A stretch of DNA of 42,794 nucleotides from Oscillibacter sp. Its GTDB lineage: Bacteria > Bacillota > Clostridia > Oscillospirales > Oscillospiraceae. The notes beneath the pieces were generated by a model. That model saw only the letters and a program-made list of their open reading frames with translations. It had not been told where the DNA came from and ran no database searches. The stretch covers positions 1 through 42,794 of the forward strand of contig JAAWLO010000011.1 in NCBI GenBank assembly GCA_022797935.1, read 5' to 3'. Of this stretch, positions 1-42,794 are shown piece by piece (the first letter of the stretch is position 1; the number at the start of each line of letters is the position of its first letter). The position numbers and the translations under genes were made by a program.

Positions 1-21
1 CGGTAAGGGGAATTTCTGAGC

Positions 22-96
22 TGGCAGGGACGGCTGGACTCGAACCAGCGCATGAGGGAGTCAAAGTCCCTTGCCTTACCGCTTGGCTACGTCCCC
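22..96 (-). tRNA. tRNA-Gln (anticodon TTG)
   Basis: The reverse complement folds as a 75-nt cloverleaf: 7-bp acceptor starting GGGGACG, anticodon loop CTTTGAC with TTG at positions 34-36, T-loop TTCGAGT and an encoded 3' CCA. It is the last of four minus-strand tRNAs in one cluster. Confidence 0.95.
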
Positions 97-156
97 ATGT
101 GACCATAAACTGCGGGAAAAAGCGGGGACCGGGGAAAAGCCCCGATCCCCTTTTTG

Positions 157-233
<77 letters not shown>

Positions 234-280
234 CACATATCAACCCTTTAGAGTCTCTGAAACAAACGCGAAGGAAAGCA

Positions 281-357
281 TGGTACGCCAGAAGGGACTC
301 GAACCCCTGGCCTACTGCTTAGAAGGCAGTTGCTCTATCCGGCTGAGCTACTGGCGC
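281..357 (-). tRNA. tRNA-Arg (anticodon TCT)
   Basis: A 77-nt cloverleaf on the minus strand with acceptor GCGCCAG, anticodon stem ACTGC/GCAGT, loop CTTCTAA (TCT), T-loop TTCGAGT and encoded CCA. It lies 10 nt downstream of the Gly tRNA in the same cluster. Confidence 0.95.
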
Positions 358-367
358 AAATTTTGGA

Positions 368-442
368 TGGAGCAGGTGACGAGAATCGAACTCGCATCCC
401 CAGCTTGGAAGGCTGGTGCCCTGACCATTGTGCTACACCTGC
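368..442 (-). tRNA. tRNA-Gly (anticodon TCC)
   Basis: A 75-nt cloverleaf on the minus strand with acceptor GCAGGTG, anticodon stem CCAGC/GCTGG, loop CTTCCAA (TCC), T-loop TTCGATT and encoded CCA. It is the first tRNA of the cluster, about 20 nt downstream of the probable transcription start. Confidence 0.95.
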
Positions 443-468
443 GTCTCCCTCGAATTGTCAGCTTAGTT

Positions 469-497
469 AGGATACCACGGTTCTTCCTTCTTGTCAA
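469..497 (-). promoter_or_regulatory. Promoter of the tRNA cluster
   Basis: Minus strand reads TTGACA, 17 nt, TATCCT. It is the only strong sigma-A match upstream of the Gly-Arg-His-Gln tRNA genes and is correctly placed for one shared transcript. Confidence 0.8.
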
Positions 498-562
498 GGG
501 CTTTTTGCCCTTTTTTTCGCAAATTTGTCTTCTCCCATTTTCTCTTCTCCTGATCCTGAACA

Positions 563-1198
563 TCAACTATTATGCCTGAAATCCAGAAAAGCCTGAAACA
601 GCCGCCGCCCGGATGCCCGGTCTGCCAGCCGTTCCGGATGCCACTGCACCGCCCAGATGGGAAGCTTCTTGTGCGTCAGAGCTTCTACAATGCCATCCGG
701 AGCCCATTGTGCCGCCTGAAGACCGCTTCCCAGCCGGTCCACCGCCTGGTGGTGGGCACTGTTGACCTGACAGAGTTCCCCGTACAACGCCCGCAGAGAC
801 GAGACTCCCGTACGGACAAGGTGCAGCCGGTCCCGGCCCTTGACGGCACTGTGACCAGGGATATCCTGAACCAGGGTTCCTCCCAAAAAGACATTTATGC
901 TCTGCATTCCCCGGCAGATTCCCAATATTGGTTTTCGGGCCGCCAGGAACGCCTCCAGAAGGAACCATTCCGCTTCGTCACGCTCCGGCTCCAGTCCTTG
1001 AGAGTCCGTATTCTCCTGCCCATAGCGCCAAGGCTCCAGGTCCCCGCCGCCGGGAAGCAGCAGGGCGTCGCCCGCTGTCAAAGCCTCCTTCGCGCCGAAA
1101 AACACCTGTCCTCCGGCGGATGCTATCGCCTGGCGATAGTTCTCCCATTTCGCGGGGCATGTCTCACCAATCCAAATCGATACCACAGGTCTCTCCAT
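563..1198 (-). CDS. Peptidase C26 / gamma-glutamyl-GABA hydrolase family protein
   Basis: A 211-aa class I glutamine-amidotransferase-fold hydrolase of the PuuD type, a family that cleaves gamma-glutamyl amides. The nucleophile elbow is GICRGM (Cys95) and the other triad residues sit in WHPE (His187, Glu189); the LLPGGGD stretch near residue 47 is typical. The frame is open further upstream, but the ATG at 1198 has GGAGGAGGGGAG just before it, so I start there. At 211 aa it is a little shorter than E. coli PuuD. No polyamine genes lie beside it, so the true gamma-glutamyl substrate is unknown. It follows the lipoprotein gene on the same strand, with a terminator between them, so it probably has its own promoter. 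Confidence 0.85.
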   Translation of the reverse strand: MERPVVSIWIGETCPAKWENYRQAIASAGGQVFFGAKEALTAGDALLLPGGGDLEPWRYGQENTDSQGLEPERDEAEWFLLEAFLAARKPILGICRGMQSINVFLGGTLVQDIPGHSAVKGRDRLHLVRTGVSSLRALYGELCQVNSAHHQAVDRLGSGLQAAQWAPDGIVEALTHKKLPIWAVQWHPERLADRASGRRLFQAFLDFRHNS

Positions 1199-1263
1199 GT
1201 TCTCCCCTCCTCCGCAACAGTCTATGCGCCGGAGGCCAAAACAGACCTCCCTCATAAACCGGC

Positions 1264-1296
1264 AAAAGCCTCCGGAGCAGCTGTCCGGAGGCTTTT
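1264..1296 (-). terminator. Rho-independent terminator after the lipoprotein gene
   Basis: A 13-bp perfect stem, AAAAGCCTCCGGA paired with TCCGGAGGCTTTT across a 7-nt loop. It lies between the lipoprotein stop and the C26 gene start. The stem has T/A runs on both sides, so it could work in either direction. Confidence 0.75.
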
Positions 1297-1307
1297 CGCA
1301 AAAGAGA

Positions 1308-1934
1308 TTACTGATGATTCGCAGTGAAGAAGACAAAGAACGTATTGCCATCTTCTTCCGCACCCTGCTGGTTCACAAAATATTCCTGGTGGGCAATGGA
1401 GAAATCCTTCTCAAAATTGCCGTCCGCCGCACCGTCTCCAGCGGGAACCTCGAAGACCAGATCGCCAGTACGCTCCTCGCTGACGCTCAGATCATATTCG
1501 CCGGGCAGCTGCTCATCCGAAATCGTATCCAGAGGCAGGTCCGAGCCGTCCTCCGTGATGGCGTAAGCAAAGTCCTCTGCCTCTTGGCCGCTGCTCCACT
1601 GGCACCAGAAGTCATCATCCCACATGGTAATGCTCTCGTTAAAGGTATTTTTGACCGTCATGTTGACTACCAATACCTGATTGCCCTCGGCTGGGGTGAA
1701 CCCAGCATAGCTGTCCGTGGTATAGGCGCTGTTGACCGTGAAGTCTAAAAAGTAGCTGTGGACCGTGTCGCCCAGGCGGCCCTCGCCATAGCCGTCGTCA
1801 TTGGCGTAGACATCACCGCTGCCCGCGCCGTCATTGGAAGAACCGCTGCTGCCAGACTTCCCGGAATCGCCGCCGCAGGCTGCCAGGGTCAGAACCAGCA
1901 TCAGAGCCAGGGCCAGAGAGAACCATTTTTTCAT
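1308..1934 (-). CDS. Lipoprotein with a DUF4352-like beta-sandwich domain
   Basis: A 208-aa secreted lipoprotein. Residues 1-20 are a lipoprotein signal peptide ending in the lipobox LAAC (lipidated Cys20), followed by a Gly/Ser/Asp-rich linker to about residue 50. The C-terminal part (about 55-205) contains VLVVNMTVKN and resembles the Ig-like fold of the DUF4352 family (telokin-like) found in many Gram-positive lipoproteins. It is very acidic. GGAGGAAAT precedes the ATG at 1934, and a promoter lies at 2006-2034. The function is unknown; a cell-surface binding or stress role is only a guess. Confidence 0.75.
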   Translation of the reverse strand: MKKWFSLALALMLVLTLAACGGDSGKSGSSGSSNDGAGSGDVYANDDGYGEGRLGDTVHSYFLDFTVNSAYTTDSYAGFTPAEGNQVLVVNMTVKNTFNESITMWDDDFWCQWSSGQEAEDFAYAITEDGSDLPLDTISDEQLPGEYDLSVSEERTGDLVFEVPAGDGAADGNFEKDFSIAHQEYFVNQQGAEEDGNTFFVFFTANHQ

Positions 1935-2005
1935 TTGAACTATTTCCTCCGTTCTGTTTTCTGTTTGCCGTATGTTCCGGGATTCCCGGATGTACAGACA
2001 AGGAA

Positions 2006-2034
2006 AATATACTACGAAATAATCTGGAAGTCAA
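2006..2034 (-). promoter_or_regulatory. Promoter of the lipoprotein gene
   Basis: Minus strand TTGACT, 17-nt spacer, TATATT. It is about 70 nt upstream of the lipoprotein start and the best sigma-A match in the intergenic region. Confidence 0.7.
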
Positions 2035-2085
2035 GTCAAAGAAGACCGGCAAAAAAGAAGGAGACACGCTGACAACTTGCACTTA

Positions 2086-2272
2086 TAGCCAGCGCAGTTG
2101 AAAAGAATCCCGTGGGATTCTTTTCAACGAGCCGCCGCAAAGGCGGCGGTTCGAGCCGCATAGCGGCTGCCGGCGCATGGCTTCCTAGGAAACGCAACTG
2201 CGCTCCGCGCAGCGGCGGACCCCTGGTCCGCCGGTTGAAAAGGAGTTGCAACTCTTTTTCAACTGCGTTGAC
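2086..2272. mobile_element. MITE-like element, copy 1 (187 bp)
   Basis: Begins TAGCCAGCGCAGTTGAAAAG and ends in the inverted partner reading TCAACGCAGTTGAAAA on the other strand, so the ends are imperfect terminal inverted repeats of about 20 bp. The inside is a string of hairpins: a 15-bp stem around GAATCCCGTGGGATTC, CCGCCGCAAAGGCGGCGG, AGCCGCATAGCGGCT, GGCGGACC/GGTCCGCC, and a terminal stem GTTGAAAAGGAGT/ACTCTTTTTCAAC. It encodes no transposase. The flanks are CTTA and TATA, sharing the NNTA pattern of the other copies. Confidence 0.85.
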
Positions 2273-2297
2273 TATACAGATACGCATGCCAGATTAA

Positions 2298-2335
2298 CAG
2301 GAGGGAACAGCCACATCTGTAGCTGCTCCCTCCTG
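2298..2335. other. Long stem-loop of unknown role
   Basis: A 14-bp stem with one mismatch, CAGGAGGGAACAGC paired with GCTGCTCCCTCCTG. No U-tract follows on either strand, so it is not a convincing terminator. Beyond this, only the weak ORF at 2409-2579 occurs between the element and the 382-aa gene at 2672. Confidence 0.5.
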
Positions 2336-2408
2336 CTGGCCATCGCCTCTGCGCAGGTTGCGGCGCCTCCCGCGCTTTCTATTGCAGGATCCCAAACGTT
2401 GCATTATA

Positions 2409-2579
2409 TTATAATGACCGTAAAGCGGAGAGCTCAACATTCATAAAGAGGAGCTTCTGTGCTATCCGGGCCAGCCACTGTTTTTCTTCCCCGGTCAGTT
2501 TGTTGCAGCGGAGTTTGGTCTGCTTGCAGAACAGCATAATCAACCGCTCCAGCCTGCTGCCATTGAAACGGGACGGCAC
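2409..2579 (-). CDS. Possible short protein or gene remnant (56 aa)
   Basis: A minus-strand frame from a GTG at 2579 to TAA at 2409 encodes a basic, helix-prone 56-aa peptide including RLERLIMLFCKQTKLRC and EKQWLARIAQKLL. The upstream in-frame stop is close and the ribosome site is poor, so this may be the C-terminal remnant of a decayed gene. I recognise no family. Confidence 0.25.
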   Translation of the reverse strand: MPSRFNGSRLERLIMLFCKQTKLRCNKLTGEEKQWLARIAQKLLFMNVELSALRSL

Positions 2580-2671
2580 TGCGAACAGCGCCGCCCCAGC
2601 TCAGGGGATATTTTATCCCCCATTTGTTTGAACTTTATGCTGACACGCATTTTCAAACGGTCTCTACAGAT

Positions 2672-3820
2672 TTACAGCCTATCCGCCCAAGACTGGAAGA
2701 ACTTCGATACCCGGTCAGTAGCCCCGGCCAGTCCTACATGAGACGTCCGTACGCCGTACTGACCGCAATACTGCTGAACCAATGCCCGCGCCTGTGCCAA
2801 CGCAGAGGAAAAGCTCTGGCCAAGGCCGCTCTTGCTTCCAGTATCCAGCTTGGAGAATAAATCCGCGATTTTCAGCTCGGTTTTTACTGCATCCCGATTT
2901 CCAGGCGTTCCGGCGGCATAAGATACGGTTTTGGCCCATGCCTCCGCCTTTTCTACCTGTGCCAGGCCTTTTTCATACAGCCGTCCCATACTTTGGGAGA
3001 ACATCTGCCCGACCGCACCTTTATCCATGCCATAATAATCACTCAGAGATTTCGCAATCCCCATTTTGGCAAAAGCCTCTATATTATGCGCAGTCAGAGA
3101 ACCGGAGGTCATTCCGCTGAATGTTTCCGACAATTCCCGCCCCGCCGCCTGCATATCCAAAAGCTGAGAAATCGTAACCTCTGCGCCGCCAACCGTAAGG
3201 GTGGTGTTTACGTTTTCAATATCCGGCGGGCCTCCATCTTTGAGCTGCTGGGCAAGCTCCCGGACAACCTCCGTCATTTGTCCCTGCATGCGGTTCACAT
3301 CCGTCTGCGTGTAATTTCCGCCCGTGAAAAAATCCAGGGCATCCCGGACAAAATTCACATCGTTGATATTCCTATGCCGGAACACTTCATTTTCCCCTAG
3401 GGCTGTATATTCTTTGGCGGCGCTGAATAAAAAATCCGTGTCACGGTAGAAAAAACCATGAGTTGCTCCCCCGGACGCCGCCGCCTTGTTTGCATCCTCC
3501 GCGGTAAAAACACCGGGCTGAATCGTCTCTACAATCAGTCCCATGCCTTTGTTTTCTATGATGGTTCTGCCGTCGCAGGCACCGGCTGTCCCTTCGCTGA
3601 AATAGCCGGAAAGATCGATTACGCGGTCCCGGTTCTCACGCCAGATCTTATTCGCCTCTTCCTCCGCCCGCTTCCAGCGTTCTGCCATCGCGTCACCGTG
3701 GACTTTGACGCCCGGTTCACCCGCGGCGGCAGAAACACCGCCCACCTGTTTCACAAAGGGGCCGTTAAACAGGTTCGGATGGAGTTGGCCCGAGGGCAAA
3801 ATGGTTGGCATTGACATCAC
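2672..3820 (-). CDS. Unrecognised 382-aa protein
   Basis: I recognise no family. The start region reads GTG-ATG-TCA-ATG behind a strong AAGGAGGAA; I use the ATG at 3820, but the GTG at 3823 has slightly better spacing. There is no signal peptide, no clear membrane segment and few cysteines. The protein looks largely helical and soluble: a charged stretch ERWKRAEEEANKIWRENRD near residue 50, a Gly-rich middle (GGATHGFFYRDTDFLF), then mainly amphipathic helices with NRMQGQMTEVVRELAQQL and MDKGAVGQMFSQSMGRLYEK. It stands alone between element copy 1 and a convergence-free leader carrying a (GCTT)14 microsatellite. It could be a secreted or effector-type protein, but nothing seen proves that. Confidence 0.7.
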   Translation of the reverse strand: MMSMPTILPSGQLHPNLFNGPFVKQVGGVSAAAGEPGVKVHGDAMAERWKRAEEEANKIWRENRDRVIDLSGYFSEGTAGACDGRTIIENKGMGLIVETIQPGVFTAEDANKAAASGGATHGFFYRDTDFLFSAAKEYTALGENEVFRHRNINDVNFVRDALDFFTGGNYTQTDVNRMQGQMTEVVRELAQQLKDGGPPDIENVNTTLTVGGAEVTISQLLDMQAAGRELSETFSGMTSGSLTAHNIEAFAKMGIAKSLSDYYGMDKGAVGQMFSQSMGRLYEKGLAQVEKAEAWAKTVSYAAGTPGNRDAVKTELKIADLFSKLDTGSKSGLGQSFSSALAQARALVQQYCGQYGVRTSHVGLAGATDRVSKFFQSWADRL

Positions 3821-3969
3821 GATATTCCTCCTTGTTCCTGCGATTTTTTAAGTGCAGAAGATTTTTAAAACAAAAAGACGCTCTATACCGCGCAGGTTCC
3901 TGCGGACATAGAAACGCCGGTCTTAACCGTATAAAGGCGCAGCAAACCCGCGGGGCTAGTTACAGCACC

Positions 3970-4025
<56 letters not shown>

Positions 4026-4126
4026 CAGGATGCTGGAAAACATGGTGCTTGTCAACCCCTTTTTGCCGAATATTTACTCTTGCTTTCTATATCGGCATTT
4101 CCCGGCCAAAATTTAAGAGTCTCCGC

Positions 4127-4159
4127 AAAAAAGCCGCCCTGTTTTCAAGGACGGCTTTC
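4127..4159 (-). terminator. Terminator of the hexuronate operon
   Basis: Minus strand AAAGCCGTCCTTGAAAACAG then GGCGGCTTTTTTG: a GC stem followed by six T, about 30 nt after the kduD stop. Confidence 0.85.
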
Positions 4160-4190
4160 TGCAGCATGGGTTCCAGTATGGACGCGGCTT

Positions 4191-4961
4191 TTATTTCACC
4201 AGATAGCCGCCATCTACGGGGATAATCGCACCGCCCAGGTAGTCACTGGCATGGGAGGACAGGAAGATGCAGGCGCCCTTCATGTCGTCGCCGGTGCCCC
4301 AGCGGTTGGCGGGAATGCGGTCCGTCAGCTGCTGATAACGGGGATTCTTGGGGTCCAGCAGGGCGGTATTCATCTCCGTGGCCATGTAGCCGGGGGCAAT
4401 GGCGTTGACGTTGACACCGCGGGCAATCCAGTCGTTGCTCAGCTCCTTGGTCAGCTGGGCTACGCCGCCCTTGGCCGCGCTGTAGGCCGGAACCGTCTGG
4501 CCGCCGAACCAGGAGCACATGGAAGCAATGTTCACAATCTTGCCGTAGCCCTTGGCCAGCATGATTTTGCCGGCCTCCTGGCAGAGCACGAAGACAGAGT
4601 TCAGGTTTACGTTCATGACCTCATCCCAGTCGCTCAGGGGGAACACCTCGGCGCTGTGCCGGCGCTGAATGCCGTGAGCCGTCACCAGAATGTCCAGGTC
4701 GCCGCCCAGCTTCTCCACACACTCCCGGAAAGCCCGATAGACCTCTTCGCGAACCGCCAGATTGGCCTTCACGCCGTGGCACTTGTAGCCCTGGCCGCAG
4801 AACTCCTTCGCCACATCAAAAACCTTGTCGGACGTGCCCACGATCACCACTTCACAGCCGGATTCCAGCAGGCCCTCGGCCATACCGCGGCCCAGGCCAC
4901 GGGTACCGCCGGTGACAATGGCCTTTTTGCCCTCGATGTTGAATAACTCTTTTCCGTTCAT
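4191..4961 (-). CDS. kduD: 2-dehydro-3-deoxy-D-gluconate 5-dehydrogenase (SDR)
   Basis: A 256-aa short-chain dehydrogenase, the usual length. The Rossmann motif is TGGTRGLGRG (residues 18-27). The catalytic set is Ser in NIASMCS and Tyr-Lys in YSAAK, and the protein ends in DGGYLVK as in KduD proteins. KduD interconverts 2,5-diketo-3-deoxygluconate and KDG with NAD(H) in pectin and glycosaminoglycan uronate breakdown. It is the last gene of a four-gene minus-strand operon with KDG kinase and a mannonate dehydratase, and this context supports the call over a generic SDR or gluconate 5-dehydrogenase. No KduI is present in the window. Confidence 0.8.
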   Translation of the reverse strand: MNGKELFNIEGKKAIVTGGTRGLGRGMAEGLLESGCEVVIVGTSDKVFDVAKEFCGQGYKCHGVKANLAVREEVYRAFRECVEKLGGDLDILVTAHGIQRRHSAEVFPLSDWDEVMNVNLNSVFVLCQEAGKIMLAKGYGKIVNIASMCSWFGGQTVPAYSAAKGGVAQLTKELSNDWIARGVNVNAIAPGYMATEMNTALLDPKNPRYQQLTDRIPANRWGTGDDMKGACIFLSSHASDYLGGAIIPVDGGYLVK

Positions 4962-5011
4962 ACTATCCAGTCCTTTCTATTGTTCAAAATGTGCCGGTCG
5001 CACATGGGGGT

Positions 5012-6079
5012 TCAGCGCTTGATGTCAAAACTCATATCCATGAGACTTCGGATGCTCTTTACGTCGTCGGTGATATTCCCGTCACCGTGAATCGTATGCT
5101 TGATGACGCTGCTGGCCACGGCAAAATTGATCATATCCATGGGCTTATAACCGTGCATCATGGCATAAATCAAGCCGCTGGCGAAGGCGTCCCCGCCGCC
5201 CACCCGGTCCAGAATGTGGAAGGTGAAGCGCTTGCTCTCAAAGGTGTGTCCCTCGTACCACATGAAGGCCAGCAGGCTGTTCTCACTGCCGCTGTGGGCG
5301 TAGCGGACATGGCGGGCGATGCACTTGAGGTTGGGATACCGGGCGGCGAAAGCCTGAAAAATCTCGTCCTGCTGCTCGTACTCCGGCTGAAGGGGCACAC
5401 CGTTCTTCCAGTCCCCTTTTCCATGGTCCCTCTCATCCCGCCAGAGGTGATAGGGCTCTATGCCCAGGAGTACGTCCACATAGGGAAGGCACTGGGTACA
5501 GAAATCCTGGGCCTCCTCCCAGCTCCAGAGGGCGGAACGGAAGTTGCCGTCAAAGCTGATGGTCATACCCTTTTCCCGGGCAGTCCGCAGGCAGTCCAGC
5601 ACCAGCTTTCCGCAGCGGGGAGACAGGGCGGGGGTAATGCCGCTGAGATGCAGCCAGGTATAGCCCTCCAGCAGGGCGTCCAGGTCCAAGCGGGAAAAAT
5701 CATACTCCGTAAAGGCGCTGTTCTTCCGGTCGTAGGTAACCTTGCTGGGCCGGATGCCATAACCGGTTTCCAGGTAGTAGGCCCCCAGACGGTGGGTCGG
5801 GGTCTCCTCCGGCGTACTGAGAATAACGGCCGCACAGTGAACGTCGTTGCTCCGAAGCATCCGCACGGCGCTCTTGCCCAGGGAATTGTTGGGCACCACC
5901 GTGAAAAAGCTGCTGTCCACGCCCAGGTTCGCCAGGGCCAGGGCAATGTTGGCCTCACTGCCGCCATAGCTGGCCTCAAAGGTGTTGGCTACCCGGATTT
6001 TGCCGTAGTTGGGCGGCGTGAGCCGCAGCATAATCTCCCCAATGGTTATAAAGCGGCTGGCAGGGTTCGTATTTCCCAT
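5012..6079 (-). CDS. kdgK: 2-keto-3-deoxygluconate kinase (PfkB family)
   Basis: A 355-aa PfkB-type sugar kinase. The N-terminal substrate motif is YGGSEANIALALANLG (about residues 38-53) and the C-terminal signature is DRVGGGDAFASGL (about 285-297), with the catalytic Asp inside GGGDA. It phosphorylates KDG to KDPG, the step after both neighbours: ManD makes KDG from mannonate and KduD makes KDG from the diketo acid. The gap to kduD is 50 bp and to the upstream dehydratase 19 bp, so they are co-transcribed. A KDPG aldolase is not in the window and must be elsewhere. Fructokinase is the alternative, disfavoured by context. Confidence 0.8.
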   Translation of the reverse strand: MGNTNPASRFITIGEIMLRLTPPNYGKIRVANTFEASYGGSEANIALALANLGVDSSFFTVVPNNSLGKSAVRMLRSNDVHCAAVILSTPEETPTHRLGAYYLETGYGIRPSKVTYDRKNSAFTEYDFSRLDLDALLEGYTWLHLSGITPALSPRCGKLVLDCLRTAREKGMTISFDGNFRSALWSWEEAQDFCTQCLPYVDVLLGIEPYHLWRDERDHGKGDWKNGVPLQPEYEQQDEIFQAFAARYPNLKCIARHVRYAHSGSENSLLAFMWYEGHTFESKRFTFHILDRVGGGDAFASGLIYAMMHGYKPMDMINFAVASSVIKHTIHGDGNITDDVKSIRSLMDMSFDIKR

Positions 6080-6098
6080 AAGCGCGTCCTTTCCTTCC

Positions 6099-7346
6099 TT
6101 ACGGCGTCACCAGAGCGCCGTCCCTGGACCGGGTCTGCGTCCAGGTGGTCACCGTGTTCTCGCAGGGATACTTCGCGGCCTCGGCCTCATTGAGGTCCAC
6201 GCCCAGGCCAGGCTTGCCGTTGGCGTAGACATAGCCGTCCCGGTACTCCGGCAGGCCGGGGAACACCTCCAGCAGCGCGCCATGAGGTCCCTTCAGCTCC
6301 TGGATAACGAAGTTGGGCGGCTCAATCCCGGACCACTCCTGAACGCCGAAGTTCTGCGCCGCCAAGTCAATGTGGATGTTGGCGGCATGGGCCAGGGGGG
6401 ACATATCGCCGGGGCCGTGCCAGGCCGTGCGGACGCCGAACTGCTCCGCGAAAATCTGAATCTTCCGGGCCGGGGTAATGCCTCCCGCCTGGGTGATGTG
6501 GACCCGGATAAAGTCGATGAGCTGGCCGGCAATGAGCTCCCGCCACTCCCGCGGGTTGTTGAACAGCTCTCCCTCCGCAATGGGAATGCTGGTCTGCTGC
6601 CGGAGATTTTTCAGCCAATGGATCTGCTCCAGCGGAACAGGGTCCTCCAGGAAGAAGAGGTCGTAGGGCTCCAGCGCCCGGGCCAGCCGGATGGCGTCCA
6701 CCGGGGGAATCCGCTCGTGGACATCATGGACCAGCTGCATGTCAAAGCCAATCCGGGCGCGAATCTGGTCAAACAGCTTTACCGTATCCCGGATGTACTG
6801 CTTGGCGTCCAGATACATGCCATCGTGTGCGCCGGCGGGGGCCGTTTTGGGTATCTGTCCATAGGGCGCACCGCCGTAGCCGCCGCACTGGCACCGCAGG
6901 TGCGTAATCCCCATCTCCTGATAGCGGCGGATGTTGTCGCAGATTTCCTCAATATCCCGGCCGTCCACATGACGGTAGACCGGAACGGCCTCCCGGACCT
7001 TGCCGCCAAAGAGCTGGTACAGCGGCATGTTGGCCAGCTTGCCCTTGATATCCCACAGGGCCATGTCCACGCCGGAGATGGCGTTGTTTTCAATGGGCCC
7101 GTGACGCCAATAGGCATTCTGGTGCATCAGCTGCCAGAGCTCCTCGATGCACTCCGCGTCCCGTCCCACCAGCAGAGGCTCCAGATACTCCTCCACCAGA
7201 TGCGCCACGGCCAGATGGCGGTAGGCAAAGGTTGCGCAGCCCAGGCCATAGAGCCCCGGCTGGTTGGTCTCCACCTTGACCACCACCAGATTGATTCCCT
7301 CCGGAGCGGTACAAATGGCCTTAACCCCGCTTATTTTTACTGCCAT
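6099..7346 (-). CDS. manD: D-mannonate dehydratase, enolase superfamily (ManD/RspA type)
   Basis: A 415-aa enolase-superfamily enzyme of ManD/RspA type, which removes water from D-mannonate to give KDG. Metal and catalytic residues are visible: Asp-x-His in HDVHER, Glu in FFLEDP, Glu in IAEGELF, and His in AWHGPGDMSP. The YRHVDGRD region and long Gly-rich loop before it match the 150-180 loop of ManD. The frame is open upstream, but the ATG at 7346 follows GGGAGGAATGCTTT, so I start at MAVKIS. Some ManD-like proteins have low activity or prefer gluconate; the KDG-kinase partner supports a true sugar-acid dehydratase. The gap to the upstream regulator is 116 bp. Confidence 0.8.
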   Translation of the reverse strand: MAVKISGVKAICTAPEGINLVVVKVETNQPGLYGLGCATFAYRHLAVAHLVEEYLEPLLVGRDAECIEELWQLMHQNAYWRHGPIENNAISGVDMALWDIKGKLANMPLYQLFGGKVREAVPVYRHVDGRDIEEICDNIRRYQEMGITHLRCQCGGYGGAPYGQIPKTAPAGAHDGMYLDAKQYIRDTVKLFDQIRARIGFDMQLVHDVHERIPPVDAIRLARALEPYDLFFLEDPVPLEQIHWLKNLRQQTSIPIAEGELFNNPREWRELIAGQLIDFIRVHITQAGGITPARKIQIFAEQFGVRTAWHGPGDMSPLAHAANIHIDLAAQNFGVQEWSGIEPPNFVIQELKGPHGALLEVFPGLPEYRDGYVYANGKPGLGVDLNEAEAAKYPCENTVTTWTQTRSRDGALVTP

Positions 7347-7462
7347 AAAGCATTCCTCCCTCAATCATTCTGCCCCGCTTCCCGCCGGGGACGCCGCCTG
7401 CGCGGCGGAATATTCCGGAAATTTTCCCTGCCGCCCAGTCCGCAAGCCTTCCGCTTTTCTGC

Positions 7463-8158
7463 TCAGCGGGCCTCTTTTTCCTCATAGGCCAGCACCTGAC
7501 GCATAGTCACCTCCAGATGCTCCCGCATTTTGTCATGGGCCTCCTGACCGTCGCCCTTCCGCAGGGCCTCCAGAATAATGGTGTGGTACAGGATGCCGTT
7601 ATAATCCCCAATGAGGCAGTTCATCTGCTCGTGATTGTTCCGGGTCTCGGCGAACACCTTGTGCAGGCTCTTCTCCAGCAGGGAATTTCCGGAAGCCCGG
7701 CTGATTGCCTCATGAAATTCAATGTCCGCCCGGACAAACTTCACCGGATTGCCCCGGCCCCGCTCCATCTGCTTGAGACAGCGCTCCAGCTCCGCGAAGA
7801 TCTCCGGCGTGCAGTGCTCCGCAGCCATCCGGCAGGCCTCCGGCTCCAGAATCCGCCGGAATTCCAAGACCTTGTGAATATCCTGGCAATCCTCGGAGGT
7901 AATGCGGTTTTGGGCAATGTCCCAGCCGTCCGCCTGGCTGTCCACCAGGAAGGTGCCGCTGCCCTGGCGGCTTTTCAGCACGCCCACCCCCGTCAGGTAC
8001 TGGTAGGCGGACCGCACGCTGGCCCGGCTGATGCCAAGCTCTGCGGCCAGCTGGTTTTCCGAGGGCACCTTCTGCCCCAGGACCCACTCGCCAGAGGCAA
8101 TCTGCTCCTTGACATAAGCGAGGATTTGATTGGTTACCCGTTCGTTCTTGATAATCAT
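7463..8158 (-). CDS. GntR/FadR-family transcriptional regulator
   Basis: A 231-aa regulator. The N-terminal winged helix spans about residues 5-70 with LAAELGISRASVRSAYQYL as recognition helix and the wing SRQGSGTF. The C-terminal FCD ligand domain carries the metal-binding Asp-His pair in ADIEFHEAIS. It heads the hexuronate operon and very probably senses an intermediate such as a hexuronate, mannonate or KDG. I choose the ATG at 8158. The frame opens at a TTG at 8194, but that would include the operator at 8182-8196 and put the start before any ribosome site; GGGGAGGG precedes 8158, though at long spacing. Confidence 0.85.
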   Translation of the reverse strand: MIIKNERVTNQILAYVKEQIASGEWVLGQKVPSENQLAAELGISRASVRSAYQYLTGVGVLKSRQGSGTFLVDSQADGWDIAQNRITSEDCQDIHKVLEFRRILEPEACRMAAEHCTPEIFAELERCLKQMERGRGNPVKFVRADIEFHEAISRASGNSLLEKSLHKVFAETRNNHEQMNCLIGDYNGILYHTIILEALRKGDGQEAHDKMREHLEVTMRQVLAYEEKEAR

Positions 8159-8181
8159 GGATGCCTGCGCCCTCCCCGCAA

Positions 8182-8196
8182 AGTTGTATAACAACT
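8182..8196. promoter_or_regulatory. FadR-type operator of the hexuronate operon
   Basis: AGTTGT-ATA-ACAACT is a perfect 6-bp inverted repeat. It fits the FadR-subfamily consensus TNGT-N(0-3)-ACNA. It sits just downstream of the -10 box at 8206-8211, where a bound regulator would block transcription. Autoregulation by the adjacent FadR-type protein is inferred. Confidence 0.75.
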
Positions 8197-8205
8197 GATG
8201 TATTT

Positions 8206-8233
8206 ATCTTAGCATAATTTTCAAAATAGTCAA
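8206..8233 (-). promoter_or_regulatory. Promoter of the hexuronate operon
   Basis: Minus strand TTGACT, 16-nt spacer, TAAGAT. Its start point would fall on or next to the operator at 8182-8196. It likely drives regulator, manD, kdgK and kduD as one transcript. Confidence 0.75.
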
Positions 8234-8433
8234 TATAACTTTCAATATTCCATTTTTTTTGGAAATCCACACAAAAAGCCTTAGAAGTTTTTGCCATATG
8301 CGCCAGATTCATCAGATGTATTTCGCCGTTTTCGCCGTCTTTCCGCCCTCAAAAGCCCTTTCGGCGGCACTGCCCCTTTCCCCGCGCCCCTGTGCAGCGC
8401 ATGTTCCGGCCGCAGCCCTCCCGGTTTTCCGCA

Positions 8434-8462
8434 TTGACGGCCCCGCAGCGCAATGGTATAAT
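8434..8462 (+). promoter_or_regulatory. Promoter of the YczE-type gene
   Basis: TTGACG, 17-nt spacer, TATAAT, 49 nt before the ATG at 8512. The preceding stretch from 8234 to 8433 shows nothing else recognisable. Confidence 0.85.
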
Positions 8463-8511
8463 TTCACCCGCTGTCACAGCAGTTTTCAGGAATTGACAAG
8501 AGGTATTTTGT

Positions 8512-9153
8512 ATGAAATTGGAAACCATTGCCCGGACATTCACACGGCCCCGTATGGGACGCAGGCTGGCGGTCCTGACCGTCAGCCTGCTGGTCATCGG
8601 CGTCTGCGTCGCGGTATTCAAAACCGCCGGCTTCGGAACAGACCCCTGCTCCACCTTCACGCTGGGCGTCTCCGCTCACACCGGCATATCCTTTGGAACC
8701 TGCCAGCTGGTGTTCAATCTGCTGATGTTCCTCCCGGTTCTTCGTTTTGATCTCTCCCGCATCGGCATAGGCACCCTGGCCAACATGATCGGTGTCGGTT
8801 ACGCCGCGGACTTCTGTATGTGGGTCATCGGGCGGCTCACTCCGCCGGGAGGCCTCTCCATGGAGGTTCGGATTTTGCTGTTTGCCGCCAGCATGGCCGC
8901 GTTTCTGATTGCCGCCGCGTTTTATATTGTCGTGGACCTGGGCGTCGCGCCCTATGACGCCATTCCGCAGCTGATTGCGGCTCATACGGAAAAGCTTAGC
9001 GCCCGCTCCATTCGAATGCTGTGGGACATCTCCATTTTGTCCATGGGATTCCTTCTGGGCTCCGCCGTAGGTCTGACCACACTGCTCACCGGCTTCTGTC
9101 TCGGTCCCGCCATTTCATTTGTCTCCGGCCGTGTGAAAAACTGGTTTGAATAA
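8512..9153 (+). CDS. YczE/YyaS/YitT-type integral membrane protein
   Basis: A 213-aa membrane protein with about five hydrophobic helices (roughly residues 20-38, 58-75, 85-105, 118-142 and 165-200). The GFGTDPCSTFTLGVS motif after the first helix and GVAPYDAIPQ after a later one are hallmarks of the YczE family. Members are uncharacterised membrane proteins; B. subtilis YczE is linked to surfactin production, but no transport reaction is established. It is a single-gene unit with its own promoter, lying divergently from the hexuronate operon. There is no evidence that it transports uronates. Confidence 0.8.
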   Translation: MKLETIARTFTRPRMGRRLAVLTVSLLVIGVCVAVFKTAGFGTDPCSTFTLGVSAHTGISFGTCQLVFNLLMFLPVLRFDLSRIGIGTLANMIGVGYAADFCMWVIGRLTPPGGLSMEVRILLFAASMAAFLIAAAFYIVVDLGVAPYDAIPQLIAAHTEKLSARSIRMLWDISILSMGFLLGSAVGLTTLLTGFCLGPAISFVSGRVKNWFE

Positions 9154-9225
9154 ACACAAGCCGGCCTCCAAACACTTAGCCGCAAAAGACTCCCCGCGCG
9201 TTTTGTGCAAAAAGGACAATTCCCA

Positions 9226-9254
9226 TTGACAGTTCTCCCAAATCATGTTACATT
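9226..9254 (+). promoter_or_regulatory. Promoter of the dehydrogenase-fusion / flavodiiron operon
   Basis: TTGACA, 17-nt spacer, TACATT, about 57 nt upstream of the ATG at 9312. It is the best match between the two genes. Confidence 0.75.
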
Positions 9255-9311
9255 TGACTTAGTGCATGATGGTTTTACGACTGCCAATGATTACGCAAAG
9301 GAGGTCACCGT

Positions 9312-11222
9312 ATGTTGTTCCAGACCACACAGGCTCACGAGGAACTGCGTGCCAAAATCCGCGCCTTCGCCGAGACGGAGGTAAAGCCCAACGCCATCCT
9401 CATGGACCAGGAGAGCCGGTTCCCCGCTGAGGCCGTGAAAAAACTGGCCGAAATGGGGCTGATGGGCATCCCCTATCCCAAGGAGTACGGCGGCGCGGGG
9501 CTGGACGTGCTCAGCTATGCCATCGCCGTGGAAGAACTGTCCCGGGTGGACGGCGGCACAGGCGTCATTCTGTCCGCACACGTATCCCTGGGTACCTGGC
9601 CCATCTTCGCCTTCGGCACCGAGGAACAGAAGAAGAAATATCTGGCGCCTCTGGCCAAAGGCGAAAAAATCGGCGCCTTCGGCCTCACCGAGCCCAACGC
9701 GGGCTCCGACGCCGGCGGCACCGAAACCATTGCCATTGACAAGGGCGACCACTGGCTGCTCAATGGCCAGAAAATTTTCATCACCAACGGCGGCGTAGCG
9801 GATACCTATGTGGTCTTTGCCGTCACCACCCCGGATATCGGTACCCGGGGCATTTCCGCTTTTATTGTGGAGAAGGGCTGGAAGGGCTTTACCTTCGAGC
9901 CTCACTATGACAAAATGGGTATCCGCTCCTCCGAGACCTGCCAGCTGAACTTTGACGACGTGAAGGTCCCCAAGGAGAATCTGCTGGGCAAGGAAGGCCA
10001 GGGCTTCAAAATCGCTATGGCCACCCTGGACGGCGGGCGGATCGGCATTGCCTCCCAGGCGCTGGGCATCGCCCAGGGCGCCTATGAGTCCGCCGTGGAA
10101 TACGCCAAGGAGCGGGTTCAGTTCGGCAAACCCATCGGCTTTAACCAGGCCATCACCTTCAAGCTGGCAGACATGGCTACCCGGCTGAAATGCGCCCGAA
10201 TGCTGGTGTACTCCGCCGCCGAGAAGAAGGAGGCCCACGAGCCCTACGGCGTGGACGCCGCTATGGCCAAGCTCTATGCATCGGAAACCGCCCTGGCCGT
10301 GACCAATGACGCGGTGCAGATCTTTGGCGGCACCGGCTTCCTCAAGGGTATGGACGTGGAGCGGATGTACCGGGACGCCAAAATCACCACCATCTACGAG
10401 GGCACCAGCGAGGTCCAGCGGATGGTTATCGGCGCGTCCATCATGGGCAAGCCCCCCAAAGGCGCCGGCGGCTCTTCCAGCACAGCGAAGAAGCCCGCGC
10501 CTGTCACCGGTGTGCGCAAAGGCATGATTCTGAAGGAAGGCGATGCCAAGGAGCGGGTGGACACCCTGGTGGCGGCCCTGAAGAAGGACGGCCACGATTT
10601 CACGGTGGGCATCCCGCTGGATACCCCCATCGCCCTGGCGGAACGGGTGGTCTCCGCCGGACAGGGAATCGGCTCCCAGGAGAACATGAAGCTCATTGAG
10701 GACCTGGCGAAGGCGGCGGGCGCCGCCATCGGTTCCAGCCGTCCCGTGGCCGAGACCCTCAAGTATGTGCCGATGAACCGCTATGTGGGCATGTCCGGCC
10801 AGAAGTTCAAAGGCAATCTGTATATTGCCTGCGGCATCTCCGGCGCGATTCAGCACCTGAAGGGCATCAAAGAGGCGTCTACGATTGTGGCCATCAACAA
10901 GAGTTCCAACGCGCCTATTTTTAAGAACTGTGACTACGGCATTGTGGGGGATGTGAACGAAATCCTGCCCCTGCTGGCCCAGGCCCTGGGCCTGGAGGAG
11001 AAACAGCCCGCGCCTCCCATGGTGAAGATGAAGCGGCCTCCCGCTCCCCGGCCCGAGCCCATCGGCAAGCGGTACGTGTGCGGCGGCTGCGGCTACGAAT
11101 ATATCCCCGAGCGGGGCGACCCCGACGCGGAAGCGGCCCCCGGCACCCTCTTCGAGAATCTGCCCGAGGGCTGGGTCTGCCCGGAGTGCGCCGAGGGGAA
11201 AGACCGGTTTATCGAATCGTGA
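9312..11222 (+). CDS. Acyl-CoA dehydrogenase / ETF-alpha C-domain / rubredoxin fusion
   Basis: A 636-aa three-part redox protein. Residues 1-379 are a full-length acyl-CoA dehydrogenase with FGLTEPNAGSDAGG and catalytic Glu363 in IYEGTSEVQR. After a Gly/Ser/Pro linker, residues about 398-560 are the FAD-binding C-terminal domain of electron-transfer flavoprotein alpha (SSRPV, YIACGISGAIQHL, APIF, DYGIVGD); the ETF-alpha N-terminal domain and all of ETF-beta are absent. Residues 586-636 are a rubredoxin with both Fe knuckles, Cys590/593 and Cys623/626. Electrons from an acyl-CoA could pass FAD to FAD to Fe(Cys)4 inside one chain. AAAGGAGG precedes the ATG. The next gene, 50 bp on, is a flavodiiron protein, the classic rubredoxin oxidase. 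The acyl-CoA substrate is unknown. Confidence 0.9.
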   Translation: MLFQTTQAHEELRAKIRAFAETEVKPNAILMDQESRFPAEAVKKLAEMGLMGIPYPKEYGGAGLDVLSYAIAVEELSRVDGGTGVILSAHVSLGTWPIFAFGTEEQKKKYLAPLAKGEKIGAFGLTEPNAGSDAGGTETIAIDKGDHWLLNGQKIFITNGGVADTYVVFAVTTPDIGTRGISAFIVEKGWKGFTFEPHYDKMGIRSSETCQLNFDDVKVPKENLLGKEGQGFKIAMATLDGGRIGIASQALGIAQGAYESAVEYAKERVQFGKPIGFNQAITFKLADMATRLKCARMLVYSAAEKKEAHEPYGVDAAMAKLYASETALAVTNDAVQIFGGTGFLKGMDVERMYRDAKITTIYEGTSEVQRMVIGASIMGKPPKGAGGSSSTAKKPAPVTGVRKGMILKEGDAKERVDTLVAALKKDGHDFTVGIPLDTPIALAERVVSAGQGIGSQENMKLIEDLAKAAGAAIGSSRPVAETLKYVPMNRYVGMSGQKFKGNLYIACGISGAIQHLKGIKEASTIVAINKSSNAPIFKNCDYGIVGDVNEILPLLAQALGLEEKQPAPPMVKMKRPPAPRPEPIGKRYVCGGCGYEYIPERGDPDAEAAPGTLFENLPEGWVCPECAEGKDRFIES

Positions 11223-11272
11223 GCAGCCGTATTCCGGCTTCCAACATTCATCTCTGACAAGGAGGTTCCCTT

Positions 11273-12490
11273 ATGTACTGTGTACGCAATGTCACTGAGA
11301 ATTTATATTGGGTCGGCGCCAACGACCACCGCCTGCATCTCTTTGAGAACATTCACCCCATCCCCCGGGGCGTGAGCTATAACGCCTATCTGCTGCTGGA
11401 TCAGTCTACCGTTCTGTTTGACACCGTGGATTGGTCCGCCTGCCGCCAGCTGCTGGAAAATCTGGACTATCTGCTGGAGGACCGGCCCCTGGACTACCTG
11501 CTCATCAACCATATGGAGCCCGACCACGGCGCGTCCATCGAGGAAATTCTGATTCGCTGGCCGGACGTGAAGGTCATCTCCACGCCCAAGGCCTTCATGC
11601 TTATGCGCCAGTTCGGCTTCCACATTGACGGCCATGAGCTCATTGAGGTAAAGGAGGGGGACACCTTCTCCTTCGGCAGCCACACCGTTACGTTTGTGGA
11701 AGCGCCTATGGTCCACTGGCCCGAGGCTATGGTCACCTTCGACCTGACCAACGGCGTGCTCTTCTCCGCCGACGCCTTCGGCTCCTTCGGCGCGCTGGAT
11801 GGCAAGCTGTTCGCTGACGAGGTGAACTTTGACCGGGATTGGATTGACGACGCCCGGCGTTACCTTACCAACATTGTGGGCAAATACGGGCCGCACGTCC
11901 AGCTTCTGCTGAAAAAGGCCGGGGGGATTCTGGATAAAATCCAGTTTATCTGCCCCCTCCATGGCCCCGTGTGGAGGAAAGACCTGCTGTACTTTGTGGA
12001 CAAATACGACAAGTGGAGCAAGTATGAGCCCGAGGAAGAGGGTGTGCTGATTGCCTACGCATCCATGTACGGCAACACGGAATCCGCCGCGCAGGCCCTG
12101 GCCGCCAAGCTGTGCGAAAAGGGGATGAGCAACGTCTGGGTATACGACGTGTCCAACACCCACGTCTCTCAGCTGGTCAGCGAGTCCTTCCGCCTCAGCC
12201 ACCTGGTATTTGCCTCCGTTACCTACAACCTGGGCATCTACCCGGTGATGCACGACTTCCTGATGCACCTGAAAGCCCTGAACTTCCAGAACCGTACCTG
12301 CGCCATCATTGAAAACGGCTCCTGGGCCATCAAATCCGGCGATTTGATTCAGAAGTTCTTGGAAAACGACATGAAGAACATGACGGTCCTCAACGACCGG
12401 CTCACCTTGGCTTCCGCCCTTCACCCGGACAGAACCCTGGACCTGGAGGCGCTGGCCGGCTCCATTATCGAATCCATGTCCAAAAAGTAA
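11273..12490 (+). CDS. Flavodiiron protein (FprA-type, rubredoxin:oxygen oxidoreductase)
   Basis: A 405-aa class A flavodiiron protein. The metallo-beta-lactamase-like domain (1-250) has the diiron ligands His80-x-Glu82-x-Asp84, His147, Asp166 and His229. The flavodoxin domain (about 258-400) has the FMN loop ASMYGNTE. Such enzymes reduce O2 to water, and some reduce NO to N2O, taking electrons from rubredoxin. There is no fused rubredoxin here, but one is present at the C-terminus of the protein encoded just upstream. The AAGGAGG site and 50-bp gap suggest one operon. It is likely cytoplasmic and important for oxygen tolerance in an anaerobe. There is no C-terminal flavin reductase domain. 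Confidence 0.93.
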   Translation: MYCVRNVTENLYWVGANDHRLHLFENIHPIPRGVSYNAYLLLDQSTVLFDTVDWSACRQLLENLDYLLEDRPLDYLLINHMEPDHGASIEEILIRWPDVKVISTPKAFMLMRQFGFHIDGHELIEVKEGDTFSFGSHTVTFVEAPMVHWPEAMVTFDLTNGVLFSADAFGSFGALDGKLFADEVNFDRDWIDDARRYLTNIVGKYGPHVQLLLKKAGGILDKIQFICPLHGPVWRKDLLYFVDKYDKWSKYEPEEEGVLIAYASMYGNTESAAQALAAKLCEKGMSNVWVYDVSNTHVSQLVSESFRLSHLVFASVTYNLGIYPVMHDFLMHLKALNFQNRTCAIIENGSWAIKSGDLIQKFLENDMKNMTVLNDRLTLASALHPDRTLDLEALAGSIIESMSKK

Positions 12491-12504
12491 CCACACGGCC
12501 GAAC

Positions 12505-12540
12505 GGTCCCGCCTTTTGCACACCGGCGAAAGGCGGGACC
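12505..12540. terminator. Bidirectional terminator hairpin
   Basis: A 12-bp perfect stem GGTCCCGCCTTT / AAAGGCGGGACC with a 12-nt loop between two convergent genes. The T-tract is poor on both sides (AGTTTGTT on plus), so efficiency is uncertain. Confidence 0.6.
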
Positions 12541-12580
12541 AGTTTGTTCCCGGCAGGCGCATGCGGGCGCCTGCCTTATT

Positions 12581-13630
12581 TCATACGTCAAAATCCAGAA
12601 CCACTTTGAACGCCTCGCGGGTTTCCAGCAGCTTCATGGCCCGCTCAATTTCCGTGAACGGAATGACATGCGAGTAAAAGTCCTTCGGGTTGACCGCGCC
12701 CTGCTCAATCAGTTTCACGGTCTCCGGCAAAATGTCGTATTCGCCGTAGGGGAAATTCAGCATGTGCAGACGCACATTGTTTTTCAGCCTGCTGGCGTCC
12801 AGCATGGTATCCCCCGCCTTCAGCACCCCCAGAGAACCCAGACATCCGCCCTCCTTCAGATATTGACTGCCCTCCAGAACAAGGGCGCTGCTTCCCACCG
12901 CGTCTACAACCAAATCAAAGCGTTCCCGGCCAATCGCCTCCGAAAGACAGCTCTTTCGGAAATTCAAGGTGCGGTCTGTACCCGCAACCCGTTTCGAATA
13001 TTCCAGCCGTTCCTCAATCCCGTCAATCACGGTAATCTCTCCCGCTCCATACAGCTTCATGAAGCGCGCCAGGGCGGTTCCCATGGGACCTGCGCCATAG
13101 AAAAGCACACGGTCCCCAAGCTTCACGCCGAAATTTCTGGCCGCACTATGACATTCACAGAGCGAGAGCAGCACCGCAGCGTCCGGAAAGTCTATGCTTG
13201 GGGGAAACCGGCCCTGTTTCTGATAGAACGGTACGGCGGTCTCTTCGCATACGCCGTCTTCCACCATGGCTCGCTGGTCGCAGACCAACCCGAACTGCGC
13301 CATGCCGCCGTATGTCTTCGTATAGCCGTTTCCCACATCCGGACGAAGATTGGGGTGAATGAACCGGTCTCCCAGTTTGATATGGCGCACCTTTTCGCCG
13401 GTCCGAATCACCTCTCCGGCCCCTTCGTGTCCAAGCACTGTGGGAAAACCGCAGAATCCCTGGGCCGCGTTCGCCTTCCCATGGATGATGCCAAAATCCG
13501 TACCCGTACAGAAACCGCAGGCATGGACACGGCACAGGCAATCATAGGGACCCAGTTCGGGAACCGGGATATCATCCGCAATGATTACGGTATTTTCCTC
13601 TGTGACCACAACGCCTTTCATCCGTTCCAT
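12581..13630 (-). CDS. Zn-dependent medium-chain dehydrogenase (polyol/threonine-dehydrogenase-like)
   Basis: A 349-aa MDR-family dehydrogenase. Catalytic-zinc ligands are in GFCTGTD (Cys) and VLGHEGAGEV (His-Glu); the NAD-binding motif is YGAGPMG (about residue 180). The four-cysteine loop that holds the structural zinc in most MDR enzymes is absent: that region reads NLRPDVGNGYTKTYGG. The ATG at 13630 has GGGAGG upstream and lies next to the kinase stop, so the two are translationally linked. In context it probably oxidises a polyol or sugar imported by the nearby ABC system before phosphorylation and aldol cleavage. The exact substrate cannot be read from sequence. Confidence 0.8.
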   Translation of the reverse strand: MERMKGVVVTEENTVIIADDIPVPELGPYDCLCRVHACGFCTGTDFGIIHGKANAAQGFCGFPTVLGHEGAGEVIRTGEKVRHIKLGDRFIHPNLRPDVGNGYTKTYGGMAQFGLVCDQRAMVEDGVCEETAVPFYQKQGRFPPSIDFPDAAVLLSLCECHSAARNFGVKLGDRVLFYGAGPMGTALARFMKLYGAGEITVIDGIEERLEYSKRVAGTDRTLNFRKSCLSEAIGRERFDLVVDAVGSSALVLEGSQYLKEGGCLGSLGVLKAGDTMLDASRLKNNVRLHMLNFPYGEYDILPETVKLIEQGAVNPKDFYSHVIPFTEIERAMKLLETREAFKVVLDFDV

Positions 13631-13632
13631 TG

Positions 13633-15129
13633 TCAGCCTCCCTGCCTCTGCCGTTCCAAATCCTGGTTAACCGGGTACAGCGCATTGCCCAGCGTACGGT
13701 AAACCGCGTACAGCCGGTCGTAGAGGGCCTTCGTCTCCTGCTGCGGGACAGCCGTCTTCCCCAGGCGGAAGGTTTTTTCGACAGCCTCTCCCGCGTCTTT
13801 ATAGACCCCCGCTCCGATGCCGGCCAGCAGCGCCGCGCCCAGAGCCGTACATTCCCGCACGGCGGGAACCTCGATTTTCACACCCAATACATCCGCCTTA
13901 ATCTGCAGCCAGCGGGAATCCATGGTTCCGCCGCCAATGGCAACCACCCGTTTCGGGCAACTTCCGCCGGAAAGCGCCTCCATAGTCAGACGCAGTTCAA
14001 AGGCCACCCCCTCATAGACCGCCTGCATGAAGTCCCCCCAGGTGTGGTGCGGCTGTATGCCGGCCAGGGCTCCTTTGGACATCTGGTCCCGCTGGGGGGA
14101 ACTGCTTCCCCGCAGATGGGGCAAAAACAGCAGTCCGTTGGCGCCGGGCCGGCTGCCGCCGCTGCCGCCGGAGGCGGGAAACAACGTACGTTTGAACCAG
14201 TCAACCGACGCGCCGGAGGCCGGAATTCCGCCAGCGGTGTAACATTTCCCCGGGGCAACATGAAACCCGGCATGGAATCCGGCCCGGCTCAGGGACCGCG
14301 TATCCTGCATGCTGTCCACGCTGACCAGGACCTCTTCGCAGGTGCCGGAGGAATCCAGCGCCACGCCGGGAGCAACCACGCCCGCCGCCAGCGCCCCGCA
14401 AATGTGGTCGTGTCCGCCCGCAAAGACCGGCGTTCCCGCCTTCAGGCCGCACTGCGCGGCAGCAGCCGGCGTCACTTCCCCAATTTTTGTCCCCGGCGGC
14501 ACCAGCTCCGGCAGAATGTCTCTGGGGATTCCGCCGTGGGCCAGCACTTCTTCTGACCAGGCTTTTGTGCGGACGTCCAGAAGCATCGTTCTGGACGCTA
14601 TGGAATAGTCCATGGCGGAACGTCCGGTGAGGCGGCAGGCAATGAAATCCGGCAGGCAGTTCCAGCGCTTCATCCTTTTGAAGACGGCCGGTTCCTGTTC
14701 CTTCAGCCACAGAAGCTTGTTGGCCGTGAAGATATGCCGGTTTTTCAGATTGGTAATTTCAAACAGCCGCTCACTGCCGAAGGTCCGGCCCCACCAGTCC
14801 GGACAGCCTTCGGTTCGGGGATCAAACCAGGCGATTACCGGATACAGGACACGGCCGTCCCCGTCCATTGGAACCCCTGCCTCTCCCATGCCTGTAACGG
14901 CAATGCCGGAAACACCGCCGGTTCCGCAGGCCTCGTGCGCACCGGCCAGCCTTTGAAGCAGCTGACAGCAGATCTGCCAGAGCGCCTCCGCGTCAAAGAT
15001 TCCGCCGCCTGCCTCCAAAAGCGTGAGAGGAGACGGCGCCCGCGCCTCCCCCGCAGTCCGGCCTGTCTCGTCAAACAGCAGCGCTTTGACATGGGTCGTA
15101 CCCAGATCAAGGCCGAGTAAATACCGCAA
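13633..15129 (-). CDS. FGGY-family carbohydrate kinase
   Basis: About 498 aa, the size of xylulokinase-type FGGY kinases. The N-terminal phosphate motif is LLGLDLGTTHVKALL, the sugar region AGGHDHICGAL is mid-protein, and the C-terminal adenosine motif is VAIGGGTMDSRWLQIKADVLG. I start at the TTG at 15129 because AAGGGGGGCAGC sits 7-15 nt before it; the frame extends to a GTG at 15156 that lacks a ribosome site. It should phosphorylate a ketose or related sugar, giving the substrate of the aldolase encoded upstream. The gap to the aldolase gene is 61 bp. Substrate options include xylulose, ribulose, fuculose or an unusual ketose. Confidence 0.85.
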   Translation of the reverse strand: MRYLLGLDLGTTHVKALLFDETGRTAGEARAPSPLTLLEAGGGIFDAEALWQICCQLLQRLAGAHEACGTGGVSGIAVTGMGEAGVPMDGDGRVLYPVIAWFDPRTEGCPDWWGRTFGSERLFEITNLKNRHIFTANKLLWLKEQEPAVFKRMKRWNCLPDFIACRLTGRSAMDYSIASRTMLLDVRTKAWSEEVLAHGGIPRDILPELVPPGTKIGEVTPAAAAQCGLKAGTPVFAGGHDHICGALAAGVVAPGVALDSSGTCEEVLVSVDSMQDTRSLSRAGFHAGFHVAPGKCYTAGGIPASGASVDWFKRTLFPASGGSGGSRPGANGLLFLPHLRGSSSPQRDQMSKGALAGIQPHHTWGDFMQAVYEGVAFELRLTMEALSGGSCPKRVVAIGGGTMDSRWLQIKADVLGVKIEVPAVRECTALGAALLAGIGAGVYKDAGEAVEKTFRLGKTAVPQQETKALYDRLYAVYRTLGNALYPVNQDLERQRQGG

Positions 15130-15190
15130 TCCGCTGCCCCCCTTCCATTGGCGCACACGCTGGAACCAGGAAGCGCTGCCCCATTTCTGT

Positions 15191-16036
15191 TCAGTACCGG
15201 TTTTCCGCTCCGCAGATATGGATCCAATCCTTCACAACCGGGCGGATGGCGGCTTTGATGGGATTCATGATGTCCGAGACGCTGCACGCCGGTCCGCCGC
15301 CCAGCTGCCTGCGCAGCTCCTCCAGATAGACCGCGTGAAGCTGGGTTCCAACATTGACCTTGGCAATGCCGTTCCGAATGCAGCTCCGCACCGTCTCCGC
15401 CGGTACGCCGGTTCCGCCATGCAGGACCAGCGGAATCGAAACGGCGTCGTTCACCTCCCGCAGCCGCTGAAGATTGACGTTTGGTTCCTGCCGGTAAAAT
15501 CCGTGAGCAGTGCCGATGCCTACCGCCAGGGAATCCACACCGGTCTCCCGGGCCAGTCTCACCGCATCCGCAACGCAGACCAGGTAGTCCTCGCCCAAAT
15601 ACGCGCCCTCCGCATTCCGGCCCAAGATGCGGCCAATCTCCGCCTCCACCGCAACGCCGTATCGATGGGCATACGCCACAACCGCAGAGGTCTTTTCAAT
15701 GTTTTCCTCCAAAGGGCACATGGACGCGTCAATCATCACCGACAGATAGCCGCAGTCCACGGCCCGCTTGCAGAGCTCCACCGAGCTGGAGTGGTCCAAA
15801 TGATTGAAAATGCGTCCGCCCGACAGGTCGTAGGCCGTTCTGCCCATTGCCCCTAAGTACTCCAGGCCAATGGTCTCCGCCACCCGCATATTGGCCGCAA
15901 TGTAAACCGGCGCCCGCTCTTCTATAGCCGCCTCCGCAATTGACAGCAGCTCCCAGATATCGGAATAGTTGAAAGCCGGAACGGCAAAGCCCGCCCGGTC
16001 CGCTGCGGTCAGAATGGATGGTTTGTCACATTCCAT
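15191..16036 (-). CDS. Class II (zinc) ketose-bisphosphate aldolase
   Basis: About 281 aa. Class II FBP/tagatose-bisphosphate aldolase motifs are clear: NHLDHS (zinc His and catalytic Asp), VEAEIG, GTAHG (zinc His), VLHGGTG (zinc His) and KVNVGT. The frame begins at a GTG at 16048 that overlaps the AGGAAGG ribosome site, so I choose the ATG at 16036. The protein is shorter than housekeeping FBA and sits in a sugar operon with an FGGY kinase and dehydrogenase. This suggests a catabolic aldolase for a dedicated ketose phosphate (tagatose/fructose bisphosphate or a 1-phosphate) rather than glycolysis. It is the first gene of the operon. Confidence 0.88.
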   Translation of the reverse strand: MECDKPSILTAADRAGFAVPAFNYSDIWELLSIAEAAIEERAPVYIAANMRVAETIGLEYLGAMGRTAYDLSGGRIFNHLDHSSSVELCKRAVDCGYLSVMIDASMCPLEENIEKTSAVVAYAHRYGVAVEAEIGRILGRNAEGAYLGEDYLVCVADAVRLARETGVDSLAVGIGTAHGFYRQEPNVNLQRLREVNDAVSIPLVLHGGTGVPAETVRSCIRNGIAKVNVGTQLHAVYLEELRRQLGGGPACSVSDIMNPIKAAIRPVVKDWIHICGAENRY

Positions 16037-16118
16037 TTGGAAATTCACCTTCCTGCCGAAGGGAACGGATGGCCGGTCCCGAAACGTTCCCTTTCGAATT
16101 CTTTTATTTGATGATTGT

Positions 16119-16147
16119 ATTCTATCATTTAATATCTATATTGTCAA
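16119..16147 (-). promoter_or_regulatory. Promoter of the aldolase-kinase-dehydrogenase operon
   Basis: Minus strand TTGACA, 17-nt spacer, TAGAAT. The spacer ends in AAATGATA, a motif also found at the promoter of the importer operon (22815-22845). Confidence 0.85.
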
Positions 16148-16173
16148 TATTACTTTTATATAATTTTATAAAT

Positions 16174-16193
16174 TATCATATTCTATCATATTC
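16174..16193. promoter_or_regulatory. Tandem decamer, candidate DeoR operator
   Basis: TATCATATTC occurs twice back to back with no spacer, in the AT-rich region between the divergent DeoR and aldolase promoters. A related ATTCTATCAT occurs at 16119-16128 over the aldolase -10 box. DeoR-family repressors often bind short tandem repeats near their own gene; binding here is inferred. Confidence 0.6.
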
Positions 16194-16249
16194 GCTGGTG
16201 TCTTCCCCGCCTGCCCTGTGCAGAAATTTTCCGTAATCATGCGGAAACA

Positions 16250-16278
16250 TTGACTTTGACACGGTTTCCTTTTATACT
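16250..16278 (+). promoter_or_regulatory. Promoter of the DeoR regulator
   Basis: TTGACT, 17-nt spacer, TATACT, 39 nt upstream of the ATG at 16318. Confidence 0.85.
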
Positions 16279-16317
16279 GATGGTATATTATCTCAAAATT
16301 GATTGGGTGGCATCGAT

Positions 16318-17097
16318 ATGTTAAATTTGACCAAACGTCAGAGCGAGATCTACCACATCATCAAAAGCCAAGGTTCCATGGAAGTGCGGGACTTGATTCC
16401 CCGCTTTGACGCCTCCGCCGCAACCATCCGCAAGGACTTGACGGCGCTGGCCCAGGGCGGCCTCATTTTCCGCACCCACGGGGAGGTTCATCTTGCCGGA
16501 CAGAATGAGCGCATGCTTCCCTTTGCATCCCGCAGTTCCCTCCGCACAGAGGCCAAAAAGACCATTGCGGAGCTTGCGGTCCGCGAGATTCAGGAGGGCG
16601 AAAGCATTCTGCTGGATTCCGGCAGCACAACCCTTGAAATCGCCAAGCTGCTGGGGGAGTTCCAGCAGCTGACGGTTATCACCAATTCGCTTCCTGCCGT
16701 CCTCGCGATTCAGAATCCGCAGATTTCCATCATCATTGTGGGGGGAATCTTTCTTGGACAAAATCTCTCCATCCAGGGTCCCGAGGCGGAACGCTACCTC
16801 TCTCAAATTGAAGTGGACAAGGCCTTCATCTGCTCCAGCGGCGTGCGGCGGGATGTGGGCCTTGTGACCTCCAACTCCCTGGAAGGCCGCATCAAGCACA
16901 GCATGATTCAGGCCGCCCGCAGGACATACGCGGTTCTGGACTCCATAAAATTCCAGACCAGCAGCATTGAATTGTTTGCGGATTTCAGCGAGATTGACTG
17001 CATCATCACGGAAAAAGCCATCCAGGACCCTCTCCAGCAGGCCCGGCTGGCGCAGCTGGGCACCCGGGTCCTCATACCGGAGACCTGCGATACTTAA
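16318..17097 (+). CDS. DeoR/GlpR-family transcriptional regulator
   Basis: A 259-aa DeoR-family repressor. The N-terminal helix-turn-helix (residues 1-60) has TKRQSEIYHIIKSQGSMEV and the recognition part DASAATIRKDLTAL. The C-terminal DeoR sensor domain carries DSGSTTLEIAKLL and NSLPAVLAI, which in this family bind a sugar phosphate. I start at the ATG at 16318, not at the weak upstream TTG. It is divergent from the aldolase operon and convergent with the importer/lactonase operon, so it probably controls both, responding to a phosphorylated intermediate made by the FGGY kinase. Confidence 0.88.
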   Translation: MLNLTKRQSEIYHIIKSQGSMEVRDLIPRFDASAATIRKDLTALAQGGLIFRTHGEVHLAGQNERMLPFASRSSLRTEAKKTIAELAVREIQEGESILLDSGSTTLEIAKLLGEFQQLTVITNSLPAVLAIQNPQISIIIVGGIFLGQNLSIQGPEAERYLSQIEVDKAFICSSGVRRDVGLVTSNSLEGRIKHSMIQAARRTYAVLDSIKFQTSSIELFADFSEIDCIITEKAIQDPLQQARLAQLGTRVLIPETCDT

Positions 17098-17120
17098 CGA
17101 AGGGGCAAGGATAAACGAAA

Positions 17121-17154
17121 AACCGCCAGACGCGGCCTTCCGCGTCTGGCGGTT
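17121..17154. terminator. Bidirectional terminator
   Basis: A perfect 15-bp stem AACCGCCAGACGCGG / CCGCGTCTGGCGGTT with CCTT loop between the convergent DeoR and lactonase-like genes. CTTTCT follows on plus and a five-T tract on minus. Confidence 0.85.
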
Positions 17155-17173
17155 CTTTCTGCAGGGGACCAGG

Positions 17174-17995
17174 CTATTCGTAAAAGTACGGGCATTTCTT
17201 CAGCGACTCGAACTGCGCCAGGTCATGAGGAAATATCATTTTCGCGCTGTATTTCCGCTGGAGCTTCCGCAGCTTTTCGATGCTTCGCTGGAAGCCGAGA
17301 CTGTCGTACAGGATGCCGGGGGGCAAGACGGGAGGGCCATAGTTTTGGGCCGTGTACACCGCGTCGCTGGGGAAGATCACCGTTTCCCGTTCCAGATGCA
17401 CCAGCAAGCCCAGAACCGCCGGCGTATGGCCGGGGAGCTCAATGGCCTCAATCCCCTCCGCCAGCTCCTGGTCACCGTGAATCAGGTCGTAGCGGATTCC
17501 CGGAACGTGCATATTTTCCCGGATGAACACATAATCCTCCTTGTCATAGTCCTGGTGCGTTTCCCTCAGCGCATTCACGTAATCCGCTTCATAGGTGACG
17601 ACACGCTGTCCCGCCTTCGTGTGCGAGAAAAAGCCCAGGCCGCCATTGTGGTCGTGGTGCGAGTGGGAGAGAATCAGCAGGTCTATGTCCTCCGGCTTCA
17701 GGCCCACCTGACTGAGCCGGTAATCCAGGAAATCCTCCCGCTTCACGTCAAAGAGAATGTCACGGCGCATAGCCGGAGAGAGGCGGTCCCCTTCGTCTCC
17801 TGGGCAGTTGCCCGTGTCATAGAGGATGTAACCGGCTGTGGGATGCCGGAAGAGAACCGCCATAACCGGAACCCGTTCCCACACGGCCTGGGGACGCCGG
17901 TTTTCCACGGTCCCCCTGTTTTTCCCCGCGTAGCTGATGGCCTCGTCATGCTCCAGGTATCCCATGGGAAGAATGGTGTACGCAATGCCTTTCAT
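17174..17995 (-). CDS. Metallo-beta-lactamase-fold lactonase-like protein B (AHL-lactonase family)
   Basis: 273 aa. The zinc motif is HSHHDH (His111, His113, Asp115, His116), followed by ELPGHTPAV, a PSDA Asp and a late PHD, the layout of the N-acyl-homoserine lactonase (AiiA-type) branch of the MBL superfamily. AAGGGAG precedes the ATG at 17995. It is the last gene of the importer operon and closely resembles protein A at 21872-22693, which has the same length and a shared C-terminal YDSLGFQR. Given the sugar context, hydrolysis of a sugar lactone is at least as likely as quorum-signal cleavage. Its activity is not established. Confidence 0.8.
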   Translation of the reverse strand: MKGIAYTILPMGYLEHDEAISYAGKNRGTVENRRPQAVWERVPVMAVLFRHPTAGYILYDTGNCPGDEGDRLSPAMRRDILFDVKREDFLDYRLSQVGLKPEDIDLLILSHSHHDHNGGLGFFSHTKAGQRVVTYEADYVNALRETHQDYDKEDYVFIRENMHVPGIRYDLIHGDQELAEGIEAIELPGHTPAVLGLLVHLERETVIFPSDAVYTAQNYGPPVLPPGILYDSLGFQRSIEKLRKLQRKYSAKMIFPHDLAQFESLKKCPYFYE

Positions 17996-18021
17996 CTGGA
18001 TGACTCCCTTCGTTCAAATGA

Positions 18022-18969
18022 TTATGCGGGCTTCCGAAGATTGCTCATAGTCACGGCAAACAGCAGCACCAGGCCATTGATGATCCACTGCAGGTACTGG
18101 TTGAGATTCATCATGGTCATCCCATTGGCCAGAACGCCCATAATACAGGCCCCCACGAATACATTTACCACCTTGCCCTTGCCGCCGCTCACGCTGATTC
18201 CGCCAAGAACCGTGGCCGTAATCACATCCATCTCAAAGCCGCCGCCCACGGAGGGCTGGCCGGACCCCAGACGCGCCGCCATCAGAATGCCCGCCGCCGC
18301 CGCGAAAATGCCGCTCAGCACATAGGTCCCCGTAATCGTCCGCTTCGTGTTGATGCCGGCCAGTCTGGCGGCTTCCTCGTTGCCGCCGGAGAAATACACC
18401 CTCCGTCCAAGATAGGTTTTGTCCAGATACCACCAGGCCAGAAGATAAAGCGCAATTGTAATGACCAGCGGAACGGGAATCTTTCCAAAAAGATAGCCCT
18501 GGCCCCAAAACTTGTAAGACGCCGGCAGATTCTTGACGGGTACCGCGTTGGTAATCAAATACGCAATTCCTTTCAAAATGGTCTGGGCGGCCAGCGTGGC
18601 AATCAGCGCCGGAATCCGGAAGCGCGTGACGGCAATACCGTTCACCAGGCCAAACACGGCCCCCAGCAGCAGCGTGACAACCACGGAGGCCGCCAAAGGA
18701 AGCCCCATATCCGCAGACATCTTGGCGCACAGCACGCCGGCCATAGCCAGCATGGAGCCTACGGAGATGTCAATTCCGCCGGTCAGCATAACCAGGGTCA
18801 TGCCAATGGCCGCAATGCCGGTAAAGGACATCTGGCGTCCGACGCTCAGAATGTTGGATACCGTCAAAAACGAGGGACTTGCCAGCGAGAAAATAGCGAT
18901 CTCGAGCAGGAGAATCCCAAACACACCATAAGTACTGTATAGATTTACAAACGAAAGCTTCCTGTCCAT
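18022..18969 (-). CDS. ABC sugar importer permease (RbsC/BPD_transp_2 family)
   Basis: A 315-aa polytopic membrane protein of the ribose/galactose-type permease family, with 8-10 hydrophobic helices and the conserved GGIDISVGS loop (about residues 65-75) and GGISVSGGKG near the C-terminus. The frame opens earlier, but the ATG at 18969 follows GAGGAGGGAGC and gives MDRKLSF. It lies 14 bp after the ATPase gene, with the binding-protein gene before that, so the three form one importer. Only one permease gene is present; RbsC-type permeases act as homodimers. Confidence 0.9.
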   Translation of the reverse strand: MDRKLSFVNLYSTYGVFGILLLEIAIFSLASPSFLTVSNILSVGRQMSFTGIAAIGMTLVMLTGGIDISVGSMLAMAGVLCAKMSADMGLPLAASVVVTLLLGAVFGLVNGIAVTRFRIPALIATLAAQTILKGIAYLITNAVPVKNLPASYKFWGQGYLFGKIPVPLVITIALYLLAWWYLDKTYLGRRVYFSGGNEEAARLAGINTKRTITGTYVLSGIFAAAAGILMAARLGSGQPSVGGGFEMDVITATVLGGISVSGGKGKVVNVFVGACIMGVLANGMTMMNLNQYLQWIINGLVLLFAVTMSNLRKPA

Positions 18970-18983
18970 ATTGCGCTCCCTCC

Positions 18984-20483
18984 TCAAACGTCTGCGGATA
19001 CATTGGACGCATAGCTCATCAGGAGATTCTGCGTCGCTTCGCTTCCGGCCAGCTGCCCGGTGATGACGCCCTCGTACATGACCAGGATGCGGTCCGACAT
19101 GCCAAGCACCTCTTCCATTTCCGAGGATATGAGGATGACCGCCTTTCCCTGCGCCCGCAGAGCGTCCATCAGCAGATAAATTTCCGCCTTTGCGCCGACG
19201 TCGATTCCCCGCGTAGGTTCGTCAAAGAAGAGGATGTCCGGCTGCGCCGCCAGCCACTTGGCCAATACAATCTTCTGCTGGTTTCCCCCTGAGAGGCTGC
19301 TCACCGGATCCTCCACGGAGCCCAGCTTAATGGAAAGCGACTGGATGTACCGGTCCGTCAGCTCCTTTTCCCGCCGGCCGGAGACGGTGAAAAACCGGCT
19401 GATCTCCTTTTGCCGCAGGAGGGTCATATTGGATTTGATGGGCTGATCCAGGTGGATGCCCTGCCGTTTCCGGTCCTCCGGAATCATGCCGATTCCCTGG
19501 GAAATCGCCTGGATGGGCTTTGTCACCTTCACTTTTTTCCCTTTTATGCAGATCTCTCCGGACTCCACAGGGTCCGCGCCGAAGATGGCCCGAATCACCT
19601 CGGTCCGTCCGGAGCCCACCAGGCCCGCAAATCCGAGAATCTCCCCTGCGCGCAGTTCAAAAGAAAGGTTCTTCAGTTTCCTGGTGCAGAGGTTTTTTAC
19701 CGACAGCACCACCTCGCCGGGCGCCGTCACCCGTTTGGGGAATTCCGTGCCCAGCTCCCGCCCCACCATCCGCGCAATAATCTCCTTCTGCGTCGTCTCC
19801 GCCGTGTTCAGCGTCGTCATGACATGGCCATCCCGCATGATGGTCACCCGGTCGGAGAGGTCCATAATCTCATCCATGCGGTGGGAGATGTACAGAATGG
19901 TCAGGCCGCTCTCTTTCAGTTTTCGGATCAGCCGCAGAAGGGCCCCGATTTCCTTGTTGGTCAGCGCCGCTGTCGGTTCATCCATAATCAGTACCTTGCA
20001 GTTGTCTTTCAGCGCTTTCGCGATTTCCACCAACTGGCACTGCGCCACCGACAGATCGCGGGGAAGCGCCTTGACGTCCATGCGGACCTCCATGCGGTCA
20101 AAAAGCTCCCCAGCCTGCCGGAGCATCGCTTTCTTGTCCACCAGGATGCGGCCTCTCCGTATCTCGCTGCCGATAAAAATGTTTTCATAGACCGGAACCT
20201 CATTTACCATATTGAATTCCTGGTAAATCATGCGGACGCCTGCGGCCCTTGACTCTGCGGGCGTCAGCTTTTTGTATTCCGCGCCGTCTATGAAAACCGT
20301 GCCCGCCGTGGGGGCAACGGCACCTGACAGAATCTTGCACAGCGTGGATTTTCCCGCGCCATTTTCCCCGGCCAGCGCGTGAACCTCTCCACGCCGGAAT
20401 GAAAGATCCGCTCCGGCCAGCGCAATCGTGCCGCCATACCGTTTTTGTATCCCGTGGGTTTGAATGATCGTTGCTTCACTCAT
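18984..20483 (-). CDS. ABC sugar importer ATPase, duplicated (RbsA/MglA type)
   Basis: A 499-aa protein with two fused ATP-binding cassettes, as in RbsA. The first has Walker A GENGAGKST, LSVAQCQLVEIAKAL and Walker B VLIMDEPTAAL. The second has a degenerate Walker A region GLVGSGRTE, LSGGNQQKIVLAKWLA and ILFFDEPTRGID. The ATG at 20483 (MSEATIIQ) follows AGGAG; the upstream part of the frame has no ribosome site. It powers import of the sugar captured by the lipoprotein encoded upstream. One active and one degenerate nucleotide site is normal in this family. Confidence 0.92.
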   Translation of the reverse strand: MSEATIIQTHGIQKRYGGTIALAGADLSFRRGEVHALAGENGAGKSTLCKILSGAVAPTAGTVFIDGAEYKKLTPAESRAAGVRMIYQEFNMVNEVPVYENIFIGSEIRRGRILVDKKAMLRQAGELFDRMEVRMDVKALPRDLSVAQCQLVEIAKALKDNCKVLIMDEPTAALTNKEIGALLRLIRKLKESGLTILYISHRMDEIMDLSDRVTIMRDGHVMTTLNTAETTQKEIIARMVGRELGTEFPKRVTAPGEVVLSVKNLCTRKLKNLSFELRAGEILGFAGLVGSGRTEVIRAIFGADPVESGEICIKGKKVKVTKPIQAISQGIGMIPEDRKRQGIHLDQPIKSNMTLLRQKEISRFFTVSGRREKELTDRYIQSLSIKLGSVEDPVSSLSGGNQQKIVLAKWLAAQPDILFFDEPTRGIDVGAKAEIYLLMDALRAQGKAVILISSEMEEVLGMSDRILVMYEGVITGQLAGSEATQNLLMSYASNVSADV

Positions 20484-20578
20484 AAGCGCTCCTATTGACA
20501 GAACACGGATGCCCGTGTGTGAAACCTGCACCCGTGTTCTGCGCTTCCAAATATGAATGTTGAAAAAGAACCTTGTTT

Positions 20579-21622
20579 TTATTCGATTCCGAGATAGGCG
20601 GCCAATTCCGGTTTCAGCGTATAAACCGGCGTCTGCGCCAAGTAGTCTTCCACATTGCCGGCATTGACCGCTGCCACGGCGGCATAATAGGGCGCGTCAT
20701 AGTCCAGTCCCGCCGCGGCCAGGGAGACGTTCTGCACCAGCTCGTAGCCCATCTGCGCCGTCAGCTTCGCGTTGGCAATAGAGAGTCTGTAGGGCGTGCC
20801 CTCCTGGATGTAACCCAGGGCCTCGGAAATCCCGTCGCAGCCCGCCACAAAAAATTCTTCCTGGGGCAGAGACGAGGAGATCACGGCCTGGTAGGCTCCC
20901 ACAGCCGCAGAATCCTGGGCGCACAGCACCACGCGGGTTTCGGGATGGGCCTGGAGCACGCTTTCCATGGCGGTCATAGCTTCCGAGGTGTTGTCGGTTC
21001 CGGCGTATTCCAGCCAGACCAGCTTCCCGGCGTCCTTCACATTCTCATTCACACCGTCCACAATGCCTTGGTACCGCTCCATGACTGCGGCATTCTCCGC
21101 CTGGGCAAAGCTCATAATGGTGGCCTCGCCGCCCAGGATTTCGTCAATCCATTTCGCGGCCTCCTCCCCCTCCGTGTAGCCCCAATCGTATTCGTCAAAA
21201 ACGAAATTGAAGGTCACATTTTCCATCGAGGGATAGACGCCCACCTTGATGCCGGCTTCCATCGCCTTTTGAATCACATCTTCCACGGCGCTGGTGTCCA
21301 GGGCATTGAGCATGATGCCGTCCACGCCCATGCTGATAAAGTCCTCAATCGCCTGCACCTGTGTGGCGACATTTCCGCCGCCGTCTACCAGATTGATGCT
21401 CACCGTTCCCTGGGTGTCCTTCCGAAACTGCTCATAGCCCTCTGCGTACTGGACAAACACCTCGTTGGCCAGGTCCATCACGCAGCAGCCTATGGTGATC
21501 TTGGCACCGCTTCCTCCCGCGTTTTCAGGGGCGGGCTCCTGGTTCGGCGCACTGCCGCACGCGGTGAGCGCAAACACGGTCAGGAGGGAGGCCAGCAGGG
21601 TGCGCGTTCTTTTCCTCTTCAT
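20579..21622 (-). CDS. Sugar-binding lipoprotein of the ABC importer (RbsB-like, Peripla_BP_4)
   Basis: A 347-aa substrate-binding lipoprotein: lipobox LTAC with Cys22, a Pro/Glu/Asn linker, then a two-lobed periplasmic-binding-protein fold starting KITIGCCVMDL. The GVDGIMLNALD stretch and GCDGISEALGYI are typical of RbsB/XylF-like proteins. AAGGAAGG precedes the ATG at 21622. It captures the sugar or polyol outside the membrane. The ligand is not predictable, but the dehydrogenase, kinase and aldolase under the same regulator point to a polyol or unusual hexose/pentose. Element copy 2 ends 27 bp upstream of the start codon, between this gene and the first gene of the operon. Confidence 0.9.
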   Translation of the reverse strand: MKRKRTRTLLASLLTVFALTACGSAPNQEPAPENAGGSGAKITIGCCVMDLANEVFVQYAEGYEQFRKDTQGTVSINLVDGGGNVATQVQAIEDFISMGVDGIMLNALDTSAVEDVIQKAMEAGIKVGVYPSMENVTFNFVFDEYDWGYTEGEEAAKWIDEILGGEATIMSFAQAENAAVMERYQGIVDGVNENVKDAGKLVWLEYAGTDNTSEAMTAMESVLQAHPETRVVLCAQDSAAVGAYQAVISSSLPQEEFFVAGCDGISEALGYIQEGTPYRLSIANAKLTAQMGYELVQNVSLAAAGLDYDAPYYAAVAAVNAGNVEDYLAQTPVYTLKPELAAYLGIE

Positions 21623-21649
21623 CTTCGTTACCTTCCTTTTTTATTCGTA

Positions 21650-21835
21650 TAGCCAGCGCAGTCGAAAAGAATCCAAGGGATTCTTTTCAGCAAACCGCCG
21701 CTAAGGCGGCGGTTTGAGCCGCAAGGCGGCTGCCTGCGCCTGACTTCATAGGAAACGCAAATGCGCTCCGCGCATCGGCGGCCCCATGGCCCGCCGGTTG
21801 AAAAGGAGTGGCGGCTCCTTTTCAACTGCGTTCAC
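21650..21835. mobile_element. MITE-like element, copy 2 (186 bp)
   Basis: Same orientation and architecture as copy 1: TAGCCAGCGCAG end, GAATCC hairpin, CCGCCGC/GCGGCGG hairpin, AGCCGC/GCGGCT hairpin, and the terminal GTTGAAAAGGAG/CTCCTTTTCAAC stem. The flanks are CGTA and TCTA (NNTA). It lies inside the importer operon, between the lactonase-like gene A and the sugar-binding protein gene. Its outer end reads GGCTATACG toward the binding-protein gene. Confidence 0.9.
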
Positions 21836-21871
21836 TCTATCATGCCGGCGGCATGACCTTTACGGTGCGCC

Positions 21872-22693
21872 TCACTTTATCCATTCGTGCAGTTTATAGG
21901 TGGGATAGTTCCATGGGTCGTGGGGAAAGATCCATTTCGCGTGCAGCTCTTTCTCCAATTTAAGAAGCCGCTTTCGGGTTCTCTGGAAGCCCAGCGAATC
22001 ATAAATGCTGCCGGGAAACGCCGTGCCGCGCAGGCAGACCTCGGCCGTAACCGCGTCGCTGGGCAGAATGTACGCCCCACTCTCCAGGTGAAGCACCAGC
22101 CCCGCCACCGCCGGGGTGTGTCCCTCCAGCAGCAGCACGTCAACACCGGGGAACAGCTCCGTATCCTCCTCCAGAAGGTGATATTCCGCCCCGGCGACGT
22201 CCAGATTCCTGCGATAGTAGCCGCTGTCGGAATACCCCGCACTGGTCTTATGCGTTTGAACCAGCGCCCAGGCAAAATCCGCGTATGGCACGTACACATT
22301 TTGAATCGCCGCCGTCCCCTGGAACAGCTCCAGGCCGCCTATATGGTCCCAGTGACAATGGGATAGGATGATGGTCCCAATATCATTTACGGTGAGGCCC
22401 ACTTTCTTCAGCGCCTCGTCCGCGTATTGGTCTCTGGAAACTTTCACAGGATTTTGGTTCCGGTGCTCCTCCGGACGGCGGTCAAGCTCCTCCCCAGGAC
22501 CCAGGCCCACATCGAACAGGATGTACCCTGCCTCCGGATGCCGGATCACGGTGTACAGGTAGGAGAAGGCCTGCCAGACATCCCGGCTGCCCTGGGGATT
22601 GTCCGCCGCAGCAAAACCGTATCCCTGAAAATTCCAGGCAATGTCGTTGTAGCCCGTACCGCCGGACAGCAGCGCGAATTCCAGTCCTTTCAT
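21872..22693 (-). CDS. Metallo-beta-lactamase-fold lactonase-like protein A (AHL-lactonase family)
   Basis: 273 aa, paralogous to protein B at 17174-17995 and identical in length. The zinc motif is HCHWDH (His112, His114, Asp116, His117), with LLEGHTPAVAG and LPSDA downstream and a late PHD. The frame starts at a TTG at 22702 that overlaps the AAGGAG site, so the ATG at 22693 is chosen. It is the first gene of the importer operon, with its own strong promoter at 22815-22845. Two such enzymes at the two ends of one sugar importer operon suggest processing of a lactone ligand or product; N-acyl-homoserine-lactone cleavage is the family-level alternative. Confidence 0.8.
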   Translation of the reverse strand: MKGLEFALLSGGTGYNDIAWNFQGYGFAAADNPQGSRDVWQAFSYLYTVIRHPEAGYILFDVGLGPGEELDRRPEEHRNQNPVKVSRDQYADEALKKVGLTVNDIGTIILSHCHWDHIGGLELFQGTAAIQNVYVPYADFAWALVQTHKTSAGYSDSGYYRRNLDVAGAEYHLLEEDTELFPGVDVLLLEGHTPAVAGLVLHLESGAYILPSDAVTAEVCLRGTAFPGSIYDSLGFQRTRKRLLKLEKELHAKWIFPHDPWNYPTYKLHEWIK

Positions 22694-22814
22694 CTTCTTC
22701 AACTCCTTCGCGGCAAATCGCAGGGGGACCGCCGCCCTGGCGGCTGCGGATCAGCGGGGCTCCGATTCAGATGGGCCGCTTTCAATTTCTTTCATTTATC
22801 ATCTTTGCATAATT

Positions 22815-22845
22815 ATTATATATCATTTTATTTCATATTTGTCAA
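22815..22845 (-). promoter_or_regulatory. Promoter of the lactonase-like / importer operon
   Basis: Minus strand TTGACA then TATATA at 17 nt, or TATAAT at 19 nt. TATCATTT at 22821-22828 (plus strand) overlaps the -10 region, as it does at the aldolase promoter, and another TATCAT lies at 22797-22802. This suggests shared DeoR control. Confidence 0.75.
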
Positions 22846-22914
22846 GATTTTTTTCGATTTCTGTCATAATGTGCGTTTGGGCCTGTCATTCTCTGTTTTC
22901 CGGAAACAGAAGCG

Positions 22915-22948
22915 CAAAAAAGCGCTCCCCCGCAGGGGAACGCTTTTT
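22915..22948 (-). terminator. Terminator after rtcB
   Basis: Minus strand AAAAAGCGTTCCCCTGCGG then GGGAGCGCTTTTTTG: a GC stem and a T-tract, just after the rtcB stop. Confidence 0.85.
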
Positions 22949-22974
22949 CCAGATAACGGAAGACATCTGTCCGT

Positions 22975-24177
22975 CTACTCGCTGGCTTTGAAATTATAAA
23001 CCGGCTTGATGATCTGGACAATTTCGGCCGTGGGGTGAATATTGTCCACGATATCCTCCAGCCGCTTGTAGGCCATGGGACATTCGTCCAAGGTGCCGGA
23101 GCAGACGGAAGTCGTATAAATTCCCTCCATCTCCTTTTTGAACTGCGAAACCGTGAAGGACTGTTTCGCCTGCGCCCGGCTCATGAACCGTCCGGCGCCG
23201 TGGGGCGCGGAGAAATTCCAGTCCTCGTTTCCCTTTCCCACGCACAGCAGGCTGCCGTCCCGCATGTTAATGGGAATCAGCAGCGGTTCCCCGGCCTTGG
23301 CGGATACCGCGCCCTTGCGCAGAATCATGGCCTCTGTGTCAATGTAATTGTGTATGGTGGTAAACTGCTCTTCCACATGGAGCTTCATCCCCTTGACGAT
23401 CACCTCCAGCATGGCCTGCCGGTTCCACGCCGCAAAGCCCTGGACCAGCTTCATGTCATGCAGGTAACGGTCAAACAGTTCGCCGGAGACATAGGCCAGG
23501 TGCTGGGGGATCGCGGTGTTCTTCTGGCTCTTCAGCCGCTTCAGCTCCTTTTGAATGTCTTTCTGCCGTCCCGCCGCCTTCCAGTCCTGAATCATCTGCT
23601 GCACCGAGGCGTCATCCGTGTGGTTCAGCACCTTGTAGCCCTCCTCCTGATAATAGGAGGCCACTTCCTTTCCCAGGTGACGGCTTCCGGAGTGGAGCAC
23701 CAGGTAGAGTCTCCCCTCCCCGTCCCGGTCCACCTCAATGAAGTGGTTGCCGCCGCCTAGCGTGCCAATGCTCTTCTCCGCCCGCAGCAGGTCCACTTGT
23801 TTTCCGCAGGACAGTTCTTCCAGACCGGCGCGGTCCGCATACCGGTGGGCCTTTTCCCGCACACTAAAACCGGAGGGAATTTTTTCGCGTATCAGCTTAT
23901 CCAGCTTCTGCAGCTCCAAATGAGACTCCCGTATACGGACCGTCTCCATGCCGCAGCCAATGTCCACCCCCACCAGATTCGGAACCACCTTGTCTGTAAT
24001 GGTCATGGTGGTCCCAATCGTACAGCCCATTCCGGCGTGAATGTCCGGCATCAGGCGAATCCGGCTTCCCGCTGTAAACGCCTGGTTGCAGAGCTCAATC
24101 ACCTGGGCAATGGACGCGTCGTCCACCACGTCTGTGTAAATTTTCGCGGAATTAAATGTTCCCTTTACTTCAATCAT
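22975..24177 (-). CDS. rtcB: RtcB-family RNA ligase
   Basis: A 400-aa RtcB family protein. RtcB joins RNA 2',3'-cyclic phosphate or 3'-phosphate ends to 5'-OH ends using GTP and Mn2+. Metal and nucleotide residues are visible: PDIHAGMG (Asp45, His47), GVDIGCGM (Asp72, Cys75), GGGNHFIE (Asn144, His145), LHSGSR (His162), and APHGAGR with the probable guanylylated His326. At 400 aa it is close to E. coli RtcB. It lies 48 bp downstream of dapH on the same strand and ends at a terminator, so it may be read from the lysine-riboswitch promoter. No archease or RtcA is nearby. Confidence 0.92.
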   Translation of the reverse strand: MIEVKGTFNSAKIYTDVVDDASIAQVIELCNQAFTAGSRIRLMPDIHAGMGCTIGTTMTITDKVVPNLVGVDIGCGMETVRIRESHLELQKLDKLIREKIPSGFSVREKAHRYADRAGLEELSCGKQVDLLRAEKSIGTLGGGNHFIEVDRDGEGRLYLVLHSGSRHLGKEVASYYQEEGYKVLNHTDDASVQQMIQDWKAAGRQKDIQKELKRLKSQKNTAIPQHLAYVSGELFDRYLHDMKLVQGFAAWNRQAMLEVIVKGMKLHVEEQFTTIHNYIDTEAMILRKGAVSAKAGEPLLIPINMRDGSLLCVGKGNEDWNFSAPHGAGRFMSRAQAKQSFTVSQFKKEMEGIYTTSVCSGTLDECPMAYKRLEDIVDNIHPTAEIVQIIKPVYNFKASE

Positions 24178-24225
24178 GCTCTCCTCATTCCGCTCCGCCC
24201 GCCGGACCGCCGCTTTTCCGCCTGC

Positions 24226-24921
24226 TTACAGCTTCCGCAGGGCGTCCACCAGGGCCGTTTTGCCCTCGGTCTTCTCATCCTTCCACTTGATAATCCGGGC
24301 AGGACTGCCCGCAACCACCGCATTTTCCGGCACGTCCTCAATCACTACCGCACCGGCGGCCACCACGGCATTCTTCCCTACATGGACACCTTCGATCACC
24401 ACGGCGTTGGCGCCCACCAAAACCCCGTCTTCCACCACCACCGGCGTGGCGGAGGCGGGCTCCACAACGCCGGCCAGCACCGCGCCGGCGCCGATGTGAC
24501 AGCGGTCTCCGACCATGGCCCGGCCTCCCAGCACCGCGCCCATGTCAATCATGGTGCCCTTGCCGATGACCGCGCCGATGTTGATGACCGCGCCCATCAT
24601 GATGACCGCGCCTTCGCCGATTTCCACCTTCTCCCGGATCACCGCACCGGGCTCAATCCGGGCCGGGATGCCCTTCAGGTCCAACAGGGGCACGCCGGAG
24701 TTCCGGCGGTCGTTCTCCACCACCAGGTCCACGATCTTATCCGCGTTGGCCTCCAGAATGGGACCAAGTTCTCCCCAGTCGCCGAAGACGGTCTGACTCA
24801 GACGCGTGCCAAAGACCAGGGCGGAGCCGAAGTCCACCTCCTCCGTCAGATTCACGTAGACCTTCACCGGCGTCTTCTTTTCCGATTCCGCAATATAATT
24901 TATGATTTCCTGCGCGTTCAT
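24226..24921 (-). CDS. dapH: 2,3,4,5-tetrahydropyridine-2,6-dicarboxylate N-acetyltransferase
   Basis: A 231-aa left-handed beta-helix acetyltransferase. After an alpha-helical N-terminal domain (1-80) come hexapeptide repeats such as [27 protein letters not shown] (about 105-130) and the C-terminal [21 protein letters not shown]. DapH acetylates tetrahydrodipicolinate, committing lysine/diaminopimelate synthesis to the acetyl branch. It follows dapB with a 6-bp gap in the dapA-dapB-dapH order. The branch also needs an N-acetyl-diaminopimelate deacetylase, for which the divergent M20 gene at 27187 is a candidate. Confidence 0.95.
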
Positions 24922-24927
24922 AGGACG

Positions 24928-25647
24928 TCACTCTCCAAACAATATTTTTTGCAGGTCATACACGCCGTTGGCCCGCCCCGGCAGCAGCCGCGCCATGTGC
25001 AGCGCGCCATTGACAAAAATCTGCCGGCTGGCCGCCCGGTGGGTAAACTCCAGCTCCTCATCCGGGCCGAAAAAGTGGACGCTATGGGTTCCCGCCACGG
25101 TGCCGCCCCGGAGGGCATGGACACCGACTTCCCCCTTCTTCCGCCGCCCGGTGTTTCCCTCCCGGCCATAGACCGGGCGGAGGGTCTGCTCTCTGTCCAG
25201 AGCACGCAGCAGCAGTTTGGCGGTGCCGCTGGGGGCGTCCTCTTTCTGGTTGTGATGGGTCTCCGTCAGTTCTATGTCAAAATCCGGCCGCAGCACGCCG
25301 GAGACCTCCTCCAGCGCCCGGACCAGCACCGCAATCCCCAGGGAGAAGTTGGCGGACCACAGCACCGGCGCGTGCCGCCCTGCCGCCTCCAACTGCGCAA
25401 AGGCCCGGCTGTCCAGACCTGTGGTGCCGGAGAGCAGCGGCGTCCCGGTACGGCAAACGTAAGAACAGATTTCCGGCAGGGCATCGGGCCTGGAGAAGTC
25501 TATGGCCACGTCGGCCACCCTCCCCAGCTGCCCCAGACGGTCCAGGTCGTTTCGTCCAAGGGCGGCCGTCACCTCTTCCCCGGCGGCCTGGGCGGTCTCC
25601 TGAAGCAGGCGGCCCATCTTTCCCCGGCCAATCAGCAGGTATCTCAC
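24928..25647 (-). CDS. dapB: 4-hydroxy-tetrahydrodipicolinate reductase
   Basis: 239 aa, slightly shorter than typical DapB (about 250-270). The nucleotide motif is LIGRGKMG near the N-terminus, VAIDFSRPDAL and GTTGL follow, and the substrate/catalytic region ELTETHHNQKEDAPSGTA (about residues 125-142) has the paired His and Lys of the family. It reduces HTPA with NAD(P)H, using the dapA product. Its start overlaps the dapA stop by 4 bp (ATGA type), showing translational coupling. Confidence 0.95.
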   Translation of the reverse strand: MRYLLIGRGKMGRLLQETAQAAGEEVTAALGRNDLDRLGQLGRVADVAIDFSRPDALPEICSYVCRTGTPLLSGTTGLDSRAFAQLEAAGRHAPVLWSANFSLGIAVLVRALEEVSGVLRPDFDIELTETHHNQKEDAPSGTAKLLLRALDREQTLRPVYGREGNTGRRKKGEVGVHALRGGTVAGTHSVHFFGPDEELEFTHRAASRQIFVNGALHMARLLPGRANGVYDLQKILFGE

Positions 25648-26531
25648 AGCAGGCCCGCCTCCCTCATAGTCGCTTCCAAAACAGCCTGATGCTCTCCGCT
25701 CAGCTCACACAGCGGCAGGCGCAGGGGCCCGGCGTGCAGGCCCAGCAGATTCATGGCGGCCTTCACCGGAATGGGATTCACCTCTATAAAGAGGTCGTTC
25801 ATCAGCTTCAGGTACTTCAGATGATTCGCCAGGGCCTGGTCCTGCCGGCCTTCCGCGTAATCCCGCACAATCTGATGGCACATCTCCGGCATGACGTTGG
25901 CAAAGACGGAAATCACGCCGCTGCCGCCGATGCTCATCAGGGGCAGGGTAATGTCGTCGTTGCCGGAGTAGAGGGCGAAGTCCGGCCCTACGCAGTGGGC
26001 AATCTGCATGGCGTAGGACATGTCGCCGCTGGCCTCCTTGATGCCGCAGATCTGGGGGTGCTTCGCCAGACGCTCCACCACGGAGACGGGAATGGAACAG
26101 CCCGTGCGGCCCGGGACGTTATACAGCAGGCAGGGAATCTTCACCCGGTCCGCCGTCTCGGTGAAATGGCGGAGCATCCCCTCCGGATTGGCCTTGTTGT
26201 AGTAAGGGGCGATGAGCAGCAGGGCGTCCGCCCCCATGTCCTGATACTCGATGCTCTTTTCCACCTGCGTGGCGGTGCAGTTGGAGCCGCTGCCCACCAT
26301 GACGGGAACCCGTCCGTTCACCACCTTGATGGTGTGGGCTACCACAGAGGCGTCCTCCTCATGGCTCATGGTGGGGTATTCACCGGTGGTGCCCAGGGTC
26401 AGGATGCCGTCGGTTCCGGCGGCAATCTGCCGCTCCAGCAGGCTGGTCAGCGCGTCGAAATTCACGGAGCCGTCGGGATGGAAGGGGGTAATCATGGCCA
26501 CAATGGAGCCGGTGGGATTGTTGAACTTCAT
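25644..26531 (-). CDS. dapA: 4-hydroxy-tetrahydrodipicolinate synthase
   Basis: 295 aa, the normal length. It has the GTTGEYPTMSHEE loop (Thr pair, about residue 45), LYNVPGRTG (catalytic Tyr) and GIKEASGD with the Schiff-base Lys. DapA condenses pyruvate with aspartate semialdehyde. The frame runs far upstream through the riboswitch and element copy 3, but the ATG at 26531 follows CAGGAGGATACG. It is the first gene of the dap operon, preceded by a lysine riboswitch and an attenuator-type terminator, so it is expected to be off when lysine is plentiful. Confidence 0.97.
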   Translation of the reverse strand: MKFNNPTGSIVAMITPFHPDGSVNFDALTSLLERQIAAGTDGILTLGTTGEYPTMSHEEDASVVAHTIKVVNGRVPVMVGSGSNCTATQVEKSIEYQDMGADALLLIAPYYNKANPEGMLRHFTETADRVKIPCLLYNVPGRTGCSIPVSVVERLAKHPQICGIKEASGDMSYAMQIAHCVGPDFALYSGNDDITLPLMSIGGSGVISVFANVMPEMCHQIVRDYAEGRQDQALANHLKYLKLMNDLFIEVNPIPVKAAMNLLGLHAGPLRLPLCELSGEHQAVLEATMREAGLL

Positions 26532-26591
26532 TTGCGTATCCTCCTGGGTACATTCAAAATTGTAAATCCAGAGACAGAGCCCGAACCCTAC

Positions 26592-26624
26592 AAAAAAAGC
26601 CGGCAGAGACACGCTCCTGCCGAC
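26592..26624 (-). terminator. Riboswitch-controlled terminator before dapA
   Basis: Minus strand GTCGGCAG pairs with CTGCCGGC across GAGCGTGTCT, followed by seven T. It lies 40 nt after the lysine aptamer and before the dapA ribosome site, the layout of an OFF-type transcriptional riboswitch. Confidence 0.85.
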
Positions 26625-26664
26625 AGCTTCCACGCCGATGGTCCGGCATGGCGCTCTGTAAGCG

Positions 26665-26822
26665 GATAGCGCACCCGCGGCGCACCGCCGCGGACAGTCC
26701 CGGAGGTCTTCCCCCGCGGGCCCACCCGCCGCCCATGCCTGGACGGAAGGTTCGGCGGACTTGCCTCCGCCGCGTTCACAGCCTGCCGGCTCCCGCGACC
26801 TCTTCGCCTCCGCGCCTCTATC
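26665..26822 (-). promoter_or_regulatory. Lysine riboswitch (L box) controlling dapA-dapB-dapH
   Basis: The minus strand starts GATAGAGGCGCG and ends GTGCGCTATC, so the ends pair as P1 (GATAG/CTATC). In between are conserved lysine-aptamer pieces: AAGAGGT after the first helix, GCCGAAC, and GGGACTGTC before the last hairpin (CCGCGGC/GCCGCGG) that leads to GCGCTATC. Length is 158 nt. Its position before dapA and the terminator downstream fit lysine feedback. I considered a T-box first, but its UGGNACCGCG core is not present. Confidence 0.85.
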
Positions 26823-26835
26823 TCCTTTTTGGTTA

Positions 26836-27021
26836 CAGCCAGCGCAGTTGAAAAGAATCCAAGGGATTCTTTTCAACAAACCGCCGCTCAAGCGGCGGTT
26901 CGAGCCGCAAAGCGGCTGCCTGTGCATGACTTCATAGGAAACGCAACTGCGCTCCGCGCAGCGGCGGACCCCTGGTCCGCCGGTTGAAAAGGAGTGGGTA
27001 CTCCTTTTCAACTGTGTTGAT
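26836..27021. mobile_element. MITE-like element, copy 3 (186 bp)
   Basis: Same orientation as copies 1 and 2. It starts CAGCCAGCGCAGTTG (TAG changed to CAG), holds the GAATCC, CCGCCGCT, AGCCGC and GGCGGACC hairpins, and ends with the GTTGAAAAGGAGT/ACTCCTTTTCAAC stem. The flanks are GTTA and TCTA (NNTA). Its left end lies 13 bp from the 5' end of the lysine aptamer, so the dap promoter must overlap it or be very near it. Confidence 0.9.
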
Positions 27022-27186
27022 TCTATCATATCATCGCCGCCGTCCGGTTGCAAGGGGGGATTGCAAAAAAAGCGCCGCCTCTGCGGAATTTTCTCTTGTC
27101 GAAATCGCTGAAAAGGCCGCCGCCCCCTGTTGCGGGAGGGAGGATGATGGTATCATAAGGACACATCTGAAAAAAGAGGTGTTTTC

Positions 27187-28278
27187 ATGCTGCCTGTCAT
27201 TCAATACCGCCGCGCCCTTCACCAAATTCCGGAGCTGGACGACCAGCTGCCGGAGACCACGGCCTTCGTCCGCCGCCGGCTGGATGGCCTTGCGCCCTTC
27301 TCCCCCATCCCCGGAAGCGTCTGCGCCTTTCTGGACGCCGGAAAGCCAGAGACCGCCGCCTTTCGGGCGGACCTGGACGCCCTGCCGGTGACTGAGCGCA
27401 CCGGCCTGCCCTATGCCTCCCGCCACAGCGGCGTCATGCACGCCTGCGGCCACGATGGCCACACCGCCCTTCTCCTGGCCCTGGCGGACTTTGCCGCCGC
27501 CCATCGAACGGAGCTGCCCCGAAACGTCCTCTTCCTCTTCCAGCCCGCCGAGGAGACCACCGGCGGAGCGGAGCGCCTCTGTGCCTCCGGTCTTCTGGAA
27601 CAGTACCGGACGGCCCGCGTCTTCGGCCTTCACCTCTGGCCCGGCTTGGAGGCAGGCCGCATCTTCTCCCGTCCCGGTCCCCTGATGGCCCGGTCCAACG
27701 AGGTCACCGTCACCATCACGGGAAAAAGCGTCCATCTCAGCCGGGCCGCCGAGGGCCGGGACGCACTGGCCGCCGGGGCGGAGTATCTCCTTCGGGCCTA
27801 TGCCGCCCTGGAGGACTGCCTGCCCGCCGATGAACCCCGGGTTCTGCGGTTTGGCCGCATGGTCTCCGGCACGGTGCGCAACGCCGTCAGCGGCGAGACC
27901 TGTTTGGAAGGCAGCCTGCGGACCTACCGGGATGAAGTCCAGGCCCTGTGCCGCCGCCGGCTGGAGGAGGTTGGCCGGCAGCTGGCGGCAGAAACCGGCT
28001 GCACGGTGGATGTCCATCTCAGCACCGGCTATCCCGCCGTCTGGAACCACGAGGGCCTCTGGGAGACGGTGTCCCAGGCCCTGTCTCCCTGCCTGCTGGA
28101 AGCCCCGGCCCTGGCGGCAGAGGATTTCTCCTTCTACCAGCGGCAGGTACCGGGGCTCTTCTTCTTTTTAGGCGTTGGAAACACGCCGGAGCTTCACGCG
28201 CCGGACTTCTGTTTTGACGATGAGGCGGTCCTGCCCCAAGGTCTGGCGTTTCTGACCCAGCTGCTCCTGCTGCCCTAG
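27187..28278 (+). CDS. M20 family amidohydrolase, candidate N-acetyl-diaminopimelate deacetylase
   Basis: A 363-aa M20D-type metallopeptidase. Metal ligands are visible in HACGHDGHTALL (Cys, His), PAEETTGGAERL (Glu pair), FGLHLWP (His) and a late AEDFSFY. The family includes hippurate hydrolase, amino-acid amidohydrolases and the N-acetyl-LL-diaminopimelate deacetylase of Bacillus (YkuR). It is divergent from dapA-dapB-dapH and no other deacetylase is in the window, so the diaminopimelate role is attractive but inferred. AGAGGTG precedes the ATG. The stop is only 2 bp from the stop of convergent upp, with no terminator between them. Confidence 0.85.
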   Translation: MLPVIQYRRALHQIPELDDQLPETTAFVRRRLDGLAPFSPIPGSVCAFLDAGKPETAAFRADLDALPVTERTGLPYASRHSGVMHACGHDGHTALLLALADFAAAHRTELPRNVLFLFQPAEETTGGAERLCASGLLEQYRTARVFGLHLWPGLEAGRIFSRPGPLMARSNEVTVTITGKSVHLSRAAEGRDALAAGAEYLLRAYAALEDCLPADEPRVLRFGRMVSGTVRNAVSGETCLEGSLRTYRDEVQALCRRRLEEVGRQLAAETGCTVDVHLSTGYPAVWNHEGLWETVSQALSPCLLEAPALAAEDFSFYQRQVPGLFFFLGVGNTPELHAPDFCFDDEAVLPQGLAFLTQLLLLP

Positions 28279-28280
28279 AC

Positions 28281-28913
28281 TTACTTGGTGCCGAAAATCC
28301 GGTCTCCCGCGTCGCCAAGGCCGGGGACGATGTAGCCGTCCTCGTTTAACCGCTCATCCACTGCGCCGCAATAGATATCCACATCCGGATGATTCTTCTG
28401 AATGCGCGCCACACCCTCCGGCGCGGCCAGGAGGACCATCAGCTTGATGTTCTCACAGCCATACTCCTTCATGAAGCCAATGGCCGCGTCGGCACTGCCG
28501 CCGGTGGCCAGCATGGGGTCCACAATCAGCACATCCCGCTCCGCAATGTCCTTGGGCATCTTGCAGAAGTATTTCACGGGCTCCAGTGTCTCCTCGTCCC
28601 GATACAGGCCAATGTGGCCAACCCGGGCCCCGGGGACCATCCGCAGCACGCCGTCCACCAGACCCAGACCCGCCCGGAGGATGGGCACCACGGCGAATTT
28701 TTTGCCCTTGAGCGTGGGTGCGGTGGTGGTGCAGATGGGGGTCTCCACCTCCCGGGTGGTAAGAGCCAGGTCCCGGGTGGCCTCATAGGTAATCAGCATC
28801 CCGATTTCCGATACCAGCTCCCGGAAATCCTTGACGCTGGTGTTCTTGTCCCGGAGAATGGTCAGCTTGTGGGCTACCAGAGGGTGATCCATGACGTGTA
28901 CTTTGTCGCTCAT
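28281..28913 (-). CDS. upp: Uracil phosphoribosyltransferase
   Basis: 210 aa, the usual length. The PRPP-binding motif is [18 protein letters not shown] (about residues 126-143), with [10 protein letters not shown] for pyrophosphate contact and [17 protein letters not shown] at the C-terminus. It converts uracil and PRPP to UMP in pyrimidine salvage. It lies 37 bp after tsaB and probably ends the tsaE-tsaB-upp operon. Confidence 0.97.
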
Positions 28914-28950
28914 ACGTGTACTCCTTTTTCTAAAATAGCGTTCCGAATCT

Positions 28951-29661
28951 CTACGTGCCGGATTCCGCCAGCTTCTCCCGCCGCAGGCGCTCCGCCTGGG
29001 GAGGCCGGAGGTAGACTGGGGCCAGCGCCTGGGCGGTGACCAGCTTTCCCGCCTGGGCCAGGTCCTCTGCCTCCAGGGCCACCGACATGGCGTTCTGCAT
29101 CAGCAAATGGGGCGGGGCCAGGCGGCAGGAGACGCCCGCCTCTGTCAGGAAGCCGAAGCACATCCGTCCCCCATCTCCCAGGACCGTTTTGGGCCGTGTA
29201 TCGCTCCGCAGCTCCTCCGCCAATTCCGCCAGGGCAATGGCCCGGTCAGGGGTAAGGCGGGTGAGGCGGCCCTCCCTGGCTTCGAAGAGCGCATTATAGA
29301 CCTGCTGCCGCCGGGCGTCCATGGCGCAGATAATCAAACCATCCTGAAAAGCCAGATTGCGGGCCAGCGCCCCCAGGGTGGACACAGCGGCGCAGGGCTT
29401 TTCCGCGGCAAAGGCCAGACCCTTGGCGGCAGAAACGCCAATGCGTACGCCGGTAAAGGAGCCCGGCCCGGCTGAGACGGCAATCGCGTCCATCTCCGCC
29501 AGAGTCTGGTCCGTATTCCGCAGCAGCAGCTCCACCAGGGGCATGAGGGTCCGGCTATGGGTCAGACCCGTGTCCTGGTAGGCGGAGGCCAATACCTTCC
29601 CGTCCTCCGTGACGGCGGCAGAAACCGCTTTGGCGGCCGTTTCCAGAGCCAGAATTTTCAT
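28951..29661 (-). CDS. tsaB: tRNA N6-threonylcarbamoyladenosine biosynthesis protein TsaB
   Basis: 236 aa of the ASKHA fold: N-terminal [15 protein letters not shown], then [22 protein letters not shown] (about residues 62-83), the TsaB signature. It is the non-catalytic partner of TsaD in making t6A37 on ANN-decoding tRNAs. The frame is open upstream, but the ATG at 29661 overlaps the end of tsaE and starts MKILALET. TsaD and RimI, often next door, are absent here. Confidence 0.95.
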
Positions 29662-30092
29662 AGGCTTTCGCCTCCTTCCCAGGTGATGACCCGCCAGTCC
29701 GGGCAGTCCGGATGACGGCGGATGGAGACGGACACAACCCCCTCCGGCAGAGCCTCCGCCGCCCGCTCGCTCCACTCCACGGCGCAGACGCCGCCCCGGT
29801 CCAGGTAGTCCTCCCAACCGATATCGAAGAGGTCTTCCGCCCCCTCCAGCCGGTAGAGATCAAAGTGGAACAGGGGGACGCCCCCTTCTCCCTCATATTC
29901 GTTGACTATGGTGAAGGTGGGACTGGTGACCCGGCCCTCGTAGCCCAGGCCTCTGGCCAGCCCCCGCGTAAAGGCGGTTTTTCCCATGCCCAGGCCTCCC
30001 TGGTAAGCCACCACCGCCCCCGGCGGCAGAACCGCGGCCAACCGGCGGCCCAGGGCCTCGGTCTCCGCCTCACTATGGGAGAGATATTCCAT
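29658..30092 (-). CDS. tsaE: tRNA threonylcarbamoyladenosine ATPase TsaE
   Basis: 144 aa. The P-loop reads GGLGMGKTAFTRGLARGLG (about 32-50), followed by VTSPTFTIVNEY and FHFDLYRL, all family signatures. TsaE hydrolyses ATP to reset the TsaB-TsaD complex. It is the first gene of the tsaE-tsaB-upp operon, with a strong promoter at 30121-30149. It overlaps tsaB by 4 bp. Confidence 0.96.
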   Translation of the reverse strand: MEYLSHSEAETEALGRRLAAVLPPGAVVAYQGGLGMGKTAFTRGLARGLGYEGRVTSPTFTIVNEYEGEGGVPLFHFDLYRLEGAEDLFDIGWEDYLDRGGVCAVEWSERAAEALPEGVVSVSIRRHPDCPDWRVITWEGGESL

Positions 30093-30120
30093 CTGCTCAC
30101 CCCTTTGCTGAAATCAATTC

Positions 30121-30149
30121 AGTATACCACAGTTTGAACAGTCTGTAAA
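30121..30149 (-). promoter_or_regulatory. Promoter of tsaE-tsaB-upp
   Basis: Minus strand TTTACA, 17-nt spacer, TATACT, about 28 nt upstream of the tsaE start. It lies back to back with the plus-strand promoter at 30165-30193. Confidence 0.85.
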
Positions 30150-30164
30150 AACAAATTTCCACCG

Positions 30165-30193
30165 TTTACAGGTTTTTTTATTTGTGGTATAGT
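30165..30193 (+). promoter_or_regulatory. Promoter of the SEDS (RodA/FtsW) gene
   Basis: TTTACA, 17-nt spacer, TATAGT, 58 nt before the ATG at 30252. Confidence 0.85.
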
Positions 30194-30251
30194 AAAAGAT
30201 ATTCCTCATCCGGCCCGCCTTTTTTCGGGCCCGTCTGTAACGGAGCGTATC

Positions 30252-31430
30252 ATGCTGAACCGACTGAAAGCAACCCTCATCGATTTTATCCAGCAGGCCG
30301 ACCTGGTGCTCTTGGGCCTTTGCTGCACGGCCACGCTTTACGGCATTGTCCTGGTCTTCAGCGCCACCCGGTATCTGGCGCCCGACGTGGGCATGAAGCG
30401 GATGATTACCCAGACCGCCGCCCTGGGCCTGGGTATCTGCGTTTATATTTTCTTCTCCATGCTGGACCTGGAAGCCATCACCCGAAAATGGAAATGGATC
30501 CTGGCGTTCAACGCGGGCTTCATCCTCCTGCTGCGAACCCCCTTCGGCGTCAGCGGCGACACCGGAAACCGGGCCTGGCTGAAATTTCCCGGCATCCCCT
30601 TCCAGATCGGTCCCGCCGAGGTGGTGAAAATTACCTTTGTTCTTCTGCTGGCCAAACAGCTGGAGTGGCTTTGGGAGGAAAAGCAGGACCTGAAATCCTT
30701 TCCCTCCGCCCTCTTCGTGGCGGGGCATACCCTGGGGCTCTGCGGGCTGTATTTCCTGATCTCCGGCGACATGGGCAACGCCCTGGTATTCGTGTTCATC
30801 TTCCTCTGCATGGCTTACGTGGCCGGCTTTGCCCTGCGGTGGTTTCTGCTGTTCTTTGCCGGAGGCGGTGCGGCGATCTCCCTGGCCTGGGTGATGGACT
30901 GGATTTATCCATACATGAAAAAACGCTTTATCGTTCTGTTCGACCACAGCTTTGAGCCCCTGGGCACAGGCTGGCAGCAAACCCGAAGCCTGCTGGCCCT
31001 CGGCTCCGGCGGCCTGTTCGGCCAGGGCTATCTCCAGGGCGTCCAGACCCAAAGCGGCAGCGACTCCCTGCCCGCCAAACAAACAGACTTGATCTTTGCC
31101 GTCACAGGAGAAGAGCTGGGCTTGATTGGCTGCACCCTCATCATGCTGCTGCTGATCGCCATCATTTTCCGCGTACTGCTGGTGGCGCGGCGGGCCAAAA
31201 CGCCTTTTTACCGCTATGTCTGCGTGGGGATGGCCTCCATTCTGATTTTCCAGACAGTCATCAACATCGGCATGTGCCTCTTTATCATGCCTACCATCGG
31301 CATCACCCTGCCCTTTTTCAGCTATGGCGGCTCCTCCATTGTCACCCTGTATATGTCCATGGGGGTGGTGTCCGGCATCAAAAAGCGTTCGCCAGAGATG
31401 CGCCGGGTGGCGCGGTCGCCTCTGCGCTGA
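30252..31430 (+). CDS. RodA/FtsW/SpoVE-family SEDS peptidoglycan polymerase
   Basis: A 392-aa polytopic membrane protein with about ten helices. SEDS signatures are VFSATRYLA early, AWLKFPGIPFQIGPAEVVKI mid-protein, GTGWQQTRSLLALGSGG in the large loop, and PFFSYGGSSIVTLYMSMGVV near the end. The family polymerises lipid II glycan strands with a class B PBP. RodA is favoured over FtsW by the GIPFQIGPAE loop, but the subtype is not certain from sequence alone. No PBP gene is next to it. It is a single-gene unit followed by a strong terminator. Confidence 0.9.
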   Translation: MLNRLKATLIDFIQQADLVLLGLCCTATLYGIVLVFSATRYLAPDVGMKRMITQTAALGLGICVYIFFSMLDLEAITRKWKWILAFNAGFILLLRTPFGVSGDTGNRAWLKFPGIPFQIGPAEVVKITFVLLLAKQLEWLWEEKQDLKSFPSALFVAGHTLGLCGLYFLISGDMGNALVFVFIFLCMAYVAGFALRWFLLFFAGGGAAISLAWVMDWIYPYMKKRFIVLFDHSFEPLGTGWQQTRSLLALGSGGLFGQGYLQGVQTQSGSDSLPAKQTDLIFAVTGEELGLIGCTLIMLLLIAIIFRVLLVARRAKTPFYRYVCVGMASILIFQTVINIGMCLFIMPTIGITLPFFSYGGSSIVTLYMSMGVVSGIKKRSPEMRRVARSPLR

Positions 31431-31520
31431 CAGCTGGGGATGGGGGCCCTCAGACTCTGCGGGAACGCCTCTCCGCCTTGGAAACATTCCGGTCTCTCCC
31501 TGGAAACCACGAAATCCAAC

Positions 31521-31552
31521 ACCGCCGTTCCGGCTCTGGGGCGGCGGTTTTT
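31521..31552 (+). terminator. Terminator after the SEDS gene
   Basis: ACCGCCG paired with CGGCGGT across TTCCGGCTCTGGGG, then TTTTTC. Confidence 0.85.
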
Positions 31553-31619
31553 CGCATAAATTTCCGGAATGGGAAAACACTACTCCTGTACCAATTCATA
31601 CAGGAGGATTTGATCGCAC

Positions 31620-32600
31620 ATGAAAAGCCATCTCATGAGAAGCGCCGCCGTCCTGACACTGGCGGCTCTGCTGCTGACCGGCAGCGCCTCGGCCCTCTTC
31701 GGCAAAAAGGCTGAGGAAACGCCTCCGGCCGGCGCGCCCCAGGTTCCGAATCTGGAGCTGCGCACCTATCGGGACATCCCCGGCCAGGGCCAGTTCCAGA
31801 CCACCGCTCTGGAGGGTGAAGAAGTGACCTTCACCCTGGCGGAGGAACCCCGGAAAGGCACCGTGGTGATTGAGGGCGACCGTTTCACCTACACGCCGGA
31901 CGAGGGCGTCACCGGCAGCGACCGCTTCCGCTACACCGCCACCGACGGCCAGGGCCGGGTCTCCCTGCCTGCCGAGGTCAGCGTGACCATTGACAAAACC
32001 CGTTCCGGCGTCACCTACGCCGACACCGCCGGCTCTCCCGCCGCCTGCGCCGCCCAGTACCTGGCGGAAAAAGGCGTCTTCACCGGAAGCCGCATTGGCG
32101 AACAGCACTACTTCCAGCCAGACCAGCCGGTGAGCCGGAGTGAATTCCTGGCTATGGCTCTGGAAACCGCCGGCCGGGACGTGACGGCAGTGACCCTGAC
32201 CGGCTTCTGTGACGATGGCAGCATCCCCACCTGGGCCAAGGCCTATGCCGCCGCCGGAGCGGCGGACGGCATTGTTCAGGGCAGCCGTACCGCAGAGGGC
32301 GTGGCCTTCCGGGGCAATGACGCCGTCACCTTCAACGAGGCCGCTTCCATTCTGGACCGGGTGCTGAACCTGGGCGACGTGGACCTGGACGTCTGGTACG
32401 CAGACCGCTCCGCCGCCCCCTCCTGGGCCGCTCAGGCTGTGGGGAACATGGAGGCCGTCAGCGTTCTCTCTGCCGGGAGCTTCGGCAGCCAGACCCTGGA
32501 GCAGGCCGTCACCCGGGCCGACGCGGCCCAGATGCTGGCCGCCGCCGGGGTGCTCCTGGAGGGCAATGAGCCCAAAGGCCTGCTGCGCTGGCTGGGCTGA
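31620..32600 (+). CDS. Secreted Ig-like / S-layer-homology (SLH) protein
   Basis: 326 aa. A signal peptide (about residues 1-26, ending near SASA) is followed by a short linker. Next comes a bacterial Ig-like domain (about 48-128, with GTVVIEGDRFTYTPDEGVTG and SDRFRYTATDGQG). SLH-type repeats follow in the C-terminal half: FQPDQPVSRSEFLAMAL (about 160), FRGNDAVTFNEAASILDRVL (about 235) and a last VTRADAAQMLAA. SLH domains bind secondary cell-wall polymers, so the protein is probably anchored to the wall. The Ig domain resembles cadherin/Ig_7 types; no enzyme domain is seen. AGGAGG lies 12 nt before the ATG. Confidence 0.85.
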   Translation: MKSHLMRSAAVLTLAALLLTGSASALFGKKAEETPPAGAPQVPNLELRTYRDIPGQGQFQTTALEGEEVTFTLAEEPRKGTVVIEGDRFTYTPDEGVTGSDRFRYTATDGQGRVSLPAEVSVTIDKTRSGVTYADTAGSPAACAAQYLAEKGVFTGSRIGEQHYFQPDQPVSRSEFLAMALETAGRDVTAVTLTGFCDDGSIPTWAKAYAAAGAADGIVQGSRTAEGVAFRGNDAVTFNEAASILDRVLNLGDVDLDVWYADRSAAPSWAAQAVGNMEAVSVLSAGSFGSQTLEQAVTRADAAQMLAAAGVLLEGNEPKGLLRWLG

Positions 32601-32609
32601 GAACCTTTT

Positions 32610-32650
32610 TCCGCGTCTCGCTGTTTTCCGGCGGGGCGCGGAGCTTTTTC
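32610..32650 (+). terminator. Terminator after the SLH gene
   Basis: A 12-bp stem TCCGCGTCTCGC / GCGGGGCGCGGA (two G:U pairs) and a TGTTTTCCG loop, followed by GCTTTTTC. Confidence 0.8.
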
Positions 32651-32803
32651 TGTTTCTTCGCAGGGGCACGCTGGGCGGACAGTTTCAGCGCCGCTTTCCG
32701 CCAACCGCAGACGTCCCAGGTTTTTCCGGCCTTTGCAGGAAATTCCGCCCAGCACTGAATCCATAGGCTTCCAATCACGTTACCTTTGTATACCACAGCA
32801 AAG

Positions 32804-32838
32804 TTGACAATCTTGTACGAATTTTGACAAAAACGTAC
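32804..32838 (+). promoter_or_regulatory. Tandem 15-bp direct repeats, candidate LytTR binding site
   Basis: TTGACAATCTTGTAC at 32804-32818 and TTGACAAAAACGTAC at 32824-32838 start exactly 20 bp apart, two helical turns. They share TTGACAA at the start and GTAC at the end. LytTR-domain regulators bind pairs of direct repeats spaced about two turns. The pair lies just upstream of the promoter of the LytTR gene, suggesting autoregulation. Confidence 0.6.
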
Positions 32839-32856
32839 TTTTTTTCTATTTTCTCC

Positions 32857-32885
32857 TTGCAGTTTTTTCTCCTACCTGTTATAGT
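32857..32885 (+). promoter_or_regulatory. Promoter of the SnoaL-LytTR / two-component operon
   Basis: TTGCAG, 17-nt spacer, TATAGT, 61 nt upstream of the TTG start at 32947 and 18 nt after the tandem repeats. The stretch 32651-32803 holds no gene I can support. Confidence 0.75.
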
Positions 32886-32946
32886 ATAAAAAGGATAAGG
32901 CGGCAGCGCCCGCCGCCCAGGAGACCGGAAAAGGAGGACCATTGCA

Positions 32947-33756
32947 TTGTCAAGGAAAAGCACATCTGAAGCGGATTTGATCCGCATGACCACCGAAGTG
33001 ATCCATAACTATCACAATCGCCATTTGGAAGCTACCATCGCCCCCATGGCCCAGGATTTTATCTGGATTGGTTCCAACGATTACCAGTGGTGCGAAAGTC
33101 TGGAGGAGTTCTGCCGCTTGACAAAAAATGTCTACGCAGAGCCTCCCATGCTTGTTTCTGACGAGGAATACCGCCTGCTCTTCCGAGACCGGAACACCTG
33201 GGGCGTCTATGGCCGTTTTACTGCCTCCGCCGTTCTGGAGGATGGCGGCGTACTACGGGCCCATGTGCGGGGAACCTACATCTGGCGGCGCATCGACGGG
33301 GAGATCAAGCTCTTCCATGTCCATGCCTCCAACGCCCAGGACATCCCCCTCAACCGCATTGCCTCCCCGGCCGACCCCCTGACGGAGAACTCCGGATTCT
33401 ACGACTACCTCAAGCGCATGGACGCCCTGCGGGCCGGCGCGGAAAAAATTACCTTCCACTGCCGGGAGGGAAAATACCTGTTCCTTTACCCGGACGAAAT
33501 CATCTTCCTGAAAGCCGCCGGTCACTGTACAATTCTCTATACCCGCTCCGAAACCTTCTCCGTCACCGGCCTCCTCTCCGCGCAGACGGCCCTGCTCCCC
33601 GCCCTCTTCCAGCGGATTCACAAGAGCTATATTGTCAACACCTGGTATATTGACAGCATCTGCCGCTACCGGGCGATTCTCAAAAACGGTCAGGAAATTC
33701 CCATCGGGAAGGACAGCTATATGGCCTTGAAGCAGTTCCTGCGGCAAAGTCTTTGA
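32947..33756 (+). CDS. SnoaL-like domain / LytTR DNA-binding regulator
   Basis: A 269-aa fusion. Residues about 8-135 look like a SnoaL/NTF2-type ligand pocket domain (ATIAPMAQDFIWIGSNDY, RGTYIWRRIDGEIKLFHVHAS). Residues about 160-268 form a LytTR DNA-binding domain: KYLFLYPDEIIFLKAAGHC, then FQRIHKSYIVNTWYID and IPIGKDSYMALKQFL. It lacks a receiver domain, so a small ligand rather than phosphorylation is the likely signal. The start is TTG with AAAAGGAGG upstream; the earlier TTG at 32943 is out of frame. It is co-transcribed with the response regulator and kinase genes, 11 bp apart, and has tandem repeats upstream of its own promoter. Confidence 0.8.
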   Translation: MSRKSTSEADLIRMTTEVIHNYHNRHLEATIAPMAQDFIWIGSNDYQWCESLEEFCRLTKNVYAEPPMLVSDEEYRLLFRDRNTWGVYGRFTASAVLEDGGVLRAHVRGTYIWRRIDGEIKLFHVHASNAQDIPLNRIASPADPLTENSGFYDYLKRMDALRAGAEKITFHCREGKYLFLYPDEIIFLKAAGHCTILYTRSETFSVTGLLSAQTALLPALFQRIHKSYIVNTWYIDSICRYRAILKNGQEIPIGKDSYMALKQFLRQSL

Positions 33757-33767
33757 GGAAGCCTTCT

Positions 33768-34447
33768 ATGTATCGTATCTTTCTTGTGGAAGATGACGGC
33801 GTGATTGCCGGCGCTGTCCAGCGGCACCTGGAGAGCTGGGGCTATCAGGTCGCCGCCGCGCAGCAGTTTGACCGGATTCTGGAGGAGTTTCAGTCCTTTG
33901 ACCCCCATCTGGTGCTGCTGGATATCTCCCTCCCCTTCTTCAACGGCTATCACTGGTGCCAGGAGATTCGAAAGCGCTCCCAGGTCCCCATCCTCTTCCT
34001 GACCTCCGCCTCCGACAGCGTCAACGTCGTCATGGCTATGCAGATGGGGGGAGACGATCTGCTGGCGAAGCCCTTTGACCTTTCGGTGCTCTCTGCCAAG
34101 GTCCAGGCTATGCTCCGCCGGGCCTACGATTTCGCCCCGCCGCCGGATGTGCTCTCCTGCGGCAGCGCGGCGCTGAATCTCTCCGATGGCACCGTCAGCA
34201 TCCACGGCCAGCGGGTGGAGCTGACAAAAACGAATGGAAGCTTCTTCAGCTCCTGCTGGAGCGAAAGGGCAGCATTGTCAGCCGGGACGCTATGATGACG
34301 GCTCTCTGGGAATCGGACAGCTTTGTGGATGAAAACACGCTCTCCGTCAACGTCAACCGTCTGCGCCGGAAATTGGAAGCCGCCGGTCTTCCGGACTTCA
34401 TTCGTACCCGGAAGGGGGCGGGCTATTTGGTGGAGGAACCGTCATGA
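33768..34447 (+). pseudogene. OmpR-family response regulator, frameshifted at a poly-A run
   Basis: The receiver domain is intact (residues 1-118: acidic pocket ED at 8-10, phospho-Asp52 in VLLDIS, Lys101 in AKPFD). The winged-helix output domain begins at VELTK and then breaks. At 34226-34230 the run is five A; reading on in frame gives TNGSFFSSCWSERAALSAGTL and a stop at 34295. Moving back one base (as if one A were missing) restores EWKLLQLLLERKGSIVSRD through RTRKGAGYLVEEPS to the TGA at 34447, which overlaps the kinase start. It could be a real inactivation, a sequencing or assembly slip in the homopolymer, or rare -1 slippage. The kinase downstream is intact. Confidence 0.85.
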
Positions 34448-35424
34448 GACTTCTGGGCGCATATTTGCTCCGTCAGAAAAAACTGCTGCTTCTTCTGATT
34501 GGGTCCCTGGCCATTTTTGCCGCCGTCTTCTCCCTCTATGATTTGCCTTTGGAGCCGATTTTCTACGCCGCCGTGCTGTGTCTGGTTCTGGGCGCGGCGC
34601 TGTTTGCGGTCAGCTTCGCGCTCTTTCTTCACCGTCACCGGGAATTGGAACGGCTGCTGCCCCTGGTGACGGAAAGGGCGCTGCCCCTGCCGCCTCCCCG
34701 GGGCCTGCTGGAAGCGGATTATCAGGAGCTGCTGCGGACGCTCTCCTCCAACCGGGCCGCCCTGGCCATGGAGACCGCCAACCGTCTTCAGGATATGACG
34801 GACTACTACACTCTCTGGGCCCACCAGATCAAAACGCCCATTGCCGCTATGCACCTGCTTCTCCAGGAATCCCCCCGGCCGGAGCTGGAGGGCGAATTGC
34901 TGAAGATTGAGCAGTATGTAGAAATGGTACTGGGCTACCTCCGCCTGGGCAGCGGAAGCACCGATTATCTTTTCCGCTCCTGCTCTCTGGATGGCCTCGT
35001 CCGCCAGGCAGCGCGAAAATACGCCCGGCTGTTCATTCTGAAAAAAATCGCCCTGGACTTTCAGGAAACCGGGCGGACCGTCCTCACCGATGAGAAATGG
35101 CTGTCCTTTGTTCTGGAGCAGCTGCTGTCCAACGCCGTGAAATACACGCCTTCCGGGGGCCGTGTCCGGGTCTACGGCGACGGGGAAACCCTGGTGATTT
35201 CGGACAACGGCATCGGCATCCAGCCGGAGGACCTGCCCCGGGTGTTCGAAAAGGGCTTCACGGGCTTCAATGGCCGGGAGGACAAGAAGTCCACCGGCAT
35301 AGGCCTCTACCTCTGCCGACAAGTGGCCGACCGGCTGAACCACGGGATTTCCATTACCTCCCGTCCCGGCCAGGGGACCTTGGTGCGGCTGGATTTGTCC
35401 CGGGAACAGCGGCTGAAGGAGTGA
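34444..35424 (+). CDS. BceS-like intramembrane-sensing histidine kinase
   Basis: A 326-aa short kinase. Two helices (about 14-31 and 38-62) with almost no external loop are the hallmark of BceS/GraS-type kinases. The dimerisation domain has YTLWAHQIKTPIAAM with His127. The ATP domain follows: VLEQLLSNAVKYT (N box), ISDNGIGI (G1) and STGIGLYLCRQVADRL (G2). In Bacillus and Staphylococcus such kinases work with a BceAB peptide-antibiotic ABC transporter, but none lies here. Its ATG overlaps the response regulator's TGA (ATGA). The partner regulator is frameshifted, so the signal chain may be broken. Confidence 0.9.
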   Translation: MRLLGAYLLRQKKLLLLLIGSLAIFAAVFSLYDLPLEPIFYAAVLCLVLGAALFAVSFALFLHRHRELERLLPLVTERALPLPPPRGLLEADYQELLRTLSSNRAALAMETANRLQDMTDYYTLWAHQIKTPIAAMHLLLQESPRPELEGELLKIEQYVEMVLGYLRLGSGSTDYLFRSCSLDGLVRQAARKYARLFILKKIALDFQETGRTVLTDEKWLSFVLEQLLSNAVKYTPSGGRVRVYGDGETLVISDNGIGIQPEDLPRVFEKGFTGFNGREDKKSTGIGLYLCRQVADRLNHGISITSRPGQGTLVRLDLSREQRLKE

Positions 35425-35428
35425 CACT

Positions 35429-36349
35429 ATGGCGGTAATTGCAAGACGCATTTCAGCGGAAGAGGACGGGACCACCGTCCGGCACATCCTTCGGTCCAAG
35501 CTCCATTTCTCCGCTCATGCCGTCTCCCGGCTGGCTCACAGCGGAACGCAGGGCATCCGGGTCAACGGAACGCCGGTTCACACTCCCTTCGTTCTCCGGG
35601 CCGGGGACCTTCTGGAAGTGGAAACCAGGGACCAGCGGCCTCCCAGGACGGCAATCCAGCCGGGAAACTGGCCGCTGCCCGTGATCTGGGAGGACGAACA
35701 CCTGCTTGTTGCCGATAAGCCCGCCGGTATGACCGCCCACGCCTCCAACCTCCTGCCGGACACTCCCACCGTGGCTGGGGCGCTGGCCTGGACGCGGGGG
35801 GCGGATTTCATCTTTCACCCGGTAAACCGCCTGGACAAGGGCACCACCGGCCTGATGGTCATTGCCAAAAGCGGCTATGTCCACGACCTTCTTCGCCGCC
35901 AGCTGCACACGGAGGCCTTCCAAAGGGAATACCGGGCGCTTTGTGTAGGCTGCCCGCCCCAGAACCGGGGCGCCGTTGACGCCCCCATTGGCCGGACCGC
36001 CGGCTCTCTCGTGGGGCGAAGCGTTCTGCCCGGCGGCGCACCCGCCGTGTCTCATTACGAGGTCTTGGCCAAGGGAGATGGCCTTTGCCTGCTTCGCCTG
36101 CTGCCCGAGACTGGCCGCACCCACCAGCTGCGGGTCCACATGGCCTATGCGGGCTGCCCTCTGGCGGGAGACTGGCTCTACGGCAGGGAGGACCCAGAGC
36201 TGATTGCCCGGCCCGCCCTTCACTCCTTTGCCCTGTCCCTGAACCACCCCGTCACCGGCCAACAACTTCGGCTGACCGCCCCTCTGCCGGAGGATATGCG
36301 CCGGGTTCTGCGGGAACGGTTTCCGGCGGGGGCTTTTCCGGAAGAATAG
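35429..36349 (+). CDS. RluA-family pseudouridine synthase
   Basis: 306 aa. The N-terminal part has an S4-like RNA-binding segment (about 12-65, GIRVNGTPVHTPFVLRAGD). The catalytic domain (about 85-300) has the family motif HPVNRLDKGTTGLMV, with the catalytic Asp in RLDK, then VSHYEV and GRTHQLRVHMAYAGCPLAGD. It isomerises uridines in rRNA or tRNA; which site (RluC/RluD-like) is not clear. AAGGAG precedes the ATG at 35429, 4 bp after the kinase stop, so it is probably the last gene of the LytTR/two-component transcript. A terminator follows. Confidence 0.92.
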   Translation: MAVIARRISAEEDGTTVRHILRSKLHFSAHAVSRLAHSGTQGIRVNGTPVHTPFVLRAGDLLEVETRDQRPPRTAIQPGNWPLPVIWEDEHLLVADKPAGMTAHASNLLPDTPTVAGALAWTRGADFIFHPVNRLDKGTTGLMVIAKSGYVHDLLRRQLHTEAFQREYRALCVGCPPQNRGAVDAPIGRTAGSLVGRSVLPGGAPAVSHYEVLAKGDGLCLLRLLPETGRTHQLRVHMAYAGCPLAGDWLYGREDPELIARPALHSFALSLNHPVTGQQLRLTAPLPEDMRRVLRERFPAGAFPEE

Positions 36350-36371
36350 AGCACCGCCTTACGATGGAAAA

Positions 36372-36412
36372 CGAGAGAAACCCTTGCCGGGTTTCTCTCG
36401 CAACGCTTTTTC
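36372..36412 (+). terminator. Terminator after the pseudouridine synthase gene
   Basis: CGAGAGAAACCC and GGGTTTCTCTCG form a 12-bp perfect stem with a TTGCC loop; CTTTTTCTC follows after CAACG. Confidence 0.8.
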
Positions 36413-36437
36413 TCTCTCTTCGCTCCAGTTCCGTTAT

Positions 36438-36710
36438 TCAGTCCCCGTCCGGCTCGTCCTCATCCCCGGAGTCCTCCGGCGGCGGCACTTTGTACATCCG
36501 CCAAGCCAGAACCGCCAGGACCGCCGCGCCGCCTCCCAGCACTGACAGACCCAACAGGAATTGATTCCGCGTGGGGCCGTAGGGGTCGCCGGTGAGATAG
36601 GGCTTGGCAATCTGATAGAACAGGTAGAGAAGATACAGAGCCGCCATGCCATAGAATCCCGCCCGATAGCGGGGATTCCCCGGCGGTCTCTGGTCCTTGG
36701 GATTCGGCAT
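36438..36710 (-). CDS. Small two-helix membrane protein (90 aa)
   Basis: I recognise no family. Two hydrophobic segments are seen (about residues 20-36, GFYGMAALYLLYLFYQI, and about 50-70, LLGLSVLGGGAAVLAVLAW), with a basic Pro-rich N-terminus and a very acidic tail (PPPEDSGDEDEPDGD). AGAGAGG precedes the ATG at 36710. It lies about 70 bp downstream of the CD1247-type gene on the same strand and converges on the pseudouridine synthase. Codon use is like its neighbours, supporting a real gene. Confidence 0.7.
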   Translation of the reverse strand: MPNPKDQRPPGNPRYRAGFYGMAALYLLYLFYQIAKPYLTGDPYGPTRNQFLLGLSVLGGGAAVLAVLAWRMYKVPPPEDSGDEDEPDGD

Positions 36711-36779
36711 TGGACACCTCTCTTTCGCTTTTCAACTATGATGAAAAGGACCGGGCGCCCGCCCGGTCCCTGCTGGCGC

Positions 36780-37214
36780 TCAGTCCTCGCCGTCCCCGGC
36801 GGACTCCTCTTCGCCGTCCGCCTCAAACTTCAGCTTTTCGCCGCAGTTGGGGCAGATAACTTCGCCTTCCTCCAGAATGGACTCGTCGAAGAAGATTTCC
36901 TCCTCGCAGACGGGGCAGGTGGTGCCGTAGCACTCCTCGCCGTCCTCCAGGTCGTCCAGCTCGTAGTCCTCGTCAAACTCACTGCCGTCATCTTCGCCGT
37001 AGAGCAGGTCCTCCACGTCCTCCAGGTCATCGCTGACGGCGTCCAGACCGTCGCCCAGCTCTTCCTGCATCTCCTGCATGTCCGCCAGCTCCAGGGAAAT
37101 GTCGTCCAGCACGTCAATCATGGCGGCCAGAAGCTTTCCCTCCTTCTTTTCGGTGTCCAGGTCCATGCCCTCCATCAGGCCCTTCAGATACGCAACCTTC
37201 TCTGTAATTTTCAT
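36780..37214 (-). CDS. CD1247-type acidic zinc-ribbon protein
   Basis: 144 aa. The N-terminal helical part (MKITEKVAYLKGLMEGMDLD) matches the CD1247 N-terminal domain family common in Clostridia. A very acidic middle (about 55-95) leads to a zinc ribbon with CPVC and CPNC knuckles (about 100-125) and an acidic end. The function is unknown. It lies downstream of efp on the same strand, with AAAGGAGG before its ATG. The gap to efp is 114 bp and holds a weak hairpin. Confidence 0.85.
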   Translation of the reverse strand: MKITEKVAYLKGLMEGMDLDTEKKEGKLLAAMIDVLDDISLELADMQEMQEELGDGLDAVSDDLEDVEDLLYGEDDGSEFDEDYELDDLEDGEECYGTTCPVCEEEIFFDESILEEGEVICPNCGEKLKFEADGEEESAGDGED

Positions 37215-37304
37215 CGTAAAAACCTCCTTTAATAAAAATAAATCAGCAATCCCAAGGGAACCACATCCGGCTCCGCGCTTTCCGGGCCGGGTGAGTGATT
37301 CGAA

Positions 37305-37323
37305 GGGGGGACAAAGTCCCCCC
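37305..37323 (-). terminator. Weak hairpin after efp
   Basis: GGGGGGAC paired with GTCCCCCC around AAA, immediately after the efp stop. The T-tract on the minus strand is poor (TTCG), so partial read-through into the CD1247-type gene is likely. Confidence 0.5.
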
Positions 37324-37328
37324 TTACC

Positions 37329-37898
37329 TTACTCTTTGCAGCGGCCCAGGTACTCGCCCGTCCGGGTGTCTACCTGGATTTTCTCGCCCTCATTGATGAA
37401 CAGCGGCACCTGAATCACCGCGCCGGTCTCCAGGGTGGCCTTCTTGGTGACGTTGGTCGCCGTATCACCCTTTACGCCAGGCTCGGTCTCGGTGACCTCC
37501 AGGTCCATGAAGTTGGGCACTTCCACCGTGAACACGCTGCCCTTGTAGCTTACCAGCTTGCAGACCGTGTTCTCCTTCATGAACTTGAAAGCCTCGCCCA
37601 GAACGTCCCGGTTCAGGGGGGACATGTCATAGGTCTCAGGGTCCATGAAGTAATAGAGGTCGCCGTCGTTGTAGCTGTACTCGGCGTCCTTGCGCTCCAC
37701 GCTGGCCTGCTCAAACTTTGCCGTGGGGTTGAAGGACTCCTCGCGGATGGCCCCGGTGATGACGTTCTTATACTTGGTGCGCACAAAAGCCGCGCCCTTG
37801 CCGGGCTTCACGTGCTGGAAGTCCACCACCAGCATGGGCTTGCCTTCCATCTCAAAAATCATACCCTTCCGGAAATCGCCGGCGGAAATTGTTGGCAT
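37329..37898 (-). CDS. efp: Translation elongation factor P
   Basis: 189 aa, three beta-barrel domains. The N-terminal KOW-like domain has [19 protein letters not shown] and the tip loop [10 protein letters not shown], whose Lys is the residue modified in several bacteria. The middle part [11 protein letters not shown] and the C-terminal [25 protein letters not shown] are family signatures. EF-P rescues ribosomes stalled at polyproline. It has its own promoter at 37981-38009 and a hairpin in its leader. No modification enzyme gene is nearby. Confidence 0.97.
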
Positions 37899-37933
37899 AG
37901 TCTTGTCCTCCTCACAAAATCAATCAGAGAAAA

Positions 37934-37947
37934 CCTCCCGTGGGAGG
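37934..37947 (-). promoter_or_regulatory. Hairpin in the efp leader
   Basis: CCTCCCGTGGGAGG is an inverted repeat; on the minus strand TTTTCTC follows, as in a weak intrinsic terminator. It lies between the efp promoter and start codon and could attenuate transcription. No ligand-binding aptamer is recognisable. Confidence 0.4.
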
Positions 37948-37980
37948 GACTTTTCTCTTGTCTCAATGATAGCCGTAGCT

Positions 37981-38009
37981 ATTTTATCCCATATCGGCGG
38001 TGATTGCAA
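37981..38009 (-). promoter_or_regulatory. Promoter of efp
   Basis: Minus strand TTGCAA, 17-nt spacer, TAAAAT, about 83 nt upstream of the efp start. Confidence 0.8.
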
Positions 38010-38072
38010 GTATTTTTCCGCCAATTGTCCCCTGTCATACAAAAATATTTTCGTTTACGCCTCTCCAGCGCC

Positions 38073-38101
38073 TTGCGAACCCCCAGCGGCTCTGCTATAC
38101 T
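38073..38101 (+). promoter_or_regulatory. Promoter of the 213-aa membrane-protein gene
   Basis: TTGCGA, 17-nt spacer, TATACT, 46 nt before the ATG at 38148. Confidence 0.7.
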
Positions 38102-38147
38102 GGGGCCGGCAAAATTCTGGAATTCTACAAAAAGAGAGATCTTCGAC

Positions 38148-38789
38148 ATGGTGCAAGTTCCCCTTCGGGCCGTTATGGCCATCGTTCCCGCTTTTATCCT
38201 AGCCTTCGCTCTCCGTATCGGCGCCACCGCCCTGCTGCGGCTTTGCACCAGCAACGTGGCCCATCCCGTTTACATAGAAACGCTGGACCTGGCCGAGGAC
38301 AGCATCGGAAGCGCGCCGGACGAGAACACACCCCAAGCCAAGTCCGTGGCCGACATGGCGTCCATGGATACCTTTTATCTGATTGGCGCAGTGGCCTGGG
38401 ACCGCCCCTGTCTTGCCGGCGGCCAGTGGTACTATGAGGTAGAGATCAAAGAGACCAAACCGGATGACCCGGGATACCGCCTCTATACCACCTTCCTGGC
38501 CCGCATCAACCAGGATGCGCCGGAGCCCCTGGAGACCGGCGGCCGCCGCCTTCCCATAGGCCGCTGGCTTCCCCTGGAGGACCCGGACGGAGAGACGAAG
38601 AAACTGTACAGCCTGGACATCAAGGATCACTACGCCGACATGCTGGGCGATTACGGCCTGCTAATCACCGAGGGCGAATTTCTCACCCAACACCCGGTTT
38701 ACCGCATCCTGGAAATCGGCAGCGGCGCTCTGCTTCTGGTTTCCTTTGGCTGCTTCGCGCTCTTCTTCGAGAGGAAAGGCTGGTTCTGA
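38148..38789 (+). CDS. Hypothetical protein with two terminal membrane helices
   Basis: 213 aa. I recognise no family. A hydrophobic segment lies near the N-terminus (about residues 8-28, MAIVPAFILAFALRIGATAL) and another at the C-terminus (about 188-206, LLLVSFGCFALFF). The soluble middle (about 40-180) has WYYEVEIKE and LPIGRWLPLEDPDGET and looks like a beta-rich extracellular domain. The frame opens upstream at 38004, but that would overlap the promoter at 38073-38101, so the ATG at 38148 is used; its ribosome site (AGAGAG) is modest. It converges on yqeG. Confidence 0.75.
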   Translation: MVQVPLRAVMAIVPAFILAFALRIGATALLRLCTSNVAHPVYIETLDLAEDSIGSAPDENTPQAKSVADMASMDTFYLIGAVAWDRPCLAGGQWYYEVEIKETKPDDPGYRLYTTFLARINQDAPEPLETGGRRLPIGRWLPLEDPDGETKKLYSLDIKDHYADMLGDYGLLITEGEFLTQHPVYRILEIGSGALLLVSFGCFALFFERKGWF

Positions 38790-38820
38790 ATCCCCATGTC
38801 CCAAGCCGGGATTCTTCGCC

Positions 38821-39324
38821 CTACTTCTGCCGGAAGCGGCAGAGGGCCTTAAAAGGCGCCTGGAGGGCGTGCAGCACCTTCTGCCACAGCGTTGCCGCGC
38901 CGCCCAGAGGCTCTACCATCAGCGCCCATACCCCTGCCCGGTTGGCCGCCAGCATGTCTGTCAGCAGTTTGTCCCCCAGCATGGCCGTATGGGTCCGGTC
39001 TGCTCCCGCCCGGGCCATGGCTGCTTCCAGGCCCCGGGTGGAGGGCTTTCCCGCGTGGCCCTGGAAGGGGATGCCCAGGTCCGCGCAGAATTCCGTCACC
39101 CGCTGGCCGGAACGGTTATTGGAGACAATCATCACCTGAATGCCGGCCTCTTTCATCTCCGCTATCCACGCCCGCAGGGCCGGGTCCGGACGGCGGACAG
39201 ACTTGGGCGCCAGGGTGAAATCCAAATCGCTGAGCAAAAGCGTTATACCCGCCTGCCGGAGCATCTCCGGCGTTACGTCCCGGTAATGCTGGAACAACCG
39301 GGCCGGTATCAGGGAAAGGGGCAT
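38821..39324 (-). CDS. yqeG: YqeG-family HAD-superfamily phosphatase
   Basis: 167 aa. The HAD motif I is SDLDFTLAP (nucleophile Asp in DLDFT), motif II is MIVSNN, and MLGDKLLTDMLAANRAGV supplies the late Lys/Asp. YqeG proteins are conserved in Firmicutes, often near ribosome-assembly genes in Bacillus, and are thought to dephosphorylate an unknown substrate. The frame extends well upstream, but the ATG at 39324 follows GAGGAGG. It is divergent from the 259-aa gene at 39415. Confidence 0.9.
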   Translation of the reverse strand: MPLSLIPARLFQHYRDVTPEMLRQAGITLLLSDLDFTLAPKSVRRPDPALRAWIAEMKEAGIQVMIVSNNRSGQRVTEFCADLGIPFQGHAGKPSTRGLEAAMARAGADRTHTAMLGDKLLTDMLAANRAGVWALMVEPLGGAATLWQKVLHALQAPFKALCRFRQK

Positions 39325-39414
39325 AGGCTGCGGCCTCCTCGCATAGTATTGGATGAATTGCTGTCGGACCTCCGGCAAAACCGCCGGACCGTTCGTTTTT
39401 AGGGGGAGAGGAAT

Positions 39415-40194
39415 TTGCAAATTTACTTGGCCGCAACGCCGGAGTCCTCCCAGGAGGCCCAGAAGTTCTGCCGGAATCTGGCCCATGTGGCCTACCGCAT
39501 TGGGGAGGACTCCGTCCTGCTGCGGCAGAGTCTTCTGCTTCAGACTCGCGGCGGGCTTCTCTGCGTCAGCGACCGGGACGCCCCCTTCATCGACCGGCCG
39601 GAAGCCCTGCGGGACGCCGTTCTGCGGGAGTGCGGACGGCGGACCTACAGCGGCGTGCTGCTGGACTTTGAGGAAGCCCCCAGGCAGGACCGTCTCGCCT
39701 TCGCCGCCGCCCTGGGCAGCGCTCTGGCCGCCTCCCGGCGGGCGCTCTATCTGCCCGAGTCCTACGCCAGAGCCGCTCAGAACGCGGTCCTGCTTCTCTG
39801 CACCGCCATCTCCGGCGGCAGCTTCTCCCAATACCTTCAGGAATCCGCCGCCCGCTATGGCGGAGCCAGCCGGTTGGCTTTGGACGTTCAGCGGCTGCGG
39901 ATGGATTTCCGCCTTCCCGCCCACTCCGGGGAGGGAGATTCCCTTTCTTCCTCTGCCCTCGAGGCGCTTTTGAAGGACGCCAGCCCCTTTTTCTCCCAGG
40001 ACCTCTGCGCCCGGTATTTCACGTATACCCAGGATGGCTGCGCCCACTTCGTCCTCTTTGACGACGCCGGTACCCTCAACCAGAAGCTCCGTTTGGGGAC
40101 CGGTATGGGATTCGCCGCCGCTTTCTTCATGTGGCCCGAGGTACAGGACATTGCCGCGCCTCTCTTTGAGCCCTGGCGGGGCCGGGGAAAATAA
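39415..40194 (+). CDS. GH18-like hypothetical protein (259 aa)
   Basis: No firm family. The stretch YSGVLLDFEEAPRQDR near residue 80 resembles the DxxDxE strand of GH18 chitinase-like TIM barrels, but only part of the acidic motif is kept, so it may be a degenerate or non-catalytic barrel. There is no signal peptide, so a cytoplasmic protein is likely. The start is TTG, with GGGGGAGAGG just before it. It is divergent from yqeG and ends at a strong hairpin shared with the convergent kinase gene. Codon use is like its neighbours. Confidence 0.65.
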   Translation: MQIYLAATPESSQEAQKFCRNLAHVAYRIGEDSVLLRQSLLLQTRGGLLCVSDRDAPFIDRPEALRDAVLRECGRRTYSGVLLDFEEAPRQDRLAFAAALGSALAASRRALYLPESYARAAQNAVLLLCTAISGGSFSQYLQESAARYGGASRLALDVQRLRMDFRLPAHSGEGDSLSSSALEALLKDASPFFSQDLCARYFTYTQDGCAHFVLFDDAGTLNQKLRLGTGMGFAAAFFMWPEVQDIAAPLFEPWRGRGK

Positions 40195-40209
40195 ACCGCC
40201 ACAGCCTCA

Positions 40210-40235
40210 GCGCCGTGAACTACCGTTCACGGCGC
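40210..40235 (+). terminator. Terminator between convergent genes
   Basis: GCGCCGTGAAC and GTTCACGGCGC form a perfect 11-bp stem with a TACC loop, followed by TTCTTTCTCC on plus. The stop of the minus-strand kinase gene (40227) lies inside the hairpin. Confidence 0.8.
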
Positions 40236-42386
40236 TTCTTTCTCCTCCGGCGAGCAGGTCATCCGCTCTACCAGGGCCATCAGCTGGCTGATGTCCAGGG
40301 GCTTCGCCAGATGGGCATTCATGCCGCTCTCTGCTGACTGCATTCGGTCTTCATCAAACGTGTTCGCCGACAGGGCCACAATCGGTATCCGCGCCAGGGC
40401 CGGGTCCTCCAACGCCCGGATGGCCCGGGCCGCTGTGTGGCCGTCCATGACCGGCATCCGCAGGTCCATCAATATCATGGAATAATACCCCGGCCGGGAT
40501 TTCTCCACCTTCTCCAAGGCTATTTTTCCGTTGGCCGCCGTATCCGTCAGAAAACCCGCGTCCTCCAGCAGGTCTACCGCAATCTCCCGGTTCAGCTCGT
40601 TGTCCTCCACCACCAGCACCCGGCGGGGACCGCTCTCCGCTTTCCCCGTCCGCTCTACCTGCTGGACCTCCTGCAGCCGCAGGCCCAGCGCCGCCGTCAG
40701 ACGGCAGCCGCTCTCCGGCAGAACCGCTGCCGCTACTGTGCCGCCCATCAGCTCTAAAACGTGTTTCGCTATGGACAGGCCCAGGTCCGCGCCCTCTACG
40801 TCTCCGGCAGCCGTCACAGTCTTCCGTTCCAGCGGCGCGAAGGCCTCTTCCAGGGCGCTTTCGCTGGTTCCGCCTTCTAAATGCTGGCAAATGATCTCGA
40901 ACAGGATGGATACATAGCTCCGGCTGCTGTTTTGCTCCCGCAGGAACATCTCCACCCGGCTCCCTGCTTCCGCCCGCTTTATTCCGCCCAGACACAGGCG
41001 ATGCAGCACCTTTTCCAGCTTCCGGCGGTCGCCGCAGACCTTGGAATGCGCCATGCCTTCCCAGTTCGCGGAGAATGATACCCCGCGCTCCCCGCTCTCC
41101 CGCTGAAGCTCCCGTTCCAGACCACGGACTACTTCCAGAATGTCAAACTCCGTCTCCTCCACCCGGGCCCGGCCGGACTCCAGCCACGACAGCTCCAGCA
41201 CATCATTCACCAGCCGCAGAAGCCGCCCGCTGGCGCCCTCGATCTGCTCCAAATCCTTTTTCAGCCGCTCCGGGTCCTGAAGGTGCCGCCGGGCCAGCGC
41301 GGAAAAGCCTACGATGGCATTCATGGGCGTGCGCATGTCGTGGGACATGTTGGAGAGGAACGTACTGCGGGCCTCTCCGGCTTTTTTCGCCTGCTCCAAG
41401 GCGCTCTCCAACAGCGACGTCCGCTCCCGCTCCTTGCGCAGCTCCGCGTCTACGCTACGGCAGCCGTACATCAGCTGCGAAACCTCTTCGCCGCTGACAT
41501 TGACAATAAAAAACTGCAAATACTCTGGCTTCCCCTCCTGGAGTACCCGGTAATTCACGTGGATGCTCCGCTCGGCCCGGAGCGTCAGGCGAATCCAATC
41601 CGGATCTACCGCCTTCAAAAACAGGGCCCGGTCCTCCGGATGAACCCAGGTGTCCGCGTAGTCCGCCGCGAAGCCCAGAAAGGGCCGCACCTGCAGGTCC
41701 CGGCCAAACTGGCAGGTCTTCCGGCTGCTGACCCGATAGGGCTGAATCACATCCTGTTCCAAGTCCACATGGAAAATCGCCTCGTAATCCGTGCTCAAGC
41801 CCTCTATCAGCTCCAGACGGCGGGTGAGCTCATCGTTCATCTGCTCCAGGAACTGGTTATAGACCTCTATCTGTTTCTGAAGCTGCTGCTCTTTGCTGAG
41901 CCGCTCCTCCAGAAAGGCCGCACGCTCTTCCATCTGGCGGTTACGGCGCTCTGTGACGTCGGCCAGGAAGACGTAAAACACGCCGCCCATGGACTCCGTT
42001 TCAATGTAATGTCCAAAATCCTCCACCCAGCAGATCACGCCGTCCTTGCGGCGGATGCGGTACTCCACGTAGTCCAGGTCGTAGCGGCTGGAAAAAATCT
42101 GCTGGTTGATGCTCTGTTTTACGGCGGCGAGGTCCTCATGGTAAACCATACCGTCGAAGGTGTTGCCAGTCAGCTCCTCAAACTCCGCCTCATCCGCACA
42201 GCCAAAGGCCCGGAGGACGGCTTGGTTGACATAGATAATCTTCCCGTCACGGGCCCGGTAGACAAAAAAGCCGCCGGGCATCTCGTCCGTGAAGCGCTTG
42301 ACCTGCCGGGCTGTGGTCTCCTCCTGGGGGCTGGCAGGCTTGACGGTGGACAGAAGATATTCAATCAAACCAATGTTTTCAATCAA
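40227..42386 (-). CDS. PAS-domain hybrid histidine kinase / response regulator with a degenerate ATP site
   Basis: About 719 aa from the TTG at 42386. Order: a PAS domain (about 30-150), a coiled-coil (150-200), a second PAS-like sensor region (200-320), a dimerisation domain with SHDMRTPMNAIVGF (His349), an ATPase domain, and a C-terminal receiver with VEDNELNRE and phospho-Asp641 in MDLRMP. In the ATPase domain the N-box Asn is replaced by Gly (RLCLGGIKRA) and the G1 Asp-x-Gly is missing (FEIICQHLEGG); only the G2 remnant LGLSIAKHV remains. It may not autophosphorylate normally. The frame opens at 42446, but the -10 box lies inside that extension, and GGGGAGG precedes the TTG at 42386. Confidence 0.85.
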   Translation of the reverse strand: MIENIGLIEYLLSTVKPASPQEETTARQVKRFTDEMPGGFFVYRARDGKIIYVNQAVLRAFGCADEAEFEELTGNTFDGMVYHEDLAAVKQSINQQIFSSRYDLDYVEYRIRRKDGVICWVEDFGHYIETESMGGVFYVFLADVTERRNRQMEERAAFLEERLSKEQQLQKQIEVYNQFLEQMNDELTRRLELIEGLSTDYEAIFHVDLEQDVIQPYRVSSRKTCQFGRDLQVRPFLGFAADYADTWVHPEDRALFLKAVDPDWIRLTLRAERSIHVNYRVLQEGKPEYLQFFIVNVSGEEVSQLMYGCRSVDAELRKERERTSLLESALEQAKKAGEARSTFLSNMSHDMRTPMNAIVGFSALARRHLQDPERLKKDLEQIEGASGRLLRLVNDVLELSWLESGRARVEETEFDILEVVRGLERELQRESGERGVSFSANWEGMAHSKVCGDRRKLEKVLHRLCLGGIKRAEAGSRVEMFLREQNSSRSYVSILFEIICQHLEGGTSESALEEAFAPLERKTVTAAGDVEGADLGLSIAKHVLELMGGTVAAAVLPESGCRLTAALGLRLQEVQQVERTGKAESGPRRVLVVEDNELNREIAVDLLEDAGFLTDTAANGKIALEKVEKSRPGYYSMILMDLRMPVMDGHTAARAIRALEDPALARIPIVALSANTFDEDRMQSAESGMNAHLAKPLDISQLMALVERMTCSPEEKEAP

Positions 42387-42417
42387 GGCGGGGCCTCCCC
42401 TCTGCATTTGATTTTTG

Positions 42418-42446
42418 ATTATACCACAGCTTCCTGCTTTTGTCAT
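42418..42446 (-). promoter_or_regulatory. Promoter of the hybrid kinase gene
   Basis: Minus strand ATGACA, 17-nt spacer, TATAAT. It supports the downstream TTG at 42386 as the translation start. Confidence 0.8.
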
Positions 42447-42460
42447 CTGTTTTCTTTCGC

Positions 42461-42794
42461 CAGGGCATCGAGAACGGCAGCAAGCTCATCCTGTATGTGG
42501 CCCGTTACCGTCAACGCAGTTGAAAAGGAGTTACCACTCCTTTTCAACCGGCGGACCATAGGTCCGCCGATGCGCGGAGCGCATTTGCGTTTCCTAGGAA
42601 GCCAGGCGCGGACAGCCGCTTTGCGGCTCGAACCGCCGCCTGGGCGGCGGTTCGTTGAAAAGAATCCAGGGGATTCTTTTCAACTGCGCTGGCTATACCA
42701 CGGTTCCGCGACGAAGGACGCCCAGGGCAACATGGTTCAGGGCTATGAGGTTGCCATGATGAACGAGAACGGCAAGCTCGACAATGACATCAAG
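42461..42794 (+). pseudogene. Coding fragment split by element copy 4 (runs off the window)
   Basis: Left piece: from about 42461 the frame reads QGIENGSKLILYVARY up to 42509. Right piece: from 42696 it reads YHGSATKDAQGNMVQGYEV and on to the window end. Removing the element and one TACC copy joins CGT TAC CAC GGT in the same frame, giving ARYHGSAT with GC-rich third positions throughout. The 5' end of the gene is missing because the kinase promoter region lies upstream. The fragment looks like part of a secreted or surface protein (Gly/Asn/Lys/Asp rich), but no family is recognised. An alternative is a new start at the ATG at 42732. Confidence 0.6.
42510..42695. mobile_element. MITE-like element, copy 4 (186 bp, inverted orientation)
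   Basis: The reverse orientation of copies 1-3: it begins GTCAACGCAGTTGAAAAGGA and ends CTGCGCTGGCTA, with the same hairpins in mirror order. It is flanked by TACC at 42506-42509 and TACC at 42696-42699, a clean 4-bp target duplication; in the orientation of copies 1-3 this is GGTA, matching NNTA. It sits inside a reading frame (42461-42794). Confidence 0.92.

Follow-up and report, generated by a model that had tools for sequence, protein, structure and literature searches.

The stretch of DNA analysed here (the window) comprises 42,794 nucleotides of contig JAAWLO010000011.1 from an Oscillibacter sp. genome and contains two adjacent genes on the forward strand. The first (9312..11222, +) encodes a 636-aa fusion, termed BCR, of an acyl-CoA dehydrogenase, an ETF-alpha FAD domain, and a rubredoxin, and the second (11273..12490, +) encodes a 405-aa flavodiiron protein (FDP) with a beta-lactamase-type diiron domain and a flavodoxin domain. 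Both assignments are based on open reading frames, Pfam matches, PDB relatives, and alignment. The genes are separated by 50 bases, and each has its own ribosome-binding site that can be read in the sequence: GGAGG (9300..9304, +) for the fusion gene and AGGAGG (11260..11265, +) for the FDP gene. A sequence scan also identified a promoter-like site, TTGACA-17-TACATT with a TG ahead of the second hexamer (9226..9254, +), the placement of which suits a bicistron; the number of such sites was not above that in shuffles (2 found, 1.4 expected). Similarly, an intrinsic-terminator-like hairpin of 15 pairs lies 3' of the FDP gene (12505..12540, +), and the terminator count (8 found, 3.9 expected) itself says little. 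The spacing, ribosome-binding sites, and end hairpin are those of a putative bicistron. Most genes flanking it in the window concern sugar acids and sugars and lie on the opposite strand; they have no evident link to the pair.

Along the fusion chain, the order is dehydrogenase, linker, ETF-alpha FAD domain, second linker, and rubredoxin. The dehydrogenase domain (residues 6-377; 9327..10442, +) is matched by Pfam Acyl-CoA_dh_N (residues 6-118, 1.5e-41), Acyl-CoA_dh_M (residues 122-217, 1.2e-26), and Acyl-CoA_dh_1 (residues 229-377, 4e-51), and its closest PDB chain among the best 60 of 206 matches is 5ol2_C, an acyl-CoA dehydrogenase. The ETF-alpha FAD-binding domain (residues 440-559; 10629..10988, +) is delimited by the Pfam ETF_alpha match (residues 440-520, 8.1e-28) and by similarity to ETFs in tblastn that extends to residue 559, and its closest PDB relatives are ETF alpha subunits. 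The rubredoxin domain (residues 587-633; 11070..11210, +; Pfam Rubredoxin, 2e-17, and alignment) carries Cys 590, 593, 623, and 626 and is closest to free rubredoxins in the PDB. The ETF N-terminal and ETF-beta domains were not among the seven Pfam families listed for the fusion, which by Pfam contains the ETF-alpha FAD domain only, rather than a complete ETF (EtfA plus EtfB). Among the best 60 of 79 PDB matches, none had a best stretch covering both the ETF part and the rubredoxin tail. The best NCBIfam match of the fusion is acryloyl-CoA reductase, at 480 bits against a cut-off of 640. An AlphaFold model of the fusion had a pLDDT of 85.3 and a pTM of 0.70, with residues 384-394 below 50. A chance open reading frame is ruled out by the domain E-values, and an assembly artefact by the presence of the same fusion in 80 relatives, at 79-95% identity over the whole chain.

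Conservation was assessed across 131 aligned full-length fusions; L070 and eight rows without rubredoxin (five distinct genes) were kept apart from this set, and L157 and L172 are absent from it. Glu363, which on family knowledge we take to be catalytic, is present in the window's fusion and is invariant across the alignment, as are Arg477, Gln514, His515, and Asn529. The Cys, His, Asp, and Glu sites of the two proteins are likewise presumed to be metal ligands on family knowledge. ETF position 451 is variable (K 70, Q 45, L 6, V 4, M 3, R 2, other 1). An Arg at this position tunes the ETF flavin; the window's fusion has Gln, whereas EtfA of the same genome has Arg, a difference that counts against the reading proposed below.

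In the FDP, the Pfam ODP beta-lactamase domain spans residues 35-231 (1.6e-17), and a partial Flavodoxin_1 match covers residues 260-326 (3.8e-6; profile positions 1-64 of 143). The seven ligands H80, E82, D84, H85, H148, D167, and H230 are all present and are invariant in 128/128 aligned FDPs, those cut by contig ends being excluded. With only the diiron and flavodoxin domains and with intact ligands, the protein corresponds to a class A flavodiiron protein as defined in PMC12288474. The preliminary description of this locus, made from the sequence alone, had pointed to an intact dehydrogenase, a lone ETF-alpha FAD domain, and a rubredoxin in one protein, followed by an FDP with all diiron ligands, and each of these elements was recovered here.

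A pair of the same kind has been described. In Fusobacterium nucleatum, FN1424 (BCR) and FN1423 (FDP) constitute butyryl-CoA oxygen oxidoreductase, or BOOR (Bystrom & Wolthers 2024, as cited in the J. Bacteriol. review PMC12288474). According to this review, the two proteins form an alpha4-beta4 complex, and the enzyme couples butyryl-CoA oxidation to the reduction of O2 to water, a statement repeated in PMC12630350. The domain order of the fusion and its bicistronic arrangement with an FDP are the same as in the window, and the reaction measured is the one proposed here. The preliminary description had suggested that acyl-CoA oxidation is coupled to water-forming O2 reduction; this suggestion is supported and had already been published for a relative. 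The window pair is therefore an ordinary further member of BOOR and not a new system, and what the window adds is that member together with a co-occurrence survey. Fusobacterium and the source of the window belong, by general knowledge, to different phyla, and no F. nucleatum record was among the best 80 of the 380 fusion matches; membership in BOOR is thus proposed from architecture and gene order, not from alignment to the tested enzyme. According to a 2026 preprint (PMC13404960), genes closely homologous to an Rrf2-type regulator have BOOR pairs as neighbours in Clostridia of the gut (Oscillospiraceae, Acutalibacteraceae, Eubacteriaceae, and Lachnospiraceae), with BCR in 123/149 and FDP in 115/149 neighbourhoods, and butyrogenic Firmicutes of the gut had been pointed out as carriers of the pair in the 2024 paper. 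No such regulator was noticed beside the window pair; the open reading frame upstream of it is YczE-like, with a match below the family cut-off.

Very probably, then, the window pair is a butyryl-CoA (short-chain acyl-CoA) oxygen oxidoreductase. By analogy with the tested relative, we infer its activity, butyryl-CoA as its substrate, and the order of its electron hops. Butyryl-CoA would be oxidised to crotonyl-CoA by the dehydrogenase domain, whose FAD would hand the electrons on to the FAD bound by the ETF-alpha domain. The rubredoxin iron would be reduced next, and FDP, as a separate protein, would then take up the electrons at its FMN and diiron site and reduce O2 to water. Acyl-CoA dehydrogenase-EtfAB complexes (PDB 5ol2 and 6fah) share the dehydrogenase family and the ETF-alpha FAD domain, but we take them to carry a complete two-subunit ETF, whereas the fusion keeps one ETF domain and continues into rubredoxin. 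The multidomain FDP of C. difficile and the flavodiiron-rubredoxin-rubredoxin oxidoreductase fusion of Trichomonas similarly have a self-contained delivery of electrons through rubredoxin to an O2-reducing FDP; their donor is NADH, in contrast to the acyl-CoA dehydrogenase and ETF flavin of the window pair. The discoverers' argument, as given in PMC12288474, is that with BOOR an anaerobe that forms butyrate could dispose of O2 as water and conserve energy at the same time; besides protection, a part in energy conservation together with bifurcating Bcd-Etf and Rnf is proposed there. Since O2 would be removed in this way, how widely BOOR occurs among gut Clostridia matters for gut oxygen handling.

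The pair could alternatively reduce NO instead of, or besides, O2, with acyl-CoA as the donor, as the preliminary description had also allowed. In the PDB, the FDP matches flavodiiron NO/O2 reductases (17 matches), and its best relatives there and in NCBIfam are flavorubredoxin NO reductases. However, the BOOR of F. nucleatum has no NO reductase activity according to PMC12288474, so that NO reductase is rejected as the main role and NO is unlikely by homology as an alternative substrate. A weaker point against NO concerns Tyr266, which is Tyr in 128/128 aligned FDPs. Its counterpart in the E. coli protein is position 262, where E. histolytica has Tyr271 according to PMC13133992; introduction of Tyr into the E. 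coli enzyme left its selectivity unchanged (same source). Use of NO by the window pair is thus regarded as very improbable.

The genome, which is 84% complete, provides a metabolic setting for butyryl-CoA oxidation. It encodes one other acyl-CoA dehydrogenase (Bcd), which adjoins EtfB and a 4-hydroxybutyryl-CoA dehydratase-like protein; the latter matches 1u8v (a dehydratase/isomerase of gamma-aminobutyrate metabolism) at 847 bits, an entry that we take to be 4-hydroxybutyryl-CoA dehydratase. EtfA lies on a separate contig, at the contig edge, and RnfC, thiolase, and a second FDP that is 55% identical to the window's FDP are also present. With parts of the crotonyl-CoA to butyryl-CoA route in the genome, the pair could burn the reduced butyryl-CoA product when O2 leaks in. 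Another possibility is that the substrate of the fusion is a different short-chain acyl-CoA, such as propionyl- or acryloyl-CoA, and that the main role of the fusion is to keep that pathway in redox balance and not to defend against oxygen. Besides the best NCBIfam match of the fusion itself, EtfA of the genome passes the curated acryloyl-CoA reductase cut-off (650 bits against 600), and the same family is the best match, below cut-off, for Bcd (535 bits against 640) and for EtfB, which is truncated (438 bits against 475). Given the EtfA match, the route may end in either butyryl-CoA or propionyl-CoA. Butyryl-CoA is the substrate of the tested relative (PMC12288474), and a 4-hydroxybutyryl-CoA dehydratase-like gene adjoins Bcd; a role with another acyl-CoA is considered unlikely, with butyryl-CoA oxidation by O2 the preferred reading.

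A survey of how often the fusion and an FDP gene occur together had been named beforehand as a check on this pairing. FDP adjoins rubredoxin-bearing fusions in 78/80, 52/52, and 30/30 loci of three sets, and frequent occurrence of such fusions without an FDP gene, the outcome that would have spoken against the proposal, was not observed. The first set comprises close relatives (the best 80 of 380 confirmed candidates, with fusions 79-95% identical to that of the window), and in 78 of them FDP starts 17-572 bases past the last aligned fusion codon on the same strand. Both misses, L048 and L053, reflect contig ends, with 84 and 5 bases left after the fusion. The second set comprises 52 further rubredoxin-bearing loci (L084-L087, L118-L164, and L177), of which L157 is cut by a contig start; L176 repeats L144, and some genomes may be of the same species as those among the 80. 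The third comprises 30 loci of family f6, one of them partly hidden and two from genomes that repeat those of the 52. The BCR and FDP distance matrices are correlated (r = 0.93, 122 pairs; the best of 1000 permutations reached 0.31), a value that includes species kinship.

Fusions lacking the rubredoxin domain differ from this pattern. Five distinct fusions end after the ETF domain (G092, G734:C7:165822, G719, G805, and G819), and no FDP was found within approximately 8-10 kb on each side of them, the G819 contig ending 557 bases past the fusion end. Another rubredoxin-less fusion, the sixth, is broken (G734:C4) and lies head to head with a divergent FDP (41%), a point against the proposed reading. 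One rubredoxin-less fusion sits between genes for 3-hydroxyacyl-CoA dehydrogenase and acetyl-CoA hydrolase/transferase. Family f6 has 28 rows of the shorter, rubredoxin-less type, some with stops, and the neighbourhoods covered among them are the two of G734. The tree did not place these fusions, and their branches are long. Within a sample of this small size, rubredoxin goes with FDP, as five of six rubredoxin-less fusions have no FDP in the stretch covered; this agrees with an exit of electrons through rubredoxin to FDP.

The distribution of the rubredoxin-reaching fusion is patchy. Including the source genome of the query in each count, it was found in 5/398 genomes of a phylum sample, 31/391 of a class sample, 21/200 of the window's family, and 87/130 of family f6. 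Two other genomes of the window's genus were listed: G853 has no fusion match, and G926 has a tail identity of 75%, which is below most listed genomes of other genera in the family. Additionally, G316, from another family, is 81% identical over the tail. The spread, and the lower similarity of the same-genus G926 relative to G316, thus suggest exchange between lineages.

The four rubredoxin cysteines are kept in 129/131 full-length fusions, and the two exceptions, L142 and L144, both belong to genus g358 of family f6. In this genus, 29/29 fusions with a rubredoxin-like tail have no Cys in the last 70 residues, and two more of its genomes had no fusion match in the search of 130 family f6 genomes. 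The four Cys are replaced by D, S, S, and S, such that YxCxxCGY becomes YVDLGSGY (with variants such as YVDTGSGY) and WVCPxC becomes WVSPVS. All four are present in 58/58 family f6 fusions outside g358 (49 + 8 + L237), so that within family f6 the loss is restricted to g358. On the tree, the eight cysteine-less rows that were sampled group as a single clade (100/100). The cysteine-less tail is still recognised by Pfam Rubredoxin (50.5 bits). With saturated pairs dropped and the remaining dS near saturation, codon alignments gave a dN/dS of 0.089 for this tail (359/406 pairs), as compared with 0.111 (769/1035 pairs) and 0.205 (273/903 pairs) for two other sets with intact tails. These sequence comparisons indicate that the cysteine-less domain is under purifying selection. 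FDP lies downstream of the fusion in 29/29 g358 loci, and the FDP ligands are intact in those rows that were aligned (30 rows, of which two are repeats, or 28 genomes). Position 451 is Arg in 29/29 g358 fusions; by a rough motif match, it is K in 32 and Q in 8 of the other 49, with 9 unresolved. As the nearest sister, L237, has both Arg451 and all four Cys, Arg451 arose before, or apart from, the loss of the Cys.

Because these relatives have no rubredoxin iron site, the hop through iron cannot be general, and the view of the fusion as a simple wire is weakened. In g358, the iron hop would be either unnecessary or supplied from outside. One reading is that the rubredoxin domain serves mainly as a docking scaffold across the whole family, with direct transfer from the ETF flavin to the FDP FMN. 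The g358 domain, kept under purifying selection without iron ligands and next to an FDP, is consistent with this, but the conservation of the four Cys elsewhere (129/131 full-length fusions and 58/58 in family f6 outside g358) would be unexpected of a pure scaffold, and a family-wide scaffold is therefore judged quite improbable. A narrower proposal, to which we give an even chance, is that the BOOR of g358 alone has dispensed with rubredoxin iron and retains the fold as a docking part, with electrons moving from the ETF flavin to the FDP FMN directly or via free rubredoxin, and that a second, rubredoxin-less branch, mostly without FDP, hands its electrons to another acceptor. An iron-less rubredoxin in BOOR was not mentioned in the literature searched, as far as its available text extends, and to our knowledge a BOOR genus of this kind is unreported. 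If the proposal is true, g358 is a natural iron-removal experiment on this electron wire, and it makes testable whether the rubredoxin iron is a needed relay or the domain is mainly a docking part. When modelled by itself, the cysteine-less domain gave a low-confidence AlphaFold model (pLDDT 61.1, pTM 0.34), and the Foldseek matches of this model to rubredoxins add little. A free single-domain rubredoxin is encoded in 5/5 g358 genomes tested, as well as in the intact sister G1032. Separately, 22 columns of the FDP alignment differ between g358 and the rest.

At residue 451 of the fusion of the butyryl-CoA oxygen oxidoreductase (BOOR) gene pair, the window encodes Gln (10662-10664), whereas EtfA, the separate ETF alpha subunit of the same genome, has Arg. 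Nearly all iron-bearing relatives have Lys, Gln, Leu, Val or Met at this position. Arg is found in genus g358, of the same class as the window's genome, in its nearest sister L237, and in two fusions without rubredoxin (locus L173 and locus L165 = L174).

The BOOR fusions of g358 (29 genomes, L208-L236; for example, L209:304-2226) have a rubredoxin domain that has lost its four iron-ligand Cys, and precisely those four; elsewhere the domain remains conserved, and the flavodiiron protein (FDP) gene still adjoins the fusion. Within the same family, f6, the rubredoxin Cys are kept in 58 of the 58 fusions from other genera.

Fusions of dehydrogenase and ETF-alpha without a rubredoxin domain are present at L167:9386-11071, L171:8617-10308, L173:9972-11690, L174:7979-9676, and L175:8474-10159, and no FDP was found within the fetched stretch around any of these five. 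The L171 fusion is surrounded by CoA-transferase and 3-hydroxyacyl-CoA dehydrogenase genes.

In the window, the bicistron is flanked on the opposite strand by sugar-acid and sugar genes (5012-8194 and 12581-16048), comprising a mannonate/galactonate dehydratase family member, a KDG-type kinase, a GntR regulator, a zinc dehydrogenase, an FGGY kinase, and a class II aldolase. Immediately 5' of the bicistron, and on its strand, is a YczE-like membrane protein (8512-9153; NCBIfam 91.6 bits, below the cut-off of 205).

The window's genome encodes a second, stand-alone FDP on contig C128 (L168:8186-9391), which is 55% identical to the window's FDP. A putative TetR-type regulator, judged by eye, lies 5' of it, and a thiolase gene is close by. 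At L052, a second FDP copy (56%; 13220-14404, minus strand) directly follows the BOOR FDP, on the opposite strand.
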